A stretch of 64,000 bases of DNA from contig NZ_JAPZSV010000003.1 of assembly GCF_027532185.1 (NCBI RefSeq), positions 806,001-870,000 of the forward strand, read 5' to 3'. Numbering within the stretch: position 1 is the first letter of the stretch; each line of letters starts with the position of its first letter. Shown here in pieces: positions 1 through 64,000 of this stretch. The DNA is from Hylemonella sp. (GTDB lineage: Bacteria > Pseudomonadota > Gammaproteobacteria > Burkholderiales > Burkholderiaceae_C). The notes under the pieces are model-generated. The model did no database searches and was not told the origin of the DNA. It saw nothing but the letters and a program-made list of their open reading frames with translations. Made by a program: the position numbers and the translations under genes.

Positions 1-31
1 AGATCTCCTGAAGCGCCAGGCGCTCCAAAAC

Positions 32-61
32 AAAAGGGCTACGCAGTGCGTAGCCCTTTTT
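32..61. terminator. Rho-independent terminator at window start
   Basis: A near-perfect hairpin (GGGCTACGC / GCGTAGCCC, extended by A-T pairs) ends in a run of T. It can terminate bfd, which is read leftwards, and any plus-strand gene ending before the window. The preceding 31 bases are too short to identify a gene. Confidence 0.85.
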
Positions 62-78
62 GCTGGGGATGGAACTGA

Positions 79-312
79 TCAGGCGGCCACGGCCAGCGGG
101 ATGCTGCGGCCGACGCCGAGCTCCTGGCTCAGGTGGGCGATCTTGGGGCCGCCGCTGCGGCATTCGGACCAGAGCGCGCGGGCGCAGCCCTCGCACTTGC
201 CGCACTGGGTGGCCACGCCCAACTCGAGCTGGATGTCGTCGAACGCAGCGCCGGCACGGGCGGCGCGCGCAATGGTCTGGTCAGAGACGCGATGACAGAC
301 GCAAACAATCAT
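79..312 (-). CDS. bfd: Bacterioferritin-associated ferredoxin (Bfd)
   Basis: A small [2Fe-2S] protein of 77 residues. Bfd passes electrons to bacterioferritin so that stored ferric iron is released into the cytosol. The cysteine pattern typical of the family is visible: C4-x-C6 near the N terminus and C37-x-x-C40 (with an extra C43) in the middle. The length is close to that of Bfd proteins. No bfr gene is present in the window, although one could lie to the left. A Fur-box-like sequence lies about 30 bases upstream, which fits iron-starvation induction. The start is the only reasonable ATG. Confidence 0.9.
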   Translation of the reverse strand: MIVCVCHRVSDQTIARAARAGAAFDDIQLELGVATQCGKCEGCARALWSECRSGGPKIAHLSQELGVGRSIPLAVAA

Positions 313-341
313 GGCGGGACAGGGTCGGGTTAAAAGCTTCG

Positions 342-358
342 CAAATGATAATGGTTCG
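342..358 (-). promoter_or_regulatory. Candidate Fur box upstream of bfd
   Basis: The stretch AAATGATAATGGTTCG resembles half of the Fur consensus GATAATGATAATCATTATC. It lies about 30 bases upstream of the bfd start, where a Fur-repressed promoter would be expected. The right half is degenerate, so this is a moderate call by eye. Confidence 0.45.
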
Positions 359-441
359 TACTACAAATGCCAAGCCCATCCCCCTGCCCGGTCAGGGGTA
401 TCGATCCGTCAGAACTGGCCAAAACCCCAGGAACTTTGTGT

Positions 442-468
442 TTAGCACTCTCTCAAAGAGAGTGCTAA
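442..468 (+). promoter_or_regulatory. CIRCE operator (HrcA site) upstream of rpoH
   Basis: A perfect CIRCE inverted repeat is present: TTAGCACTC, nine bases, GAGTGCTAA. It ends 32 bases before the rpoH start codon, and a TAATAT hexamer overlaps its right edge and could be a -10 box. CIRCE is the binding site of the heat-shock repressor HrcA, so rpoH expression here is probably HrcA-controlled. Confidence 0.95.
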
Positions 469-500
469 TATTTGTGCCTGCTTCCGAAAGGAGTCCTGGA

Positions 501-1442
501 ATGACCGCTCTGACTGCTAACTCCGGTTCCGCCCTGGCCGTTGCCAACCCTTGGGGCCTGGTGCCCCCCCTGGGCAATCTGGACGCCTATATCACGGCCG
601 TCAACCGCATGCCCATGCTCACCCACGAGGAAGAGCAGGAGTACGCGCGCAAGTTCCGGGACACTGGGGATCTTGAGGCAGCCGGTAAGTTGGTGCTCTC
701 TCACCTGCGTCTGGTCGTCTCCGTCTCGCGCCAGTACCTGGGCTATGGCCTGCCCCATGGCGACCTGATCCAGGAGGGCAATGTGGGCCTGATGAAGGCC
801 GTCAAGCGCTTCGACCCCGACCAGGGCGTGCGTCTGGTCAGCTATGCGCTGCACTGGATCAAGGCCGAGATCCACGAGTACATCCTGAAGAACTGGCGCA
901 TGGTCAAGGTCGCCACGACCAAGGCCCAGCGCAAGCTCTTCTTCAACCTGCGCTCCAAGAAGCAGGGCTACAAGGCCGATGCCGCCGCCGCGGATGCCGC
1001 CACCCACCGCGAGACCCTGAGCGAGCAGGAAATCGACCTCATGGCCCAGGAGCTCAAGGTCAAGCGCGAGGAAGTCATCGAGATGGAAACGCGTCTGTCC
1101 GGTGGCGACGTGGCGCTGGACCCGGGCCCGGGCGACGACGGCGAGGACAGCTTCGGCCCCATCGCCTACCTGGCCGACGCCAACCACGAGCCCACGGCCA
1201 TGATCGAAGCCCGCCAGCGCGACCGCCTGGCCAGCGACGGCATCAGCACCGCCCTGGCCACACTGGATGCGCGCAGCCGCCGCATCGTGGAGGAGCGCTG
1301 GCTCAAGGTCAACGACGACAACTCGGGCGGCATGACGCTGCACGAGCTGGCCGCCGAGTACGGCGTGAGCGCCGAGCGCATCCGCCAGATCGAGGTGGCG
1401 GCCATGAAGAAGATGAAGGCCGCGCTGGCAGAATACGCCTGA
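501..1442 (+). CDS. rpoH: RNA polymerase sigma-32 factor RpoH
   Basis: Heat-shock sigma factor of 313 residues, the usual length for RpoH. The sigma-70 region 2 core is clear (LVVSVSRQYLGYGLPHGDLIQEGNVGL is recognisable around residues 70-95), followed by the RpoH-box type segment QRKLFFNLR near residue 135 and a C-terminal region 4 helix-turn-helix ending in SAERIRQIE. The ORF track extends the frame to position 60, but the ATG at 501 follows a good GGAG ribosome site and matches the normal N terminus (short, then LDAYITAVNRMPMLT). The upstream extension has shadow composition. A CIRCE element precedes the gene, implying HrcA control. Confidence 0.97.
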   Translation: MTALTANSGSALAVANPWGLVPPLGNLDAYITAVNRMPMLTHEEEQEYARKFRDTGDLEAAGKLVLSHLRLVVSVSRQYLGYGLPHGDLIQEGNVGLMKAVKRFDPDQGVRLVSYALHWIKAEIHEYILKNWRMVKVATTKAQRKLFFNLRSKKQGYKADAAAADAATHRETLSEQEIDLMAQELKVKREEVIEMETRLSGGDVALDPGPGDDGEDSFGPIAYLADANHEPTAMIEARQRDRLASDGISTALATLDARSRRIVEERWLKVNDDNSGGMTLHELAAEYGVSAERIRQIEVAAMKKMKAALAEYA

Positions 1443-1461
1443 CCTGGCACCCGCCGCAACC

Positions 1462-1494
1462 GGCCCCGACTTGTCCAGAGTCCGGGGCCTTTTC
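1462..1494 (+). terminator. Terminator after rpoH
   Basis: A GGCCCCG / CGGGGCC stem with a spacer of about 14 bases is followed by TTTTCATTT, 20 bases after the rpoH stop. The stem is only seven pairs and the loop is large, so strength is moderate. Confidence 0.55.
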
Positions 1495-1512
1495 ATTTCT
1501 GGAGCTGCAAGC

Positions 1513-2496
1513 ATGCGCTTGATCCCCTCGTCCCCGCTGCGTCGTGCCCTGCTGGCGCTGGCGCTCACCTCCCTCGCCCTGGGCAGCCAGGCCGCCGAGC
1601 CTTGGCCCAGCAAGCCGGTCAAATTGCTGGTGGGTTTTCCGGCCGGTACCTCGCCCGACCTTGTGGCCCGCACGCTGGCCGAACCGCTCTCCAAGGCTCT
1701 GGGCCAGCCCGTGGTGGTGGAGAACCGACCGGGCGCCGGCGGCAATATCGCGGCCGACCTCGTGGCCAAGGCGACCGATGGCCACACCCTGGGCGTGATG
1801 ATCAACGGCAACCTCACCATCGCCAAACTGCTCAACCCCAAGACGCCGTACGACCCAGCCAAGGATCTGGCCCCCATCAGCCTGATCGGCACCGCGCCGC
1901 TGGTGCTCTCGGCGCCGGCTGGTGCACCGGGCAGCGGCACGGCCGACTGGCTGGCTGCAGCGCGCAGCAGCGGCAGCAAATGGAGCTATGGCTCGCCGGG
2001 CGTTGGCACCGTGGGCCACATCGGCATGGAACTGTTCAAGGCGCGCACCGGTGCCGAGCCCGTGCACGTGCCCTACCCCGGCTACCCGCAGGTGGTCACG
2101 GCCATGGTGGGCGGCGACATCCAGCTCTCCATGCTGCCCCCGGGCCTGGCCCAGGCGCAGGCCGCTGCGGGCAAGGTACGTCTGCTGGGTGTGACCTCGG
2201 CCGGCCGCAGCACACTGGCACCGGGCGTGCCCAGCCTGTCCGAGGCCGGCGTGAAAGACTTTCAGCTGGAGATCTGGAACGCCGTGGCCGGCCCGGCTTC
2301 GCTGCCCAAGCCGGTGGTGGCCAAGCTCTCGGCCCTGCTGAGCGAAATTGCCCGCAGCCCCGAGGTGCGTCAGCGCCTGTACCAGCAAGGCTGGCAGGTG
2401 GCCGGCGGCAGCTCGGAAGCGCTGGCGCGCCGCATCGCTGCGGACACCGCGGCCATGGGCAGGATCATCGCCGAGCGCGGCATCAAGGTCGAGTGA
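1513..2496 (+). CDS. Tripartite tricarboxylate transporter substrate-binding protein (Bug/TctC family)
   Basis: A periplasmic solute receptor of 327 residues. It has a signal peptide (LLALALTSLALGSQAA, cleavage about residue 29), then the family pattern WPSKPVKLLVGFPAGTSPD and VVVENRPGAGGNIAAD typical of Bug proteins, which bind carboxylates, amides or aromatics. No TctA/TctB permease lies nearby; orphan receptors are usual in Burkholderiales. The start chosen is the ATG at 1513 after GGAG; the track's earlier start at 1471 would overlap the rpoH terminator. The ligand cannot be read from sequence. Confidence 0.88.
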   Translation: MRLIPSSPLRRALLALALTSLALGSQAAEPWPSKPVKLLVGFPAGTSPDLVARTLAEPLSKALGQPVVVENRPGAGGNIAADLVAKATDGHTLGVMINGNLTIAKLLNPKTPYDPAKDLAPISLIGTAPLVLSAPAGAPGSGTADWLAAARSSGSKWSYGSPGVGTVGHIGMELFKARTGAEPVHVPYPGYPQVVTAMVGGDIQLSMLPPGLAQAQAAAGKVRLLGVTSAGRSTLAPGVPSLSEAGVKDFQLEIWNAVAGPASLPKPVVAKLSALLSEIARSPEVRQRLYQQGWQVAGGSSEALARRIAADTAAMGRIIAERGIKVE

Positions 2497-2517
2497 GGCC
2501 AGCCCGCGGCCTGCAGC

Positions 2518-3126
2518 TCAGGACTTGAGCAGCAGGCGGATGTCGTCGGCCAGCGCACCCGCGCCACTGCCGTAGCGCGAGTACAGACGCAAACGGCCCT
2601 GGGTGTCGTAGATGTACATGCCGGCCGAGTGGTCCATGGTGTAGCTCGTGGGCGTCTTGCCGGCCACCTTCTTGTAATAGACCTTGTAGTCCTTGGCCAC
2701 GGCGGCGAGCTGATCCGGCGAAGCCGCATAGAGCGCGAGGAAGCTCGGGTCGAAGTTGGCCATATAGGCCTTCATGACCTCGGGTGTGTCGCGCTCGGGG
2801 TCGACGGTGACGAACAGGCCCTGCACCTTCTCCCCGTCTTTGCCCAGCAGCTTCTTGACGGCCGCAAGCTCGGTCATGGAGGTGGGGCAGACGTCGGGGC
2901 ATTGCGTGTAGCCGAAGAACATGACGACGACCTTGCCCTGGAAATCCTTGAGCGTGCGCGCCTGGCCGTTGTGATCGGTCAGAGCGAAGTCCTTGGCGTA
3001 GTCGGCGCCAGTGACGTCGATCGCGTTGAAGCTGGCCTTGCCACCCTCGGAGCAAGCGCCCAGCAGCAGCGCGCTGCCCGCCAGCACGGCGAGCAGGATG
3101 GAACGGAGCAGTCGGCGTGGGTCCAT
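2518..3126 (-). CDS. SCO1/SenC-type copper chaperone for cytochrome c oxidase
   Basis: A 202-residue lipoprotein-like SCO protein that delivers copper to, or reduces the cysteines of, the CuA centre of oxidase subunit II. The N terminus ends in a lipobox (LLLGAC). The thioredoxin-like domain contains the metal motif CPDVCP around residue 77 and the conserved distal histidine in the YTMDHSAG segment. The gene follows ctaB by eight bases and ends the ctaA-ctaB-sco minus-strand run, which is the usual setting in Burkholderiales. Confidence 0.93.
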   Translation of the reverse strand: MDPRRLLRSILLAVLAGSALLLGACSEGGKASFNAIDVTGADYAKDFALTDHNGQARTLKDFQGKVVVMFFGYTQCPDVCPTSMTELAAVKKLLGKDGEKVQGLFVTVDPERDTPEVMKAYMANFDPSFLALYAASPDQLAAVAKDYKVYYKKVAGKTPTSYTMDHSAGMYIYDTQGRLRLYSRYGSGAGALADDIRLLLKS

Positions 3127-3134
3127 GACGGTCC

Positions 3135-4031
3135 TCAGAGCAGGTAGTGGTCGAGCAGCAGCGCGGCGAACAGCACGCTGAGATGGATGAGCGAGAAACG
3201 GAAGGTGCGGCGGGCGAGTTCGTCCGAGTAGCTGCGCCAGAGCTTGAAGGCGTAGGTGAAGAAACCCACGCTGAGCACCACGGCAGCCGCCAGGTAGAGC
3301 CAGGAGCTCATGCCGTAAGCGAAAGGCATGAGACAGGCCGCGAACAGCACCAGGGTGTAGAGCAGGATCTGCAGGCGCGTGAACTCGTTACCGTGCGTGA
3401 CGGGCAGCATGGGCAGGCCGGACTTGCGGTAGTCCTCGACGCGGTAGAGGGCCAGGGCCCAGAAGTGCGGCGGCGTCCAGAGGAAGATGATGAGGAAGAG
3501 GATCAGCGCCTCGGGGCCGACGTGGTTGGTCATGGCGGCCCAGCCCAGCACCGGCGGCATGGCGCCGGACGCGCCACCGATCACGATGTTCTGCGGTGTC
3601 AGCGGCTTGAGAATGACGGTGTAGATCACCGCGTAACCGACGAAGGTCGCGAAGGTCAGCCACATGGTCAGCGGGTTGACCCAGACGTAGAGCAACGCCG
3701 AGCCGGCGGCGCAGAGCACGGCCGAGAACAGCAGGGTCTGCACATCGCTGAGCTCGCCCTTGGCCGTGGGACGCCAGGCCGTGCGCTTCATCTTGGCGTC
3801 GATGCCCTTCTCGACAATGCAGTTGAAGGCCGCGGCAGCGCCGGCCACCAGCCAGATGCCCAGGCAGGCGATGAGCATGAGGCGCAACTCAGGCCAACGC
3901 GGCAGGCCGGGCACGGCCAGCACCATGCCGATGAGGGCACAGAAGACGATGAGCTGCACGACGCGCGGCTTGGTCAGCGCATAGAACTGGCTGAACACGG
4001 AAGACGTCGGAGCGGAAACGGTGGCACTCAT
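3135..4031 (-). CDS. ctaB: Protoheme IX farnesyltransferase (heme O synthase)
   Basis: Integral membrane UbiA-family prenyltransferase of 298 residues that adds a farnesyl group to heme b to make heme O, the precursor of heme A. Family signatures are visible: [12 protein letters not shown] at the start of the first helix, the aspartate-rich-like segment [15 protein letters not shown] near residue 75, and [18 protein letters not shown]. The ATG at 4031 overlaps the ctaA stop by four bases (ATGA), implying translational coupling. The longer ORF in the track runs into ctaA and is not used. Confidence 0.96.
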
Positions 4032-5206
4032 GCGGCGGAACTCGGGACGGGGGCAGAAGCGGTGCGGACAACGGCGCGGTGGGTCTTGCTGCCCGCCAGC
4101 CCCCAGGTCAGCAGGACCACCAGGGCCGCGGCGCCGCCGGTGTGCAGCACGGCGGCCAACAGGGGCCAATCGAGCACCACATTGCTCAGACCGGTGAGGA
4201 ACTGCAGCAGCAGCAGGCCCGCGAGCCAGCGCGCCGGACCACGCCAAGCCGGCAGCGCATGCAGGCGCCAGGCCAGCAGCACCAGTACGGCGATCACGAG
4301 GTAGGCCGCGAGGCGGTGCGCGTAGTGGATGGCCGTCAGCGCGGCAAAGCTGACGTGCTCACCGGCCGCGGTGAGCCCGAGCTCGCGCCAGAGCTCGAAG
4401 CCCTGCGCGAAGTTCATCTCGGGCCACCAGCTGCCCTGGCAGGTGGGGAATTCGGTGCAGGCCAGCACGGCGTAGTTGGTGCTGACCCAGCCGCCCAGCG
4501 CAATCTGCAGCGTGAGCAGACCCAGGCCGATCTTCATCAAGGTGTACAGGCGCGCGGGCAGCGGGCGTGTGGCCGAAGGGCTGTGCAGCTGGGCGTAGCG
4601 CACGGCCTGCAAGGCCAGCAGGGCCAGCAGCAAGAGGCCACCGAGCAGGTGCAAGGTGACGATGGCAGGAAAGAGCTTCATGGTCACGGTGAGCGCGCCA
4701 AAGGCGCCCTGCACGCAGACCCAGACCAGGGTCAGCGTGGCCCACCAGGGGCTGGGCACAGCGACGATGCTCGCGCTGCTACGGCGCTGGCGCAGGTGCT
4801 CGGCCCAGGTGCTGATGGCGAGCACGAGGATGAGCACGCCCACGCCCGTGGCCAGGTAGCGGTGGATCATCTCCACCCAGGCCTTGCCGTGCGTCACGGG
4901 GCCGGTCGGCATGGCCTGCTGCGCCGCGCTGATCTCGGCGTGCGCGCCCATCGGGCTGGCCTTGCCGTAGCAGCCGGGCCAATCAGGGCAGCCCAGCCCC
5001 GAATCGGTCAGCCGTGTGAAGGAGCCGAAGAGCACGAGGTCGAAGGTCAGGAACAGTGTGAGCAGGGTCAGGGCCTGCAGGCGACGCGAACTGCCGGCCT
5101 GGCGGTTGCGCAGCCAGACCCAGGCCAGCGGGCCGGCCGCGAGCACCAGGCCCATACCCATGAGGCGCAGCGCCGGGCTCAGATCGTAGAGGGCTTGCGT
5201 GTCCAT
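4028..5206 (-). CDS. ctaA: Heme A synthase (COX15/CtaA family)
   Basis: Membrane monooxygenase of 392 residues that converts heme O to heme A for the aa3 oxidase. It shows the expected [19 protein letters not shown] motif in the first periplasmic loop, conserved heme-ligand histidines ([37 protein letters not shown]), and about eight transmembrane helices. The track starts at a TTG (5212) that overlaps the upstream stop; the ATG six bases downstream is preferred. It lies between a SCO-like protein and ctaB in one operon. Confidence 0.95.
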
Positions 5207-5208
5207 GC

Positions 5209-5931
5209 TCAACGTCCCGGCTGGTCCCAGGAGGACGAGGCGCGCAGCAGGCGCTCGAGGTCGCGCTTGGCCTTGGCCGCGGTCTCCACGGTCATGTGGG
5301 CAGGAAAGCGCATCATCCAGTTGCCCATGGGATCGACCACATAGAGGTGGTCCTCGATACGCTGTCCGGCTGCTGGCACGAGCCAGCGCGCCAGTTCGTC
5401 GGCCGGAACGCGCAGCGCGGTGGCGCCCTGCAGCGCCGCCTGCAGGGATTCGGGCACCGGCGCGGCATCCTGGATCAGCCAGACGCGGTCCACGCGCTCT
5501 TTCTCGCGGCCCATGAGTTCACGCAGCTGACGCTGGAAGTAGAGCTGCTGCTGACAGGCCTCGGGACAGGCGGCCGGGCCCACGCTGAGCAGCAGCCACT
5601 GCCCCTTGAGTTCGGGCAGGCGGTGCGTGGCACCTGCCAGGTCCAGTGCCAGCATTTCAGGCAGGGGACGCTGCGGATCGATGAGCTCGCCAAAGCTGCG
5701 TTTGCCCTCGGGGCGGATCACGTAGTAGGTGAAATAGGAAGCGATGACGGGCGCAGCGCAGACCAGCATCAGCGCGATCATCTTCCAGCGGCCCGAACGT
5801 GTACGCGCCGCGTCCTCGGCCAGGACCTGGCCGGGCTCGGGCAGGCTGTGCACGGTGAGCCCGAGCACGTGGTCTCGTGCAGCTTCAGGGCCGGCGGCCA
5901 CGGAATCTTCGGACAATTTGGAACCAGACAT
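5209..5931 (-). CDS. SCO-like membrane-anchored protein in the oxidase assembly operon
   Basis: A 240-residue protein with a single N-terminal transmembrane helix (about residues 50-68, MIALMLVCAAPVIASYFTYY) and a periplasmic thioredoxin-like domain. That domain carries ACPEAC, equivalent to the CxxxC copper motif of SCO proteins, and an EDHLYVVDP segment that may supply the distal histidine. It is annotated in related genomes only as a hypothetical or transmembrane protein; a second copper/thiol chaperone is inferred. Its first 47 bases overlap the 3' end of SURF1, so coupling is likely; a downstream start is possible. Confidence 0.8.
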   Translation of the reverse strand: MSGSKLSEDSVAAGPEAARDHVLGLTVHSLPEPGQVLAEDAARTRSGRWKMIALMLVCAAPVIASYFTYYVIRPEGKRSFGELIDPQRPLPEMLALDLAGATHRLPELKGQWLLLSVGPAACPEACQQQLYFQRQLRELMGREKERVDRVWLIQDAAPVPESLQAALQGATALRVPADELARWLVPAAGQRIEDHLYVVDPMGNWMMRFPAHMTVETAAKAKRDLERLLRASSSWDQPGR

Positions 5932-6604
5932 AAAGAATCGCCATCAGGGCACAGAGCCCGAACCATTGGAATGCGTAGCCGTAGTGCTTGTCCACGCCGG
6001 TGTTGATCTGCGGCCAGTCGCGCAGCAGGCCGTCGGTGGCGGGACCGGTCTGCTGGATGGACAGGCCTGCCAGCGGCAGGCCGGTTTCCGCGCGGAACTG
6101 CGCCAGGTCGAGATTTTGCCGGATCGTCCCGGCCTCGGCCGGCCCCATCTCGTAAAGCCGTGAAGGCGGTGCGGCCAGCCGCCCCTGCACCACGACGGAC
6201 CCCGCGGGCGTGTCGATGGTCGGCACGCGGGTGCGGTCCTCGAAGTTGCGCGGCACCCAGCCGCGCTGCACCAACAGCACGCCGGCCTCGCCCTCCAGCC
6301 GCAGTGGGGTGACGACGAAGAAGCCGGGGCGTCCGTTCATCTGACGGTTGTCGAGGAAGACCGTGCGCTCGCCCACCCACTGCCCGCGGGCCTCGACCCG
6401 GCGGTGCAGCAGGTCGAGCTGGGCGTCCAGCCCTGCGGCACTGCGCGCGTCGAGCACGGACTGGCTGCCGCGTGCATCAATGGCGGCCTGCAGCGCTTCC
6501 TTCTCGGCCGCACGTCCCAGCTGCCAGCGCCCGAGCGCGGCCGTGACGGCCATGCCCATCACAGCGGCCAGCGTCACCACCCAGAAACGACTGCGTTCGC
6601 TCAC
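5885..6604 (-). CDS. SURF1 family cytochrome oxidase assembly protein
   Basis: SURF1 (Shy1) assists heme A insertion into oxidase subunit I. The 239-residue protein has the two terminal membrane helices of the family (FWVVTLAAVMGMAVTAALG and WFGLCALMAILYVWF), with the characteristic LGRWQLGRAAEKEAL after the first and YAFQWFG before the second; the periplasmic part includes VFLDNRQMNGRPGFFVVTPL. The start is a GTG at 6604, giving VSERSRFW; the track's longer frame runs into the divergent gene. Only 15 bases separate it from the divergent DUF2909 gene. Confidence 0.93.
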   Translation of the reverse strand: MSERSRFWVVTLAAVMGMAVTAALGRWQLGRAAEKEALQAAIDARGSQSVLDARSAAGLDAQLDLLHRRVEARGQWVGERTVFLDNRQMNGRPGFFVVTPLRLEGEAGVLLVQRGWVPRNFEDRTRVPTIDTPAGSVVVQGRLAAPPSRLYEMGPAEAGTIRQNLDLAQFRAETGLPLAGLSIQQTGPATDGLLRDWPQINTGVDKHYGYAFQWFGLCALMAILYVWFQIVRRFRGRRP

Positions 6605-6619
6605 GCGATAATCCTGTCC

Positions 6620-6841
6620 ATGAAATACCTCGTCGCCCTGGCCTTCCTGGCCATCATCGCCAGCCTGGGCTCCGCCCTGTTCTTCATGCTGCGCGACGGC
6701 CGGGACGGCAAACCCAAGACCAGCAACATGGCGCGCGCCCTCGCGTTCCGCGTGGGCTTCTCCGTCCTGATCTTCATCTGCATCCTGATCGCCTGGCAGC
6801 TCGGCTACATCCAGCCCACGGGCATCAAGCCGGGGCAGTAA
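6620..6841 (+). CDS. Twin-transmembrane-helix protein, DUF2909 family
   Basis: A 73-residue inner-membrane protein with two predicted helices (about residues 4-22 and 48-68) joined by a basic loop (RDGRDGKPKTSNMARAL). The family is found next to oxidase genes in betaproteobacteria, and a role in oxidase biogenesis is inferred only from this location. It is divergent from SURF1 and faces ctaE across a bidirectional terminator. Confidence 0.82.
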   Translation: MKYLVALAFLAIIASLGSALFFMLRDGRDGKPKTSNMARALAFRVGFSVLIFICILIAWQLGYIQPTGIKPGQ

Positions 6842-6858
6842 GCAACACACCTCGAACA

Positions 6859-6893
6859 AAAACAAAAGCCGCGCGATGCGGCTTTTGTTTTTA
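6859..6893. terminator. Bidirectional terminator between DUF2909 and ctaE
   Basis: A 12-bp perfect stem AACAAAAGCCGC / GCGGCTTTTGTT with a 5-base loop is flanked by A-rich and T-rich tracts. It can stop the plus-strand DUF2909 transcript and the minus-strand cox operon. Confidence 0.93.
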
Positions 6894-6910
6894 TTGCCAC
6901 GCCGTGGGGG

Positions 6911-7022
6911 CGTAGCGAGCGGGATGCAGTGCTAGGCGGACGGAGCGCAGGAACCGGAACGTACCTTGGGGTACGTGAGGATTCCGAGCACCGCCCAACG
7001 ACGCAATGCGCCCGCGCAGTAG
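6911..7022 (+). repeat. Intergenic repeat family A, copy 1 (core)
   Basis: The 112-bp core is nearly identical in its central 65 bases to the element at 15039-15180. It contains the palindrome CGTACC-TTGG-GGTACG and variable outer arms (gcgggatgcagtgc and acgcaatgcgcccgc) that are complementary to each other. It lies five bases beyond the ctaE stop codon. I cannot see the terminal inverted repeats of copies 2 and 3 here. Confidence 0.8.
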
Positions 7023-7026
7023 CCCT

Positions 7027-7908
7027 TTACATCCAGTAGACGAGGATATACAGGCCGAGCCAGACCACGTCCACAAAGTGCCAGTACCAGGCGGCGCCCT
7101 CGAAGCCGAAGTGGCGCTCGGGGGTGAAGTGGCCCTTCTGCAGGCGCAGGGTGATGAAGAGCAGCATCAGCATGCCGACGAACACGTGGAAGCCGTGGAA
7201 GCCGGTCAGCATGAAGAAGGTGGAGCCGAAGATGCCCGAGGAGAGCTTGAGGTTCAGGTCGGTGTAGGCGTGGTAGTACTCGTAGCCCTGTACGAACAGG
7301 AAGATCAGGCCCAGCAGCACCGTGATCCACATGAAGCCGATGGTCTTGCCGCGGTTGCCATCACGCAGGGCGTGGTGGGCGATGGTCAGCGTGACACCCG
7401 AGGTCAGCAGCAGGGCCGTGTTGATCGTGGGCAGCCAGAAGGGGCCCATGGTCTGAAAGGGCTCGATGATGCCGGCCGGAGAGGCGGTGGCACCGGCCAC
7501 GACGCTGGGCCAGACGGCCTTGAAGTCAGGCCACAGCAGCGCATTGTCCAGGCTGCCCAGCGCCGGCACCGAGTGGGCACGGGCCCACCACAGGGCGGTG
7601 AAGAAGGCACCGAAGAACATCACCTCGGAGAAGATGAACCACGTCATGCTCCAGCGATAGGAGATGTCGATCTTGTGACCGTACTGGCCGCCTTCGCTCT
7701 CGGCGATGGCTTCACGGAACCACTGGTACAGGACAAACAGCCACCACACCAGGCCCAGCAGCAGGGAGTACTTGCCCCAGCTTGAACCGTTGATCCACTG
7801 GCCGGCGCCCAGGATGACGAAGAACAGACCGATCGACGCCATCACGGGATGACGGGACGGGCCGGGCACATAGTAGTACGGGGTGCCGCCGTGGGTCGTA
7901 GAACTCAT
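7027..7908 (-). CDS. ctaE: Cytochrome c oxidase subunit III
   Basis: Seven-helix subunit III of the aa3-type oxidase, 293 residues. Typical segments are YYYVPGPSRHPV at the N terminus, the MTWFIFSEVMFFGAFF helix, HALRDGNRGKTIGFMW, and the C-terminal HFVDVVWLGLYILVYW. The start is the ATG at 7908 (MSSTTHGGTPYY); the ORF track extends further upstream into non-family sequence. It is the last gene of the cox operon, followed by repeat A and a bidirectional terminator. Confidence 0.97.
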   Translation of the reverse strand: MSSTTHGGTPYYYVPGPSRHPVMASIGLFFVILGAGQWINGSSWGKYSLLLGLVWWLFVLYQWFREAIAESEGGQYGHKIDISYRWSMTWFIFSEVMFFGAFFTALWWARAHSVPALGSLDNALLWPDFKAVWPSVVAGATASPAGIIEPFQTMGPFWLPTINTALLLTSGVTLTIAHHALRDGNRGKTIGFMWITVLLGLIFLFVQGYEYYHAYTDLNLKLSSGIFGSTFFMLTGFHGFHVFVGMLMLLFITLRLQKGHFTPERHFGFEGAAWYWHFVDVVWLGLYILVYWM

Positions 7909-7966
7909 GTTTACTCCATTACTTCCGGTTCTGGTTTTCTTCAATGCTGAACGCTGGACCCTGGCC

Positions 7967-8176
7967 TCAAGCGGCAACGATCCAGTTCACCAATCCAATC
8001 AAAAACAATACGAAGAGGATGCCACCGACCAGACCCACCGCAATGATGTGGTACGGCTTGAGGCGGCTGATGTCCTCCTGGAAACCACTGCCCTTGCGCA
8101 CGCCAAGGAAGGACCAGGCCACAGCCTTGACCGTGGCCCAGACGGAACCCTGCTGCACGGTGGTGGACTTGCTCAT
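7967..8176 (-). CDS. DUF2970 family small membrane protein
   Basis: A 69-residue protein with one C-terminal transmembrane helix (about residues 43-65, PYHIIAVGLVGGILFVLFLIGLVNWIV) preceded by WSFLGVRKGSGFQEDISRLKP, which is the DUF2970 pattern. The family sits between ctaG and ctaE in betaproteobacterial cox operons and has no established role. Its ATG overlaps the ctaG stop by four bases. The track's longer ORF with an extra N-terminal extension is rejected. Confidence 0.88.
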   Translation of the reverse strand: MSKSTTVQQGSVWATVKAVAWSFLGVRKGSGFQEDISRLKPYHIIAVGLVGGILFVLFLIGLVNWIVAA

Positions 8177-8757
8177 GCGCCGGCCTCCGTCGATGCCGTC
8201 TTGCGAGCCGCCGTCGGTGCGGCCGGCGTCTTGCTGCCGACCTCGAAGAAGGTGTAGGACAGCGTGATGGTGCTCACGTCCTTGGACAGCTTGGGATCGA
8301 CCACGAAGACCACGGGCCACTGCTTCTTCTCGCCGGGCTCCAGCGTGTACTCGTTGAAGCAGAAACACTCGAGCTTGTTGAAGTGCGCGGCAGCCTGGCG
8401 CGGCGCGTAGCTCGGGATGGCCTGGGCCGCCATGCGACGGTTCTGCACGTTCTCGAACTCGTACATCACGGTGGCCATCTCGCCTGGGTGGACCTGCAGC
8501 GAGGCCTGCGCCGGCTTGAAACGCCAGGGGCCGCGCACATTGGCGTCGAACTCGACGGTGATGGTGCGGCTGGTATCGACCTGGGTGTTGACGGCGCGCA
8601 GGCTACGGTCCTGCTCGCCCACGGCCAGCACGTTGATGCCCAGCGCCTCGCAGAGATGCTTGTAGATAGGCACCAGCGCATAGCCGAAGCCGAACATGCC
8701 GGCCACCACGATGGCCAGCTTGCCCACCATCTTCACGTTCTCGTGCCGCAGGTTCAT
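8173..8757 (-). CDS. ctaG: Cytochrome c oxidase assembly protein CtaG (COX11 type)
   Basis: A 194-residue membrane-anchored copper chaperone that inserts CuB into subunit I. It has one N-terminal helix (LAIVVAGMFGFGYALVPIY), then a periplasmic immunoglobulin-like domain with the copper motif ECFCF near residue 121 and the preceding FNKL, plus the C-terminal TLSYTFFEV. It lies between the 37-residue assembly protein and DUF2970, matching the conserved order. Confidence 0.95.
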   Translation of the reverse strand: MNLRHENVKMVGKLAIVVAGMFGFGYALVPIYKHLCEALGINVLAVGEQDRSLRAVNTQVDTSRTITVEFDANVRGPWRFKPAQASLQVHPGEMATVMYEFENVQNRRMAAQAIPSYAPRQAAAHFNKLECFCFNEYTLEPGEKKQWPVVFVVDPKLSKDVSTITLSYTFFEVGSKTPAAPTAARKTASTEAGA

Positions 8758-8764
8758 GGCCCGC

Positions 8765-8878
8765 TCACTTGCCGAAGAGGAGGAACTTGGCCAGGAAGCC
8801 CAGGAAGAAGGCCAGCGCCACGGTGGCCAGCACCAGGCCCAGTCGCAGGTTGGCTTTCTTCTGTTCAGGCGTCGTCAT
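8765..8878 (-). CDS. Cytochrome oxidase small assembly protein (37 aa)
   Basis: Too short for the ORF track. The frame reads MTTPEQKKANLRLGLVLA, then a hydrophobic helix and ends KFLLFGK, giving one transmembrane segment with a basic N-terminal stretch. It lies seven bases upstream of ctaG and 23 bases downstream of ctaD on the same strand. Similar tiny proteins are annotated at this position in related Burkholderiales; a role in oxidase assembly is inferred from context. Confidence 0.8.
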   Translation of the reverse strand: MTTPEQKKANLRLGLVLATVALAFFLGFLAKFLLFGK

Positions 8879-8901
8879 GGCGCAGGCTTTCCGTCCGTGG
8901 C

Positions 8902-10521
8902 TCAGCCGATGACCTTGGTGGCCGTGGCGTCAAGCTTCGGGGGGTTCTCGAAGGTGTGGAAAGGCGCCGGCGAGGGGACTTCCCACTCCAGGCCTTCAGC
9001 AGCTTCCCAGGGCTTCTGCGGGGCCTTCTCGCCCTGGCCGCGCATCGCCGGGATGATCACGAAGACGAAGAAGTAGACCTGGGCCAGACCGAAGCCGAAG
9101 GCACCGACGCTGGCAATCGCGTTGAAGTCGGCGAACTGCATGGGGTAGTCGGCGTAACGACGCGGCATGCCGGCCAGACCCAGGAAGTGCATCGGGAAGA
9201 AGGTGATGTTGAAGGAGATCATCGACCACCAGAAGTGCAGCTTGCCGCGGAATTCGCTGTACATCACGCCGGTCCACTTGGGCAGCCAGTAGTAGATGCC
9301 GGCGAACATGGCGAACAGCGAGCCGGCCACGAGCACGTAGTGGAAGTGGGCCACGACGTAGTAGGTGTCCTGCAGCTGGATGTCGATCGGAGCCATGGAC
9401 AGGATCAGACCGGTGAAGCCACCCATGGTGAACACGAAGATGAAGCCCACGGCCCAGAGCATCGGGGCCTCGAAGGTCATCGAACCCTTCCACATGGTGG
9501 CCAGCCAGTTGAAGATCTTCACGCCCGTGGGCACGGAGATCAGCATGGTGGCGTACATGAAGAAGAGCTGGCCGGTCACCGGCATGCCGGTGGTGTACAT
9601 GTGGTGGGCCCACACGATGAAGGACAGGATGGCGATGGAGGCCGTGGCGTAGACCATGGAGGCATAGCCAAACAGCTTCTTGCGCGAGAAGGCCGGCACG
9701 ATGGCGCTCACGATGCCGAAGGCCGGCAGAATCATGATGTACACCTCGGGGTGGCCGAAGAACCAGAAGATGTGCTGGTACATCACCGGGTCACCGCCGC
9801 CGGCGGGGTTGAAGAAGGTGGTGCCGAAGTGGCGGTCAGTCAGCGTCATGGTGATGGCGCCGGCCAGCACGGGCATCACGGCGATCAGCAGGTAGGCGGT
9901 GATCAGCCAGGTCCAGCAGAACAGCGGCATCTTCATCAGCGTCATGCCGGGCGCGCGCATGTTCAGGATGGTCACGATGATGTTGATCGAGCCCATGATG
10001 GAGGAGGCGCCGAGGATGTGCATCGCGAAGATGCCGGCGTCCATCGAGGGACCCATCTGCAGCGTCAGCGGGGCGTACAGCGTCCAGCCGGCTGCCGGCG
10101 CACCGCCGGGCATGAAGAACGAAGCCACCAGCATGACGGCCGCCGGGATCATCAGCCAGAAGCTGAAGTTGTTCATGCGGGCGAAGGCCATGTCGGATGC
10201 GCCGATCTGCAGCGGGATCATCCAGTTCGCGAAGCCCACGAAGGCCGGCATGATGGCGCCGAACACCATGATCAGGCCGTGCATGGTAGTGAGCTGGTTG
10301 AACAGCTCGGGGTTCACGACCTGCAGGCCGGGCTGGAACAGCTCGGCGCGGATCAGCAGCGCGAGCACGCCGCCCACCATGAGCATGGTGAAGGCGAACA
10401 ACAGGTACAGCGTACCGATGTCCTTGTGGTTGGTCGCGAAGACCCAGCGCCGCCAGCCCGTGGGGGCATGGTGGTGGTCGTCATGGGCGTGGTGATCGTG
10501 ATGGTCAAGAACGGCACTCAT
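8902..10521 (-). CDS. ctaD: Cytochrome c oxidase subunit I (aa3 type)
   Basis: Catalytic heme-copper subunit of 539 residues that reduces O2 and pumps protons. The N terminus is histidine-rich (HHDHHAHDDHHH), followed by 12 membrane helices. Ligand motifs are visible: TTMHGLIMVF (heme a), HPEVYIMILPAFG (CuB His and the cross-linked Tyr), WAHHMYTTGM (CuB His pair) and VAHFHYVLVAGS (heme a3/heme a). The start at 10521 is an ATG; ctaC lies 41 bases upstream. Confidence 0.98.
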   Translation of the reverse strand: MSAVLDHHDHHAHDDHHHAPTGWRRWVFATNHKDIGTLYLLFAFTMLMVGGVLALLIRAELFQPGLQVVNPELFNQLTTMHGLIMVFGAIMPAFVGFANWMIPLQIGASDMAFARMNNFSFWLMIPAAVMLVASFFMPGGAPAAGWTLYAPLTLQMGPSMDAGIFAMHILGASSIMGSINIIVTILNMRAPGMTLMKMPLFCWTWLITAYLLIAVMPVLAGAITMTLTDRHFGTTFFNPAGGGDPVMYQHIFWFFGHPEVYIMILPAFGIVSAIVPAFSRKKLFGYASMVYATASIAILSFIVWAHHMYTTGMPVTGQLFFMYATMLISVPTGVKIFNWLATMWKGSMTFEAPMLWAVGFIFVFTMGGFTGLILSMAPIDIQLQDTYYVVAHFHYVLVAGSLFAMFAGIYYWLPKWTGVMYSEFRGKLHFWWSMISFNITFFPMHFLGLAGMPRRYADYPMQFADFNAIASVGAFGFGLAQVYFFVFVIIPAMRGQGEKAPQKPWEAAEGLEWEVPSPAPFHTFENPPKLDATATKVIG

Positions 10522-10562
10522 CGTGATTTCCTTCTGAATTCTCTACGTCTGACGACAGCTGC

Positions 10563-11735
10563 TTACTTGCGGGCGGTCTTGATGTCGGCTGGCTGCACCA
10601 GCTGACCGGTCTTGTTGGACCAGTTGTTCTTGGTATAGGTGATGACAGCGGCGATCTCGGTGTCGCTCAGCTGCTTCCAGGCCGGCATGGCGCCCTTGCC
10701 ATTGAGCATGATGTCAATCTGCTTGGACTTGTCGCCGCTCAGCACCAGGGCCGAGCCATCGAGCGCCTTGATCGGGCCGGCACCCTTGCCGTTGGCTTGG
10801 TGGCAGGCCGCGCAGTTGGCGGCGTAGACCTTCTCGCCGCGCTTGGCCAGCTCGTCCAGCACCCAGACCTTGTTCGGATCGTCGGCCTTGGCGGCCATGA
10901 CCTTCTTCTGTTCGTCGACCCACTTGGAATAGTCTTCAGCCGACAGCACCTTCACGTGGATGGGCATGTAGGCGTGCTCCTTGCCGCAGAGCTCGGCGCA
11001 CTGGCCATAGAAGTCACCGGTCTTCTCGGCGCGGAACCATGTGTCACGCACGAAGCCGGGGATGGCGTCCTGCTTGATACCGAAAGCCGGCACCATGAAG
11101 GCGTGGATCACGTCGTTGGCGGTGGTGATGATGCGGACCTTCTTGTCCACGGGCACGACCAGCGGGTTGTCCACCTTGAGCAGGTAATCGTCGGTGGCCG
11201 GGGGCTTGCCGGACTCGGACATCACGCGGTGGTTGTTGTCCAGGGTGGAGATGAAACCGATGCCCTCGCCTTCACCCTTGAGGTAGTCGTAACCCCACTT
11301 CCACTGGTAGCCCGTGACCTTGATGGTCAGGTCGGCGTTGCTGGTGTCCTTCTGGGCCACGACCACCTTGGTGGCCGGCAGGGCCATGAGGATCACGATG
11401 ATGAAGGGGATCACGGTCCAGGCGATTTCCACGGCCACAGACTCATGGAAGTCGGCGGGCTTGTGGCCGACGGACTTGCGGTGCTTGATGATGGAATAGA
11501 ACATCACCCCGAACACGCCGACGAAGATGACGGTGCAGATGATGAGCATGAACCAGTGCAGCCACTGCTGTTCGGCCGCGATCTTGGTGGCCGCGGGGCC
11601 CAGATTGAGCTGGTTGACCGCAGGACCGCCAGGCAGATCGTTGACAGCCTGGGCCGCGGTGAAGGCCGCCGAGCCGGCCCATGCGCCAGCCGTGAGCAGC
11701 AGTGAAGCCAATTTATTAGAAATGCTCTTCATCAT
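10563..11735 (-). CDS. ctaC: Cytochrome c oxidase subunit II with fused C-terminal cytochrome c domain
   Basis: A 390-residue subunit II. After a signal-like segment come two membrane helices and the CuA cupredoxin domain with CAELCGKEHAYMPIHV near residue 245. An extra C-terminal class I cytochrome c domain follows, with heme motif CAACH near residue 307 and a distal Met in GKGAMPAW. Such caa3-like fusions can take electrons directly from c-type cytochromes. The track's GTG at 11741 is possible, but the ATG at 11735 is preferred. It is the first gene of the operon. Confidence 0.96.
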   Translation of the reverse strand: MMKSISNKLASLLLTAGAWAGSAAFTAAQAVNDLPGGPAVNQLNLGPAATKIAAEQQWLHWFMLIICTVIFVGVFGVMFYSIIKHRKSVGHKPADFHESVAVEIAWTVIPFIIVILMALPATKVVVAQKDTSNADLTIKVTGYQWKWGYDYLKGEGEGIGFISTLDNNHRVMSESGKPPATDDYLLKVDNPLVVPVDKKVRIITTANDVIHAFMVPAFGIKQDAIPGFVRDTWFRAEKTGDFYGQCAELCGKEHAYMPIHVKVLSAEDYSKWVDEQKKVMAAKADDPNKVWVLDELAKRGEKVYAANCAACHQANGKGAGPIKALDGSALVLSGDKSKQIDIMLNGKGAMPAWKQLSDTEIAAVITYTKNNWSNKTGQLVQPADIKTARK

Positions 11736-11874
11736 GTTCACTTCTTCAATGTCTTAAATATTCCAGGACTGCTCAGAGGCTCGCACCGCACGCGGCTTGT
11801 GACCGATGTGCCTCGCACCCATGACGGATACAGGCGGCAAGCTGCCGTTGAATCGCAAAATTCAGCAACCGCTT

Positions 11875-11880
11875 ATTGTA
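11875..11880 (-). promoter_or_regulatory. Possible -10 box for the cox operon
   Basis: Read on the minus strand, GGCTACAATAAG holds a TACAAT -10-like hexamer about 140 bases upstream of ctaC. No convincing -35 box is seen at 17 bases. The 186-base gap 11736-11921 must hold the cox promoter but shows little else. Confidence 0.3.
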
Positions 11881-11921
11881 GCCCAGCACTTTTCGGCGAC
11901 CGGTCGGCGACGCAGTGCCCC

Positions 11922-12806
11922 TCAGCCCGGCGTGCCACCCCGGCCACGGCGCAGGCTGCCACGCATTTCATCCAGGCTCAGCCGGGTCTCGGGCGCCACG
12001 GTCAAGCGACGTTGCGGCTTGAAGGCATGGCCGTAGATGATCTCGAAACTCAGCCGCAAGCGCCCGTCCTCAGCCGCCAGCCGGCCCAGGGCCTCGTGCA
12101 GCCGGCCCTGCCAGGCCCGCCCGCGCAGGGCGGGGAAACGCGCCGGGTGCAGATTACGGCCCAGTTCGCGCAGTTCCTGCAGGAGGCGCTGCGGCGTCTC
12201 GAAGCTCAGCTCGATACGCTCCATGTCCATTACGGGTTCTGCGAAGCCGGCACTCACCAGCATGTCGCCCCAGTCGTGCATGTCGGTGTACTCGTGGGCG
12301 GGTGCTGGCCAGCCCAGCTCGGCATACAGCGCGCGCAGTTCGCGCAGGGTGTCCGGCCCGAGGCAGGAGAACATCAGGAAGCCGTCCACCGCCAGCGCCT
12401 CGTGCCACTGCCCGATCAGGGCCTGCGGGTCGGCACTCATGTGCAGGCTCATATTGGCCCAGAGCAATTCGGGGGCCGGAACGGGCGCGGGGCGAAAAGC
12501 GGTCTTGAGCGAGCGCCACCAGGGCTGTGCTGCCAACCGCGAGGCGAGCGCCTGCTCCTGCGGCACCCGTGCGCGGATCTCGCAGCGCGCCGCGGGGTAA
12601 CGCTGTGCGAGCAGCTTCTGAGCCTGCAGGCCGCCACGCACCGGCTCCCAGTGCAGCCAGCTGCACGGCTGGCGCACGATCCAGTCCAGGCGCTGCTCCA
12701 TGCGACGCGCCACCTCCTCGTGCAACCAGGCCGAGACCGGCTGCGGCCGCTGCTGCCAGCGTGCGGCAGCCACGGGGTCGATGGTGGGCGGGCGGCGATC
12801 GTTCAT
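11922..12806 (-). CDS. BioC-like methyltransferase family protein, degenerate
   Basis: 294 residues. The second half matches BioC (malonyl-ACP O-methyltransferase of biotin synthesis): LLWANMSLHMSADPQALIGQWHEAL, FLMFSCLGPDTLRELRALY and EYTDMHDWGDMLVSAGFAEPVMDMERIEL. The glycine-rich S-adenosylmethionine motif I (DLGCGTG type) expected near residue 50 is replaced by CSWLHWEPVRGG, so activity is uncertain. It is divergent from comF, a common neighbour of bioC-like genes in betaproteobacteria; no other biotin gene is present. The start is the ATG at 12806. Confidence 0.75.
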   Translation of the reverse strand: MNDRRPPTIDPVAAARWQQRPQPVSAWLHEEVARRMEQRLDWIVRQPCSWLHWEPVRGGLQAQKLLAQRYPAARCEIRARVPQEQALASRLAAQPWWRSLKTAFRPAPVPAPELLWANMSLHMSADPQALIGQWHEALAVDGFLMFSCLGPDTLRELRALYAELGWPAPAHEYTDMHDWGDMLVSAGFAEPVMDMERIELSFETPQRLLQELRELGRNLHPARFPALRGRAWQGRLHEALGRLAAEDGRLRLSFEIIYGHAFKPQRRLTVAPETRLSLDEMRGSLRRGRGGTPG

Positions 12807-12867
12807 GGGAAGCGGCGAGTATATTGACTGGCCCTGAGCCCTCCCCTGCAGACTCGAAGAGACCACA

Positions 12868-13560
12868 TTGCGCGCCCTGCTCCATCGCCTCAGCGCCGCG
12901 CTGCCCGGGCAGTGCGCGCTCTGCCATGCCTGGCCGACCCGCCCCATCTGCCCCGCCTGCACGGCGCGCTTTGCCCAGCCACGGCCGCGCTGCGACCTGT
13001 GCGCCCTGCCCCTGCCTGCCGGTGTCGCGCGCTGCGGCGCCTGCATCAAGGACCCACCACCGCTGGACCAGTGCCTGGCCGTCGTTGCTTATGCATACCC
13101 CTGGAGCGGCCTGATCGCGCGCTACAAGTTCGGCCCCAGCCCCGGCTGGTCGGCCGCGCTGGCGCGACTGATGCGGGACGGCCCCGGCGTCGCGGCTGCG
13201 CTCGACGCGGCCGATCTGCTGCTGCCCCTGCCGCTGTCCACCCAGCGCCTGCGCGAGCGCGGCTTCAACCAGGCCCTGGAGCTGGCACGCCAGCTGACAC
13301 CGGGCAAGACACGCGCCGATCTGCTGCTGCGCCTGCGCGATACACCGGCCCAGAGCAGCCTGCCGCTGGAGCGGCGCCTGCGCAATGTGCAGGACGCCTT
13401 CGGGCTGGCCGCGGGTGCAGAGCGCGCACTGCGGGGTCGACGCCTGGTACTCGTCGACGATGTGATGACCAGCGGTGCCACGCTGCACGCCGCCGCCCGG
13501 CTGCTGCGCACGGCGGGCGCAGACCACGTCACGGGTCTGGTCCTGGCCCGGACCGAATGA
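12868..13560 (+). CDS. ComF family protein (phosphoribosyltransferase fold)
   Basis: A 230-residue ComF/GntX-type protein linked in other bacteria to uptake of, or growth on, extracellular DNA. The N terminus carries cysteine pairs of a zinc finger (CALCHAWPTRPICPAC, CDLC, CGAC), followed by a type I phosphoribosyltransferase domain with the PRPP loop LVLVDDVMTSGATL near residue 196. The start appears to be TTG at 12868, since no in-frame ATG precedes the conserved CALC motif. The enzymatic substrate is unknown. Confidence 0.88.
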   Translation: MRALLHRLSAALPGQCALCHAWPTRPICPACTARFAQPRPRCDLCALPLPAGVARCGACIKDPPPLDQCLAVVAYAYPWSGLIARYKFGPSPGWSAALARLMRDGPGVAAALDAADLLLPLPLSTQRLRERGFNQALELARQLTPGKTRADLLLRLRDTPAQSSLPLERRLRNVQDAFGLAAGAERALRGRRLVLVDDVMTSGATLHAAARLLRTAGADHVTGLVLARTE

Positions 13561-13569
13561 ACGCGCGCC

Positions 13570-13962
13570 TCAGTGCACGGTCTCGATGACCATGCGGTGG
13601 TAGCGCTCGGCCAGCATGAAAGGCACGTGGTGGATGGCCTGCGAGACATGCTCGGCCATCTGCTCGTTGGGCGTGGGCAGGATCAGGAAAGTGGCCCCGG
13701 CACGCGCTGCGTCCAGAAAGGCCTGCACCGTGGTGAGGCTGGTGCCCAGGTTGGCGATGAAGCCGGCCTCGTGCAGATTCTTTTCGGCAAAGGCGGCCAT
13801 GTCCTCGGGCGCGACTTCGAGCACGTCCGGGGTACGGTGCATCATCGCCTCCAGCTCATGGACGACGCGGTGCGCGTCCTCGGCTTGGTGGAAGGCCACC
13901 ACCATGTGGCCCGTGGGGAAAAAGGCGCCGAAGTCCCGGTGCAGCTGATCCAGTGGTTTCAT
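13570..13962 (-). CDS. Hypothetical protein, 130 aa
   Basis: I do not recognise a characterised family. The protein is soluble and histidine/methionine-rich, with no signal or membrane helix. A central segment resembles a small alpha/beta stress-type fold (HMVVAFHQAEDAHRVVHELEAM), and AGATFLILPTPNEQMAEHV follows. Coding character is supported by frame-appropriate GC bias, and the ATG at 13962 follows an AGGAGACC ribosome site. It converges on comF with nine bases between. Confidence 0.7.
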   Translation of the reverse strand: MKPLDQLHRDFGAFFPTGHMVVAFHQAEDAHRVVHELEAMMHRTPDVLEVAPEDMAAFAEKNLHEAGFIANLGTSLTTVQAFLDAARAGATFLILPTPNEQMAEHVSQAIHHVPFMLAERYHRMVIETVH

Positions 13963-14051
13963 GCTTGGTCTCCTGGGTCCGGATCGCTTCATTCTAGGAA
14001 GCGACGCACTTTTTTCCAGTCCCGCCTGCCGGGCCGACGAAAATAACGCCC

Positions 14052-14519
14052 ATGTTCCACATCGTCCTGGTCCACCCCGAGATCCCGCCCAACACGGGCA
14101 ACGTCATCCGCCTGGCGGCCAACACGGGCTGCACCCTGCACCTGATCGAGCCGCTGGGCTTCTCGATGGAAGACCGGCTGATGCGTCGCGCCGGCCTGGA
14201 CTATCACGAATACGCCGAAGTGAAGCGCCATGCCAGCTGGGAGGCTTTTCACTCGGCCGAACAGCCGGACAGCGCGCGCCTGTTTGCACTGACCACGCGC
14301 GGCACGCGTTTTGTGCATAACGTGGCCTTCATGCCCGGGGACTGGCTGGTCTTCGGCTCGGAAACCAGCGGCCTGCCCGACGCCGTGCGCGCGGCTTTCG
14401 CCCCGGAGCAGCAGCTCAAACTGCCCATGCGCCCGGGCCAGCGCAGCCTCAACCTCTCAAACGCCGTGGCGGTGACGGTCTTCGAGGCCTGGCGGCAGAA
14501 CGGTTTTGCGGCGAACTGA
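14052..14519 (+). CDS. trmL: tRNA (cytidine(34)-2'-O)-methyltransferase TrmL
   Basis: A 155-residue SPOUT-family enzyme that methylates the wobble ribose of certain leucine tRNAs. Family motifs are PEIPPNTGNVIRLAANTGC at residues 9-27, VFGSETSGLP near residue 100 and SLNLSNAVAVTVFEAWRQ at the C terminus forming the trefoil knot. Length matches the family. It is monocistronic here and converges with the MaoC-type gene after a six-base gap. Confidence 0.95.
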   Translation: MFHIVLVHPEIPPNTGNVIRLAANTGCTLHLIEPLGFSMEDRLMRRAGLDYHEYAEVKRHASWEAFHSAEQPDSARLFALTTRGTRFVHNVAFMPGDWLVFGSETSGLPDAVRAAFAPEQQLKLPMRPGQRSLNLSNAVAVTVFEAWRQNGFAAN

Positions 14520-14525
14520 AGCGGC

Positions 14526-14981
14526 TCAGGGGTAGCGCCGCGCGATCGACTCGGCCACGCAGACCGGCTTGGCCTCACCCTCGCGCTCGATCGTCACTTC
14601 CCAGGTCATCTGCATGCCGCCGTTGGCGATGGGCTCGCAGGCCAGCAGCTTCATGCGCGCACGCAGGCGGCTGCCCACGGGTACCGGGGCCATGAAGCGC
14701 ACGCGGTTGAGGCCGTAGTTCACGCCCATACGCGACTCGACGATCTCCATCGTGGTCTCGAAGAAGCGCGGCAGCAGGGACAGGGTGAGAAAGCCGTGGG
14801 CGATCGGCGCGCCAAACGGCCCGGCCTTGGCGCGCTCCACGTCGACGTGGATCCACTGGTGATCACCCGTGGCCTCGGCAAACTGGTTGACCTGTGCCTG
14901 CGTGATCGTGAGCCAGTCGCTGACCGCGACTTCCTGGCCCACGAGTGCGGGGAACTCCTGGAGGGACTGGAAGGTTTTCAT
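14526..14981 (-). CDS. MaoC-like (R)-specific enoyl-CoA hydratase family protein
   Basis: A 151-residue hot-dog fold protein. The hydratase 2 signature is present, with the catalytic Asp/His in ATGDHQWIHVD near residue 40 and APIAHGFLTLSLLPRF. It resembles NodN/MaoC hydratases that act on acyl-CoA intermediates; the true substrate is unknown. It stands alone between trmL and repeat A copy 2. Confidence 0.88.
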   Translation of the reverse strand: MKTFQSLQEFPALVGQEVAVSDWLTITQAQVNQFAEATGDHQWIHVDVERAKAGPFGAPIAHGFLTLSLLPRFFETTMEIVESRMGVNYGLNRVRFMAPVPVGSRLRARMKLLACEPIANGGMQMTWEVTIEREGEAKPVCVAESIARRYP

Positions 14982-15038
14982 GCCGCCAATGTAGCGGGCC
15001 GCCCGTGGGCGGCCCTGTCATGCATGCGACGTCCACAA

Positions 15039-15180
15039 GAACTTGCGACGAAATCGTAGCGAGCGGCCCGAGCGCAAGGCGGACGGAGCGCAGGAACCGG
15101 AGCGTACTTCAGGTACGTGAGGATTCCGAGTACCGCCCAACGCCGCGATCGGGTTGCGCAGTAGATTTATTCGTAAGTTC
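15039..15180 (+). repeat. Intergenic repeat family A, copy 2 (full element)
   Basis: A 142-bp element bounded by imperfect inverted ends (GAACTTGCGACGAAATC and the reverse complement of GATTTATTCGTAAGTTC, 13 of 17 matching). It shares its core with 6911-7022 and its ends with 18308-18395. The centre forms CGTACT-TCA-GGTACG, and outer arms cggcccgagcgc and gcgatcgggttgcgc can pair. Its last base is the first base of the parA stop codon triplet (minus strand TAG). Confidence 0.85.
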
Positions 15181-15794
15181 TAACGGTCGAGCCAGCGGCA
15201 GAGCCCCTGCCACTGCTCCAGATCCTTCTCGACCCGGCTTGGCGCCACGTCGAAGAGGGTCAGGCCATGGGCGGCCAGATGGATGTAGTTCTGCGTGTCG
15301 CGCAGGTAGGCCAGCACGGGCAGGCCCAGGCTTTCGACGAAGGCCTTGAGCTTGTCGGCCGAGAGCGTGCGCGCGTCCACGCGCATGCCCACGATGCCCA
15401 CCTGCATGCCCTTGTGGGCGTGCTGCCGGATTTCGTCGAGGAAATCGCGCGTGGCGAAGATGTCGAAGACGCTGGGCTGCAGGGGCACGATGACCTTGTC
15501 GGCGTGCTGCAGCACCTCCTTCATGCGCGCCCCCTTGAGACCGGCCGGGGTGTCGAGCACCACATGGGTTGTGCCCTTGGGCAGCTTGGCCAGCTTGTCC
15601 TCGCCCACGTCCCAGCTCACGATGGGACGTGCCGTCGCAGGCCGCAGGCCCAGCCACAGGCGCGAGGATTGCTGTCGGTCGGCGTCGCCCAGCATGACCT
15701 TGTGCCCCTGGCTGGCGAAGTAACCCGCCACATTGGTGGACAGGGTGGACTTGCCCACGCCGCCCTTGGGATTGGCAACCACAACGACCGGCAT
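15180..15794 (-). CDS. ParA/MinD-family ATPase (orphan)
   Basis: A 204-residue ATPase with a deviant Walker A motif PKGGVGKST at residues 9-17, then GDADRQQSS and VVLDTPAGL (Walker A' and B-like). No ParB or parS partner is visible, so this is probably an orphan ParA that positions some cargo rather than a plasmid partition gene. The ATG at 15794 has an AGGAG six bases upstream; the track's GTG one codon earlier is less likely. The C terminus ends where repeat A begins. Confidence 0.9.
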   Translation of the reverse strand: MPVVVVANPKGGVGKSTLSTNVAGYFASQGHKVMLGDADRQQSSRLWLGLRPATARPIVSWDVGEDKLAKLPKGTTHVVLDTPAGLKGARMKEVLQHADKVIVPLQPSVFDIFATRDFLDEIRQHAHKGMQVGIVGMRVDARTLSADKLKAFVESLGLPVLAYLRDTQNYIHLAAHGLTLFDVAPSRVEKDLEQWQGLCRWLDR

Positions 15795-15858
15795 CACGCG
15801 CTCCTGTTAGTTGGACCTGCCCCATGTTAGCGCAGACCCACCGGGAAGCCCGCACGAT

Positions 15859-17706
15859 TCAAGGCTGATCGTCGCGGGCTCGCAACTCGGCCGCCTGCCA
15901 GCCATAGGGCGTTTTGCCGCGCCGGGTCTCCTCGCGCAGCTGGCGCTCCAGCTCTTCGCGGCTCTCGCGGATGACCCGCGCATAGTCCTTGGGCTGCACC
16001 TGCTCACGCAGCTGTGCGAAGTCGTCGACCTGCTTCTGGTTGCCGCGCCGGAAGGCATCGGCCATCTCCCGGGCCTCATAGGCGCCGAAACCCAGGGTCT
16101 CCAGGGCGTGGCGGCCCAGGCGCAGGGAGCTCTCGTAGACCTCGCGCTGGATCACATGGGCACCGGCCTTCTTGAGCTCGTAGTAGTGGGGCACGTCATA
16201 GGCGCGCGCCAGCACCGTGAGGTGCGGGAAGGAATGCCGCGCGATCTCGACGATGGTTTTGGCATCCTCCCGGTCATCCACGGCTACGACCAGCACGCGG
16301 GCCTTCGATGCCCCCGCGGCGTGCAGCAGATCGAGCCGGGTCGCGTCGCCGTAATAGACCTTGAAGCCGAACTGGCGCATGCTTTCGATGTGCACAGCGT
16401 CGTTGTCCATGATGGTGCTCACGATGCCGTTGGACATCAGCAAGCGCCCCACCACCTGGCCGAAGCGGCCGAAGCCCGCGATGATGACCGGGCTGTGGTC
16501 CATCTCGGTGTCCATGGGCCGCTCCTCATTGATGTCGCGGCGCTTGCAGCGCGCCACCCAGCGCCCGTGCGCGAGCAGCAGGATGGGCGTGAGCACCATG
16601 GAGAGGATGATGACCGCGGTGTAGACGGAGTTGATACGCGCATCCAGCACACCTGCCGACACGGCCGCGGCGTAGAGCACAAAAGCAAACTCGCCGCCCT
16701 GCGCCATCAGCACCATGCGCTCCAGCGCGTCGTCGTGATTCGCCCGGGCCAGCCGCGCCACGCCATAGATGGCCGCGGACTTCAGGACCATGTAGGCCAG
16801 CACGCTGATGAGCACCTCCTGCCAGTTGGCCGCGATGATGGCCAGGTCCATGGACATGCCGACAGCCAGGAAAAACAGGCCGAGCAGCAAGCCCTTGAAA
16901 GGCTCGACATCGGCTTCCAGCTGATGACGGAAGGACGACTCGGCCAGCATGACCCCGGCCAGGAAGGCCCCCATGGCAGCCGAGAGCCCACCGAGGTCCA
17001 TCCACAGTGCCGAGCCCAGCACCACGAGCAGGGCCGCGGCCGTCATGACCTCGCGCGAGCGCGTGGTCGACAGCAGCACGAAGAGCGGGTTGAGCAGCCA
17101 GCGGCCCACGGCCACGAGCACCGCCGTGGCCCCCAGGGCCAGGCCGATGCTCTGTGCGCGGTCCAGCCAGGTGCTGGTCTCGCCACCCGGCGCGATGAAG
17201 GCCACCAGGGCCAGCAAGGGCACGATGAGCAGATCCTCCAGCAGCAGGATGGACACCACGCGCTGGCCCGCGGGGCTGCCCATCTGGTGCCGGTCCTGCA
17301 GCATCTGCATCACGATGGCCGTGGACGTGAGCACGAAGCCGGTGCCCACCACCCAGGCCTGGGCCCAGCCCAGGCCGAACATCACACCCACCGGCGCCAG
17401 CAGCAGCATGGCCACCAGCACCTGCAGCGAGCCCAGGCCGAAGATCTGCCGGCGCATCTGCCACAGATGGCTGGGCCGCATCTCCAGCCCGACGATGAAG
17501 AGGAACATGACCACGCCGAGCTCGGCCGTGTGGAGGATGGTCTCGGGATCGGCGATGAGCCTGAGCCCCGAGGGACCGATCAGCACGCCGGCCGCCAGAT
17601 AGCCCAGCACGGCACCCAGGGCCAGGCGCTTGAACAGGGGCACGGCCACGACGGCCGCGGCCAGCAGCGTGACCACGGGGATGAGATTGGGTCCTTCGGT
17701 GGCCAT
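15859..17706 (-). CDS. kefC: Monovalent cation:proton antiporter-2 family (KefB/KefC-like)
   Basis: A 615-residue potassium/proton antiporter. The first 380 residues form about 12 membrane helices with GYLAAGVLIGPSGL, FLFIVGLEMRP and LSAAMGAFLAGVMLAESSFRHQLE. An RCK/KTN nucleotide-binding domain follows from about residue 405 (VIIAGFGRFGQVVGRLL) with YYGDATRLDLLHAAG, and then a charged tail. The start is the ATG at 17706, two bases after the kefF stop, so the two are coupled. KefC systems extrude potassium during electrophile stress, with KefF as activating partner. Confidence 0.93.
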   Translation of the reverse strand: MATEGPNLIPVVTLLAAAVVAVPLFKRLALGAVLGYLAAGVLIGPSGLRLIADPETILHTAELGVVMFLFIVGLEMRPSHLWQMRRQIFGLGSLQVLVAMLLLAPVGVMFGLGWAQAWVVGTGFVLTSTAIVMQMLQDRHQMGSPAGQRVVSILLLEDLLIVPLLALVAFIAPGGETSTWLDRAQSIGLALGATAVLVAVGRWLLNPLFVLLSTTRSREVMTAAALLVVLGSALWMDLGGLSAAMGAFLAGVMLAESSFRHQLEADVEPFKGLLLGLFFLAVGMSMDLAIIAANWQEVLISVLAYMVLKSAAIYGVARLARANHDDALERMVLMAQGGEFAFVLYAAAVSAGVLDARINSVYTAVIILSMVLTPILLLAHGRWVARCKRRDINEERPMDTEMDHSPVIIAGFGRFGQVVGRLLMSNGIVSTIMDNDAVHIESMRQFGFKVYYGDATRLDLLHAAGASKARVLVVAVDDREDAKTIVEIARHSFPHLTVLARAYDVPHYYELKKAGAHVIQREVYESSLRLGRHALETLGFGAYEAREMADAFRRGNQKQVDDFAQLREQVQPKDYARVIRESREELERQLREETRRGKTPYGWQAAELRARDDQP

Positions 17707-17707
17707 G

Positions 17708-18268
17708 TCAGCGCTCCTGCGGGGATGGGGCATCAAGTTCGACCTGCAGGCGCGCGCGATAGCCCTGCGCCGCCGCCGCCAGTTCCTGTGCCGAAAGGCG
17801 GTTGGCGCCGTGCACGATGTGGGGATCCAGCCATTGCAGACCGCAATACAGCGCCGTCTGGCGGATCGGTGTGGCGATCTGCACCATGGTGTGGTGGTTG
17901 TAGCCCTCCGCCTGGTAGGCACGTTCCGCGCCCCCCGTGCTCACGGCCCAGAGCAGGCGCTTGCCCTCGAGCGCCCGAGTGGGCTGGCCCGCAGGATCGT
18001 GGCCGTAGGCCCAGCCGTAGGCCAGGGTCTTCTCGAACCACAGGCTCAGCAGGGCCGGCGCGTGGTACCAGTGCAGCGGGTGCTGGAGCACCACGGTGCC
18101 GCTGTCGGCCAGCGCGGCCTGCTCAGCGCGCGCGTCGATGTGGAAATCCGGGTAGAGCGCGTACAGATCACGGACCTGCAGGCCCGGCAGGTCCCGCACC
18201 GCCTCCAGCAAGGCACGGTTAGCGCGCGAATGCAGGGGGTAGGGATGGGCGTAGATGAGGGTGATCAT
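17708..18268 (-). CDS. kefF: KefF/KefG-like NAD(P)H-dependent oxidoreductase
   Basis: A 186-residue flavodoxin-fold quinone oxidoreductase acting as ancillary subunit of the Kef channel. Family motifs are YAHPYPLHSRANRALLEAV at residues 6-24, VVLQHPLHWYHAPALLSLWFEKTLAYGWAYG around residue 60, and AVSTGG near 110. Its stop codon directly precedes the kefC start (TGACATG), strongly supporting a functional pair. Confidence 0.92.
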   Translation of the reverse strand: MITLIYAHPYPLHSRANRALLEAVRDLPGLQVRDLYALYPDFHIDARAEQAALADSGTVVLQHPLHWYHAPALLSLWFEKTLAYGWAYGHDPAGQPTRALEGKRLLWAVSTGGAERAYQAEGYNHHTMVQIATPIRQTALYCGLQWLDPHIVHGANRLSAQELAAAAQGYRARLQVELDAPSPQER

Positions 18269-18307
18269 GGAGAGGATTCTTGCAGATCAACCTCTGCAAC
18301 GCACTCT

Positions 18308-18395
18308 GAACTTGCGCAGAAATCGCAGCGAGCGGCCGGAGCCAACATCGCCCAACGCAGCGACGGGCAATCGCCGTGGATTCACTCGCAAGTTC
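18308..18395 (+). repeat. Intergenic repeat family A, copy 3 (internally deleted)
   Basis: An 88-bp element with good inverted ends (GAACTTGCGCAGAAATC and the complement of GGATTCACTCGCAAGTTC) and the GCGAGCGGCC and CGCCCAACG core landmarks, but lacking the roughly 55-base centre of copies 1 and 2. Its last base directly abuts the stop codon of the tauE-like gene. Confidence 0.75.
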
Positions 18396-19151
18396 TCAAT
18401 GAAAAGCGTCCCAGACCAGCTTGATGCCAGTGAGCAGCAGGCCCAGGTAGATCAGGCGGTAGAACAGCTGGGGATCGATGCGCCGGGCCATGCGCACGCC
18501 CACCCACACGCCCACGGGCGCCAGCGGCAGCAGCACGATGGAGGTGGCCAGGTTGCGCCAGTCCAGCAGGCCCAGCCAGGCGTAGGGGACCCACTTGGAG
18601 AGGTTGATGAAGAAGAAGAACCAGGACAGCGTGGCCGCGAAGACGATGGGCCGCAGCTTGAGCGGCAGCACATAGGCCGAGACGGGTGGCCCGCCCGCGT
18701 GAGCGACGAAGCTGGTGAAGCCGCCGGCCGTGGTCAGCACGGCGCCCAGCCAGCGCGGCGGCGGCGCACTGTCGGCACGCGGCGGGAACAGCAGGCGCTG
18801 GGCCAGGAAGAGCAAGGTGAACACGCCCACGATGCCGGCCACGATGTTGGCCGCCAGCAGCTTGAACAGCAGGGTACCGATCAACGTGCCCAGCAGGCCC
18901 CAGGGCAACATGAACTTCAGCAGTCCGCGATCGAAATCCTTGCGCAGCGCGGCGATGCCCAGCAGGTCCATGAGCAGCAGCACGGGCATGAGGATGGCCG
19001 CAGCCTGGGGCACGGTGACGGCCAGCGCCATCATGGGCACGGCCAGCGAACCGAAACCGGCGCCGAAACCACTCTTGCTGATGCCCAGCAGCAGCACCGC
19101 GGGGACCGACACCAGATAGAAATAGGGGTCGGTGATGACGGGAAAACTCAA
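18396..19151 (-). CDS. Sulfite exporter TauE/SafE family protein (TSUP)
   Basis: A 251-residue membrane protein with about eight helices and the TSUP pattern GISKSGFGAGFGSLAVPMMAL near the N terminus and FVAHAGGPPVSAYVLPL in the second repeat. TSUP proteins move sulfite, sulfoacetate or other sulfonates and organic anions; the substrate here is unknown, though the genome also oxidises sulfur. The start appears to be TTG at 19151, as no ATG fits the conserved N terminus. Confidence 0.88.
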   Translation of the reverse strand: MSFPVITDPYFYLVSVPAVLLLGISKSGFGAGFGSLAVPMMALAVTVPQAAAILMPVLLLMDLLGIAALRKDFDRGLLKFMLPWGLLGTLIGTLLFKLLAANIVAGIVGVFTLLFLAQRLLFPPRADSAPPPRWLGAVLTTAGGFTSFVAHAGGPPVSAYVLPLKLRPIVFAATLSWFFFFINLSKWVPYAWLGLLDWRNLATSIVLLPLAPVGVWVGVRMARRIDPQLFYRLIYLGLLLTGIKLVWDAFH

Positions 19152-19226
19152 GAGACGCTTTCTTCAGGCCCGCCCCGATGCAGAGCGGGCCTGAAGTGTA
19201 AGAGACGGACGGGCGGTGCGCCGCCT

Positions 19227-19772
19227 TCAGCCCACGCGGGCCTTGAGGTTCTTCATGGCCACCAGCAGCTCGCTGATGACCTTGGCCGTGGCCTCGTCGG
19301 TGAGTTCACCCTCGGCATTGAACTTGCCGGCACAGTGATTGATGAAGACCTCGGGCTTGTTGACCACGAAGGCATTCATGAACACCATGACCTGGCGCAG
19401 GTGGTACTGCATGCGCGCCGTGCCCACCTGGCCGGGCGAGGCGCCCAGGATGCCCACGACCTTGCCGTCAAAGGGCGGCTCGGGCGGACGCGAAAGCCAG
19501 TCCAGCGTGTTCTTGAGCACGCCGGGGATGGAGAAGTTGTACTCCGGCGTGGCGATCAGCACGGCGTCGGCCGCGCGCACCTGGGCCTTGAGCGCGGTCA
19601 CCGCCGCAGGCTCACCGGCGAGGCGCACATCGTCGTTGTACAGGGGCACCTGCGAAATATCGGCGATGGCGAGCTCCACGCCGGCCGCCGCGCCGAGCTT
19701 CTGCGCCGCACGCAGCGCCAGGGTGTTGTAGGACGCCTTGCGCAGGCTGCCCGTGATACCGATAACTTTCAT
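19227..19772 (-). CDS. NADPH-dependent FMN reductase family protein
   Basis: A 181-residue flavodoxin-like reductase. The FMN-binding GSLRKASYNTLALRAA is at residues 8-23 and TPEYNFSIPGVLKNTLDWLSRPPE near residue 78, as in ChrR/YieF quinone reductases. It ends the catabolic minus-strand operon behind the Bug receptor with a 20-base gap, so it may supply reduced flavin or reduce quinones made during ring degradation. The ATG at 19772 is used rather than the longer track start. Confidence 0.9.
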   Translation of the reverse strand: MKVIGITGSLRKASYNTLALRAAQKLGAAAGVELAIADISQVPLYNDDVRLAGEPAAVTALKAQVRAADAVLIATPEYNFSIPGVLKNTLDWLSRPPEPPFDGKVVGILGASPGQVGTARMQYHLRQVMVFMNAFVVNKPEVFINHCAGKFNAEGELTDEATAKVISELLVAMKNLKARVG

Positions 19773-19792
19773 GGTTTTTCCTTGGAACAGAA

Positions 19793-20785
19793 TCAATCAG
19801 CCTTGATGCCAATGTCGCGCACCAGCTTGGTCCAGCGCTCGACGTCGCGCTTGACCAGGGCCTTGGTCTGCGCGGCGTTGAGGTTGAGCGGCTTGCCGCC
19901 GCGACTGCGGAAATTCTCCTGCAATTCGGGCTGGGCGATGACCTTGGCCAGCTCGCTGCGCAGACGCTCCTGCACGGCGGCTGGCGTCTTGGCAGGCACG
20001 AAGTAGCCGAACCAGGACTCCAGGTCGAGCTGGGCCACGCCGCTTTCGAGGATGGTGGGCACATCCGGATGCATGGGGTTGCGCTCGGCGCCCGACAGGG
20101 CCAGGGCCTTGACCTTGCCGCCGTCCACCTGCGGGCGCGCCGTGGACGAGAGGTCGAAGAACAGGTCCACGCGCCCGCCCAGCATGTCCTGATAGGCAGC
20201 CTGCGCACCCTTGTAGGGGATGTGGGTGATGTCGACGCCCGCCAGGTGCCACAGCGCCGCGGCCAGCACGTGCTGACCCGAGCCGTTGCCGGCCGAGGCG
20301 TAGTTGAGCTTGCCCGGGTTGGCCTTGGCGTGGGCCACCACCTCCTGCAGCGAGTTGAAGGGCAGGTCCTTGCGCGCCATCAGCGTATAGCTGTAGCTCA
20401 CGGCCAGGCCCACGGGTTCGAAGTCGCGCAGGCTGTCGTAGGACAGCTTGTCGTACAGGCCCATGTTGAGCGCGATGTTGGAGACCGAGCCCATGAGCAG
20501 GGTGTAGCCATCGGGGTCGGCCTTGGCGGCTGCATCGGTGCCGACCAGGGTGCCGGAGCCCGGCTTGTTTTCGACCACCACGCTCTGGCCGATCTGCTTG
20601 CTAAGTCGGTCGCCGAGCGCACGCGCCACGAAATCGAAGCCGCCGCCCGGCGGCTGCGGCACGATGACGCGCAGCGGACGGCTGGGCCAGGCCTGGGCCC
20701 CGGCCATTGGCGCCAGGCCGCCCAGGGCCAGGGCGGGGATGGCCTGCACGAGCTGTCGTCGCTTCAGGGATAGGATGTTGTTCAT
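19793..20785 (-). CDS. Bug/TctC-family substrate-binding protein
   Basis: A 330-residue periplasmic receptor with a possible Tat-like leader (LKRRQLVQAIPALALGGLAPMAGAQA) and the family segments WPSRPLRVIVPQPPGGGFD, VVVENKPGSGTLVGTDAAAK and YASAGNGSGQHV. It sits between the NTF2-like protein and the FMN reductase, so it probably captures the aromatic or carboxylic substrate of this operon, in parallel with the TRAP system. The ATG at 20785 follows GGAGAC. Confidence 0.9.
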   Translation of the reverse strand: MNNILSLKRRQLVQAIPALALGGLAPMAGAQAWPSRPLRVIVPQPPGGGFDFVARALGDRLSKQIGQSVVVENKPGSGTLVGTDAAAKADPDGYTLLMGSVSNIALNMGLYDKLSYDSLRDFEPVGLAVSYSYTLMARKDLPFNSLQEVVAHAKANPGKLNYASAGNGSGQHVLAAALWHLAGVDITHIPYKGAQAAYQDMLGGRVDLFFDLSSTARPQVDGGKVKALALSGAERNPMHPDVPTILESGVAQLDLESWFGYFVPAKTPAAVQERLRSELAKVIAQPELQENFRSRGGKPLNLNAAQTKALVKRDVERWTKLVRDIGIKAD

Positions 20786-20816
20786 GCTTGTCTCCTCGTT
20801 TTGAAACTCCTGGGTC

Positions 20817-21434
20817 TCAGCGCTCCAGCGGCCCACCGGCCAGCCAGCGCGCGCCGCGCTTGTAGAGCTCGTCCACCACCGGCCCCTTGAGCATGGGCAT
20901 GTCCATCTTCACCGTGTAGCCGATGCGGGTCTGGATGTAGGCGAGATGCCGGTAGCCCTCGGGGAAGGTGGCCAGGGCCTTTTGATCAAGCTTGAGCACA
21001 GCGGTGGAGTCCACCGGGTCGATGCGGTCCTTCTCGTAGATGGGCTGGCGATGGATCAGCTTCCACTCGCCGTTGTGGCGGGTGACGAAGTCGTAGAAGC
21101 GGCCGGTGCAGACCACGTCGCAGAGCACGGGGCCGTCGGCGCCCTCGACCATGCCGCGCTGCGAGATGGTCATCTTGGTCTGGGCAATCGCGCGGTCTCC
21201 CACCACCTCGATGGCCGAGCCGCCGAGGAAATGCAGGATGCTCACGCCCTTGGCCCAGCCCTCCTTGGTGACGCGGATGAATTCGGCGAACGGGCCCTGG
21301 AACCAGGTGGCCATCATCACGCCCTCGGGATGCCAGACGGTGGCGAAACGCTCCCAGTCTCCCGCGTCGCGCCAGACGGCCCAGCGCTCCACCATCTGGC
21401 GGATCTGGAGTTCGTCGTTGAATGTGCCGTTCAT
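20817..21434 (-). CDS. Nuclear transport factor 2 / SnoaL-like protein
   Basis: 205 residues with an NTF2-like cone domain: LQIRQMVERWAVWRDAGDWERFATVWHPEGVMMATW at the start and TGRFYDFVTRHNGEWKLIHRQPIYEKDRIDPVD in the middle, plus an unusual C-terminal extension. SnoaL-type proteins often act as small dehydratases, cyclases or hydroxylase partners in aromatic metabolism; no activity can be assigned here. The ATG at 21434 has a GAAGGAAGA ribosome site. Confidence 0.8.
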   Translation of the reverse strand: MNGTFNDELQIRQMVERWAVWRDAGDWERFATVWHPEGVMMATWFQGPFAEFIRVTKEGWAKGVSILHFLGGSAIEVVGDRAIAQTKMTISQRGMVEGADGPVLCDVVCTGRFYDFVTRHNGEWKLIHRQPIYEKDRIDPVDSTAVLKLDQKALATFPEGYRHLAYIQTRIGYTVKMDMPMLKGPVVDELYKRGARWLAGGPLER

Positions 21435-21463
21435 GCTTCTTCCTTCTGGATCAAAGATAAAAA

Positions 21464-21766
21464 TCAGGGGGCTGCGTAGTCGACCTGGTGGCGCGCAATG
21501 CGCAGGTCGGCCACCTCGCGCTTCACGCGCAGATGCTCGGGATGCTCGGCGTAGGCGTCGAGCGCGGCCTGGCTTTCGAATTCGCTGTAGAGCACCACAT
21601 CGCAGGCGTAATCGATGCGACTGCTGTCCACGCCGATCTCCAGATGCAGCAGGCCGGGGATGCGGCCACGCAGACTCTCGAAGCTGCGCTTGAGGCGATC
21701 GACGCCCTGCGCCTTCTCGGCCGGCGTCGCGCCGCGCACGTTCCACATGACGATGTGCTTGATCAT
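21464..21766 (-). CDS. Dabb family stress-responsive alpha/beta barrel protein
   Basis: A 100-residue dimeric ferredoxin-like protein with the Dabb pattern MIKHIVMWNVRG, IPGLLHLEIGVD and DVVLYSEFESQAALDAYAEHPEHLRV. Members include hydrolases and cyclases of polyketide or aromatic pathways, but most are uncharacterised. A good GGAG lies before the ATG at 21766, which is 13 bases after the YciI stop; an in-frame ATG four codons earlier is an alternative. Confidence 0.85.
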   Translation of the reverse strand: MIKHIVMWNVRGATPAEKAQGVDRLKRSFESLRGRIPGLLHLEIGVDSSRIDYACDVVLYSEFESQAALDAYAEHPEHLRVKREVADLRIARHQVDYAAP

Positions 21767-21779
21767 GGTCTCCGTCATC

Positions 21780-22085
21780 TCAGGCGGCAGGCGGAAAGCC
21801 GGCCTTCTGCGGCCAGAGATTGGCGAAGGCATGGACGGTAGTGCTGGCGTAGAGCCCGGCCCGGGTGAAGGGCTCCTCGGCCAGCCAGGCGTGTGCCGCG
21901 TCGCGGCTGGGGAAATCGATCACCAGCAGACTGCCCAGCATGGTCTGGCCGTCGTCGTGGGTGAAGGGGCCAGCAAAGGCGATGCGATCGGCCATGGCGC
22001 CAAGGTAGGCCTTGTGCTCGGGGCGCACGCGCTGACGCAGCGCGCCATGGTCCGGCTTGTCGATCAGGATGAAGGCGAACAGCAT
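21780..22085 (-). CDS. YciI family protein
   Basis: A 101-residue ferredoxin-fold protein related to muconolactone isomerase. It shows FAFILIDKPDHGALRQRVRPEHKAYL, FAGPFTHDDGQTMLGSLLVIDFPSRDAAHAWLAEEPFTRAGLY, including the conserved D-x-P-R-like and EEPF regions. In this operon an isomerase or lactone-processing role on a ring-cleavage product is plausible but unproven. It follows dctM by ten bases. Confidence 0.87.
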   Translation of the reverse strand: MLFAFILIDKPDHGALRQRVRPEHKAYLGAMADRIAFAGPFTHDDGQTMLGSLLVIDFPSRDAAHAWLAEEPFTRAGLYASTTVHAFANLWPQKAGFPPAA

Positions 22086-22095
22086 GTCGAAGTCC

Positions 22096-23415
22096 TCAGA
22101 GATAGGCCAGCCAGGTGGACAGCGCAGGGAAGGCGATCAGCAAGCCGAGAATCGCGGTCATGGCCAGCACGAAGGGGAAAGCCCCCGCGAAGATGTCGCG
22201 GATGGTGATGCGGGAATCGTTCAGCGCGGACTTAACGGTGTAGACCGAAACGCCGAAAGGCGGGGTCAGCAGGCCGATCTCCACCGCCACCACGGTGATC
22301 ACCCCGAACCAGACGATGTCCATGCCGAAGCTGCGGGCGATCGGCAGCACGATGGGCAGCATGATCAGCATGATGGACACCGAGTCGATGATGCAGCCCA
22401 TGGCGATCACGATCGCGAGGTAGGCCACCAGAAAGCCGTAAGGCCCCCAGCCCAAGGCCGTGATGCCCTCGGTCACCGCCGCGGGCATGCCGGTCAATGC
22501 CAGCATGCGGCTGTAAAGCATGGCCGAGATGATGAGAAAGAGCACCGAGACCGAGACATAACCGGTCTCGGTGAGCACGTTCCAGAGCTTCTTCCAGTCG
22601 AGCCGGCGGCGCAGCAGCGCGATGACCAGCGCACCGGCCGCGCCCACGGCACCGGCCTCGGTGGGGGTGAACAGGCCGCCGTAAAGGCCACCGAGCACCA
22701 GGGTGATGAGCAGCAGGATGGGCAGGAACTTGCGCGTGGCGCTGCGCCAGGTCTCGTGGTGGCCGTCCGTGCGGGTAATGTCGGCCGGGTTCTGCATGAT
22801 CATGCCCGGGCGCAGATAGGCCATGCCGACGATGAGCAGGCCGAAGCCCGTGGCCAGCACGATGCCCGGGATGATGCCGGCGATGAACATGCGCCCCACC
22901 GATTCCTCGGCCAGCACGCCGTAGATGATCATCAGCAGCGAAGGGGGGATCAGCATGCCGAGCACCGAGGAGCCGGCGACCACGCCGACCGCGAAGCGCC
23001 GCGTGTAGCCGTGGCGGATCATCTCGGGCACGGCCACCTTGGTGAAGACCGAGGCCGACGCGATAGAAATACCGGTGATGGCGGCAAAGACCGCATTGGC
23101 GCCCACCGTCGCCAGGCCCAGGCCGCCGCGGATGCGGCGCATGAGCCACTGAAAGACGTCGAAGGTGTCGCGCCCTACCCCACTCACGCTGACCAGCATG
23201 CCCATGAGCACGAAGAGCGGGATCACGCCGAAGAGGTAGTCGCGAATCGCGTCGTTGGCCGAGGCCGCGACAAAGCGCGCGGCCACATCCGGCGACTTGA
23301 TCAGTGCCACGCTGACGAAGGACGTGACGATGAGTGCCACGCCGATGTGCATGCCGAAGTAGATGCCCGCGAGCATCAGCACGATGGCCAACAGGCCGAT
23401 CTGGAGATCAGTCAC
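22096..23415 (-). CDS. TRAP transporter large permease (DctM)
   Basis: The 439-residue large membrane subunit of a tripartite ATP-independent periplasmic transporter, with about 12 helices and typical segments GVIPLFVLMGMLVS, ASVFTKVAVPEMIRHGY, IPPSLLMIIYGVLAEESVG, FTPTEAGAVGA and IGLLTPPFGVSVY. It uses the sodium or proton gradient to import an organic acid bound by DctP. The GTG start at 23415 overlaps the dctQ 3' end by eight bases. Confidence 0.95.
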   Translation of the reverse strand: MTDLQIGLLAIVLMLAGIYFGMHIGVALIVTSFVSVALIKSPDVAARFVAASANDAIRDYLFGVIPLFVLMGMLVSVSGVGRDTFDVFQWLMRRIRGGLGLATVGANAVFAAITGISIASASVFTKVAVPEMIRHGYTRRFAVGVVAGSSVLGMLIPPSLLMIIYGVLAEESVGRMFIAGIIPGIVLATGFGLLIVGMAYLRPGMIMQNPADITRTDGHHETWRSATRKFLPILLLITLVLGGLYGGLFTPTEAGAVGAAGALVIALLRRRLDWKKLWNVLTETGYVSVSVLFLIISAMLYSRMLALTGMPAAVTEGITALGWGPYGFLVAYLAIVIAMGCIIDSVSIMLIMLPIVLPIARSFGMDIVWFGVITVVAVEIGLLTPPFGVSVYTVKSALNDSRITIRDIFAGAFPFVLAMTAILGLLIAFPALSTWLAYL

Positions 23416-23956
23416 CGGACGACTCCTTCAGGTCCTGGACGGCCAGCAGCACGTACTGCACGGCCGCCAGCGCGGCACCCAACAGCACCACGGCCCGCAT
23501 GGGCCAGGTCGGGAAGGTGAAGACGCCCTCCACACCCAGGTACTCCTGATCGGTCCAGGCGCGCGCCAGCGGCTTCCAGGTGGCATAGGCGATGACGCCG
23601 CAGGCGAACACTCCCGCAAGCGAGAACAGGGCCCGCAGGCGCCGGCCGGCACGTGGGCGGCGCGCGATGTAAGGATCGATGAAGAGATCGGCGCGCGACA
23701 TGCGACCGTGGCGCAGCGTGGCCGGCAGCTGTAGGAAGACGATGATGACAATGCTCGTGGCCACGAGTTCGGCCACGCCGTCGATCGGGCGGTTGGCCAG
23801 ATCGCGCAGCAGCACGTCGGCACACATCAGCAGCATGACGGCGCCGATCAGCACCGAACCCGCGGCGTTGAGCGCGTCAACCAGCCGGCCAAACCAGCTG
23901 TCGGGCGCGGACGGCGACGGAGCGGACTCAAGGTCCGTGTTGGCTTCGTAGGACAA
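23408..23956 (-). CDS. TRAP transporter small permease (DctQ)
   Basis: A 182-residue small membrane subunit with four helices; DVLLRDLANRPIDGVAELVATSIVIIVFLQLPATLRHGRMSRAD spans the conserved helix 2 region (DVxxR...EL). The start appears to be TTG at 23956, preceded by GAGG at suitable spacing; no ATG precedes the first helix. It overlaps dctM and is separated from dctP by repeat family B copy 1. Confidence 0.9.
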   Translation of the reverse strand: MSYEANTDLESAPSPSAPDSWFGRLVDALNAAGSVLIGAVMLLMCADVLLRDLANRPIDGVAELVATSIVIIVFLQLPATLRHGRMSRADLFIDPYIARRPRAGRRLRALFSLAGVFACGVIAYATWKPLARAWTDQEYLGVEGVFTFPTWPMRAVVLLGAALAAVQYVLLAVQDLKESSGD

Positions 23957-24000
23957 GAAAAACCTCAGTGAATGCAGGCTAAGCAGCGACCTTGTTCAGG

Positions 24001-24093
24001 GACGCCGCGGAACCGGCTTCGCCGGGCCGCTGGGGTCGCCCCCTTGAGGGGGGTGGCGCAGCGACCGCAGGGAGCGAAGCCTGGGGGTGTTCA
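24001..24093. repeat. Intergenic repeat family B, copy 1
   Basis: About 93 bases containing GCGGAACCGGCTTCGCCGG, the hairpin CCCCCTTGAGGGGG, and GCAGGGAGCGAAGCCTGGGGGTG. The end TTCA overlaps the stop codon of dctP. A second copy with the same landmarks lies at 58966-59058. Confidence 0.85.
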
Positions 24094-25185
24094 CAACTCT
24101 TTATCCCAGTCACGCGCGGGCTTGACGCCGCGCTTGCGCAACTCGTTCATGTAGGTGCTCACGATGTCCTTGGCCGGGCCCTTGGAGGCATTGGCCTTGA
24201 CCCAGTCGGCCGCCAGGTTGGGCATGGTCTTGACCCAGTTGGCGCGCTCGGCAGGGCTGAGCTCGCTGATCTTCACCGGCACGGCCTGCTTGGCACCGAC
24301 CTCGGCCATGGTCTTGAGCGCGCCCTCGTAGCGCTGCATCAGCGTCTCGCCCAGCGCGCGCGAGTACTCCTTGCCCACGTCCTTGACGATCTTCTGCACC
24401 TCGGGCGGCAGCTTGGCATAGCTGTCCTTGTTCATGGCCATGCCACCGATGTAGAGCGCGCCGATGTTGACCTTGGTGACGTAGGGCGCCACCTCGTAGA
24501 TCTTGTTGGGCAGGATGCCGGTGGAGATGGATACCGTGCCGTCGGACACACCGCTCTGGATGTCGGTGTAGTAGCTGGTCAGCGAGCCGTCCACGGGCAC
24601 AGCCCCCGAGCCCTTGAGCCACAGCCCGATGGAGCCGGGGGCGGAAATCTTGCGCCCTTTGAGGTCGGCGTAGGCGTTGACCGGCGTCTTGGTGAAGAGG
24701 TGGTAGGTGTCCACGCCGGTGGCGCCGAGGAAGACCATGTTGTTGCGGTCCCACTCGCGCTTGAGCGCGGGCACGTTCTCGTTCATCTCGTTGGCCACGT
24801 CCAGGATGACGCGCACATCGTCCGTGGTGAAGGGCGTCACGGTGCCGAACTGCGAGAGCGGCATCTTGGCGGCTTCCAGGTTGTGGAAGACCCAGCCGAT
24901 GTCGGTCACGCCCTGCTCCACGCTGGTCAGCGTGGCGTTCATCTTGTAGAGCTGGCCGCCATAGGCCTCTCGCCACTCGATCTTGTAGCCCTTGCCCAGG
25001 GCCTCGACGCGCTTGTTGACCTCGGGCACGAAGAGCGTGCTCATCAGTCCCACCCAGGGCAGCACCACGGGGTGGCTCGACGCGATGGTCAGCTTGAAGG
25101 TCTGCTGGGCCTGCGCCGGCATGAGCGCCGTGGCAGCCAGGGCGGCGGCGCACAGGGCGCCCTTGATCATCTGTCGCTTCTGCAT
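24091..25185 (-). CDS. TRAP transporter solute receptor (DctP family)
   Basis: A 364-residue periplasmic binding protein with a signal peptide (GALCAAALAATALMPAQA) and DctP features: FKLTIASSHPVVLPWV, YGGQLYKMNATLTSVEQGVTDIGWV, and DLKGRKISAPGSIGLWLKGSGAVPV. The ligand is probably an aromatic acid or other carboxylate, given its place 50 bases downstream of the ring-cleavage dioxygenase. The ATG at 25185 has GGAGACAG upstream. Confidence 0.92.
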   Translation of the reverse strand: MQKRQMIKGALCAAALAATALMPAQAQQTFKLTIASSHPVVLPWVGLMSTLFVPEVNKRVEALGKGYKIEWREAYGGQLYKMNATLTSVEQGVTDIGWVFHNLEAAKMPLSQFGTVTPFTTDDVRVILDVANEMNENVPALKREWDRNNMVFLGATGVDTYHLFTKTPVNAYADLKGRKISAPGSIGLWLKGSGAVPVDGSLTSYYTDIQSGVSDGTVSISTGILPNKIYEVAPYVTKVNIGALYIGGMAMNKDSYAKLPPEVQKIVKDVGKEYSRALGETLMQRYEGALKTMAEVGAKQAVPVKISELSPAERANWVKTMPNLAADWVKANASKGPAKDIVSTYMNELRKRGVKPARDWDKEL

Positions 25186-25235
25186 GTCTGTCTCCTCGGT
25201 GGTAGTTTGGGTCGCGATCGCTCTGTGGCGATCTC

Positions 25236-26066
25236 TCACTTCTTCGGGTTGAGCACGAAATCGAACGCCAGCAGCCAGCTCCTGTCGGCCTGTTGCACCC
25301 AGTCGGCCACCAGGGACTGGCGTACGCCGAACACGGCGTCCGAGTCCAGGTAGGGGTCGCCGTCGCGGAAGACATGGGTGATCAGGGTCTCGTAGCCCTC
25401 GGCCTTGATCATGAAATGCAGGTGGGCCGGGCGCCAGGGATGGTTTTGGCTGGCGCGCAGCATCTCGCCCACCGGACCGTCGGTGGGAATGGGGTAAGCC
25501 TCGGCCACGATGGTGCGGAAGTCGAAGCTGCCATCGGCACGGGCCTGCAGCACACCGCGCGCCTGTGGATGGGCCAGCTCGGCGTACTGCACGTCGTAGT
25601 TGCCATCGGCGTCAGCCTGCCAGACCTCGATGGTCGCGTGCGGCACGGGTTTGCCATCGAGGCCGCGTACGGTGCCGCGCACCACGCAGGGCTGGCCGCT
25701 GGCGCCGTTGGCCACGTCGTCGCCGTTCTGGTACTTCGGCGCGCCCTCCACATAGAAGGGCCCGAACACCGTGGCCTCGGTGCAGCCGGCCGGCTTCTTG
25801 TTGTTCATGGCCACGGTCAGCATGGACAGGCCCAGGGTGTCGGACAGCAGGATGAACTCCTGCCGCTTGTCATCGCACATATGGCCCGTGCGCGTGAGGA
25901 AGTCGATGCCCTGGAACCACTCGGCCTCGGTGAGCTGGGTCTCGCGTGCAAACGCGTGCAGATGCTGGATCAGGCTGGTCAGGATTTCCTTGAGTCGGGG
26001 ATCGGGCGTCTTCGAGAAACGCTCGATCACGGCCTGGGTGATGGTGTCCTCGTTGAGGTTGCGCAT
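25236..26066 (-). CDS. Intradiol ring-cleavage dioxygenase, probably hydroxyquinol 1,2-dioxygenase
   Basis: A 276-residue Fe(III) dioxygenase with an N-terminal catechol-dioxygenase helical domain (residues 1-95) and the intradiol core. Likely iron ligands are visible: Tyr in FGPFYVEG, Tyr in EAYPIPTDGPVG and two histidines in RPAHLHF. It opens a dihydroxylated or trihydroxylated ring between the hydroxyls. The hydroxyquinol assignment rests on the maleylacetate reductase about 4 kb away and the presence of a FAD monooxygenase; catechol cannot be excluded. Divergent from a LysR regulator; first gene of the TRAP operon. Confidence 0.88.
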   Translation of the reverse strand: MRNLNEDTITQAVIERFSKTPDPRLKEILTSLIQHLHAFARETQLTEAEWFQGIDFLTRTGHMCDDKRQEFILLSDTLGLSMLTVAMNNKKPAGCTEATVFGPFYVEGAPKYQNGDDVANGASGQPCVVRGTVRGLDGKPVPHATIEVWQADADGNYDVQYAELAHPQARGVLQARADGSFDFRTIVAEAYPIPTDGPVGEMLRASQNHPWRPAHLHFMIKAEGYETLITHVFRDGDPYLDSDAVFGVRQSLVADWVQQADRSWLLAFDFVLNPKK

Positions 26067-26111
26067 GCGCGGGTCTCCTGCGGGTTCTCTCTATCGGCTG
26101 GACTGTAAAAG

Positions 26112-26129
26112 TCCCCGACAATTTGGGGA
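26112..26129. promoter_or_regulatory. Candidate LysR operator in the dioxygenase/LysR intergenic region
   Basis: The inverted repeat TCCCC-gacaattt-GGGGA sits between the divergent dioxygenase (start 26066) and LysR gene (start 26201). Such dyads commonly bind LysR-type regulators, though the T-N11-A core is not exact. Confidence 0.4.
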
Positions 26130-26200
26130 AGCGCGCTGCCGCAAATGACTTTTCCGCGCAGCGAAATAAACCCGGGCTACAGTGCCGGGCAGGAGACCCC

Positions 26201-27130
26201 GTGGACCGCTTCGCAGAAATCCAGCTCTTTGTTCAGGTGGCCGAGACCGGCAGCCTGAGCCGTGCGGCCGAAGCGCTGGGTCTGTCCAATGCCGCCGCCA
26301 GCCGCCACCTGCAGGCGCTGGAAGACCGCCTGGCCGCACGCCTGGTGGAGCGCAACACGCGTCGCCTTTTTCTGACCGACACCGGCCAGGAATTCTTCAG
26401 CCGCGCCAAGACTCTGCTGGCCGACCTCCAGGACGCCGAAGACGCCGTCAACGCGAGCACGCTCAACCCCACGGGCACGCTGCGCATCACGGCCTCGCTG
26501 TCCTTTTCCATGCAGCACATCGCGCCCTTGCTGCGCGAGTACACGCAGCGCTACCCCAATGTCAGCGTGCACGTGGAGGCGGCCAACCGCTACCTGGACA
26601 TCATCGACAACAACATCGACGTGGCCATCCGCACGCGCGAGTTCGAGCCGGACTCCAACATCACCGTGCGGCGACTGGGCGCCACGCGCCGCATCCTGGT
26701 CGCCGCGCCGCGCTACCTGGCCCGCCACGGTCGGCCGAAGACGCTGGAAGACCTGCTGCAGCATCAGCTGCTGATCTACACCCACGCCAACAACCCCAAC
26801 GAGCTGCGTTTCACCCGGGAGGGCGAAACCACCAGCTTGCAGGTCAAGGGCCTGCTCGAATCGAACGACGGCCAGATCCTGCGCGCGGCGGCGCTCGACG
26901 GCCTGGGCATCCTGGTGCAGCCCACCTACATCGTCTACGAGGACATGGTGGCCGGCCGGCTGGTGCCCGTGCTCGACGACTGGGACCTGCCGCGCCTGAC
27001 CATCAATCTCGCCTACCCCAGCCGCAAGCACCTGTCGGCCAAGGTCCGCACCTTCATCGACTTCATGGCCGAGCATTTCTTGCGCATGAACTACGAGCAG
27101 AAGTGGACCGGGCGTTTCGGCGTGAACTGA
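26201..27130 (+). CDS. LysR-type transcriptional regulator (catabolic cluster)
   Basis: A 309-residue regulator. The N-terminal winged helix-turn-helix is clear (FVQVAETGSLSRAAEALGLSNAAASRHLQALEDRLAARLVERNTRRLFLT), and a two-lobed effector domain follows. The GTG start at 26201 has an excellent AGGAG; the upstream ORF extension runs through the operator region. Divergent orientation makes control of the dioxygenase-TRAP operon very likely, with an aromatic or ring-cleavage intermediate as the expected inducer. Confidence 0.92.
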   Translation: MDRFAEIQLFVQVAETGSLSRAAEALGLSNAAASRHLQALEDRLAARLVERNTRRLFLTDTGQEFFSRAKTLLADLQDAEDAVNASTLNPTGTLRITASLSFSMQHIAPLLREYTQRYPNVSVHVEAANRYLDIIDNNIDVAIRTREFEPDSNITVRRLGATRRILVAAPRYLARHGRPKTLEDLLQHQLLIYTHANNPNELRFTREGETTSLQVKGLLESNDGQILRAAALDGLGILVQPTYIVYEDMVAGRLVPVLDDWDLPRLTINLAYPSRKHLSAKVRTFIDFMAEHFLRMNYEQKWTGRFGVN

Positions 27131-27133
27131 GTC

Positions 27134-27622
27134 CTACGGGGCCCCGATCGACTGGACGCCATCGGCATAGGTCGCCAACGGCCCATAGAGGGCCTGCGCG
27201 GCCGGCTCACCGATCTCGCGGACCAGCTCGCGCTCGGCCTTGCGCAAGGCCTTGCCGAAATCGGCGAGCCACAAGCGTCCCTGCGCGGTGAAACGCACCA
27301 CGCGCGCACGGGCATCGGCCGGATCGGCCACCCGCAGCACCAGGCCCAGCTGCTCGCACTGGTCAATCAGTTCGGTCATGGCGGCATTGGTCATGCGCGC
27401 ACGACGGGCCAGCTCGGTGATGCGCGTGCCCTCCAGATCCAGGTGGCGGGTCAGATTCACGTGCGACAGCCGGGTGCCCGTGTGGCCGGCCTGCTCCATC
27501 AAGGCCAGCACCCGGGTCTCGAAACGGATCAGGGCGTTGCCGAGGATGCGACCCGCGTTGTGCAGACGCCAGCCGTCGGGGGCGGTCTTGCGGACAGCCG
27601 ATGTCTTTTTCGCTACACTCAC
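27134..27622 (-). CDS. MarR family transcriptional regulator
   Basis: A 162-residue winged-helix protein with LTRHLDLEGTRITELARRARMTNAAMTELIDQCEQLGLVLRVADPADARARVVRFTAQGR, a MarR DNA-binding domain. The GTG at 27622 lies 35 bases from the divergent FAD monooxygenase start, so it probably represses that gene and is relieved by the aromatic substrate. The short region between them contains CCTA-actaaa-TAGG, a possible operator. It converges on the LysR gene with a three-base gap. Confidence 0.85.
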   Translation of the reverse strand: MSVAKKTSAVRKTAPDGWRLHNAGRILGNALIRFETRVLALMEQAGHTGTRLSHVNLTRHLDLEGTRITELARRARMTNAAMTELIDQCEQLGLVLRVADPADARARVVRFTAQGRLWLADFGKALRKAERELVREIGEPAAQALYGPLATYADGVQSIGAP

Positions 27623-27657
27623 AATACTTTGGCTACCTAACTAAATAGGGATAGGCG

Positions 27658-29355
27658 ATGACGGCACCATTATCGTCCCGAGGCGCAGACAGCGACACCA
27701 CCACCGAGGTGCTGATCGCCGGTGGCGGCCCCTTCGGCCTGATGCTCGCGCTGGAGCTCGGCAGGCGCGGCGTGCGCTGCCTGCTGGTCGAGCCCAAACC
27801 GGGCACGGCCTTCAACCCGCAGGCCAACGCCACCCAGGCGCGCACCATGGAGCACTTCCGTCGCCACGGCTTTGCCGACGCCGTGCGAGCCCAGGGCCTG
27901 CCGCCCGACCATCCGACCGACATCGCCTATTTCACGCGCTACTGCGGCTACGAGCTCGCGCGCCTGCAGCTGCCCACAGCCGCGCAGGCCAGTCAGACTG
28001 TCAAATCGATGGGCGGCTCCTGGAGCGCGGCTGAGCTGCCGCACCGGGTCTCGCAGAAGTTCGTCGAGGCCATCCTGGTGGAACAGGCCCGCCGGCTGCC
28101 GAGCGTGACGCTGATGCACGGATGGACGCTGGACAGCTTCGAAGACGGCGGCGACGGCGTCCAGGCACGCATCCGCTCGCTCGACAGCGGCGCCCTCCGC
28201 AACGTGCACGCGGCCTACCTCGTCGGCGCCGACGGCGCACGCAGCCTGGTACGCCAGCGGCTCGGCATCGCCTGGGGCGGGGCCACGGGCTTCAAGCGCG
28301 ACTTCATGGGCGGCAAGATGTTCGCGGTCTACCTGCGCGCGCCCGGCTTCTACGAAGCCTTTCCCCACGCCCGCGCCTGGATGTATGTTTCGGTCAACGC
28401 CCAACGGCGTGCCTTCATGGCCTCGGTGGACGGCCGCACCGAGTTTGCCTTCCATGCCGCGGTGCACGAAGGCGAGGATGCGGACGCCTGGACGGCCGAG
28501 GACGCGCGCCGCATCTTCGCCGAGGCCCAGGGCCGCGAGATTCCCATCGAGGTGCTGTCGGTGCTCACCTGGACCGCGGGCCATGCCCTGGTGGCCGAGC
28601 GCTTTCAGCACGGGCGCGTCTTCATCGGCGGTGATGCGGCCCATCTTTTCACGCCCACAGGCGGTCTCGGCTACAACACGGCAGTGGAAGATGCCGTCAA
28701 TCTGGGCTGGAAGCTCGCGCATGTGTTGCAGGGTCGGGCGCCGGCGCAGCTGCTCGCGAGCTACGAGACCGAACGCCGGCCGCTGGCACAGCGCAACACG
28801 GGCTATGCACGCCAGTTCGCCGACAGCGTGGGCCTGTTTGCGGCCACGCCCGAACTCGAGGCCGAGACGCCCGCCGGCGCCGCCGCACGCACGGCGGCCA
28901 GCGATTACCTGAACCGCCATGTGCGGCTGGAGTTCAACATCCCCGGCGTGACCTTCGGCGGCCGCTATGACGGCTCGCCCCTGATCGTGCCCGACGGCAG
29001 CACGCCGCCGCCCGACGCAGCCAACAGCTACACGCCCACGGCCTGTCCTGGCGGACGCCCGCCGCACGCCTGGCTGGCTGATGGACGTTCGCTCTACGAC
29101 AGCTTGCACTTCGAATGGACCCTGCTTGCACTCGGCCCTCAGGCACCTGACACGAAGCCCTTCGCGCAGGCGGCGCAGGCCCTGGGCCTGGACCTGCGTG
29201 TGGTGCGCCATGAGGCACCCGAGCTGCATGCGCTCTACGAGGCGCCGCTGGCGCTGATCCGGCCCGACCAGATCGTGGCCTGGCGCGGCCACGGCGCCGA
29301 GGAAGCGGCCTACGTACTGAAGCGCGCCAGCGGTCGGGTTCCGACTGACCCATGA
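27658..29355 (+). CDS. FAD-dependent aromatic monooxygenase (PheA/TfdB/MhpA type)
   Basis: A 565-residue class A flavoprotein hydroxylase. It has the N-terminal Rossmann GGGPFGLMLALELGRRGVRCLLVEP, a middle DG motif VGADGARSLVRQRLGI near residue 200, and the FAD-ribityl motif VFIGGDAAHLFTPTGGLGYNTAVEDAVNLGWKLA near residue 325, plus a C-terminal thioredoxin-like tail. Such enzymes ortho-hydroxylate phenols with NAD(P)H; here a step forming hydroxyquinol is the best guess. A strong terminator starts within its stop codon region. Confidence 0.88.
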   Translation: MTAPLSSRGADSDTTTEVLIAGGGPFGLMLALELGRRGVRCLLVEPKPGTAFNPQANATQARTMEHFRRHGFADAVRAQGLPPDHPTDIAYFTRYCGYELARLQLPTAAQASQTVKSMGGSWSAAELPHRVSQKFVEAILVEQARRLPSVTLMHGWTLDSFEDGGDGVQARIRSLDSGALRNVHAAYLVGADGARSLVRQRLGIAWGGATGFKRDFMGGKMFAVYLRAPGFYEAFPHARAWMYVSVNAQRRAFMASVDGRTEFAFHAAVHEGEDADAWTAEDARRIFAEAQGREIPIEVLSVLTWTAGHALVAERFQHGRVFIGGDAAHLFTPTGGLGYNTAVEDAVNLGWKLAHVLQGRAPAQLLASYETERRPLAQRNTGYARQFADSVGLFAATPELEAETPAGAAARTAASDYLNRHVRLEFNIPGVTFGGRYDGSPLIVPDGSTPPPDAANSYTPTACPGGRPPHAWLADGRSLYDSLHFEWTLLALGPQAPDTKPFAQAAQALGLDLRVVRHEAPELHALYEAPLALIRPDQIVAWRGHGAEEAAYVLKRASGRVPTDP

Positions 29356-29383
29356 GAAAAGGGCCTCGCGGCCCTTTTCTCAT
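29352..29383 (+). terminator. Terminator after the FAD monooxygenase
   Basis: A 14-bp perfect stem ATGAGAAAAGGGCC / GGCCCTTTTCTCAT with a four-base loop (TCGC). The stop codon TGA lies inside the left arm. The A and T tracts within the stem make it usable in both directions, also for ohr. Confidence 0.88.
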
Positions 29384-29400
29384 AGGCGGCTGACGCCGGC

Positions 29401-29829
29401 TCAGACCAGACGCAGATCGACAACGATGTTGCCGCGCGTGGCGTTGGAGTAAGGGCAGACCTTGTGGGCGGTGTCCACCAGATCCTGCGCCACGGCGCGA
29501 TCCATGCCCGGCAGGCTGATGGCCAGGCGCGCGGCGATACCGAAACCCTGGGGGATGGGGCCGATGTCCACTTCGGCGTCGATGGACGCGTCGGCCGGAA
29601 CGGCGATCTTCTTCATGCCGGCCACGTGCTTGAGCGCGCCCATGAAGCAGGCCGAGTAACCGGCGGCAAAGAGCTGCTCGGGGTTGGTCGCGTTGCCGGC
29701 ACCCCCCATGGCCTTGGGCGGGGACAGCTTGACGTCGAGCAGGCCGTCGTCGCTGGTGGAACGGCCGTCGCGGCCGCCCGTGGTGTGGGCTTTGGCGGTG
29801 TAGACAACTTTTTCGAGGACGGTGGGCAT
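29401..29829 (-). CDS. ohr: Organic hydroperoxide resistance protein (Ohr/OsmC)
   Basis: A 142-residue thiol peroxidase that reduces organic and fatty-acid hydroperoxides. The two catalytic cysteines are visible in YSACFMGAL near residue 61 and KVCPYSNATRGN near residue 125, with the glycine/asparagine-rich GAGNATNPEQLFAAG between. The ATG at 29829 gives MPTVLEKVVYTAKA, the usual start. Downstream of ohrR in the same direction, it is probably derepressed by peroxide. Confidence 0.95.
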   Translation of the reverse strand: MPTVLEKVVYTAKAHTTGGRDGRSTSDDGLLDVKLSPPKAMGGAGNATNPEQLFAAGYSACFMGALKHVAGMKKIAVPADASIDAEVDIGPIPQGFGIAARLAISLPGMDRAVAQDLVDTAHKVCPYSNATRGNIVVDLRLV

Positions 29830-29864
29830 GGTGAGCTCCTGGTTGGGGGTTGGAAAGGGAAAGA

Positions 29865-30317
29865 TCACGCGGCCTGGAGACGGTCGCGCAGTTGCTGGAC
29901 CTGACGCGTCAGGGCCGTGAGTTCGTTGATCGAGCACTGCATGGATTCGAGCATGCAGGCCGGGATGGCTACGGCCTTGGCCTTGAGCTTGCGGCCGGCC
30001 GCGGTGAGCTGGATCAGCACACGGCGCTCGTCGGCCGCGTCGCGCAGACGGCTGATGTAGCCCGCGCCTTCGAGGCGCTTGAGCAGGGGCGTGAGCGTGC
30101 CCGAATCGAGGTAGAGGCGCTCCCCGATCTCGGAGACGGTCAGCCCGTCGCGCTCCCAGAGCACGAGCATGGCCACGTACTGCGGATACGTCAGGCCCAG
30201 TGCATCGAGATGCGGCTTGTAGGCCTTGGACATGGCATGCGATGCCGAATACAGGGCGAAGCAGACCTGGTTGTCCAGCCGCAGGGCCTGGTCAGGGGAG
30301 ATCGATTTGCTTGGCAT
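29865..30317 (-). CDS. ohrR: Organic hydroperoxide-sensing repressor OhrR (MarR family)
   Basis: A 150-residue MarR-type repressor with the sensing cysteine C19 in [15 protein letters not shown], exactly the OhrR context, a second cysteine near the C terminus (MQCSINEL) as in two-Cys OhrR proteins, and the wing [17 protein letters not shown]. Oxidation of C19 releases DNA. A 24-base palindrome that fits an OhrR operator lies 20 bases upstream, and ohr follows after 35 bases. Confidence 0.94.
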
Positions 30318-30336
30318 GGGCTGAATTATTGCGTCA

Positions 30337-30360
30337 AATTAGATTGTGCGCAATTAAATT
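30337..30360. promoter_or_regulatory. Putative OhrR operator
   Basis: The AT-rich palindrome AATTnnATTGnnCnCAATnnAATT (18 of 24 positions symmetric) lies just upstream of ohrR, in a GC-rich genome. Known OhrR boxes are AATT/CAATT-rich palindromes of this type. Confidence 0.7.
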
Positions 30361-30407
30361 GGCCATGACCCTACCCAGAGCGTGGGCACGGGTTCGAGCG
30401 GACGGCG

Positions 30408-31469
30408 TCAGGTCTGCGGCCGCACGCCCTCCCAGGCGTTCTGCAGCAGCGCGCGGATGGCCGCGCGCTCCAGCGGGCGCGGGTTGGGGTACTGGTTCTG
30501 CAGCGCGATCTCGCAGGCGCGGTCCAGGTCGGCCGCCTGCACGCCGAGCTCACGCAGGGCCACCGGTGCGCCATTGTTTTTCGCGAGGTCGTAGACCGCC
30601 TGAGCCGCCGAGGTGCCGCCCAACGCGCGCCGGATGCGCGCCATGGCCTGGGGCGCATGCGCGCTGTTGTAGGCCAGGGCGTGCGGCAGCACGATGGTGT
30701 GGGTCTCGGCATGCGGCAGGTTGAAGCTGCCGCCCAGGGTGTGGCAGAGCTTGTGGTGCAGCGCCATGCCCACATGCCCCAGCACCGTGCCGCAGAGCCA
30801 GGCGCCGTAGAGCGCGTCGCTGCGCGCATCGACATCGCTGGCGCTCTTCACGATGGCCGGAAGGGCTCGGCCGAGCGCGGCGATGCCCTCTTCGGCCATG
30901 AGGTCCATGATGGGGTTGCGGTCCACGGCGTACAGGCCCTCGGCCGCATGGGCAATGGCATTGATGCCGCTGGTCACGCTCAGGGGCACGGGCAGGCTCA
31001 GCGTGAGCTCGGGGTCGTAGATCACCGTGCGTGGCAGCACGCGCAGGTCGCGCCCGGTCTTCTTGAGACCGCCTTCGGTGAGCCCGTAGATCGGCGTCAT
31101 CTCGGAGCCGGCATAGGTGGTGGGGATGGCCAGGATGGGCAGACCCGAATCGAGCGCGATGGCCTTGCCCAGGCCGGTGGTGGAGCCGCCACCGATGGCG
31201 ACGGCACAGTCGGCGCCGAGCTGGCGTGCGATCTCACGCGCCTCACGCGCGGTCTCCAGCGGCACGTGCATGACGGCCCGGTCGTAGACACCCGCGGCGC
31301 GCGCGCCCAGCATGTCGGCCACGTTCTCGGCCGAGGCGCGCTGCTCGGGCGTGGACAGCACGAGGGCCTTCTTCGCGCCCAGCGCATCGATCTCCTGGGC
31401 CAGCTGTGACAGGGAGCCCGCGCCGAAGATGACGCGCGCGGGCTGGGCGGTGTAGACAAAGGGCAGCAC
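30408..31469 (-). CDS. Maleylacetate reductase (iron-type alcohol dehydrogenase family)
   Basis: A 353-residue enzyme that reduces maleylacetate to 3-oxoadipate with NAD(P)H, the step after hydroxyquinol or chlorocatechol cleavage. Motifs include FGAGSLSQLAQEIDALG, the nucleotide loop GGGSTTGLGKAIAL near residue 90, IPTTYAGSEMTPIYG, and HHKLCHTLGGSFNLPHAETH near residue 240, a pattern characteristic of maleylacetate reductases. The start is GTG at 31469 with GGAG upstream. Its product feeds the PcaIJF enzymes encoded a few kilobases away. Confidence 0.92.
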   Translation of the reverse strand: MLPFVYTAQPARVIFGAGSLSQLAQEIDALGAKKALVLSTPEQRASAENVADMLGARAAGVYDRAVMHVPLETAREAREIARQLGADCAVAIGGGSTTGLGKAIALDSGLPILAIPTTYAGSEMTPIYGLTEGGLKKTGRDLRVLPRTVIYDPELTLSLPVPLSVTSGINAIAHAAEGLYAVDRNPIMDLMAEEGIAALGRALPAIVKSASDVDARSDALYGAWLCGTVLGHVGMALHHKLCHTLGGSFNLPHAETHTIVLPHALAYNSAHAPQAMARIRRALGGTSAAQAVYDLAKNNGAPVALRELGVQAADLDRACEIALQNQYPNPRPLERAAIRALLQNAWEGVRPQT

Positions 31470-31491
31470 AACGCGACTCCGGTTCAGACGA

Positions 31492-32367
31492 TCAGGATGT
31501 GCCGGGCAGGCGCGCGTCCTGCTCCAGCACCTTGAGGATGGCAGCATAGTCCTCCTGCCCCAGGCCGCGCGTCAGCGCCTCGTGCATGAGGCCCAGGGTC
31601 ATGGCGGTCTGCGGCAGGGGCGCATCGACGGCGCGGCCCGCGCCGAGGATCAGGTCCAGGTCCTTGATCATCTGCTCGACGGTGAAGGTGGGCGTGAAGT
31701 CACGCTGCGCGAGCTGTACGGACTTGGCCTTGAGGATGGGCGAGGCCACGGCGCTGGCGGTGAGCACCTGCCACATGGCTTGCCAGTCCAGCCCGCCCTT
31801 GCGGCCCAGGGTCAGGGCCTCGGCCAGCATGGCGCTGGTCTGCGCGATCATGAGGTTGACGACCAGCTTCATCAGGCGCGCCTGTTCGGCATCGCCCAGG
31901 TAGAACTGGGTGGGCCCGAATCGCTCGAGCAACGGCAGCATGCGGTCATAGCCTGCGCGCGGCCCCGACGCCAGCACCGTGAGCTGGGCCGACTCGGCCA
32001 TCTTGTTGTTGCCGGAGACGGCGGTACGGACATAGACGAGGCCCCGCGCCTCCAGCACCTGGGCGACCTGGGCCGAGGCCTGGGGCGAGACAGTGCTGGT
32101 GTCCACATAGGTGGTACCGGGCCGCGCCGCACCGGCCAGCACAGCGGCCACCGTGCGCAGCGCGCCATCGTGGGGCAGCGAGGAAAAGACCACATGGGCT
32201 GCGGCCATGGCCTTGCGCTCGTCCTCGGCCACGCTCAGGCCCTGCTGGCGTGCCAGCGCGAGGCGCTCGGCGCTGGGGTCGCTGACCGTGAGTTCATGGC
32301 CGGCCGCAGCCAGATGGCCGGCCATGGGCAGGCCCATCTTGCCGACGCCGCAGAAATGGATCTTCAC
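31492..32367 (-). CDS. NAD(P)-dependent beta-hydroxyacid dehydrogenase family protein (paralogue 1)
   Basis: A 291-residue 3-hydroxyisobutyrate dehydrogenase/tartronate semialdehyde reductase-like protein. It starts with a Rossmann fingerprint (FCGVGKMGLPMAGHLAAAGHELTVSDP), has the substrate loop VRTAVSGNNKMAESAQLTVLASG, and the catalytic lysine in ARLMKLVVNLMIAQ. The canonical DAPVSGG of the substrate loop is altered to RTAVSGNNKM. Start GTG at 32367. It lies between maleylacetate reductase and a Bug receptor; the substrate is unknown. Confidence 0.85.
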   Translation of the reverse strand: MKIHFCGVGKMGLPMAGHLAAAGHELTVSDPSAERLALARQQGLSVAEDERKAMAAAHVVFSSLPHDGALRTVAAVLAGAARPGTTYVDTSTVSPQASAQVAQVLEARGLVYVRTAVSGNNKMAESAQLTVLASGPRAGYDRMLPLLERFGPTQFYLGDAEQARLMKLVVNLMIAQTSAMLAEALTLGRKGGLDWQAMWQVLTASAVASPILKAKSVQLAQRDFTPTFTVEQMIKDLDLILGAGRAVDAPLPQTAMTLGLMHEALTRGLGQEDYAAILKVLEQDARLPGTS

Positions 32368-32383
32368 GCTGTCACCTGTGCCT

Positions 32384-33340
32384 TCACTGTGCCTTCAGGC
32401 CCGCGACCTTGACGATGCGCGCGGCCACGTCCATCTCGCTCTTGATGTAGGCGTTGAAAGCCTCGGGCGACATGGGCATGGGGTCGGCGCCGAGCTTGGC
32501 CATGCGCTCCCTGAGCTCGGGGCTGTTGAGCGCCTTGATGGCTTCTTCGTTGAGCTTTTTCACGACGGCCGCCGGTGTGGCCGCGGGCACGATCATGCCA
32601 ACCCACAGGGTGTAGTCCGAGTCGGCCAGACCGGCCTCGATGCTCGTGGGCACATCGGGCAGGGTGGACGCACGGGTCTTGGTGCTGACCGACAGGGCCT
32701 GCAGACGGCCGTCCTTGATCAGCGGCAGGGCCGAGGCCAGCGGCGCGAAGAACCAGTCGTTGGAGCCGCCGATCACGTTGTTCATCGCATCGGGCGTGCC
32801 CTTGTAGGGCACGTGCAGGGCATCGAGGCCGGCCTGCAGACGGAAGATCTCGGCGTTCATATGGGTGCCGCTGCCCACACCGGCCGAGGCGTAGTTCATC
32901 TTGCCCGGCTGGGCCTTGACGGCGGCGATCAGCTCGGCCTGGGTCTTCCAGCCCTTGTTCGGATGCACCACCAGCACATTGGGGATGCCGGCCAGGGCGG
33001 TGACCCCGGTCAGGTCGCGCAGGGTGTCGTAGCCCGGGTTGCTGTAGAGCGCCGGATTGAGCGCGTGGGCCGAGGAATGCACGAGCACGGTGTAGCCGTC
33101 GGCCTCACCCTTGGCCACCTGGGCCGCGGCAATGGTGCCGCCGGCGCCCAGCTTGTTCTCGATCACGACGGGCTGGCCCATGCTGCGGCTCATGGCCTCG
33201 CCCACGGTGCGTGCCACGATGTCGGTGGCGCTGCCCGCGGTGAAGGGCACGACGAACTTGATAGGCTTGCTCGGGTAGGCCTGGGCCCACACGGAGCCGG
33301 CCAGTAGCAGCGTGGCTGCCAGGGTCAGGATGCGTTTCAT
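32384..33340 (-). CDS. Bug/TctC-family substrate-binding protein
   Basis: A 318-residue receptor with a signal peptide (ILTLAATLLLAGSVWAQA) and the segments YPSKPIKFVVPFTAGSATD, VVIENKLGAGGTIAAAQVAKGEADGYT and NYASAGVGSGTHMNAE. It is the third such receptor in the window and is embedded in the amidohydrolase/maleylacetate reductase operon. The ATG at 33340 follows GGAGACAG. A MITE-like element occupies most of the 350 bases upstream. Confidence 0.9.
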   Translation of the reverse strand: MKRILTLAATLLLAGSVWAQAYPSKPIKFVVPFTAGSATDIVARTVGEAMSRSMGQPVVIENKLGAGGTIAAAQVAKGEADGYTVLVHSSAHALNPALYSNPGYDTLRDLTGVTALAGIPNVLVVHPNKGWKTQAELIAAVKAQPGKMNYASAGVGSGTHMNAEIFRLQAGLDALHVPYKGTPDAMNNVIGGSNDWFFAPLASALPLIKDGRLQALSVSTKTRASTLPDVPTSIEAGLADSDYTLWVGMIVPAATPAAVVKKLNEEAIKALNSPELRERMAKLGADPMPMSPEAFNAYIKSEMDVAARIVKVAGLKAQ

Positions 33341-33425
33341 GTCTGTCTCCTTGTGTTGTTGCATGGGGGAACACACCGGCGACCCTCTGCCCTTGGCGGC
33401 AGGCGTCGCTTCTTTCTACTCACTA

Positions 33426-33691
33426 GGGCCTGTTCACACTATTTTCTTGAGTGCGAACGGGGAGCAAACGTCGCCAATCTAGACGCACGACGAAGCCCAG
33501 ACTGGCCGTCTGGGCAAGGAGTGCAACGACGAGTGGCGCCGTTTTCTCCCCGTTCCCTTCGGGTTGCGGCCAAAAAGGCCATGCGCGGTGTTGCGAAGCC
33601 TTGCCGGGGGCCCACCCCGGCGGCGTTTCGCGCCTTGCGCATGACCTTTTTGTTCCGCAACGCATCTCAAGAAAATAGTGTGAACAGGCCC
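33426..33691. mobile_element. MITE-like element with 26-bp perfect terminal inverted repeats
   Basis: A 266-bp non-coding element starts GGGCCTGTTCACACTATTTT and ends with its exact complement; the inverted repeat runs 26 bp. It is flanked on each side by TA (33424-33425 and 33692-33693), consistent with a TA target duplication as made by IS630-type or some IS5-group elements. Inside are a GCCCAGAC/GTCTGGGC hairpin (33495-33515) and a long imperfect dyad. No transposase ORF is present. It fills the only gap above 300 bases in the window and supplies a base of the amidohydrolase stop codon. Confidence 0.85.
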
Positions 33692-35043
33692 TAACGCGAC
33701 AGCCCCAGGGCCGTCGTGATCTTGCGGCCCGAAGCCTGCAGCGCTGCGAGCTTCGGGGCCAGGTCCACGTCGAGCAGCTCGCCGTGGCGTTTCTTCCAGC
33801 GGCCCGCCACCATCACGCTGTCGATATTGGCCAGCGTGGTCTGCATCACCACCGTGCTCACCGGGTCGTGCACGGGCTGCATATTCAGATCGTCGGCGCG
33901 GATCAGCACCAGATCGGCCTGCTTGCCCGCGGCCAGCGTGCCGATGCGGTCGAGCTGGCCCAGCATGCGCGCACCCTCCACCGTGACCCACTGCAAGGCC
34001 TCGCGCGTGGTGATGGTGGAGGTGGGCGGAATGCTGCCGTGGGCCTCGCGGTACGCCACGTTGTCCAGGCTGCGCTGCATGCCCAGGGCCACGCGGGCCT
34101 GGGTGAGCATGTCGCCGCAGAGCACGCTCTCAAGATCGGCGCCCAGCGAGGGCGCCTTGCCGAACTGACGCAGGCGGCCTGTGATCGGATGACCGTGACC
34201 TTGCGTCATCTCGTTCTCGGCGGCGGCCGAGAAGCTCATGCCAAGGTCGCAGAAGCACTTGAGTTGTGCGTCGCTGAGCGCGTGACCGTGCACGATATTG
34301 ATCTGCGGGCCCAGCAGGCCGGCGGCCTCCAGCCTTTCCCAGCCATCGGGCGTGCGCGCCGCGCCACCGCCCTGGTGCAGCGAGCCCACGACGCCCAGCT
34401 CTTTGACCATACGAAAGTCGTGCAGGGCCACGTCCAGCGTGGAATAGTGCGGCCCGAGCACGGCGGCATGCACGCTGAGCAGCTCGCGGCCCTGATGGGC
34501 TTTCAGCAAACGCTCGACCTCGGCACCGGGGTGTGGCACCTCCCAGAACGGCCGCTCGCCGGGCTTGGGGTCGGGCTTGGGCGTGCCATGGAAGAAGGCG
34601 GCACGGATGCCCGATTCGAGCAGACCGGTGATGGCCGCGTCGTTGTGCGCCGGCGTCTTGTTGTTGTGGCACCAGTCGGCCAGCGTGGTGGTGCCGCAGT
34701 TGAGCTGATTGAGCGCACCCACCAGCGTGGCGATGTAGAGATCCTGCGGCTCGAACACCGTGGCCAGGCCCGCGTGCATCTTCTGGAAATACTCCAGCAG
34801 CGTCCAGTTGGCCGCCAGACCACGCAGCGCGGTCTGCCAAGTGTGCATGTGCGCGTTGACTAGGCCGGGGATGAGGATGCAGCCCGTGGCATCCACCAGC
34901 TGTGCGTCGTCAACGTGCAAGGTGGGCGCGATCTCGGTGATCGTCTCGCCCGTCACCAGTACATCGGCACGCGGCAGGTCGCCCTGCTTGTCCAGGGTGA
35001 TGACCGTGGCGCCACGGATCAAGGTTCGCGTTGCAGCGACCAT
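33691..35043 (-). CDS. Amidohydrolase (AtzA/AtzB/TrzA-like, 8-oxoguanine deaminase-like)
   Basis: A 450-residue metal-dependent hydrolase of the amidohydrolase superfamily. Metal ligands are likely in LVNAHMHTW near residue 66, VHAAVLGPHYS, IVHGHALSD near residue 252 and the aspartate of VLCGDMLTQA near 310, with ADLVLIRADD in the C-terminal beta-sandwich. Family members remove amino or chloro groups from ring or purine substrates; the real substrate is unknown. The stop TAG uses the last base of the MITE-like element, so the C terminus may have been changed by insertion. It follows the next gene by four bases. Confidence 0.87.
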   Translation of the reverse strand: MVAATRTLIRGATVITLDKQGDLPRADVLVTGETITEIAPTLHVDDAQLVDATGCILIPGLVNAHMHTWQTALRGLAANWTLLEYFQKMHAGLATVFEPQDLYIATLVGALNQLNCGTTTLADWCHNNKTPAHNDAAITGLLESGIRAAFFHGTPKPDPKPGERPFWEVPHPGAEVERLLKAHQGRELLSVHAAVLGPHYSTLDVALHDFRMVKELGVVGSLHQGGGAARTPDGWERLEAAGLLGPQINIVHGHALSDAQLKCFCDLGMSFSAAAENEMTQGHGHPITGRLRQFGKAPSLGADLESVLCGDMLTQARVALGMQRSLDNVAYREAHGSIPPTSTITTREALQWVTVEGARMLGQLDRIGTLAAGKQADLVLIRADDLNMQPVHDPVSTVVMQTTLANIDSVMVAGRWKKRHGELLDVDLAPKLAALQASGRKITTALGLSR

Positions 35044-35047
35044 GATT

Positions 35048-35971
35048 TCAGCTTGTCAGTCCGTCGCCGATCTGCAGGTTCAGCGGCTGGATCTTCAGAC
35101 CGGAGTCCTTGGCCGTCTCTTCGAGCAGAATGGCGAAGTCCACGTTGTCCAGACCATGGCCCACCATGCGCGCGATGGACTCGCGCGTGGCGGCTGCGGC
35201 CGGCATGGGCACGCCGTGCGCCTTGGCCGCCCCCATGCCCAGGTCCATGTCCTTGAGCAGCAGCTTGGGCGTGAAGGTCACCTGATCCCAATTCAGATTG
35301 CACAGCACCGGCGTCTTGTAGCGCGTGTACATGGAGCCTAGCACCGAGTCATTGATGCTCTCCAGGAAGACGTTGCGCGGGATGCCCGCCTTCTCGGCCA
35401 GCACGGTGATCTCGCACAGGTTCTGGATGATGACGCCGAACATTGTGTTGTGCGCGATCTTCCAGATGCGGGCCAGTTCGCCCTCTCCCACCCACATGGT
35501 CTTGCGCGACATGGCCTGCAGATAGGGCTCGGCCATCTCGTAGAGTTTCTTCGGCCCCGAGGCCACCACCAGCAGCTTGCCGGCCTTGGCCACCTTGGCG
35601 TTACCCGAGACCGGGGCGCAGAGGTAAGCCACGCCCAGACCTTCGAGCTGGGCGCGGATCTCAGCCGAGCCCTCCTGCGAGATGGACGAGCTGTCCACCA
35701 CCACCTGCGGCTTTTTCGCGCCGGTCACGAGGCCGCCAGGACCGAACAGCACCTCCTTGAGGTCGTCGGTGGTGGAAACCATGGTGAAGACCACGTCGCA
35801 ACCCGCGAGATCGATCTTGTTCGCCTCGATCTTCGCGCCGTACTCGGCCAGGTGGGCGGCCTTGGAGGCGGTGCGGTTCCAGACATGGACCGTGTGGCCC
35901 GCCTTCAGGAGCTTGGTCACCATGGCCTCGCCCATGCGGCCCAAGCCGATCCAGCCGATCTTCTTGCTCAT
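35048..35971 (-). CDS. NAD(P)-dependent beta-hydroxyacid dehydrogenase family protein (paralogue 2)
   Basis: A 307-residue 3-hydroxyisobutyrate dehydrogenase-like enzyme: IGWIGLGRMGEAMVTKLLKAGHTVHVWNRT at the N terminus, CAPVSGNAKVAKAGKLLVVASGP in the substrate loop, and IWKIAHNTMFGVIIQN carrying the catalytic lysine. It is distantly similar to paralogue 1 and begins the operon that also holds the amidohydrolase, a Bug receptor, paralogue 1 and maleylacetate reductase. The ATG at 35971 follows GGAGAGACAG. Confidence 0.87.
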   Translation of the reverse strand: MSKKIGWIGLGRMGEAMVTKLLKAGHTVHVWNRTASKAAHLAEYGAKIEANKIDLAGCDVVFTMVSTTDDLKEVLFGPGGLVTGAKKPQVVVDSSSISQEGSAEIRAQLEGLGVAYLCAPVSGNAKVAKAGKLLVVASGPKKLYEMAEPYLQAMSRKTMWVGEGELARIWKIAHNTMFGVIIQNLCEITVLAEKAGIPRNVFLESINDSVLGSMYTRYKTPVLCNLNWDQVTFTPKLLLKDMDLGMGAAKAHGVPMPAAAATRESIARMVGHGLDNVDFAILLEETAKDSGLKIQPLNLQIGDGLTS

Positions 35972-36074
35972 CCTGTCTCTCCTCGGGTTTCTGATGTTGT
36001 CCAGGCCTCGCAGTGTTGGACAAAGCCGCCGCCGGTACAAGGCAGCCGCGGGGAAATCAGTTTTCCGATGGGCG

Positions 36075-36106
36075 AAAAAAAGAGGGCCAGACTAGGCCTG
36101 GCCCTC
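36075..36106 (-). terminator. Terminator after pcaF
   Basis: On the minus strand, GAGGGCCAGG, a short loop and CTGGCCCTC are followed by seven T residues, 18 bases downstream of the pcaF stop. It separates pcaIJF from the amidohydrolase operon. Confidence 0.92.
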
Positions 36107-36124
36107 CTCAGGGTTAGCCCCGAC

Positions 36125-37327
<1,203 letters not shown>

Positions 37328-37350
37328 GGTGTGTCCTTGTTTACTCGGCT

Positions 37351-37992
37351 TTATTTGGCAATGGGCAGACCGATCATCTTTTCCAGTTCGGCGTGCGTGA
37401 GACCGTCGACCACGTCAACGAGCTTGAGCCCCTGCGGCGTGCAGTCCAGCGTACAGACGTCGGTGTAGACACGCTTGACACAGGCGATGCCCGTGAGCGG
37501 ATAGGTACAGGCCGCCACGATCTTGCTCTCGCCCTGCTTGGTCAACAGGTCCATCATGACCCAGGTCTGCTTGGCGCCCACGGCCAGATCCATGGCACCG
37601 CCCACGGCGGGAATCGCATCCTTCTCACCCGTGTGCCAGTTGGCCAGGTCGCCCGTGGCACTGACCTGGAAAGCGCCGAGCACGCAGATGTCCAGATGGC
37701 CACCGCGCATCATGGCGAAGCTGTCGGTGTGGTGGAAGTAGGAGCCACCGGGCAGCAGCGTGACCGGCTGCTTGCCGGCGTTGATGAGGTCGTAGTCCTC
37801 CTCCCCCGCGGCCGGTGCCGGGCCCATGCCCAGCAGGCCGTTCTCGCTGTGCAGCAGCACCTCGCGCGACTTGGGGATGTGGTTGGCCACCAGCGTGGGC
37901 TGGCCGATGCCGAGGTTGACCACGGCGCCTTCGGGGATGTCCTGGGCCACGCGCGCGGCGAGCTGGTCTTTGCTACGTTTTTGATAGCTCAT
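37351..37992 (-). CDS. pcaJ: 3-oxoadipate CoA-transferase subunit B
   Basis: The 213-residue beta subunit of a succinyl-CoA:3-ketoacid transferase. The catalytic glutamate lies in LLHSENGLLGMGP near residue 50; LGIGQPTLVANHIP and GGAMDLAVGAKQTWVMMDL are further family segments. Its start is one base away from the pcaI stop (TGACATG). Substrate 3-oxoadipate is inferred from the adjacent pcaF and PcaR-type regulator; acetoacetate is the alternative. Confidence 0.92.
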   Translation of the reverse strand: MSYQKRSKDQLAARVAQDIPEGAVVNLGIGQPTLVANHIPKSREVLLHSENGLLGMGPAPAAGEEDYDLINAGKQPVTLLPGGSYFHHTDSFAMMRGGHLDICVLGAFQVSATGDLANWHTGEKDAIPAVGGAMDLAVGAKQTWVMMDLLTKQGESKIVAACTYPLTGIACVKRVYTDVCTLDCTPQGLKLVDVVDGLTHAELEKMIGLPIAK

Positions 37993-37993
37993 G

Positions 37994-38695
37994 TCATGCC
38001 GCCTTCTTGAAGCCACCAGCCTGGGTGGCCTGGCGTTCGATCTTGACAATCTTGCTCACGTAGATGGCCGGCGTCACCACGGCCTCGGGATCGAGTGCCC
38101 CCAACTCCACGATCTCGTGCACGCTGGCAATCGTCTGCTGGCAGGCCATGGCCATGCTGGGGCCGAAGTTGCGCGCGGTCTTGCGGTAGGTCAGATTCCC
38201 CCAGCGGTCACCGCGTTCGGCCTTGACCAAGGCGACGTCGCCGTGGATGGGCGTTTCCAGCACATAGCCCTTGCCGTCGATCACGCGCGTCTCCTTGCCT
38301 TTGGCCAGGTCTGTGCCATAACCCGTGGGCGTGAAGAAACCGCCGATGCCGGCGCCTGCCGCACGGATGCGTTCGGACAGATTGCCCTGGGGTACGAGTT
38401 CGAGCTCCAGCTTGCCGCTGCGGTAAAGGCCGTCGAAGACGTGGCTGTCGGCCTGGCGCGGGAAGCTGCAGATGATCTTGCGCACCCGACCCGTGGCCAG
38501 CAAAGCGGCCAGGCCCGTGTCGCCGTTGCCGGCGTTGTTGTTCACCACCGTGAGGTCCTTGGCGCCCTGTTCAATCAGGCCATCGATGAGCTCCAGCGGT
38601 ATGCCCGCCGTACCGAAGCCGCCGATCATGACGGTGGACCCGTCCTTGACGCCGGCCAGCGCCTCGGCCACCGAGGCTGCGATCTTGTTGATCAT
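37994..38695 (-). CDS. pcaI: 3-oxoadipate CoA-transferase subunit A
   Basis: The 233-residue alpha subunit with GSTVMIGGFGTAGIPLELIDGLIEQGAKDLTVVNNNAG near residue 20, GTDLAKGKETRVIDGKGYVLE and ADVALVKAERGDRWGNLTYRKTARNFGP-like segments typical of CoA-transferase A chains. The ATG at 38695 follows AGGAGCG; the longer track ORF would cover the operator. First gene of pcaIJF, divergent from the IclR-type regulator. Confidence 0.92.
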   Translation of the reverse strand: MINKIAASVAEALAGVKDGSTVMIGGFGTAGIPLELIDGLIEQGAKDLTVVNNNAGNGDTGLAALLATGRVRKIICSFPRQADSHVFDGLYRSGKLELELVPQGNLSERIRAAGAGIGGFFTPTGYGTDLAKGKETRVIDGKGYVLETPIHGDVALVKAERGDRWGNLTYRKTARNFGPSMAMACQQTIASVHEIVELGALDPEAVVTPAIYVSKIVKIERQATQAGGFKKAA

Positions 38696-38722
38696 GGGAA
38701 CGCTCCTGCTTGAAATCCTTGA

Positions 38723-38747
38723 TGTTCGTATATCGAACATTTGTTCG
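38723..38747. promoter_or_regulatory. Operator for the IclR/PcaR-type regulator
   Basis: A palindrome TGTTCG-tatat-CGAACA (38723-38739) is followed by a third half-site TGTTCG at 38742. PcaU/PobR/PcaR-type IclR proteins bind such repeated GTTCG/CGAAC sites. It lies between pcaI and the divergent regulator, next to a TATAAT-like stretch (GTATAATG, 38747-38754). Confidence 0.78.
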
Positions 38748-38784
38748 TATAATGAATTCTAGAACAAACCGGACACCCCTTCGC

Positions 38785-39564
38785 ATGCCCACCTCCGCGA
38801 CTGCCCCCCAACCCGGCGACAGCTATGTGCAGTCCTTCGCGCGTGGACTGGAGGTCATCCGCTCCTTCAGCGCGCATAGCCCGGCGCAGACGCTGAGCGA
38901 GGTGGCTGCCCGCACCGGCCTCACACGCGCCGGGGCCCGCCGTATCCTGCTCACGCTGCAGACCCTGGGCTATGTCGAAAGCGACGGCAAGCACTTCCGC
39001 CTGACCGCGCGCATCCTGGACCTGGGTTTCGCCTACCTGTCGTCCCTGCCCCTCTGGAACCTGGCCGAGCCCGTCATGGAAGCGCTGGTCGACGAGGTCA
39101 AGGAATCGAGCTCGGCGGCCGTGCTCGAAGGCACGGACATCGTCTACGTGCTGCGTGTGCCTACGCACAAGATCATGAGCATAGTCCTGGGCGTGGGCTC
39201 GCGCCTGCCGGCCTACTGCACCAGCATGGGCCGGGTGCTGCTGGCCGGGCTGGACGACGATGAAGTGCTGCGCCGTCTCAAGGCCTCGCGCCCCAAGGCG
39301 CTGACCAAGCACACCGTGACCGATGTGGACGCCCTGCTGACCAAAGTGCAGCAGGTGCGCCGCCAGGGCTGGAGCCTGGTGAACCAGGAACTGGAAGAGG
39401 GCTTGATCTCCCTGGCCGCCCCCATCACCGACCGCAGTGGCCGCGTGATCGCCGCGCTCAACCTCAGCGGCCAGGCCAACCGCACCAACACCAAGGTGGC
39501 GCAGGAGAGCCTGCTGCCCGCGCTGCAGCGCGCAGCGCGCACCATCTCGCAACGGCTGGGATAA
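38785..39564 (+). CDS. IclR family transcriptional regulator (PcaR/PcaU/PobR-type)
   Basis: 259 residues. The N-terminal winged helix is SYVQSFARGLEVIRSFSAHSPAQTLSEVAARTGLTRAGARRILLTLQTLGYVESDGKHFRL; the effector domain contains SMGRVLLAGLDDDEVLRRL and LEEGLISLAAPITDRSGRVIAALNLSGQ. This type controls pca and pob genes in response to beta-ketoadipate or aromatic acids. Divergent from pcaIJF with a matching operator between them. The ATG at 38785 is used; upstream ATGs in the track lie inside the operator. Confidence 0.9.
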   Translation: MPTSATAPQPGDSYVQSFARGLEVIRSFSAHSPAQTLSEVAARTGLTRAGARRILLTLQTLGYVESDGKHFRLTARILDLGFAYLSSLPLWNLAEPVMEALVDEVKESSSAAVLEGTDIVYVLRVPTHKIMSIVLGVGSRLPAYCTSMGRVLLAGLDDDEVLRRLKASRPKALTKHTVTDVDALLTKVQQVRRQGWSLVNQELEEGLISLAAPITDRSGRVIAALNLSGQANRTNTKVAQESLLPALQRAARTISQRLG

Positions 39565-39589
39565 TCAGCGCCTCTTCAAGACCCCACCC

Positions 39590-40027
39590 ATGATGTTCCA
39601 GCCCACTCAGGCCGATGTGCGCCGCTTCTTCTGCGGCGTCTACGCCAAAGCCCGCGCCAATCAGCCTCTGGAAGCCATCGAGCTGCTGGCCAGCCAGTGG
39701 ATCGCCGAGCACCCCGAGTACCACGCCGAATTCGCCGACGTGGACGCCGCGCTGGCCCGCATGACCCAGGCCGAGCCTGGTCGCGAGAACCCTTTCCTGC
39801 ACCTGTCCATGCACCTTTCGATCAGCGAGCAGTGCAGCATCGACCAGCCGCGCGGCATACGCCAGGCCGTGGAGCTGCTGACCGCGCGCCGCAAGGACCT
39901 GCATGCCGCCCACCACGAGGTGATGGACTGCCTGGGGCGCATGGTCTGGGAAAGCCAGCGTGCCGGCCGCCCGCCGGACGGCGCGGCTTACATCGATTGC
40001 GTGCAGCAAAGGGCCACGAAAGACTGA
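39590..40027 (+). CDS. DUF1841 family protein
   Basis: A 145-residue protein matching DUF1841: FQPTQADVRRFFCGVYAKARANQPLEAIELLASQWIAEHPEYH at the start and NPFLHLSMHLSISEQCSIDQPRGI in the middle, followed by HHEVMDCLGRMVWESQR. The family has no known function. Two ATGs in tandem (39590 and 39593) are possible starts. It follows the IclR gene by 25 bases and ends before a bidirectional terminator. Confidence 0.88.
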   Translation: MMFQPTQADVRRFFCGVYAKARANQPLEAIELLASQWIAEHPEYHAEFADVDAALARMTQAEPGRENPFLHLSMHLSISEQCSIDQPRGIRQAVELLTARRKDLHAAHHEVMDCLGRMVWESQRAGRPPDGAAYIDCVQQRATKD

Positions 40028-40046
40028 CGCGCCTCTATCCAGGCAT

Positions 40047-40076
40047 AAAAAAAGCCGCTCATCGAGCGGCTTTTTT
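40047..40076. terminator. Bidirectional terminator between DUF1841 and cytochrome c4
   Basis: A perfect stem AAAAAAGCCGCTC / GAGCGGCTTTTTT with a three-base loop; both flanks carry A or T tracts, so it can stop both converging transcripts. Confidence 0.95.
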
Positions 40077-40095
40077 GTGCGAGCTGGGGAACAGC

Positions 40096-40758
40096 TCAGC
40101 GGAACTTGCGCTGCGGCACGGTCTTGAGTTCCGGCGGCAGGCTGCTGATGTAGCCGGCCAGTTCCTTGAGTTCGGCATTGCTGAACTGCTTGGCGATGCC
40201 GCCCATGATGCCGTTGGCACGGCCCCAGTTGGCCTGGCCTTCGACCTTGTAGGACTTGAGCGCGACAAACAGGTAGTCCGCGGGCTGGCCACCCACCTTG
40301 GGGTAGCTGGGATCCACGGGCTTGTTGAAGTTGTCGCCGTGGCAGGCAATGCAGCCGCCCTTGTTCAGCAGCTCGGCCACCTTGGCCGAGGGGGCCGGCG
40401 CGGCCTTGACGGCGGTGGCGGCGGTCTTGCCATGGCCTTCGTAGAAAGCGGAGATGTCGGCGATGTCCTGCTCGCTCAGGCTCTCGGCGATGGCGCGCAT
40501 GGAGGGGTGCTTGCGCTCGCCCTTCTGGTAGGCCGTCAGGGCCGAGGCGATGAACTTGGCGTTCTGGCCCGAGATCATGGGCACGCGGTAGACCTCGGGG
40601 AAGCTGGCCTGATAGCCCGGGATACCGTGGCAGCCGATGCACATGGCCACCTTGGCCTCGCCGGCCTTGGCGTCACCCTTGAGCTCCTGGGCGTGGGCGG
40701 AAAACACCGTCGCAGAAGCGACAAGCAGCGAGGAGAGCGTCAGCGACAGATTCTTCAT
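40096..40758 (-). CDS. Diheme cytochrome c4 family protein
   Basis: A 220-residue periplasmic protein with a signal peptide (LTLSSLLVASATVFSAHAQ) and two class I cytochrome c domains with heme motifs CIGCH near residue 40 and CIACH near residue 136; likely axial methionines are in the GERKHPSMRAIAESL and ANGIMGGIAKQ segments. Such proteins carry electrons from the bc1 complex to terminal oxidases. It is divergent from the MoxR gene. Confidence 0.92.
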   Translation of the reverse strand: MKNLSLTLSSLLVASATVFSAHAQELKGDAKAGEAKVAMCIGCHGIPGYQASFPEVYRVPMISGQNAKFIASALTAYQKGERKHPSMRAIAESLSEQDIADISAFYEGHGKTAATAVKAAPAPSAKVAELLNKGGCIACHGDNFNKPVDPSYPKVGGQPADYLFVALKSYKVEGQANWGRANGIMGGIAKQFSNAELKELAGYISSLPPELKTVPQRKFR

Positions 40759-40769
40759 TTTGCGAGGAC

Positions 40770-40798
40770 AATCAGCCTGTGGTTGAATAAATCAGCCT
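40770..40798. repeat. Short direct repeat in the cytochrome c4/MoxR promoter region
   Basis: AATCAGCCT occurs at 40770-40778 and again at 40790-40798, 20 bases apart (about two helical turns), between two divergent genes. It could be a regulator site; no specific protein is implied. Confidence 0.4.
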
Positions 40799-40845
40799 CG
40801 CATTATATCGACCGGTTTCCCCCGGCCTTCCAGCCCCCTGCGCCC

Positions 40846-41688
40846 ATGAAATTCCAAGGTACCTCCAACTACGTCGCCACCCAGGATCTGATGCTGTCGG
40901 TCAACGCCGCCATCACCCTCAAGCGCCCCCTGCTGGTCAAGGGCGAACCCGGCACGGGCAAGACCATGCTGGCCGAGGAAGTGTCCCAGGCCCTGGGCCT
41001 GCCCCTGCTGCAATGGCACATCAAGTCCACCACCAAGGCCCAGCAGGGCCTGTACGAGTACGACGCGGTCAGCCGCCTGCGTGACTCGCAGCTGGGCGAC
41101 GAGAAGGTCAAGGACATCCACAACTACATCGTCAAGGGCGTGCTCTGGCAGGCCTTCACGGCCGACCAGCCCGTGGCCCTGCTGATCGACGAGATCGACA
41201 AGGCCGACATCGAATTCCCCAACGACCTGCTGCGGGAAATCGACCGCATGGAGTTCTACTGCTACGAGACGCGGGAGCTGATCCGGGCCAAGCACCGCCC
41301 CCTGGTCTTCATCACCTCCAACAACGAGAAGGAGCTGCCCGACGCCTTCCTGCGCCGCTGCTTCTTCCACTACATCAAGTTCCCCGACGCCGAAACCATG
41401 GCCAAGATCGTGGCCGTGCACTTCCCCGGCCTCAAGCAGGAGCTGCTGGGCGCGGCCATGAAGACCTTCTTCGACGTGCGCAACCTGCCCGGCCTGAAGA
41501 AAAAGCCCTCCACCAGCGAGCTGCTGGACTGGCTCAAGCTGCTGCTGGCCGAAGACATCCCCGCCGAGGCCCTGCAGAGCAAGGACGAGAAGGTGGCCGT
41601 GCCCCCGCTGGTGGGTGCGCTGCTCAAGAACGAACAGGACGTGAGCCTGTTCGAGAAGCTGGTCTTCATGCAGAGGCACAACCGATGA
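40846..41688 (+). CDS. MoxR family AAA+ ATPase
   Basis: A 280-residue AAA+ chaperone-like ATPase. Walker A is GEPGTGKTM near residue 34, Walker B LLIDEIDKAD near 112, sensor 1 FITSNNEKELPDAFLRRC near 155. MoxR ATPases act with von Willebrand A partners to mature metalloenzymes or complexes; the VWA partner is encoded 0.9 kb downstream. The ATG at 40846 gives the correct N terminus (MKFQGTSNYVATQDL); the track's 663-codon frame is an upstream shadow extension. Confidence 0.94.
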   Translation: MKFQGTSNYVATQDLMLSVNAAITLKRPLLVKGEPGTGKTMLAEEVSQALGLPLLQWHIKSTTKAQQGLYEYDAVSRLRDSQLGDEKVKDIHNYIVKGVLWQAFTADQPVALLIDEIDKADIEFPNDLLREIDRMEFYCYETRELIRAKHRPLVFITSNNEKELPDAFLRRCFFHYIKFPDAETMAKIVAVHFPGLKQELLGAAMKTFFDVRNLPGLKKKPSTSELLDWLKLLLAEDIPAEALQSKDEKVAVPPLVGALLKNEQDVSLFEKLVFMQRHNR

Positions 41689-41891
41689 TGGCCAAGCAGC
41701 CCCTGCTCCGAGACGCCCTCGTGCTGGCTGGCAGTTTCGTGGCCGGCGCGGTCATCGGCTATTTCATCGCACGTCTTCAGGGCATGGACGCGCTGGCCGG
41801 CAGTTCCGCCGGCCTGGTGATCGCCCTGCTGGGCGGGGCCGTCTGCCTGCGCCTGGCCTGGCGCCTGCAGGTGGCCAGCCGGAAAGGCTGA
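41685..41891 (+). CDS. Small membrane protein, 68 aa
   Basis: Unrecognised. It has two hydrophobic segments (LVLAGSFVAGAVIGYFIA and GLVIALLGGAVCLRLAWRL) separated by a short polar turn, so it is probably a two-helix membrane protein. Its ATG overlaps the MoxR stop by four bases (ATGATG/TGA), indicating a real, coupled gene. Confidence 0.65.
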   Translation: MMAKQPLLRDALVLAGSFVAGAVIGYFIARLQGMDALAGSSAGLVIALLGGAVCLRLAWRLQVASRKG

Positions 41892-41905
41892 AATGGCTCC
41901 CACGC

Positions 41906-41975
41906 TGCTCAGTTCGTGTGCTGCGCTGCCCCCCAAGGGGACCGTCGTCGCCTTGGGGCGGCCCGGCGGCAACTG
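41906..41975 (+). repeat. Intergenic repeat family C
   Basis: The segment GCTGCGCTGCCCCCCAAGGG, a short spacer and CCTTGGGGCGGCCCGGCGGC forms a strong hairpin. Elements of this look are common in Comamonadaceae intergenic regions; only one copy is in this window. It sits between the 68-residue membrane protein and the GNAT gene and may supply the ribosome-binding region of the latter. Confidence 0.6.
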
Positions 41976-41977
41976 AC

Positions 41978-42571
41978 ATGGCCTTCGTCGAACCGGTCAC
42001 CCTGGCCCTGCGCGGCGTGCGCCTGGTGCCACTGGCGCTGGCGCACGAAGCCGGCCTGCGCGCCGCGGCGGCTGACGGCGAACTCTGGAAACTGCGCGTG
42101 ACCTCGGTGCCCGAGCCGCAGGAAACCCGCGCCTACATCGAGACCGCGCTCCGGATGCGCGCCGAGGGTAGCCGCTTTGCCTTCGCCGTGGAAGACGAGC
42201 TCAGCGGCCGCGTGCTGGGCAGCACCAGCTACCACGACATCCTGCCCGCCGTGAAACGCGTGGAGATCGGCTACACCTGGTACGCCAAAAGCGTACAGCG
42301 TACCCACGTCAACACCTGCTGCAAGCTGCTCATGCTGCAGCACGCCTTCGAGACCCTGGGCTGCTACGTGGTGGGCTGGCGCACCGACAACTACAACCAT
42401 GCCTCGCAGGCCGCCATCGAGCGCCTGGGCGCCAAGAAGGATGGCGTGATCCGCGGCCACTCGCTGCGTCGCGACGGCACCATCCGCGACACCGTGATGT
42501 ACAGCTTGGCGCAAGGCGAGTGGCCCGAAGTCCGCGCGCACCTGAACTACCTCTTGGACAAGCCGCGCTGA
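41978..42571 (+). CDS. GNAT family N-acetyltransferase (RimJ/RimL-like)
   Basis: A 197-residue acetyltransferase of the RimL type: VTLALRGVRLVPLALAHEAGLRAAAADGELWKLRVTSVP at the start, EIGYTWYAKSVQRTHVNTCCKLLMLQHAFETLGCYVVGWRTDNYNHASQAAIERLGAKKDGVIRGH in the acetyl-CoA domain. Substrate unknown. The start at 41978 lies directly after repeat C, inside the MoxR-VWA operon. Confidence 0.9.
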   Translation: MAFVEPVTLALRGVRLVPLALAHEAGLRAAAADGELWKLRVTSVPEPQETRAYIETALRMRAEGSRFAFAVEDELSGRVLGSTSYHDILPAVKRVEIGYTWYAKSVQRTHVNTCCKLLMLQHAFETLGCYVVGWRTDNYNHASQAAIERLGAKKDGVIRGHSLRRDGTIRDTVMYSLAQGEWPEVRAHLNYLLDKPR

Positions 42572-42581
42572 GGAGCTCGTC

Positions 42582-43793
42582 ATGCTGATCGATTTCTTCT
42601 ACACCCTGCGCGCCGCCAAGCTGCCGGTCTCGGTCAAAGAGTACCTGACCCTGCTCGAAGCGCTCAAGGAAGGCGTGGTCGGCCCCAAGGCTGCGCCCGA
42701 AGGCGAGGGCGGAAGTTCGGGCTACAGCGTGGACGACTTCTACTACCTGAGCCGCACCTCGCTGGTGAAGGACGAGAAGCACTACGACAAGTTCGACCGT
42801 GCTTTTTCTGCCTACTTCAAGGGCGTGGAGCTGCTGACCGACTTCACCAAGGACATTCCGCTGGAGTGGCTGCGCAAGAACCTGGAGCTCAACCTCAGTC
42901 CCGAGGAGAAGGCCGCCATCGAGAAGATGGGCTGGGACGAGCTCATGGAGACGCTCAAGAAGCGCTTCGAGGAGCAGAAGGAGCGCCACGAGGGCGGCAG
43001 CAAATGGATCGGCACGGGCGGCACCAGCCCCTTCGGGGCCAACGGCTACAACCCGCAGGGCATCCGCATCGGTCAGGACAAGAGCCGCAACAAGAATGCG
43101 GTGAAGGTGTGGGACCAGCGCGCCTACCAGGACTACGACGACACGCAGGAACTGGGCACGCGCAACATCAAGGTGGCACTGCGGCGCCTGCGCAAGTTTG
43201 CGCGCGAAGGCCATGAGGACGAGCTGGACCTGGAAGACACCATCCGCAAGACGGCAGAGAACGCCGGCTACCTGGACATCCGGATGCGGCCCGAGCGGCA
43301 CAACAACGTCAAGGTGCTGCTGCTCATGGACGTGGGCGGCACCATGGACGAGCACATCGCCCGCGTGGAAGAACTCTTCAGCGCCACCAAGACCGAGTTC
43401 AAGCACCTCGAGTTCTACTATTTCCACAACTGCGTCTACGACTTCATGTGGAAGAACAACCGGCGGCGCTACAGCGAGAAGTTCCCGACCTGGGACATCA
43501 TCCGCAAATACAACAAGGACTACAAGCTGATCTTCGTGGGCGACGCCACCATGAGCCCCTACGAGATCCTGCAGCCCGGCGGCAGCGTGGAATACAACAA
43601 CGAGGAAGCCGGCGCCGAATGGATCCAGCGCCTCACCAACGCCTTCCCCAAGTTCGTCTGGATCAACCCCGAGCCGCAAGGCGTCTGGCAGTACCGCCAG
43701 AGCATCAGCATCATGCAGCAGCTCATGAACCAGCGCATGTATCCCCTGACGATCAAGGGGATCGAGGAAGCCATGCGTCTGCTGACAAAATAG
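42582..43793 (+). CDS. VWA domain-containing protein (CoxE-like, MoxR partner)
   Basis: 403 residues. The N-terminal half is a charged helical region (FFYTLRAAKLPVSVKEYLTLLEAL, LVKDEKHYDKFDRAFSAYF) typical of this class, and the C-terminal half is a von Willebrand A domain beginning VKVLLLMDVGGTMDEH near residue 245. The metal site DxSxS is changed to D-x-G-G-T. With MoxR it likely forms an ATP-driven maturation or remodelling pair; the client is unknown. It follows the GNAT gene by ten bases. Confidence 0.9.
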   Translation: MLIDFFYTLRAAKLPVSVKEYLTLLEALKEGVVGPKAAPEGEGGSSGYSVDDFYYLSRTSLVKDEKHYDKFDRAFSAYFKGVELLTDFTKDIPLEWLRKNLELNLSPEEKAAIEKMGWDELMETLKKRFEEQKERHEGGSKWIGTGGTSPFGANGYNPQGIRIGQDKSRNKNAVKVWDQRAYQDYDDTQELGTRNIKVALRRLRKFAREGHEDELDLEDTIRKTAENAGYLDIRMRPERHNNVKVLLLMDVGGTMDEHIARVEELFSATKTEFKHLEFYYFHNCVYDFMWKNNRRRYSEKFPTWDIIRKYNKDYKLIFVGDATMSPYEILQPGGSVEYNNEEAGAEWIQRLTNAFPKFVWINPEPQGVWQYRQSISIMQQLMNQRMYPLTIKGIEEAMRLLTK

Positions 43794-43866
43794 GCGGGCG
43801 TCGGAAGTTCATCCGGGGCGGCGCGCCCCTTCCGTTCGCGACCCGACCATCCCACAGGGAGTCCGC

Positions 43867-44241
43867 ATGAACGTCAAGCGTGCCATCGACACCACCGAAA
43901 AGACCTTTCTGGTCGTGATTGCGCTGTTCACCGTGGTGGCCATGCTGCAGGAGATCGCGCTGGTCTTTGAGAACCGACGGGTCGAGCTCAAGGACCTGCT
44001 GCTGATGTTCATCTATGCCGAGGTGCTGGGCATGCTCAGTGCCTTCTACAGCAGCCACCGCATTCCCATCACCATCCCGCTGTTCATCGCGATGACCGCG
44101 CTGAGCCGGCTGATCATCCTGCAGGGCAAGGAGGGCGACCCCTCCATCCTGCTGTACGAAAGCGGTGCCATCCTCATGATCGCCATCGCCTGCTGGGTGG
44201 TCAGCAAGCTGCGGCAGGACGATGCGCGGGACGCCAGCTGA
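43867..44241 (+). CDS. Phosphate-starvation-inducible PsiE family protein
   Basis: A 124-residue inner-membrane protein with four predicted helices and the PsiE pattern: TFLVVIALFTVVAMLQEI, LKDLLLMFIYAEVLGMLSAFYSSHRIPITIPLFIAMTALSRLIIL, then SGAILMIAIACWVVSKL. The role of PsiE is unclear beyond induction by phosphate shortage in E. coli. The ATG at 43867 follows AGGGAGTCCGC; no Pho box is evident upstream. Confidence 0.88.
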   Translation: MNVKRAIDTTEKTFLVVIALFTVVAMLQEIALVFENRRVELKDLLLMFIYAEVLGMLSAFYSSHRIPITIPLFIAMTALSRLIILQGKEGDPSILLYESGAILMIAIACWVVSKLRQDDARDAS

Positions 44242-44338
44242 GTCCCAGCCCGCCGGCCGCTTTGCTCCGACCGCCGGCGGCGACGGTGTCTCCGGCGGCA
44301 AGCGACTGGTGGCTGCCAATTACAATGGCAACCGGTCT

Positions 44339-44413
44339 GCCGCCGTAGTTCAATGGATAGAACGAGCGCCTCCTAAGCGCTAGATACAGGTTCGATTCCT
44401 GTCGGGGGCGCCA
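44339..44413 (+). tRNA. tRNA-Arg (anticodon CCT)
   Basis: A cloverleaf can be folded: acceptor GCCGCCG / CGGGGGC, D stem GTTC/GAAC, anticodon stem AGCGC/GCGCT with loop CTCCTAA (anticodon CCT), T stem ACAGG/CCTGT with loop TTCGATT, discriminator G and an encoded CCA. The acceptor has a G4-G69 mismatch, where C4 would be expected. A TACAAT -10-like box lies at 44321-44326. Confidence 0.92.
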
Positions 44414-44457
44414 ACCCACCACCGCGACAGGTCCTCGATCCCGAGTTTGCCCCTCGC

Positions 44458-45909
44458 TCAAGAGTCAGGCGCCATTCCAAGCGCCACAGGTCTGGCGGGC
44501 GACGTCACCGCCCCGTTCGCTTCCCAGCCCCCGCCCAACGCACGGATCAGCAGCACCGTTGCCTGCCGCTGCGTCGCTTCCACGCGTTGCGCCAGACGGC
44601 GGTTGAGCAGCTCATTACGACGCGCGTCCAGCAGTTCGAGTTGGCTCACCAGGCCGTTGCGATAGCGCGTCTCGGCAATCGCGCTCGCACGCTGCGCCGC
44701 CGTCACCGCACGCCCCTGGGCCTGGCCCTGCTCCTGCAAGAGGCGCAGGGCCGAGAGCTGGTCTTCCACTTCGCGGAAAGCGTTGAGCACCTGGCCGCGG
44801 TAGCTCGCGGCGGCGGCGTCGAGCTGCGCCTCGGCGTTCTGCACGCCAGCGGCACGGCGGCCGCCGTCGAACAAGGGCGCGGACACCAGGGCGCCGACGC
44901 CCCAGGCACGCGATGACCAGCGGAACAGGTCGCTGAGGTCCGGCGAGGCATAGCCTCCCGCCGCCGTGAGCGAGACGCTGGGGAACCACGCAGCCTGGGC
45001 CACGCCCACACGGGCCTGGGCGGCCAGCAGCGAGGCCTGGGCCGCGGCGACGTCAGGGCGGCGCGAGAGCACGGTGGCGGGCACGCCGGCCGGGATCGCG
45101 GGCAAGGCAGTGCTGCCCGTCGCAGGCGCCATCGAGAAGCCCGAGGCCGCCTCGCCCACCAGCACCGCCAATGCGTTCTCAAGCTCTGCACGGCTGCGGC
45201 TGAGCGCAAACACCTCGGCCTCGGTGGCGGCGAGTTCGGTCTGGATGCGGATCACGTCGAGCTCGGCCACATCGCCCGCTTCATATCGACGCTGCGTGAG
45301 ACGCAGGGTCTCGGCATAGGCGGTCGCAGTGTCCTGCACCAGGGTACGCTCGGTGTCGACCGCACGCAGGGACAGGTAGGTCTGCGCCACCTGGGCCTGC
45401 ACCAGCAGCTGCGTGCTCTGCAGCAGGGCGGCGCGCGACTGCGCGTCCAGCGCGGCCGCATCCCGCAGGCCGGCCAGGCGGCCGAAGAGATCCACCTCGT
45501 AGGACAGGTTGGCGCCGGCCTGCAGCAAGGTGGCCGGTGTGGCACCGTTGGCGGTGTTGGCGCCGGCGCCGCGTGTGGCCTCGGCACCCACGCCGACCTG
45601 GGGCAAACGATTGGCCTGCGCGTTGCGCACCAGGGCCTGCGCCTGGTTCAACCGTGCGGCGGCTTCCTGGATGCTGGTGTTGTTGACCCCGGCGCGTTCG
45701 ACGAGCTCGTCGAGCACGGGGTCGTTGAATGCCTTCCACCAGGTGCCGCGGTCGCGGGCCTCGGCGGGCTGGGCTATGGTCCACTGCTCCTTGTTTTCCT
45801 TGAACTGGCTGGGCGTCTCGGGCGTGGCCGGCAAGGGCGGCAAGGCGGTGGCGCACCCAGCCAGCAGCAGGGCCGCGACCAGGGGCAGGAGGTGAGGAAT
45901 GTTTTTCAT
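44458..45909 (-). CDS. Outer-membrane efflux lipoprotein (OprM/NodT family)
   Basis: A 483-residue outer membrane factor with a lipobox (ALLLAGCATA) and two OEP repeats containing the periplasmic coiled coils. Family segments include WWKAFNDPVLDELVERA, YEVDLFGRLAGLRDAA and RRPDVAAAQASLLAAQARVGVAQAAWFPSVSLTAAGG. It forms the exit duct of the RND pump encoded just upstream (11-base gap). The ATG at 45909 is chosen over the GTG at 45918 because a ribosome site AAGGTGA lies before it. Confidence 0.93.
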   Translation of the reverse strand: MKNIPHLLPLVAALLLAGCATALPPLPATPETPSQFKENKEQWTIAQPAEARDRGTWWKAFNDPVLDELVERAGVNNTSIQEAAARLNQAQALVRNAQANRLPQVGVGAEATRGAGANTANGATPATLLQAGANLSYEVDLFGRLAGLRDAAALDAQSRAALLQSTQLLVQAQVAQTYLSLRAVDTERTLVQDTATAYAETLRLTQRRYEAGDVAELDVIRIQTELAATEAEVFALSRSRAELENALAVLVGEAASGFSMAPATGSTALPAIPAGVPATVLSRRPDVAAAQASLLAAQARVGVAQAAWFPSVSLTAAGGYASPDLSDLFRWSSRAWGVGALVSAPLFDGGRRAAGVQNAEAQLDAAAASYRGQVLNAFREVEDQLSALRLLQEQGQAQGRAVTAAQRASAIAETRYRNGLVSQLELLDARRNELLNRRLAQRVEATQRQATVLLIRALGGGWEANGAVTSPARPVALGMAPDS

Positions 45910-45920
45910 GGAAGTCACCT

Positions 45921-48900
45921 TCAGAATTTCAGGGGGGCAGCGGGCACGGCGTGGGCCGTGCCGCCACCGCCAGAGGCAAAGCCTTCGAGGTGCGGCACTT
46001 CGCCGTGCAGCTTGAGTGGGCGGTTGCCGGCCATACGACGCAGCAGCACGTAGAACACAGGCGTGAGGAAGAGGCCGAAGGCGGTCACACCGATCATTCC
46101 GGCGAACACGGCCACGCCCATGGCCGAGCGCATCTCGGCGCCTGCACCCGTGGCCAGCACCAGGGGCAGCACGCCCATGACAAAGGCCAGCGAAGTCATG
46201 AGGATGGGGCGCAGGCGCAGACGGCTGGCCTCGATGGCGGCCTGCACCGGCGTGCGGCCCGCGAACTCCAGCTCACGCGCGAACTCCACGATCAGGATCG
46301 CGTTCTTCGCTGAAAGCCCGACCAGCACGATGAGCCCGATCTGCGTGAACACATTGTTGTCCCCGCCCGAGAGCCAGACACCGGTCATCGCGGCCAGCAG
46401 GCCCATGGGCACGATCAGGATGATGGACAGCGGCAGCGTGAGGCTTTCGTACTGCGCAGCCAGCACCAGGAAGACCAGCAGAATGGCCAGGGGAAAGACC
46501 CACAGCGCGGAGTTACCGGCCAGGATCTCCTGGTAGGTGAGTTCGGTCCACTCGTAGCCTATGCCCTTGGGCAGCGTCTCGGCAGCGATGCGTTCGATCG
46601 CGTCCTGCGCCTGGCCCGAGGAGTAACCGGGCGCGGGGCCGCCGTTGATGTCGGCCGAGAGGTAGCCGTTGTAGCGCATGGCACGCTCGGGACCGAAGCT
46701 GGAGTTCACCTTCATCAGCGCCGACAGCGGCACCATCTCACCTGTGCTGGAGCGCACCTTGAGCAGGCCCACGTCTTCGGCGCGCGCGCGGTAGGGCGCG
46801 TCGGCCTGGGCGCGCACGCTGTAGGTGCGGCCAAACTTGTTGAAGTCGTTGACGTACAGGCTACCCAGGTAGATCTGCATGGTGTCGAAGATCTCCGTCA
46901 CCGGCACGCCGAGCTGGCGGGCTTTGGTGCGGTCGATGTCGGCGTAGAGCTGCGGCACGTTGACCTGCCAGCTCGTGAACATGCCCGCGAGCTCCGGCGT
47001 CTGGTAGGCCTTGGCCATGAAGGCCTTGACCGCCGCGTCCATCGCGTCATAGCCCAGCGAGGCCTTGTCTTCGAGTTGCAACTTGAAGCCGCCCGTGGTG
47101 CCCAGGCCCGCCACCGGCGGCGGCGGGAACATCACGATGAAGGCGTCCTGGATCTCGCCATAAGCCTGGTTGAGCTGGCCGGCCACGGCGCCGCCACTCT
47201 GGTCGGCACGCGTGCGTTCAGCAAAGGGCTTGAGCGTAGCGAACACGATGCCCGAGTTCGAGCTGTTGGTGAAGCCGTTGATCGACAGGCCGGGGAAGGC
47301 AATGGCGTCTTCGACATTCGGGTTCTGCTTGGTGATCTCACCCATGCGCTGGATCACCTCCTCGGTGCGGTCCAGCGTGGCGCCGTCGGGCAGCTGCGCA
47401 AAGCCGATCAGGTACTGCTTGTCCTGGGCCGGTACAAAGCCGCTGGGCACGGCCTTGAACAGGCCGAAAGTCACGACCACCAGCGCCAGGTAGATGGCCA
47501 TCATCAGCGCCTTGCGCGAGATCACGCGCTGCACGCCACCGCTGTAGGCCTCAGAGCCGCGGTGGAAGTAGCGGTTGAAGCCGCGGAACAGGCCGCCGAG
47601 GACACGGTCCATGCCGCGCGTGAGCGCGTCCTTGGGCGCGTCGTGGCTGCGCAGCAGCAGGGCCGAGAGCGCGGGCGACAACGTGAGCGAGTTGATCGCC
47701 GAGATCACGGTCGAGATGGCGATGGTCACCGCGAACTGCTTGTAGAACTGGCCGGTCAGGCCGCTGATGAAGGCCAGCGGCACAAACACCGCCACCAGCA
47801 CCAGGGCGATGGCGATGATGGGGCCCGACACTTCTTTCATGGCGCGGTAGGTCGCCTCGCGAGGCGACAGACCGGCCTCGATATTGCGTTCCACGTTCTC
47901 CACCACCACGATGGCGTCATCGACCACGATGCCGATGGCCAGCACCAGGCCGAACAGCGAGAGCGCGTTGATCGAGAAGCCCAGCAGGTGCAGCACGGCA
48001 AAGGTACCCACCACCGACACCGGCACGGCCAGCAACGGGATGATGGAGGCGCGCCAGGTCTGCAGGAAGAGGATCACCACCAGCACCACGAGCGCGATGG
48101 CTTCGAGCAAGGTATGGATCACCGATTGGATGGAGGCACGCACGAACTGCGTCGGGTCGTAGGCGATGCGGTATTCCACACCTTCAGGCATGAGCTTCTG
48201 CAGCTCGTCCATGGTGGAGCGCACCTGGGCGGAAATGTCCAGCGCATTGGAGCCCGGGGCCTGGAACACACCGATGCCCACGGCCGGGTCGTTGTTGAGC
48301 AGGGAACGCAGCGAATAGTCGGCAGCGCCCATCTCCAGGCGGGCGATGTCGCGTAGCCGGGTCACGGCGCCGTTGGCGCTGGTCTTGACGATGATGTCGC
48401 CAAACTCTTCTTCGCTCTGCAGACGGCCCTGGGCATTGATGGACAGTTGCAGGTCCACACCCGGCAGGCCCGGCGAGGCGCCGACCACACCGGCCGCGGC
48501 CTGCACGTTCTGGCTACGGATGGCGTTGACCACATCACCAGCCGAGAGGCCGCGCTGCGCGACCTTCTGCGGATCGAGCCAGACGCGCATGGAATAGTCG
48601 CCGCCGCCAAAGATCTGCACCTGGCCCACGCCCTGGATGCGCGCGAGGCGGTCCTTGACGTTGAGCACGGCGTAGTTGCGCAGGTAGTTGATGTCGTAGC
48701 GGTCGTTGGGCGAGACCAGATGCACGACCATGGTGATGTCGGGCGAGCTCTTGACCGTGGTCACCCCCAGGCGGCGCACTTCCTCGGGCAGGCGCGGCGC
48801 GGCCTGCGAGACGCGGTTCTGCACCAGCTGCTGGGCCTTGTCAGCGTCGGTGCCGAGCTTGAAGGTCACGGTCAGCGTCAGCACACCATCGGTCGTGGCC

Positions 48901-49148
48901 TGGCTGCCCATGTAGAGCATGCCCTCCACACCGTTGATGGCTTCCTCCAACGGCGTGGCCACGGTTTCGGCAATGACCTTGGGGTTGGCGCCCGGGTACT
49001 GGGCGCGGACGACCACCGAGGGCGGTGCGACCTCGGGGTATTCAGAGATGGGCAGGCCGCGCAAGGCAACCAGGCCGGCGATCAGGATCAGCAGCGACAG
49101 GACGCCGGCAAAGATCGGTCGATCGATGAAAAATTTCGAGAAGTTCAT
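45921..49148 (-). CDS. RND multidrug efflux transporter, HAE1 family
   Basis: The 1075-residue inner-membrane proton/drug antiporter. The N terminus FFIDRPIFAGVLSLLILIAGLVALRGLPISEYPEVAPPSV, the TM4 proton-relay aspartates in GIVVDDAIVVVENVER near residue 405, and the TM10 lysine in GLSAKNAILIVEFA near residue 945 are all present, along with the docking domains. It resembles MexF/BpeF more than MexB by eye. It works with the membrane fusion protein and outer-membrane factor of the same operon. Confidence 0.96.
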   Translation of the reverse strand: MNFSKFFIDRPIFAGVLSLLILIAGLVALRGLPISEYPEVAPPSVVVRAQYPGANPKVIAETVATPLEEAINGVEGMLYMGSQATTDGVLTLTVTFKLGTDADKAQQLVQNRVSQAAPRLPEEVRRLGVTTVKSSPDITMVVHLVSPNDRYDINYLRNYAVLNVKDRLARIQGVGQVQIFGGGDYSMRVWLDPQKVAQRGLSAGDVVNAIRSQNVQAAAGVVGASPGLPGVDLQLSINAQGRLQSEEEFGDIIVKTSANGAVTRLRDIARLEMGAADYSLRSLLNNDPAVGIGVFQAPGSNALDISAQVRSTMDELQKLMPEGVEYRIAYDPTQFVRASIQSVIHTLLEAIALVVLVVILFLQTWRASIIPLLAVPVSVVGTFAVLHLLGFSINALSLFGLVLAIGIVVDDAIVVVENVERNIEAGLSPREATYRAMKEVSGPIIAIALVLVAVFVPLAFISGLTGQFYKQFAVTIAISTVISAINSLTLSPALSALLLRSHDAPKDALTRGMDRVLGGLFRGFNRYFHRGSEAYSGGVQRVISRKALMMAIYLALVVVTFGLFKAVPSGFVPAQDKQYLIGFAQLPDGATLDRTEEVIQRMGEITKQNPNVEDAIAFPGLSINGFTNSSNSGIVFATLKPFAERTRADQSGGAVAGQLNQAYGEIQDAFIVMFPPPPVAGLGTTGGFKLQLEDKASLGYDAMDAAVKAFMAKAYQTPELAGMFTSWQVNVPQLYADIDRTKARQLGVPVTEIFDTMQIYLGSLYVNDFNKFGRTYSVRAQADAPYRARAEDVGLLKVRSSTGEMVPLSALMKVNSSFGPERAMRYNGYLSADINGGPAPGYSSGQAQDAIERIAAETLPKGIGYEWTELTYQEILAGNSALWVFPLAILLVFLVLAAQYESLTLPLSIILIVPMGLLAAMTGVWLSGGDNNVFTQIGLIVLVGLSAKNAILIVEFARELEFAGRTPVQAAIEASRLRLRPILMTSLAFVMGVLPLVLATGAGAEMRSAMGVAVFAGMIGVTAFGLFLTPVFYVLLRRMAGNRPLKLHGEVPHLEGFASGGGGTAHAVPAAPLKF

Positions 49149-49171
49149 GATGTTCGATTCGTGCGCGAAGT

Positions 49172-50401
49172 TCAGGGCTTGGCCAAAGCCACGGTTTGCC
49201 CGGCGGCACCCGCACGGGCGTTCATGGGCACCACCTGCGGCTGCACCACATCACCCGGGCGCACGCGCTGCAGGCCGTTGACGACGATGCGTTCACCGGC
49301 GCGCAGACCGCTGTGCACGGTGCGCAGACCGTCGACGGGCGCGCCCAGCGTGACTTCGCGGTACTCGGTCTTGTTGCCTTCGCCCACAACCAGCACGTAT
49401 TTCTTGTTCTGGTCGGTGCCGATGGCGCGTTCACTCACCAGCAGGGTGCGCGCGGTCTGCGCCTGGCCCATTCGGATGCGGGCAAACTGCCCAGGCATGA
49501 GCTGGCCGTCCTTGTTGTCGAAGACGGCGCGCACACGCACCGTGCCGCTGCGGGCGTCCACCTGGTTGTCGATCAGCTGCAGCTTGCCGGTATAGGGGGT
49601 GTCGCTCACGTCGGAGGTGCCCATCTGCACGGGGATGCGTCCGAGCGCCTGACGCGCGCTGCTGCCGTAGCCGCTGATGCCCTTGAGGGCCCGGGCCACG
49701 ACCTTTTCGTCGGCATCGAAGCTGGCGTAGATGGGGCTGACCGAGACCAGGGTGGTCAGCACGGGGGCATTGGTGCCGGCAGCGACGAGGTTGCCCACCG
49801 TCACTTCCAGCTTGCCGATGCGCCCGGCCACGGGGGCGCGCACCTGGGTGTAGCCCAGGTTGAGATGGCTCACCTGCAGCTGCGCCTGCGCGGCCTTGAG
49901 GTTGGCCTCGGCTTCACGCAGCGCGTTCTGCCGATCGTCGAGTTCACGCTGGGAGATCGCGCGGTCGTCCCACAGCCGGCGGGCACGGGCGTATTCGCTG
50001 CCGGTGTAGGTGGCGCGCGCCTGGGCCGCGGCGACCTGCGCTTCGGCGCGCGCCACATCGGCTTCATAGGGGGCGGGATCGATGGTGAGCAGCAGATCAC
50101 CCTTGGCGACCAGGGCCCCTTCGTTGAAATGCTTGGCGAGCACCACCCCACCGATGCGGGGGCGGATGTCCACGCGCTCGACGGCCTCGAGCCGGCCCGA
50201 GAACTCGTCCCAGGCGGCGATGTCGCTCTCGGTGACCGTGGCCACGGAGACCGGCATGGGCGGCGGTGCGCCCTGCGGTGCGCTGGCCTGGGCGGGGCTG
50301 GATTTCTGGACCAGCACGATCACGGCGATGGTGATCGCGGCCAGGGCGGCAGAGGTGGGCCACCAAAGGCGGCGGCGTGACAGAACAGGCAGACGTGACA
50401 T
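49172..50401 (-). CDS. RND efflux membrane fusion protein
   Basis: A 409-residue periplasmic adaptor with an N-terminal membrane anchor (TSAALAAITIAVIVLVQ), a lipoyl/barrel-sandwich segment (FSGRLEAVERVDIRPRIGGVVLAKHFNEGALVAKGDLLLTIDP), a coiled-coil hairpin with EAQVAAAQARATYTGSEYARARRL, and beta-barrel segment TGKLQLIDNQVDARSGTVRVRAVFDN. No lipobox cysteine. It links the RND pump with the outer-membrane channel. Confidence 0.95.
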   Translation of the reverse strand: MSRLPVLSRRRLWWPTSAALAAITIAVIVLVQKSSPAQASAPQGAPPPMPVSVATVTESDIAAWDEFSGRLEAVERVDIRPRIGGVVLAKHFNEGALVAKGDLLLTIDPAPYEADVARAEAQVAAAQARATYTGSEYARARRLWDDRAISQRELDDRQNALREAEANLKAAQAQLQVSHLNLGYTQVRAPVAGRIGKLEVTVGNLVAAGTNAPVLTTLVSVSPIYASFDADEKVVARALKGISGYGSSARQALGRIPVQMGTSDVSDTPYTGKLQLIDNQVDARSGTVRVRAVFDNKDGQLMPGQFARIRMGQAQTARTLLVSERAIGTDQNKKYVLVVGEGNKTEYREVTLGAPVDGLRTVHSGLRAGERIVVNGLQRVRPGDVVQPQVVPMNARAGAAGQTVALAKP

Positions 50402-50494
50402 GGTTTTTTCCTTTTTGAGGGTGAGCGAAGCCTCCCCCGGCGGATCACCGGGGTTGGCAGGTCTGGGAAAGCGGGGAGAGAGAGGACGGGCCCG

Positions 50495-51325
50495 TCAGGC
50501 GGGCGGGGGCGCTGCGGCCTGGAAGAAGGCACGCAGTTGCCCGCGCACCTCGGCGGCGCAAGGGCACTCGGTCGGCGTTTCAGCCAGCGAATCGGGCCAG
50601 CCCGTGGTAGGCGGCAGCAACTCGCTGCTGACGTGGATGCCCGCCGCGCGCAGACGCTCGGCATACGCCAGGGCCTCGTCACGCATGGGGTCGTCGCCGC
50701 CCGTGAGGATGAGCGCGGGTGGCAGACCGGCGAGGCGCTGCGCGCGCCCCGGCACGGCATACGGGTGTTCGGCGTCCATGGGACCGCGCAGGTACTGCTG
50801 CCAGCCGTCGATCCACTTGCAGCCCGTGGCCTGGCCCATGGTTTCCCGCAGCGAGGCCGTGGCGTTGCACGGGTCCAGCATGGGCGAGACGAGGATCTGC
50901 CCGGCCAGCGGCGGATGGGCGCGGTCGCGCACCATCAGCGCCAAGGCCGCGGCCAGGTTGCCGCCGGCTTCTTCTCCGGCAACAAACAGGGGGGCGCCCG
51001 TCCCGGCCAGGCGCGTGCGCTGCTTGTACAACCACTCCAGTGCGGCATAACCGGCTTCCAACGCCTCCGGGAATGGATGTGCGGGCGCCAGCGGATAGGC
51101 CAGCGAAGCCACGACGGCCCCGGCACTGGTCAGCAACTCGGCCAGGCAGGCGCCGCTGTCCAGATCACCCGAGACAAAGGCGCCGCCGTGGAAGTGCAAC
51201 ACCAGGGGCGAGGACTGGCCGCGCACCTTGCGGCCCCAGACCCGCAATTCCAGCGGCGGCTGGCCGGGCACAGACAGGGTCTGTACCGGGACCGGCAAGG
51301 CGGAGGTGTTGGAGTTTGCAACCAT
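50495..51325 (-). CDS. Alpha/beta hydrolase fold (HSL family) protein lacking the nucleophilic serine
   Basis: A 276-residue hormone-sensitive-lipase-like protein. The oxyanion-hole motif LHFHGGAFVSGD is intact near residue 45, but the nucleophile elbow reads GEEAGG at residues 117-122 instead of GDSAGG, so the catalytic serine is a glutamate. The acid (GGDDPMRDEALAYAERL) is present, while the histidine position is unclear. It is first in the run toward the efflux genes and divergent from a LysR regulator. It may be a non-hydrolytic binding protein. Confidence 0.82.
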   Translation of the reverse strand: MVANSNTSALPVPVQTLSVPGQPPLELRVWGRKVRGQSSPLVLHFHGGAFVSGDLDSGACLAELLTSAGAVVASLAYPLAPAHPFPEALEAGYAALEWLYKQRTRLAGTGAPLFVAGEEAGGNLAAALALMVRDRAHPPLAGQILVSPMLDPCNATASLRETMGQATGCKWIDGWQQYLRGPMDAEHPYAVPGRAQRLAGLPPALILTGGDDPMRDEALAYAERLRAAGIHVSSELLPPTTGWPDSLAETPTECPCAAEVRGQLRAFFQAAAPPPA

Positions 51326-51436
51326 GAACGTGACTATAGACGTAGCTTTTCTGCGGATAAAGCGGGCTGCCACCAGAGGTCTGTTTCCAATTCATGAACA
51401 ATCCGCCCTGAAACTGACACATTCGGGAGTTCGGCC

Positions 51437-52351
51437 ATGGACCAGATTCAGTCAATACGCGTGTTTGCGCGGGTGGTGGAGGCCGGGACCTTCACCAAGG
51501 CCGCCGAGTCGCTGGACCTGCCCAAGGGCACGGTGACCAAGCTCGTGCAGCAGCTGGAAGCGCGCCTCAAGGTCAAGCTGCTCAACCGGACCACCCGGCG
51601 CGTGACCGTGACGCCCGACGGCGCGGCCTATTACGAGCGCACGGCCCGCGTGCTCAACGATCTGGACGACATCGAGGCCAGCATGACCAATGCCCAGGCC
51701 AAGCCCAGCGGGCGTCTGCGGGTGGATGTGGGCACCACGGTGGCACGCGAGGTCATCATCCCTGCGCTGGCCGACTTCTACCGCCGTTACCCCGATATCC
51801 AGCTCGACCTGGGCGTGACCGACCGCTCCGTGGACCTGCTCGCGGACAACGTGGACTGCGTGATCCGTGGCGGCGAGTTGCTGGACCAGTCGCTCGTGGC
51901 GCGGCGCGTGGCCAACGTGCCGCTGATCACCGTGGCTTCACCAGCCTACATCCGGGCGCACGGCACGCCCACGCATCCGGAACAGCTGGAGAACGAACAC
52001 ACCACGGTGAACTATTTCTCCACCCGCAACGGCAGACCTTATCCGAACGAGTTCGAAAAAGACGGCCAGACGCTGGAGATCTCGGGCCGCTACAAGCTCT
52101 CGGTCAACGAGAGCAACGCGATGATCGCAGCCGTGCTGGCCGGCCTGGGCGTGGGGCAGATCGCGGCCTTCACGGCCTGGCCCCTGATCGAACGCGGTGA
52201 GCTGGTGCAGGTGCTGCCCGACTGGACCTGCCACACCATCCCGCTGCACGTGGTCTACCCACCCAATCGGCATCTCAGTGCCAAGGTACGGGCCTTTGTG
52301 GAGTGGGTGGCGGAGCTGTTCACGCAACATCCTCGGCTGTCACCCCGCTAA
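51437..52351 (+). CDS. LysR-type regulator, probably of the efflux operon
   Basis: A 304-residue LysR protein: VFARVVEAGTFTKAAESLDLPKGTVTKLVQQLEARLKVKLLNRTTRRVTVT is the winged helix-turn-helix, followed by an effector domain typical of the DmlR/AaeR-like subgroup (SGRLRVDVGTTVAREVIIPALADFYRRYPDI). Divergent from the hydrolase-like gene and RND operon, which suggests local control as with MexT-type regulators. Its start has GGGAGTTCGGCC upstream. Confidence 0.9.
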   Translation: MDQIQSIRVFARVVEAGTFTKAAESLDLPKGTVTKLVQQLEARLKVKLLNRTTRRVTVTPDGAAYYERTARVLNDLDDIEASMTNAQAKPSGRLRVDVGTTVAREVIIPALADFYRRYPDIQLDLGVTDRSVDLLADNVDCVIRGGELLDQSLVARRVANVPLITVASPAYIRAHGTPTHPEQLENEHTTVNYFSTRNGRPYPNEFEKDGQTLEISGRYKLSVNESNAMIAAVLAGLGVGQIAAFTAWPLIERGELVQVLPDWTCHTIPLHVVYPPNRHLSAKVRAFVEWVAELFTQHPRLSPR

Positions 52352-52366
52352 GCGTCGGGTTGCGCC

Positions 52367-52924
52367 TCAGGGGATGATGTTCTGTAGCGGCCCCATCGGG
52401 CGTTTGACGATCTCCACCTCGTCGATCTTGGGCTGACCGCTCCAGGAGCGGTAGACGATCTCGTCGTTGATCAGCAGCACCAGCGCGTTGAAACGCCAGC
52501 CCGTGGTCTCGGTGCGGCGATGGAAGTTGAGGAAATCCGGCCAGAACGAGCCGGTGCGGACCTTGGAGACCCGGCCCCCCACCACCTCCACGCCCCGGCA
52601 GGCGTCGCGTGCTTCGAGGCAGGCCAGGATGCCGGGATCGAGATCCTCGCGCTTGAGCAGGGCGCTGGGCACGAAGCGACGCACCACATCAGCGTGCGTG
52701 AGCAGGGTCATGTTGGGATGATGCGCCGGGGCGAAGCCATTGCGCTCCAATGCCTCGCGGTCACTCTTGCGGGGTTCGAGCTTCTCCAGGGCGGCTCGCG
52801 CCTCGTCAAAGCTGTTGAAGCTCGTGGTGTTGGTATGGGTTTCGGGCAGCATGGCGGCACAGCCCGTGAGCAGCAGCGCCGCCATGCCCATCCCCCACCC
52901 TCTGCACCCTGCACCATATCGCAT
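52367..52924 (-). CDS. Hypothetical lipoprotein
   Basis: 185 residues with a lipobox in MAALLLTGCAAMLPETHTN near residue 21, so probably an outer- or inner-membrane lipoprotein. The rest (FDEARAALEKLEPRKSDREALERNGFAPAHHPNMTLLTHADVVRRFVPS) has no recognised domain but is frame-consistent. An ATG 12 bases further upstream (52936) is an alternative start. It is divergent from a DsrE-like gene, about 50 bases apart, and converges on the LysR gene. Confidence 0.72.
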   Translation of the reverse strand: MRYGAGCRGWGMGMAALLLTGCAAMLPETHTNTTSFNSFDEARAALEKLEPRKSDREALERNGFAPAHHPNMTLLTHADVVRRFVPSALLKREDLDPGILACLEARDACRGVEVVGGRVSKVRTGSFWPDFLNFHRRTETTGWRFNALVLLINDEIVYRSWSGQPKIDEVEIVKRPMGPLQNIIP

Positions 52925-52975
52925 GACGACTATCATGGCTGGCCTGCACCGCCCCCGACCATCAGGAGTTCCCCC

Positions 52976-53512
52976 ATGTTGCGTCTGAACGCCATTCCCC
53001 TGTGCGCCCGCGCCGGCCTCGTGCTGGCCGCCGCCCTGCTGCTGTCCCCGACCCCGACGCTGGCCCAGGCCAAAGTGGTGCAGACGCCTTACCAGAACCC
53101 CAAGGCCCTGGTCGACATCTTCCTTGATGATCCCGCCAAGCTGGGCGCGGCGCTCTACTGGGTGCGCAGCTTCGTGAACCCGCTGACCGAGGCGCCCTAC
53201 AGCATGTTCCCGGAGGACATCAAGGTCATCGTGTTGCTGCACGGTACCGAGATCGTGGCGCTGGCGAAGAAGAACGCCGCGCGCTACGAGGAGGTGTTGC
53301 AACGCATGCGCTATTACGCCGAGATGGGCGTGAAGTTCCGCGTCTGCGGCCTGGCGCTGCAGGACTATGGCTATACGCCGGCCGACATGCAGGACTTCGT
53401 GGAAGTGGCGCCCTCGGCCATCACCGAGCTCGTGCACTGGCAGAACCAGGGTTATGCGCTGGTGCCGGCCATCGTGCAGGACAAGAAGTTCTCGATCGAG
53501 CAGATCCGCTGA
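52976..53512 (+). CDS. Secreted DsrE/F-like family protein
   Basis: 178 residues with a signal peptide (AGLVLAAALLLSPTPTLAQA) and a DsrE-like fold: DIKVIVLLHGTEIVALAKKNAARYEEVLQRMRYYAEMGVKFRVCGLALQDYGYTPADMQDFVEVAPSAITELVHWQNQGYALV. One cysteine in FRVCGLAL occupies the position used for sulfur relay in DsrE-like proteins. Its place next to the sox cluster suggests a role in periplasmic sulfur handling. The ATG at 52976 follows CAGGAG. Confidence 0.85.
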   Translation: MLRLNAIPLCARAGLVLAAALLLSPTPTLAQAKVVQTPYQNPKALVDIFLDDPAKLGAALYWVRSFVNPLTEAPYSMFPEDIKVIVLLHGTEIVALAKKNAARYEEVLQRMRYYAEMGVKFRVCGLALQDYGYTPADMQDFVEVAPSAITELVHWQNQGYALVPAIVQDKKFSIEQIR

Positions 53513-53519
53513 AACGCTC

Positions 53520-53563
53520 GCACCATGAACAAGGGGACCCGCAGGCCCCCTTGTTCATGGTGC
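53520..53563. terminator. Long hairpin between the DsrE-like gene and soxB
   Basis: A perfect 17-bp stem GCACCATGAACAAGGGG / CCCCTTGTTCATGGTGC with a ten-base loop lies between two converging genes. There is no T tract, so it is probably a bidirectional transcription barrier or Rho-independent-like terminator of unusual type. Confidence 0.7.
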
Positions 53564-53573
53564 ACCGAAAGCC

Positions 53574-55307
53574 TCAGGCCGCGTAACCCGGGTTGGGCAG
53601 CACGCCTTCGACCTTGGGCATGTTGAGCTGACGCGGCGCGACCTTGCCGCCGCGCGCGTTGAGCCAGGTCTCGACCACGTCCCACACCGGCTTGTTGCCG
53701 GCGTTGCGTGCCTCCTCAGCCACCGGCGCCCAGCCGGCCACCTTGTAGAGCTTGTCCGCCTCAATGCGCCGGCCCTTGAGCGTCATGTTGTCGATGCGCT
53801 GACCCATGCCGGCCATGGGGTTGCAGGTGTAGCTCAGGCCACCGACACGCACCATGTCGCCACCCTGCTGGTAATAGGGATCGGGATTGAAGAGGTTGTC
53901 GCAGACGTCTTCGAGCACGGTCTTGATCATGGCGCCGCTCATTTCGCTCACCGTGGCGTAGGAATAGGTGGTGGCCGTCATGTCCATGAGCCACTCGCGC
54001 GTGATGGCCTGGCCCGGCAGCAGGCTGGTGCCCCAGCGGAAACCGGGCGAAAAGGCCAGGTCCGCGCCCTGCACGTCCATCAGTGCATCGAGCAGCAGCT
54101 GGTCACCCGTGCCGTTGAAGTTGCCGCGGCGGTAGAGCGTGCCTTCGGTCACGGCCAGCACTTCATTGAGCTTGCCCTCATACGGCGCGCGGATCTTGGT
54201 GATCAGTGCGTCCATAGCGGGATCGGCGGGCAGCATGTTGGCGAAAATCGGCAAGAGCTTGTAGCGGAAGTCCACCACCTTCTTGTCCTTGACCTGGAAG
54301 TCGATCACGCCGAGGAACTTGCCGTTGGAGCCGGCGTTGGTGACGATGGTCTTGCCACCCTTGTTGCTCACGATGCTCGCCACGGGCATGCCGTCGTGCG
54401 TGTGGCCGCCCAGGATGGCGTCGATGCCGCTGACACGGCTGGCCATCTTGAGGTCTACATCCATGCCGTTGTGCGAGAGCACCACGACGAGCTGCGCGCC
54501 CTTGCCACGCGCCTCGTCCACCACCTTCTGCATGTTCTCGTCCTGGATGCCGAAGGACCAGTCGGCCACCATGTAGCGCGGGTTGGCGATGGGGGTGTAG
54601 GGGAAGGCCTGACCGATGATGGCGCAGGGTACGCCGTTGATCTCGCGGATCACATAGGGCTTGAACACCGGGTCACCGAAGTCGGTGGTGGTGACGTTCT
54701 GCGCCACGAAGTCCACCTTGCCCGCGAAGTCCTTCTCGATGATTTCCTTCACGCGCTCCATGCCGTAGGTGAATTCCCAGTGGCCGGTCATCACGTCCAC
54801 GCCCAGCAACTTGCAGGCGTCGACCATGTCCTTCGCGTTGGTCCACAGCGAGGTGGCGCTGCCCTGCCAGGTGTCGCCGCCGTCGAGCAGCAGCGCGCCG
54901 GGCCGGCTGGCCTTGAGGCGTTGCACCAGGGTGGACAGGTGGGCGAAGCCGCCGACCTTGCCGTAGCGTTGTGCGGCCTTCTCGAAGTCCAGGTAGGTCA
55001 GCGCATGCGCCTCAGCCGTGCCCGGGCGCACCTTGGCCACCTTGAGCAGGTGCTCGCCCACGAGGTGCGGCAGGCGGCCCTTCATGCTGGCGATGCCCAG
55101 ATTCACATTGGGTTCGCGGAAGTGTATGGGTTTGAGCTGCGCGTGGCAGTCGGTCATGTGCAGCAGGGACACATTGCCGAATTTCGGGATGTCATAGAGG
55201 CCCTGCGCCGCGGTCGCCGCGTCGGCCTCGGCGTAGGTACCCAGGCCCATGCCCGCCATGGTGCCGGCGCCCAGCACCTGCATGAATTCGCGCTTGGAGA
55301 GATTCAT
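53574..55307 (-). CDS. soxB: Thiosulfohydrolase SoxB
   Basis: A 577-residue dimanganese metallophosphatase-fold enzyme that hydrolyses sulfate from SoxY-bound cysteine S-thiosulfonate in the periplasm. A Tat-like leader (SKREFMQVLGAGTMAGMGLG, KR rather than RR) precedes the metal motifs: LLHMTDCHAQLKP, LLLDGGDTWQGS, MTGHWEFTYG, VVVLSHNGMDVD and ILGGHTHDGMP. The C-terminal 5'-nucleotidase-like domain includes the RWGTSLLPGQAITREWL segment. It ends the sox operon. Confidence 0.97.
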   Translation of the reverse strand: MNLSKREFMQVLGAGTMAGMGLGTYAEADAATAAQGLYDIPKFGNVSLLHMTDCHAQLKPIHFREPNVNLGIASMKGRLPHLVGEHLLKVAKVRPGTAEAHALTYLDFEKAAQRYGKVGGFAHLSTLVQRLKASRPGALLLDGGDTWQGSATSLWTNAKDMVDACKLLGVDVMTGHWEFTYGMERVKEIIEKDFAGKVDFVAQNVTTTDFGDPVFKPYVIREINGVPCAIIGQAFPYTPIANPRYMVADWSFGIQDENMQKVVDEARGKGAQLVVVLSHNGMDVDLKMASRVSGIDAILGGHTHDGMPVASIVSNKGGKTIVTNAGSNGKFLGVIDFQVKDKKVVDFRYKLLPIFANMLPADPAMDALITKIRAPYEGKLNEVLAVTEGTLYRRGNFNGTGDQLLLDALMDVQGADLAFSPGFRWGTSLLPGQAITREWLMDMTATTYSYATVSEMSGAMIKTVLEDVCDNLFNPDPYYQQGGDMVRVGGLSYTCNPMAGMGQRIDNMTLKGRRIEADKLYKVAGWAPVAEEARNAGNKPVWDVVETWLNARGGKVAPRQLNMPKVEGVLPNPGYAA

Positions 55308-55334
55308 AGTTCAGTCTTCACTGATATGTAGGAG

Positions 55335-55364
55335 AAAAAAAGGCCCGGGGACCAGCCCCGGGCC
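55335..55364 (-). terminator. Intra-operon terminator between soxX and soxB
   Basis: On the minus strand GGCCCGGGG-loop-CCCCGGGCC is followed by seven T residues, after soxX and before soxB. It should reduce read-through into soxB. Confidence 0.9.
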
Positions 55365-55375
55365 GATGGTAGACC

Positions 55376-56035
55376 TTACTGGTTGACGGGCGACTTGGGA
55401 TCGAGCAGCAGGGCCATGATGTGCCGCATCTGCGTCTCGGTCAGCACGCCCTTGTGGCCGGCGCGCGGCATCTGCGAGCAGGCGTTGTAGGCCCGTGCGT
55501 TGTAAATCTTGCCCCAGGTGTACTGGATGATGGCGGCCGACTCGGGCGCGTAGAGATTGCTCACGCCGCGGATCTTGCCGTAGTTGTAGAGGCTCGGGCC
55601 CAGGGTACCGAAGGAGATTTCTTCCTTGCTGATCTGGTGGCAGTTGTAGCAGTTGCCGCCGTTCTCGCTGCCGGCCGCATCGGTCCAGGTCATGCCACGG
55701 CCGCTCTGGGCGATCTTCTCGCCCTCCTTCCAGTCGCCGATGTACTGGCCACCGGCGGGCCACTTGATGGTCGCCATGTTCTGGGCCTCGATGGCCTTGG
55801 CCCACTTTTCGTCGATGGGTTTGCCGGCCACATCGGCCTTCATGCACTCGCGGTTGGCGTCGTCGAGCACCAGGCGGTCCATCTTGGCCTGGCCCTGGTC
55901 GCGGAAAGAGGCCTGCATGATGTCGGCCGTCTTCTTGTCAAGTTCCGCGCTGCTGGGCAGGCTGGCACAGCCGGCCACGAAGACGGCCGCCACGGCGACC
56001 GCCGCAGCGGTGATGTATTGCGTCTGTTTTTTCAT
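55376..56035 (-). CDS. soxX: Thiosulfate oxidation cytochrome c subunit SoxX
   Basis: A 219-residue monoheme cytochrome with lipobox-like signal (AVFVAGCASLP) and heme motif NCYNCHQ near residue 128, with the likely axial methionine in ACSQMPRAGHKG. Long N-terminal extension before the heme domain as in type-II SoxX. With SoxA it oxidatively joins thiosulfate to the SoxY cysteine. Confidence 0.95.
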   Translation of the reverse strand: MKKQTQYITAAAVAVAAVFVAGCASLPSSAELDKKTADIMQASFRDQGQAKMDRLVLDDANRECMKADVAGKPIDEKWAKAIEAQNMATIKWPAGGQYIGDWKEGEKIAQSGRGMTWTDAAGSENGGNCYNCHQISKEEISFGTLGPSLYNYGKIRGVSNLYAPESAAIIQYTWGKIYNARAYNACSQMPRAGHKGVLTETQMRHIMALLLDPKSPVNQ

Positions 56036-56050
56036 GTTCGTGTCTCCAAC

Positions 56051-56845
56051 TCAGCGCTTGATGGCCGGCGCGATGTTCTCGGCGCCCTTGGCGTTGACGC
56101 CCATGAAGGTGCCCAGGGCCACAGTGGCCTCGCTGCCGAAGAGCGGGGCCGGGAAACGCTGCTGGCGATAGCAGTCGTTGAGGCGCAGCTGCATGCTCCA
56201 CATCTGGCCGTTGGACACACGGTAAGCCGGCCAGGCGGCAAAGCCGATGCCGTCGCCCGGGTTCTTGGTCAGGTTGGGCAGGTCCTGCAAACGGATGCGC
56301 TTGCCGTCTTCACCGTGGCAGGACGCGCAGGAGAAATCGTGCGAGCCGCCGCGCATGTAGAAAATGCGCTTGCCGACTTCGTACATGACCTTTTCCTGCT
56401 CATGGCTCTGAGGCAGGTTGAACTTGAGGCCGCGCGATTCGGCGGCGATCCAGGTCGCCAGCGCCGTCACATTGGCCATCTCGCCGCGTCCGAAAGGCGT
56501 CTTGGCAATCTCGGCACCGTTGAAGCCTTGCAGCGTCTCCATACAGGTCACGAGGCGTGACTCCAGATCCTGAACCTGCTTGGTATCAGCGAAGTACCGG
56601 GGCAACTCCACGAAGGCGCCCTTGACCACGCCCGGACCCTTGCCCAGATCGCACTTTTCCAGCGACACGTTCTTGGGACCGCGCTTCTGCTTCCAGAGGT
56701 CTTCCCCCTTGGCTTCAAAAAGTTCGGCGGGGTTGCCGTCGGCCAGCATGGCGCGGTATTCAGCAATACCGTCGGCGGCGGATTTCTGCGCCAGCGCGGG
56801 GACGCTGATCAGCGTGGCCGCGAGGGCCAGGGTCCAACGTTTCAT
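56051..56845 (-). CDS. soxA: L-cysteine S-thiosulfotransferase subunit SoxA (monoheme)
   Basis: A 264-residue cytochrome with a signal peptide (ALAATLISVPALAQ). Only one heme motif is present, CASCH near residue 178; the N-terminal domain keeps two non-heme cysteines (SLEKCD and LVTCMETL) in place of the first heme of diheme SoxA proteins. The active-site cysteine that coordinates the catalytic heme is in LRLNDCYRQQRF. The ATG at 56845 is used; a terminator separates it from soxZ. Confidence 0.95.
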   Translation of the reverse strand: MKRWTLALAATLISVPALAQKSAADGIAEYRAMLADGNPAELFEAKGEDLWKQKRGPKNVSLEKCDLGKGPGVVKGAFVELPRYFADTKQVQDLESRLVTCMETLQGFNGAEIAKTPFGRGEMANVTALATWIAAESRGLKFNLPQSHEQEKVMYEVGKRIFYMRGGSHDFSCASCHGEDGKRIRLQDLPNLTKNPGDGIGFAAWPAYRVSNGQMWSMQLRLNDCYRQQRFPAPLFGSEATVALGTFMGVNAKGAENIAPAIKR

Positions 56846-56875
56846 GTGTGTCACCTCGTCTTTTGTTGTGCAAGC

Positions 56876-56908
56876 AAAAAATGGAGAAGGACGGCTGCCC
56901 TTCTCCAT
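56876..56908 (-). terminator. Intra-operon terminator between soxZ and soxA
   Basis: On the minus strand ATGGAGAAGG, an eight-base loop and CCTTCTCCAT are followed by TTTTTG, directly after soxZ. It probably lowers expression of the downstream genes relative to soxYZ. Confidence 0.88.
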
Positions 56909-56922
56909 CCATCCCGTGGGGA

Positions 56923-57234
56923 TCAGGACACCGTTGCTTCGTCGGTGCGGCTGTCGCCCTTGTTGTCCTTCCAGCTCACGCTGATCTTGTCGCCAGCCTT
57001 GGCGCCCTTGACCACGAACTGCATGAAGGGGTTCTTGGAAACCGCCGGCCCCCACTCGGCGGTCAGCACGACCTTGCCGTTGTGGGAGGCGGTGACTTCA
57101 CTGATGAACCAGGCGGGAATGGTCTTGCCAGCCGCGTCCTTGCGCTGACCGGTTTCCATTTCGTGGCTCATGAGTACGCGCACGGTGGCCTTGTCGCCAG
57201 CGGCTTGCGCGCGGATGCGCATCGGATCTGCCAT
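56923..57234 (-). CDS. soxZ: Thiosulfate oxidation carrier complex protein SoxZ
   Basis: The 103-residue immunoglobulin-like partner of SoxY. It shows MRIRAQAAGDKATVRVLMSHEMETGQRKDAAGKTIPAWFI and KNPFMQFVVKGAKAGDKISVSWKDNKGD, the family pattern. There is no signal peptide; it is exported as a complex with SoxY by the Tat route in known systems. It lies 50 bases downstream of soxY. Confidence 0.95.
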   Translation of the reverse strand: MADPMRIRAQAAGDKATVRVLMSHEMETGQRKDAAGKTIPAWFISEVTASHNGKVVLTAEWGPAVSKNPFMQFVVKGAKAGDKISVSWKDNKGDSRTDEATVS

Positions 57235-57284
57235 GTTGATGACTCCTGAATCTGATTAAAACGGTGTGGGGATGTCGGGGGCCA

Positions 57285-57743
57285 TCAGCCGCCGCAGCCA
57301 CCCAGCGTGACCTTGACTTCCTTCTTCGCGAAGTAGGCCTTGCCGTCGGTCGTCAGGGCCACGGCGTAGACGTCGGAAGACTGGCCCATCTTGGCGCGCG
57401 TGGCGAAGCTGGGTTCGACGGCGTCGTTCACATTGAAGATCGCCACCAGCGCGCTGGGGTTCTTCTCGACCAGCAGAAGCAGGCGCTTGACGCCGGGCAG
57501 CGTGGTGCTGGCCGACAGCGGCACCACCGCACCGTTCTCGGCGATATCCGGGCCACCAATGGTGACGTCCTTGCTCTCCACGGGCGCTGCGCCACCCAAG
57601 GCCTTGACCACGTCGGCCGGGGTCTTGGCATCGAAGGCAGCCTTCTCGTAGGCCAGAGCCTGCTGCGGCAACAGACCACCGGCGGAAGCCAGCAGACCCG
57701 CCACCACGGCGCTCTGTTTCAGTGTCTCGCGACGAGTTTGCAT
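57285..57743 (-). CDS. soxY: Thiosulfate oxidation carrier protein SoxY
   Basis: A 152-residue substrate carrier with a Tat leader (TRRETLKQSAVVAGLLASAGG) and the C-terminal swinging arm GGCGG, whose cysteine carries the sulfur intermediates. The ATG at 57743 follows AAGGAGAGACAC; the track's earlier ATG adds eight residues ahead of the twin arginines and is less likely. A possible internal promoter lies upstream (motif at 57793). Confidence 0.96.
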   Translation of the reverse strand: MQTRRETLKQSAVVAGLLASAGGLLPQQALAYEKAAFDAKTPADVVKALGGAAPVESKDVTIGGPDIAENGAVVPLSASTTLPGVKRLLLLVEKNPSALVAIFNVNDAVEPSFATRAKMGQSSDVYAVALTTDGKAYFAKKEVKVTLGGCGG

Positions 57744-57792
57744 GTGTCTCTCCTTGAATAAGTCCATGCTAATGAAAAAAACTATCCTGCCC

Positions 57793-57804
57793 TATTGGTA
57801 CTTG
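57793..57804 (+). promoter_or_regulatory. Shared sox promoter motif, site 1 (soxY upstream)
   Basis: TATTGGTACTTG lies in the AT-rich 78-base gap between soxD and soxY. Its near copy TATTAGTACTTG (complement strand) lies upstream of soxC. A 12-base motif with one mismatch in two sox promoter regions suggests a common regulator. Confidence 0.5.
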
Positions 57805-57821
57805 TACTTAAAACTGCAACG

Positions 57822-58907
57822 CTATTTTCCCGCACCCGCGGCCAACCATTGCGCCAGGGTCTTTGCATCTGCCTCAGGCAGCGACTGGGCAGGCATGGGG
57901 ATGGGCCCCCAGACACCGGCGCTGCCACTCTTGATCTTGCCCGCGAGGTAATCACTCTTGCCGGCGTGCTTCTTGGCGATCTCGGCAAAGCTCGGGCCCA
58001 CGAGCTTGCGGTCCATGGCGTGGCAGGCCGTACAGCTGTACTTGGACAGCATCGCCTGCACCGCCTTGGTATCGACACCGCCCTCGGCTTTTGCTCCAGG
58101 CCGGGTCTCAGCCCTCGCCGGTGCCGCAGCCACCACCGCAGCAGCGGCACCCGCCCCCTTGGGCTCGGGCTTGCTGGTGTCCGCACCGCGCTGTGCACCG
58201 ACCAGGCGGTTCTGTTCCGCGAGGTTGCCGTGCGCATCGCGTGCATAGTCGGGCAGATAGGAGGCCACGCGCGCCTCGGTTGCGCAGTCCTTCATGCAAG
58301 CGACCGCCCGCACATCGGGCTGCGGCGCCTTGCTGCCGAACTCCCGGCCGGGCCAGAGCGCATGATCGGTCGTCATCCCGTTGCGATTGGGCATGCGCTG
58401 CTGCACCTCGGCGATGTTCTTCTCCGACAGCACGTAGTTGTCGGGCACGATGCCGCCCAGGTTGAGCAGGAAGGCCGTGACCGCGTACACCTCTTCGGTG
58501 CTCAGCGACTTCGGGGCGTTCCAGGGCATGGCGCGGTTGATGTAGTCCCACAGCGTCGAGACCGTGGGTACCTTCATCAGCGTGGTCCGCCCGGGGAAAT
58601 CGGCGCGCTTGAGATTGGCCACGCGACCGGTCTTGATGTCCTCGGCCGTGGTGCCACCGACCAGCGGACTGAACACCTCGCCCGATTCGCCGAAGATGCC
58701 ATGGCAGCTCGCGCACTTGCCCTCCCACACCTCCTGGCCCTTGGCCACGCTGCCCGAGCCCGCGGGCAGGCCCTTGAAGTCGGGACGCACATCGATGTCC
58801 CAGGCCGCGACTTCCTTGGCCGTGGCATCGCGTCCCACACCCGGAAACTTGCTGCCCTGTGCCTGCGCCGTTCCGAGCGCAATAAACAGGGCCAGCGCCA
58901 ACAGCAT
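57822..58907 (-). CDS. soxD: Sulfur dehydrogenase diheme cytochrome SoxD
   Basis: A 361-residue c-type cytochrome that takes electrons from SoxC. After a signal peptide (LLALALFIALGTAQAQ) there are two cytochrome c domains with CASCH near residue 65 and CTACH near residue 295, joined by an alanine/proline-rich linker. MNRxGMTTDHALWP-like and VACMKDC segments match SoxD. The ATG at 58907 is chosen; the longer track frame reads through repeat B. Odd: the GGAG sits immediately against this ATG. Confidence 0.9.
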   Translation of the reverse strand: MLLALALFIALGTAQAQGSKFPGVGRDATAKEVAAWDIDVRPDFKGLPAGSGSVAKGQEVWEGKCASCHGIFGESGEVFSPLVGGTTAEDIKTGRVANLKRADFPGRTTLMKVPTVSTLWDYINRAMPWNAPKSLSTEEVYAVTAFLLNLGGIVPDNYVLSEKNIAEVQQRMPNRNGMTTDHALWPGREFGSKAPQPDVRAVACMKDCATEARVASYLPDYARDAHGNLAEQNRLVGAQRGADTSKPEPKGAGAAAAVVAAAPARAETRPGAKAEGGVDTKAVQAMLSKYSCTACHAMDRKLVGPSFAEIAKKHAGKSDYLAGKIKSGSAGVWGPIPMPAQSLPEADAKTLAQWLAAGAGK

Positions 58908-58965
58908 CTCCGCTACGCGACCACGCGAGGCGCGACGCGCGACACAAGAAACAGCGTTATCGAGG

Positions 58966-59058
58966 AACGCCGTGGAACTGGCTTTGCCGGTCCACTGGCG
59001 TTGCCCCCTGGAGGGGGGTGGCGAAGCGAACGCAGGGAGCGCAGCCTGGGGGTGCTCA
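58966..59058. repeat. Intergenic repeat family B, copy 2
   Basis: The same landmarks as 24001-24093: CGTGGAACTGGCTTTGCCGG, the hairpin CCCCCTGGAGGGGG, and GCAGGGAGCGCAGCCTGGGGGTG, ending at the soxC stop codon (CTCA). It separates soxC from soxD. Confidence 0.85.
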
Positions 59059-60417
59059 CGATACCTGGACATTTTTCACCTCCCCGCTTTCCTGCACCAG
59101 CCAGGACTGGATGGCGTTGTTGTGATAAATCGAGCGCGTGCCGCGTACCGCGCGCAGCTGCTTGTAGGTGGGCTGCACATAGCCTGTCTCGTCGGTGGCA
59201 CGGCTCTGGATGATGGCTGGCTTGCCGTCCCAGACCCAGTCGATGTTGAAGCGGGTCAGCGCTTTGCTCAGCACGGGAGACTCCAGCCGGGCGCGGCGCC
59301 AGTTGCGTCCGCCGTCCACCGACACGTCGACATGCTTGACCTTGCCGCGACCGGACCAGGCCAGACCACTGACGTTGTAGAAACCCTTGTCGAGCAGCAC
59401 CTGGCCGCCCGAGGGCGTGGTGACCACGCTCTTGCATTCCTGGATGCTGCTGTACTGGCGATGCAGGCCGTTGGGCATGAGGTCCACGTAGTGGATGGCC
59501 TCGTCCTTGGCCGCCCAGGGCTGGTCGCCCAGCTCGATGCGGCGCAGGTACTTGACCCAGCTCACGCCCTGCACGCCCGGCACGACGAGGCGCAGCGGGT
59601 AGCCCTGCTCGGGCCGCAGCATCTCGCCGTTCTGGCCATAGGCCACGAACACCTCGCCCGACTTGATCAGGTCCATGGGGATGGTGCGCGTCATCGAGGA
59701 ACCGTCGGCTCCCTCGGCGAGCACGAACTTGCCGTTCTTCAGATCAGCGCCGGCGAGTTCGAGCAGCGTGATCAGCGGCACGCCGGTGAACTCGCTGCAC
59801 GAGAGCATGCCGTGCGTGTACTGCACGGTGGGCACGGCCACATTGCCCCACTCCATGCCGGTGTTGGCGCCGCACTCGATGAAGTGAAAGCGCGAGACCG
59901 AGGGCAGGCGCATGATCTCGTCCATCGTGAAGACCTTGGCGGCCTTGACCATGCCGTTGACCATGAGGCGGTGCTTGGACGGGTCGATGTCCCACCAGCC
60001 CTGGTGGTGGCGCTCGAAATGCAGGCCGCTGGGCGTGACGATGCCGAACAGCGACTGCAGCGGCGCGAAGGACACCGAAGCCTGCGTGGTCTGCGTGAGG
60101 CCCGGGCTCTGGCGGCGCTGCACATTGCTCTCGAACTTCGAGGGCTTGCCGTAGCCATCGGTGGCCACGCTCTGGCCCAGGCCCGTCGTGTGCTCGGGCA
60201 GGTTCAGGATGTTGGGGTCGCCGCCCTCGGCCGGCACCGGGTTGCTCTGCGCCAGCGCGTGGGCACCGGTCGCACCAGCCGCCGCCGCCGCAAACGCGTT
60301 GCGGATGAAGTTGCGGCGGCCCTGTTTGGCCTCGGCCATGACGGTGCGGATGCCGTCGGGCTTGAGAAAACTCTCGGGTGCCTTGCGTAGGCGGCCCGAA
60401 CTCATGGAATCGTGCAT
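59056..60417 (-). CDS. soxC: Sulfite/sulfur dehydrogenase molybdenum subunit SoxC
   Basis: A 453-residue molybdopterin protein of the sulfite-oxidase family, working with SoxD to oxidise the SoxY-bound sulfane sulfur. It has a Tat leader (GRRNFIRNAFAAAAAGATGAHALA), the molybdenum cysteine in FHFIECGANTG near residue 192, and the dimerisation domain with VSVDGGRNWRRARLESP. The ATG at 60417 follows GCAGGAGCAGGAC; the track's GTG ten codons earlier is unlikely. Confidence 0.95.
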   Translation of the reverse strand: MHDSMSSGRLRKAPESFLKPDGIRTVMAEAKQGRRNFIRNAFAAAAAGATGAHALAQSNPVPAEGGDPNILNLPEHTTGLGQSVATDGYGKPSKFESNVQRRQSPGLTQTTQASVSFAPLQSLFGIVTPSGLHFERHHQGWWDIDPSKHRLMVNGMVKAAKVFTMDEIMRLPSVSRFHFIECGANTGMEWGNVAVPTVQYTHGMLSCSEFTGVPLITLLELAGADLKNGKFVLAEGADGSSMTRTIPMDLIKSGEVFVAYGQNGEMLRPEQGYPLRLVVPGVQGVSWVKYLRRIELGDQPWAAKDEAIHYVDLMPNGLHRQYSSIQECKSVVTTPSGGQVLLDKGFYNVSGLAWSGRGKVKHVDVSVDGGRNWRRARLESPVLSKALTRFNIDWVWDGKPAIIQSRATDETGYVQPTYKQLRAVRGTRSIYHNNAIQSWLVQESGEVKNVQVS

Positions 60418-60478
60418 GTCCTGCTCCTGCGGTGGCGCGCTGCGCACGGCACCTGTGGCTGTTAAATCAAAATATCAG

Positions 60479-60490
60479 CAAGTACTAATA
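60479..60490 (-). promoter_or_regulatory. Shared sox promoter motif, site 2 (soxC upstream)
   Basis: On the minus strand TATTAGTACTTG, matching site 1 at 57793 in 11 of 12 bases. It lies in an AT-rich stretch flanked by TGTTA and TAACA about 60-70 bases upstream of soxC, consistent with an operator. Confidence 0.5.
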
Positions 60491-60543
60491 TATAACAGAT
60501 CAAACCGGGATGGATCAGGGTTTCTACGGAGACCGGGCGGGCC

Positions 60544-60864
60544 TCAACGAGCGAAGCGGTAGTGGTCGCGGTTGAGCACCGCAGCCAAGGCCGTGACCTC
60601 TTCAGGGAACAGGCCCAGATTGAGCTCGGTGTTGCAGTGCTCCACCATGCCGCGCAGCAGGCCCGCGCTGTTGATGCGCCCATTGGGCCGGTAGATGGCG
60701 CTGCCATCACCCCCCACCTTCTGCTGGTGACAGGCCGCGCACTTGTGCTCGGCCAGCAGCTGCGCCCCCAGGCGCAGATCGGCCCCCTGGAAGATGGCCG
60801 GTTCCTGGGCCTGTGCGCTCAGAGCCCAGGCGGCTGCAATAAGGAGGAGGGACGGGCGGTGCAT
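60544..60864 (-). CDS. Small monoheme cytochrome c of the sox cluster
   Basis: A 106-residue secreted cytochrome with signal peptide (LLLIAAAWALSAQA) and heme motif KCAACH near residue 42, followed by the VGGDGSAIYRPNGRINSAGLLRGMVEHCNTELNLGLF segment. It lies 126 bases upstream of soxC in the same direction and may accept electrons from SoxCD or SoxAX. Not a recognised numbered sox subunit. Ribosome site weak. Confidence 0.82.
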   Translation of the reverse strand: MHRPSLLLIAAAWALSAQAQEPAIFQGADLRLGAQLLAEHKCAACHQQKVGGDGSAIYRPNGRINSAGLLRGMVEHCNTELNLGLFPEEVTALAAVLNRDHYRFAR

Positions 60865-60961
60865 GGATACAAGGTTATACAAAGCTGTGGGCTCGAACAA
60901 GCGAAAACGGCGATGAATCTGGCAAACTGCCGGTTTCACGTCTGTCACACTCGAGCCCATC

Positions 60962-61276
60962 ATGTCGCGCAAGCCCGCCCCCGCCGCCGTAGCCGCCACG
61001 ACCGCCGCCGTCTTCCGTGCGGACCACCAGAAAGACGTGATCAACCGTCTGCGTCGCATCGAGGGCCAGGTCCGCGGCGTGGTGGAGATGATCCAGGAAG
61101 GCCGCAGCTGCGAGGACGTGGCCCTGCAGATGTCGGCCGCGCGCAAGGCCATGGACAAGGCTTTCTACCGCATGATGGCCTGCACCATGATCGAGGCCGT
61201 CAACGGCGCCGAGGACGAAGCGCGCGCCATGGAAGAGATCGAGCAGGCCACGCGCCTGCTGGAAAAATTCGGCTGA
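60962..61276 (+). CDS. CsoR/RcnR-family (DUF156) transcriptional regulator with two cysteines
   Basis: A 104-residue helical repressor with the family signature DVINRLRRIEGQVRGVVEMIQEGRSCEDVALQMSAARKAM. C50 matches the first ligand cysteine of CsoR/CstR, but the CsoR histidine (25 residues on) is T75, the distal cysteine (29 on) is A79, and a cysteine occurs at C74. Without the histidine, copper sensing is unlikely and thiol/persulfide sensing is more plausible. It is divergent from the sox genes, which suggests it controls them. Confidence 0.85.
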   Translation: MSRKPAPAAVAATTAAVFRADHQKDVINRLRRIEGQVRGVVEMIQEGRSCEDVALQMSAARKAMDKAFYRMMACTMIEAVNGAEDEARAMEEIEQATRLLEKFG

Positions 61277-61364
61277 ACCCAGGGCGACAGGCCGTCGCCT
61301 GGGGGCTGCAGCGCTGAAGAGCGTGCATGCCGCGTCCGACCGCCGGGCGCGCCGGCGTCAGCCA

Positions 61365-62249
61365 TCAGCTCAGCCCCAGCACGCGACGGCGTCGCTCCAT
61401 CATGCGCCAGATGAAAGGCGTGAAGATCAGTTGCATCGCCAGCTCCATCTTGCCGCCGGGAATCACGATGGTGTTGGCCCGGCTCATCCATGAGTTGTCG
61501 ATCATGTTGAGCAGGTAGGGAAAGTCGATGCCCTTGGGGTTGGCAAAGCGGATCACCACCATGCTCTCGTCGGCCGAGGGGATATCGCGCGCGATGAAGG
61601 GGTTGGAGGTATCCACCACCGGCACGCGCTGGAAGTTCACGTGGGTGTGCGCAAACTGCGGCACGATGTAGTGCACATAGTCGGGCATGCGCCGCAGGAT
61701 GGTGTCGGTCACGGCCTCGGTACTGTAGCCGCGCTGATGCTTGTCACGCCAGAGCTTCTGGATCCACTCGAGGTTGATCACCGGCACCACACCGATGCGC
61801 AGGTCCGGGTACTGCGCGATGTTGTGCTCGGGCGTGACCATGGCACCGTGCAGACCCTCATAGAACAGCATCTCGGTGTCCGGCGGCAATTCCTCCCAGG
61901 GTGTGAAGGTGCCGGGCGCCTGGCCACATTCGGCCGCGTCGGCTTCGTGGTGCAGATAACGGCGCGTGCGGCCCTGACCCGAGGCGCCGTAACGGCGGAA
62001 CAGGTCTTCGAGTTCGGCAAAGAGATTGGACTCGGGACCGAAGTGACTGAAATGCTGGTCGCCGGCACGCTCGGCCTCGGCAGCGCGGCGCTCCATCTCG
62101 GCGCGGTCGTAGCGGTGGAAGCTGTCGCCTTCGACGATAGCCGCCTTCACGCCCTCACGGCGAAAGATGTTGGCAAAGGTCCGCGTGACGGTGGACGTGC
62201 CCGCGCCTGACGAGCCGGTGATGGCGATGATGGGATGACGTTCAGACAC
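61365..62249 (-). CDS. cbbP: Phosphoribulokinase
   Basis: A 294-residue proteobacterial-type phosphoribulokinase that makes ribulose 1,5-bisphosphate for RuBisCO. The P-loop ITGSSGAGTSTVTRTF is at residues 9-24, EGDSFHRYDRAEM near 40, HFGPESNLFAELE near 70, and LFYEGLHGAMVTPEHNIAQYPDLRIGVVPVINLEW in the middle. The start is GTG at 62249. It is evidence for the Calvin cycle together with cbbY and cbbR. Confidence 0.96.
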   Translation of the reverse strand: MSERHPIIAITGSSGAGTSTVTRTFANIFRREGVKAAIVEGDSFHRYDRAEMERRAAEAERAGDQHFSHFGPESNLFAELEDLFRRYGASGQGRTRRYLHHEADAAECGQAPGTFTPWEELPPDTEMLFYEGLHGAMVTPEHNIAQYPDLRIGVVPVINLEWIQKLWRDKHQRGYSTEAVTDTILRRMPDYVHYIVPQFAHTHVNFQRVPVVDTSNPFIARDIPSADESMVVIRFANPKGIDFPYLLNMIDNSWMSRANTIVIPGGKMELAMQLIFTPFIWRMMERRRRVLGLS

Positions 62250-62288
62250 GGGACTCGCCGGTATAACAGGATCTGGCTAGTGCCAGGC

Positions 62289-62510
62289 TCAGGGACGGAA
62301 GAGGCCGCGCGGGGCGAAGAGGGAGCGGACCGGCGGCTCACCGGGCGCGGGCTCGACCTCAGGCAACAAGGAGGCCGGTCCGGCAAAGAGCCCGCCCTCG
62401 CTGTCGCTGAAATCAGCGACAGCAGGTTCGGCAGTGGGCGCAACCAGCGCCTGCGTCGCGGGCTGTGCAGGCGCAAGATCTTTGGGAGCGTCGGGCCGCG
62501 TGCGCTGCAT
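62289..62510 (-). CDS. Hypothetical 73-aa ORF between cbbY and cbbP
   Basis: Unrecognised, rich in Pro, Ala and Glu, with no domain, signal or membrane helix. It fits between cbbY (stop nine bases upstream of its ATG) and cbbP without overlap and in the same direction, but it has no clear ribosome site. It could be a small accessory protein or a chance ORF in an untranslated spacer. Confidence 0.35.
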   Translation of the reverse strand: MQRTRPDAPKDLAPAQPATQALVAPTAEPAVADFSDSEGGLFAGPASLLPEVEPAPGEPPVRSLFAPRGLFRP

Positions 62511-62518
62511 GGCTGCCG

Positions 62519-63274
62519 TCAGACCTCCACGGCCAGCAGGCGCTCACCACTCCAGTGGGCCTGATGCCAGTCGCGCAGATCCGCCAGATGCGTGCTGCCG
62601 AGATCAGGCAGCACCTGCAGGGCGCGGCTGAAATCGTGGGCGCGGGTGTAGCGCGTGGGCGTGATCACCGTGGCCAGACCGGCCAGGGTGGCGGCCTTGA
62701 GGCCATTGCCCGAGTCCTCGAAGGCCAGGCACTCGCCGGGGTCGAGCTGCATGAGCTGCAGGATCTGCTGATAGACCATGGGGTGCGGCTTCTTGAGCGG
62801 CGCGCTAGAGCCGTCACCGATGGCGGCGAAGGAATGACGCCAGGCTGGGCCCATGGCACGGCGCAGCAGCGCGGCGATGTTGACCGGCGAGGTGGTGGTG
62901 GCGATAGCCAGTTGCAGACCGGCCGCTGCAGCCTCGTCGAACAGCGCCAGCACACCGGGGCGCAGGCCGACGGCGCCGTCCTGGATGGCGGACTCGTAGT
63001 ACGCGGTCTTGAGCTCGTGGATGCGCGCAATGGTGTGCTGCATGGCCTGGGCGTCGATGGCCCGCACCTCGGGGTTCATCTGCTGCCAGTAGTGCTGCAG
63101 GCGATCGCGGCCACCTGAGATGTCGAGCAGTTCGGTGTACAGCGCCTCGTCCCAGTGCCAGCCCAGACCGAGTTCTGCAAACGCGTGGTTGAAGGCCTCG
63201 CGGTGCAGGTCCTCGGTGTCGGCCAGGGTGCCGTCGACGTCGAAGATCAGGGCTTGCAGGGTGGGATGGTTCAT
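62519..63274 (-). CDS. cbbY: CbbY-type HAD-family phosphatase
   Basis: A 251-residue haloacid dehalogenase-like hydrolase; CbbY removes the inhibitor xylulose 1,5-bisphosphate that blocks RuBisCO. HAD motifs: FDVDGTLADTEDLH at residue 11 (nucleophile Asp), ATTTSPVN motif II, KKPHPMVYQQIL motif III lysine, and ECLAFEDSGNGLKAA motif IV. It is the first gene of the cbb run here, divergent from cbbR. Confidence 0.93.
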   Translation of the reverse strand: MNHPTLQALIFDVDGTLADTEDLHREAFNHAFAELGLGWHWDEALYTELLDISGGRDRLQHYWQQMNPEVRAIDAQAMQHTIARIHELKTAYYESAIQDGAVGLRPGVLALFDEAAAAGLQLAIATTTSPVNIAALLRRAMGPAWRHSFAAIGDGSSAPLKKPHPMVYQQILQLMQLDPGECLAFEDSGNGLKAATLAGLATVITPTRYTRAHDFSRALQVLPDLGSTHLADLRDWHQAHWSGERLLAVEV

Positions 63275-63325
63275 GGTCTGCCTCGTAGGTAGGTATAGGG
63301 TAGGCGGCCTGGTGGGCCGTTGCTC

Positions 63326-63354
63326 ACTATAAAAAGGCAGTGAACTAAGGTAAA
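63326..63354 (-). promoter_or_regulatory. Putative sigma-70 promoter of the cbb operon
   Basis: Read on the minus strand: TTTACC, 17 bases, TATAGT, located 50-80 bases upstream of cbbY. The TCACT/AGTGA inverted repeat (63324-63343) overlaps the -10 box and may be part of a CbbR site. Confidence 0.6.
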
Positions 63355-63391
63355 TTCAATATTTATTACATAATACTTCAGCTAAACCTTA

Positions 63392-64000
63392 ATGAAAAAC
63401 GCCACCTTCCGCCAGCTACGGGTGTTCAGCGAGGTGGCACGCCTGCTCAGTTTCAGCAAAGCCGCCCAGCAGCTGCACCTGAGCCCGCCCGCCGTGACCA
63501 TGCAGGTCAAGGAACTGGAAGGCCATGTGGGCATGCCGCTGTTCGAGCGCAAGGGCCGCCAGATCGCGCTGACCACCGCGGGCGAGTACATGCTGGTCTA
63601 CGCCCGGCGCATCCTGTCCACGCTCAAGGACGCGGAAGACGCCGCCGCCCGGCTGCAGAAACTGGAGGTCGGCACGCTGACCATCGGCATGGTCAGCACG
63701 GCCGAGTACTTTCTGCCACGCCTGCTGGCCGGCTTTCAGGCCGAGCACCCGGGCATCGACATCCGGCTCATCGTCGGCAACCGCGACCAGCTCGTGCGCA
63801 TGCTGCAGGCCAACGACGTGGACATCGCCATCATGGGCCGCCCACCGCGGGAGATGGCCACGCGCGCCGAGCCCTTTGCCGCCCACCCGCATGTCTTCGT
63901 GGCGCCGCCGGGCCACCCCCTGCTGGGGCGCGGGCACCCGCCGCTGCAGACCCTGCAGGGCTACAAGCTCATCCTGCGCGAGGAAGGCTCGGGCACACGC
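63392..64000 (+). CDS. cbbR: LysR-type regulator CbbR (truncated by window end)
   Basis: The first 203 codons of a LysR regulator; the gene runs off the window, which is why it is missing from the ORF track. N-terminal helix-turn-helix: LRVFSEVARLLSFSKAAQQLHLSPPAVTMQVKELEGHVGMPLFERKGRQIALT. The effector domain has VGTLTIGMVSTAEYFLPRLLAGF and VAPPGHPL. Divergent from the cbb genes, it is almost certainly CbbR, which activates Calvin-cycle operons in response to metabolites. Confidence 0.92.
   Translation, partial: MKNATFRQLRVFSEVARLLSFSKAAQQLHLSPPAVTMQVKELEGHVGMPLFERKGRQIALTTAGEYMLVYARRILSTLKDAEDAAARLQKLEVGTLTIGMVSTAEYFLPRLLAGFQAEHPGIDIRLIVGNRDQLVRMLQANDVDIAIMGRPPREMATRAEPFAAHPHVFVAPPGHPLLGRGHPPLQTLQGYKLILREEGSGTR

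Follow-up and report, generated by a model that had tools for sequence, protein, structure and literature searches.

A CsoR-family clade with a cysteine at +24 and a likely role in sulfur sensing, represented near a sox cluster in Hylemonella sp.

Introduction

In proteobacteria, the known regulators of thiosulfate and sulfide oxidation belong mostly to the ArsR family (SoxR, SqrR, BigR) and the sigma-54 family (FisR). The first CsoR-family regulator of a sox system to be described is TTHA1953 of Thermus thermophilus, which carries the cysteine pair C39/C68 and, when kept reduced, still binds DNA if copper, nickel or cobalt is present (PMC10318464). ScCsoR (SCO0620) of Streptomyces coelicolor is an experimentally tested sulfane-sulfur repressor that recognises the operator ATACC-n6-GGTAT and needs both of its cysteines, of which only C37 is persulfidated (PMC7533328). 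In the literature searched, which takes in few of the subscription journals, we found neither a pattern in which the second cysteine stands 24 residues after the first (+24) nor a link between proteobacterial CsoR proteins and sulfur; a description of such a clade in the 2021 CsoR-family survey (Fakhoury), which lies outside that literature, is possible.

Here we analyse a csoR-family gene in a 64,000-nucleotide stretch of the genome of Hylemonella sp. (the window). A first-pass annotation of the same DNA had proposed that its product, with a histidine-free pair of cysteines and a gene beside thiosulfate oxidation genes, senses persulfide or sulfite. We find that the protein belongs to a well-supported clade with this cysteine pattern, that relatives of its gene share an operator of characteristic spacing, and that this operator has been lost at the window locus.

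Results

The product has cysteines at positions 0 and +24 of the CsoR sensing site

The gene and its surroundings are listed in Table 1. In a profile search the product matches PF02583 (CsoR/RcnR, DUF156) with 76.8 bits (cut-off 22.8) over profile positions 2–77 of 78, which places it in the family. An AlphaFold2 model of the protein (mean pLDDT 85.6; helices 7–45, 50–82 and 86–103) predicts the three-helix fold of solved CsoR/RcnR members, and its top structural matches in the PDB are CstR, InrS, FrmR and CsoR, with CstR the best.

Table 1. Features of the csoR–sox region of the window.
Feature	Position	Strand	Remarks
soxB	53574..55307	-	TIGR04486
soxX	55376..56035	-	TIGR04485
soxA	56051..56860	-	TIGR04484
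soxZ	56923..57234	-	TIGR04490
soxY	57285..57767	-	TIGR04488
soxD-like cytochrome c ORF	57822..59072	-	Start uncertain; Pfam Cytochrom_C, position after soxC
soxC, sulfite (sulfane) dehydrogenase subunit	59056..60417	-	TIGR04555, 601.6 bits; start read from sequence
36-bp AT-rich block upstream of soxC	60462..60497		Identical in four genomes, flanks vary; from alignment
Small c-type cytochrome gene	60544..60864	-	CAACH motif; divergent from csoR; from sequence
csoR/cytochrome c intergenic region	60865..60961		N4 operator in DUF302-FadL relatives, none here
csoR-family repressor gene, '+24 Cys' type	60962..61276	+	104 aa, ATG start
Cys50 codon	61109..61111	+	Position 0 of CsoR sensing site; sequence and alignment
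Cys74 codon (+24)	61181..61183	+	From sequence; Cys at +24 clade-wide
Phosphoribulokinase gene	61365..62249	-	NF011997; convergent downstream neighbour of csoR, outside the unit

By its translation, the protein has a spacing of 24 residues from Cys50 to Cys74; position +25 is Thr75 and position +29 is Ala79. The alignment with solved members runs from Cys50 to +24 without a gap, so that the second cysteine is truly shifted; position +24 aligns with an Asp of CsoRGz (6ahx), one residue ahead of the ligand His of that protein. We take the residues at 0/+24/+25/+29 to be C/D/H/C in B. subtilis CsoR, C/E/N/C in S. aureus CstR, C/S/H/T in E. coli FrmR and C/G/H/H in RcnR. With Thr at +25 and Ala at +29, the window protein lacks both the copper-sensor ligand set of CsoR (Cys, +25 His, +29 Cys) and the Cys with +25 His of RcnR and FrmR, and with its second cysteine at +24 and Ala at +29 it departs from CstR (Cys, +29 Cys, non-His +25); it has instead the combination by which we define the +24-Cys clade, namely Cys50, a Cys at +24 and no +25 His. 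The first-pass annotation had read the pair and its Thr and Ala in the same way, as translation and gapless alignment bear out, and its reference patterns for CsoR and CstR agree with our alignment. The pattern is more than chance, since both cysteines are kept in 73/81 close relatives of the window csoR and the +24 Cys is found clade-wide.

The +24-Cys proteins form a supported clade

Of the 80 relatives that a scan of species genomes gave, almost every one comes from Burkholderiales or from a record titled only so, with one record titled Chitinophaga and one Gammaproteobacteria; canonical and distant members were added from 229 class, 300 order and 399 phylum genomes. Nearly every aligned protein has either a +24 Cys without a +25 His or a canonical pattern of the His and Cys/His type. 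A maximum-likelihood tree of 103 rows from PF02583 sets all sampled +24-Cys proteins apart from CsoR, RcnR, FrmR and CstR by a branch whose support is 100/98. The split still receives 98/97 when the four diagnostic columns are removed, and then encloses all 47 +24-Cys rows together with 13 others, nine of which were already clade members that have lost the +24 residue; the remaining four are canonical-pattern sequences and are probably long-branch misplacements. Inner forks of the tree are unreliable because the alignment is short in columns. Members of the clade are mostly beta- and gammaproteobacterial, and nearly all of them are without the +25 His and the +29 Cys/His. What the first-pass annotation had noticed in a single protein is thus the mark of one supported clade and no local oddity, and the +24-Cys proteins make up a branch of the CsoR family that is apparently undescribed and whose second sensing cysteine stands five residues ahead of its place in known sulfur sensors. 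One subgroup of the clade (family code f174; L126, L127, L129 and L131–L133) has no +24 Cys and in part no Cys50; no sulfur marker genes were seen near the two of its loci that were inspected (L185, L192), and it possibly responds to another signal.

Clade genes lie near sulfur genes more often than canonical ones

We compared the neighbours within 4 kb of 28 clade loci, mostly from outside the close Comamonadaceae set, with those of 19 canonical loci, counting as sulfur markers Sox, SQR, persulfide dioxygenase (PDO), rhodanese, TauE, YeeE-like proteins, TusA and DsrE2. Sulfur markers occur at 11/28 clade loci versus 0/19 canonical loci (Fisher p 0.0014), a test that is partly circular because the marker queries were drawn largely from the loci compared. 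Metal or formaldehyde markers show the converse, with 0/28 versus 13/19, and those for P-type ATPases or multicopper oxidases are found at none of the 28 clade loci and at nine of the 19 canonical ones. A separate Pfam scan gave the same contrast, with YgaP-like TM, DUF302, DUF6691, Lactamase_B, rhodanese, DsrE2 and TusA on the clade side and E1-E2 ATPase, HMA, multicopper oxidase and esterase on the canonical side. DUF302-FadL genes are also among the clade neighbours; frmA and metal ATPases are not. Our home-made gene caller produced spurious neighbours in GC-rich loci, and the main neighbour claims were re-checked by Pfam/NCBIfam or tblastn.

Individual loci place csoR within a soxC-soxD-soxY-Z-A-X-B-csoR-SulP run (L169/L237; soxD assigned by position), with SQR-TauE-PDO (L168), in a csoR-rhodanese-TauE-PDO run (L180) and in a TusA-csoR pair with a divergent DsrE2 gene (L177). 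Control of rhodanese, sqr, pdo and sulfite export, a trait of CstR, is hinted at by the neighbourhoods of L168, L180 and L183 and not by that of the window locus, among whose scanned neighbours the Pfam and NCBIfam profiles found no copper efflux genes. Seven of the 28 clade loci, including that of a paralog in the window's genome (L002), have RND efflux neighbours and no obvious sulfur genes, and several of the seven also hold YgaP-like or OsmC genes; the clade is therefore not purely one regulon.

Relatives share an operator with N4 spacing

The conserved partner of this csoR in relatives is a divergent gene for a DUF302 lipoprotein, followed by one for an OMPP1/FadL porin, and a strong palindrome separates csoR from the pair (for example CTACCCTATACCCTGTGGGGTAGGGTATT in L007). 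This N4-type operator (TACCC-N4-GGGTA) is present at 34 of the 36 loci with an adjacent DUF302 gene versus 0/45 without one, among 81 close relatives with the window included; the count allows up to one mismatch, and one of the 34 fits best as N5. Around wider-clade loci, 298 kb of sequence contain 11 exact TACCC-N4-GGGTA sites and none with any other spacing from 1 to 9, whereas 195 kb around canonical loci contain 11 exact TACCC-N5-GGGTA sites, no N4 site and one site with a spacing of 7. Read from TACC to GGTA, the N4 sites have an n6 spacing, equal to that of the ScCsoR operator. An exact N4 site occurs only once in the 5.1 Mb of the genome G091, 139 bp ahead of the soxC gene at the head of a sox operon that contains csoR. 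Taken with the neighbours and the operator spacing of the clade, this leads us to favour a reactive-sulfur-responsive repressor.

Exact TACCC-N4-GGGTA is rarer than its reversed control in most +24-Cys genomes (G000, which is the window's genome, G107, G091 and others; examples are 1 vs 10, 1 vs 13 and 1 vs 7), as if stray N4 sites were selected against. The csoR-DUF302-FadL arrangement itself is seen at L007, L008, L010, L012, L014, L017, L018 and many Hydrogenophaga and Tepidimonas loci. Loci of the Hydrogenophaga and Tepidimonas type have the unit without sox genes nearby. At those of the Curvibacter type it is followed on one strand by genes for a cytochrome c and an ArsR protein and by sox, so that the DUF302-FadL unit may head a longer operon there. 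The uncharacterised DUF302-FadL pair may serve to carry hydrophobic sulfur or sulfur compounds through the outer membrane.

The window lineage has lost the operator and kept the protein

At the window locus csoR adjoins soxC-D-Y-Z-A-X-B, as the first-pass annotation had it, except that the gene nearest to it is that for the small cytochrome c and not a sox gene. All of the sox genes but soxD pass curated NCBIfam models; the small cytochrome c gene is conserved in relatives L003–L018, the protein of one relative giving a weak Cytochrom_C match. The csoR locus has lost the DUF302, FadL and ArsR genes and the operator both in the window and in L003 and L004, the relatives nearest to it. A targeted search of the window's genome found no DUF302 gene elsewhere, and a similar search for this FadL, run without a positive control, found none either.

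The first-pass annotation had expected the protein to bind at 60865–60961 and 60418–60543. The DUF302-FadL partner is gone and these regions hold no TACCC-N4-GGGTA even with two mismatches, so that the expectation finds no support here; the window as a whole has no exact N4 site, and its six one-mismatch sites, none of them between 53 and 62 kb, are fewer than the 14.0 of shuffles. We therefore rejected an N4 operator in either region or elsewhere in the window. An operator of the TTHA1953 type (TACNNTACNNNNGTANNGTA) was not seen when the two regions were read by eye.

Other conserved stretches were considered as sites. The AT-rich block upstream of soxC contains no CsoR-type N4 site and could possibly be a promoter or an ArsR-type operator. 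A likeness between the region upstream of soxC and that upstream of soxT was rejected as a shared ArsR operator because it is not distinctive: its score of 25 was reached by 15/2000 shuffles, with other stretches of the window coming to 24. Three genomes share the block TGCATGGATACAAGGTTATACAAAGC at the start of the cytochrome c gene without a difference; it also spans a plausible promoter and start codon, and the genome offers no near match to its core. For GGATACAAGGTTATACA, a conserved block between csoR and the cytochrome c gene, the genome offers only 3-mismatch matches as further copies, so that it defines no regulon.

The window csoR is under strong purifying selection, with dN 0 and dS 0.31 against L003 and dN 0.015 and dS 0.28 against L004, so the protein most likely still works. 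With the conserved target and operator lost, it may act through a diverged site in the promoter between csoR and the cytochrome c gene or through one located elsewhere. Among the close relatives, cysteine loss is confined to loci of the operator-less kind (8/45 vs 0/36 DUF302 loci; Fisher p 0.008): their lineages have lost Cys74 (Hydrogenophaga) or Cys50 (Hylemonella), whereas all 36 DUF302 loci keep both, a contrast that lends weak support because the tree traces it to no more than about two or three losses.

A paralog and an ArsR gene lie elsewhere in the genome

The paralog L002 (G000:C13:303378-303716; L184:5367-5720) is a second +24-Cys csoR of the window's genome and stands at the end of an operon with a membrane-fusion protein, an RND pump and an OsmC-like ORF. 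At the start of this operon (L184:194-207) lies the one exact N4 site of the genome, against 10 matches to the reversed control pattern. About 47 kb beyond the end of the window (G000:C11:911000-924000; L198:2521-6292) is a sulfur-gene cluster with a SoxT/YeeE-type transporter, a cytochrome c, the flavocytochrome c sulfide dehydrogenase gene fccB, a DsrE-like secreted ORF and a SoxR/BigR-like ArsR gene. The last (L198:5912-6292) encodes a protein that is 54% identical to the ArsR protein beside soxC in relatives, scores 66.9 bits against the BigR model, which is below the model's cut-off, and in our reading has Cys residues at BigR/SqrR-like positions. In the Curvibacter-type sox clusters L007, L008, L010 and L014 an ATATTC-N8-GAATAT-like palindrome precedes arsR; it presumably resembles operators of the SqrR/BigR type.

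Discussion

We consider it probable that the window protein is a CsoR/RcnR-fold repressor of the '+24 Cys' type that binds N4 operators and is released from them by reactive sulfane sulfur at Cys50/Cys74. The analysis itself establishes the fold family, the clade, the conserved cysteines, the missing metal-ligand pattern, the sulfur neighbourhood, the operator type of the relatives and purifying selection in the window lineage. By analogy with CstR, ScCsoR and TTHA1953, the reduced protein would bind TACCC-N4-GGGTA operators and repress sulfur-handling genes; reactive sulfane sulfur would modify Cys50, Cys74 would take part through an inter-subunit sulfur bridge or as a stabiliser of the persulfide, and modification of the pair would release the DNA. 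A CstR-like bridge is not assured, because by our calculation an ideal helix would turn +24 some 120 degrees from the +25/+29 midpoint. More tentatively, and with the chances somewhat against it, the clade may be a separate class of reactive-sulfur sensor in which a CstR-type bridge is impossible, the +24 Cys lies on a different face of helix 2 and links sulfur chemistry to release from DNA by way of a different subunit interface, and the matched operator is one bp shorter than that of the metal sensors. At the level of the clade, a sulfur sensor with a new two-cysteine layout is likely. Thus the sensor proposed by the first-pass annotation is upheld in its His-free geometry, which differs from those of CsoR and CstR, and in its link to sulfur, though not in its local binding regions; of the two signals that it named, the clade points to persulfide or polysulfide, and nothing favours sulfite over persulfide.

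Control of sox in the window's genome is the weaker part of the case and stands unproven, the operator evidence of the relatives being missing here. The chance comes close to even that csoR has become detached from sox in this lineage, with the SoxR-type ArsR beside soxT and fccB running sox while csoR acts on remnant targets or overlaps with its paralog. The L198 protein, with its identity to the soxC-side ArsR, its cysteines, its BigR match and its SoxT and fccB neighbours, suits this role; SoxR is the demonstrated sox repressor in Hyphomicrobium (PMC10451225), the window sox genes are without a nearby N4 site, and the presence of the operator tracks DUF302 rather than sox. Set against this, csoR remains beside sox under purifying selection, the operator of the same clade fronts soxC in G091, the BigR match falls below the cut-off and the resemblance between the blocks upstream of soxC and soxT does not rise above the window background. 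That csoR is a decaying leftover without current function in the window lineage is improbable: its partner genes and operator are gone and one cysteine is missing from orphan copies in Hydrogenophaga and Hylemonella, but dN/dS is near 0 against L003 and L004 and both cysteines are kept.

Readings that change the signal appear less probable than sulfane sulfur. A general thiol or redox sensor, responsive to peroxide, quinone or electrophiles, is unlikely, since recognisable clade neighbours are mostly genes for sulfur transport, transfer and oxidation; it would fit the peroxiredoxin-like gene that, in our reading, adjoins clade member L194 and the behaviour of TTHA1953, whose affinity for DNA is lost when H2O2 or Cu(II) causes a disulfide to form and which showed no response to NaHS in vitro (PMC10318464). 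Least probable of all is a metal sensor (copper, nickel, cobalt or zinc) whose set of ligands is unusual. The Pfam family bears the name 'metal-sensitive transcriptional repressor', the C50 and C74 thiolates could bind a soft metal and several clade members adjoin RND efflux genes, yet nearly the whole clade is without the +25 His and +29 Cys/His, and the P-type ATPase and multicopper oxidase markers of the canonical loci do not occur within 4 kb of the 28 clade loci. The copper or nickel response that the first-pass annotation had named as counting against its proposal is thus unlikely, with no +25 His/+29 Cys and no metal-export marker within 4 kb of the 28 members, and we rejected the copper/nickel reading on ligands and neighbours.

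If the class of +24-Cys sulfur sensors is real, its distinct operator code would allow regulons to be predicted from sequence, and the natural +24, +29 and single-Cys variants amount to a clean test of the site geometry that a persulfide sensor needs. The uncharacterised DUF302-FadL pair would become tied to a candidate sulfur regulon.

Among known systems, CsoR, RcnR, InrS and FrmR share the Pfam family and fold with the window protein and differ in their metal or formaldehyde sites and neighbours, the sampled canonical loci being N5-spaced. SoxR and sHdrR of the ArsR family address the same problem, sulfane-sulfur-responsive repression of sox (PMC10451225, PMC12423496), but with an unrelated fold and operator; a homologue is present in the window's genome outside the window. 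YrkD of Bacillus licheniformis is likewise a CsoR-family sulfane-sulfur repressor, of an sqr-pdo cluster, but is CstR-like, sharing about 50% identity and the two conserved cysteines with CstR (PMC9918477). ScCsoR has pdo, rhodanese and sulfite transporter neighbours, as do some clade members, and an operator spacing equal to N4, whereas its pair is C37/C66 (+29) with only C37 persulfidated (PMC7533328). TTHA1953 is a two-cysteine CsoR-family protein that represses a sox system, yet its C39/C68 pair is of the +29 type, it binds TACNNTACNNNNGTANNGTA and its gene lies far from sox (PMC10318464). CstR (S. aureus; S. pneumoniae 7mq1) has the same fold, two cysteines and no +25 His, and it controls sulfur genes, as members of the clade may; its second Cys is at +29 as against +24 here, and the +24 clade stands apart from it in the sequence tree.
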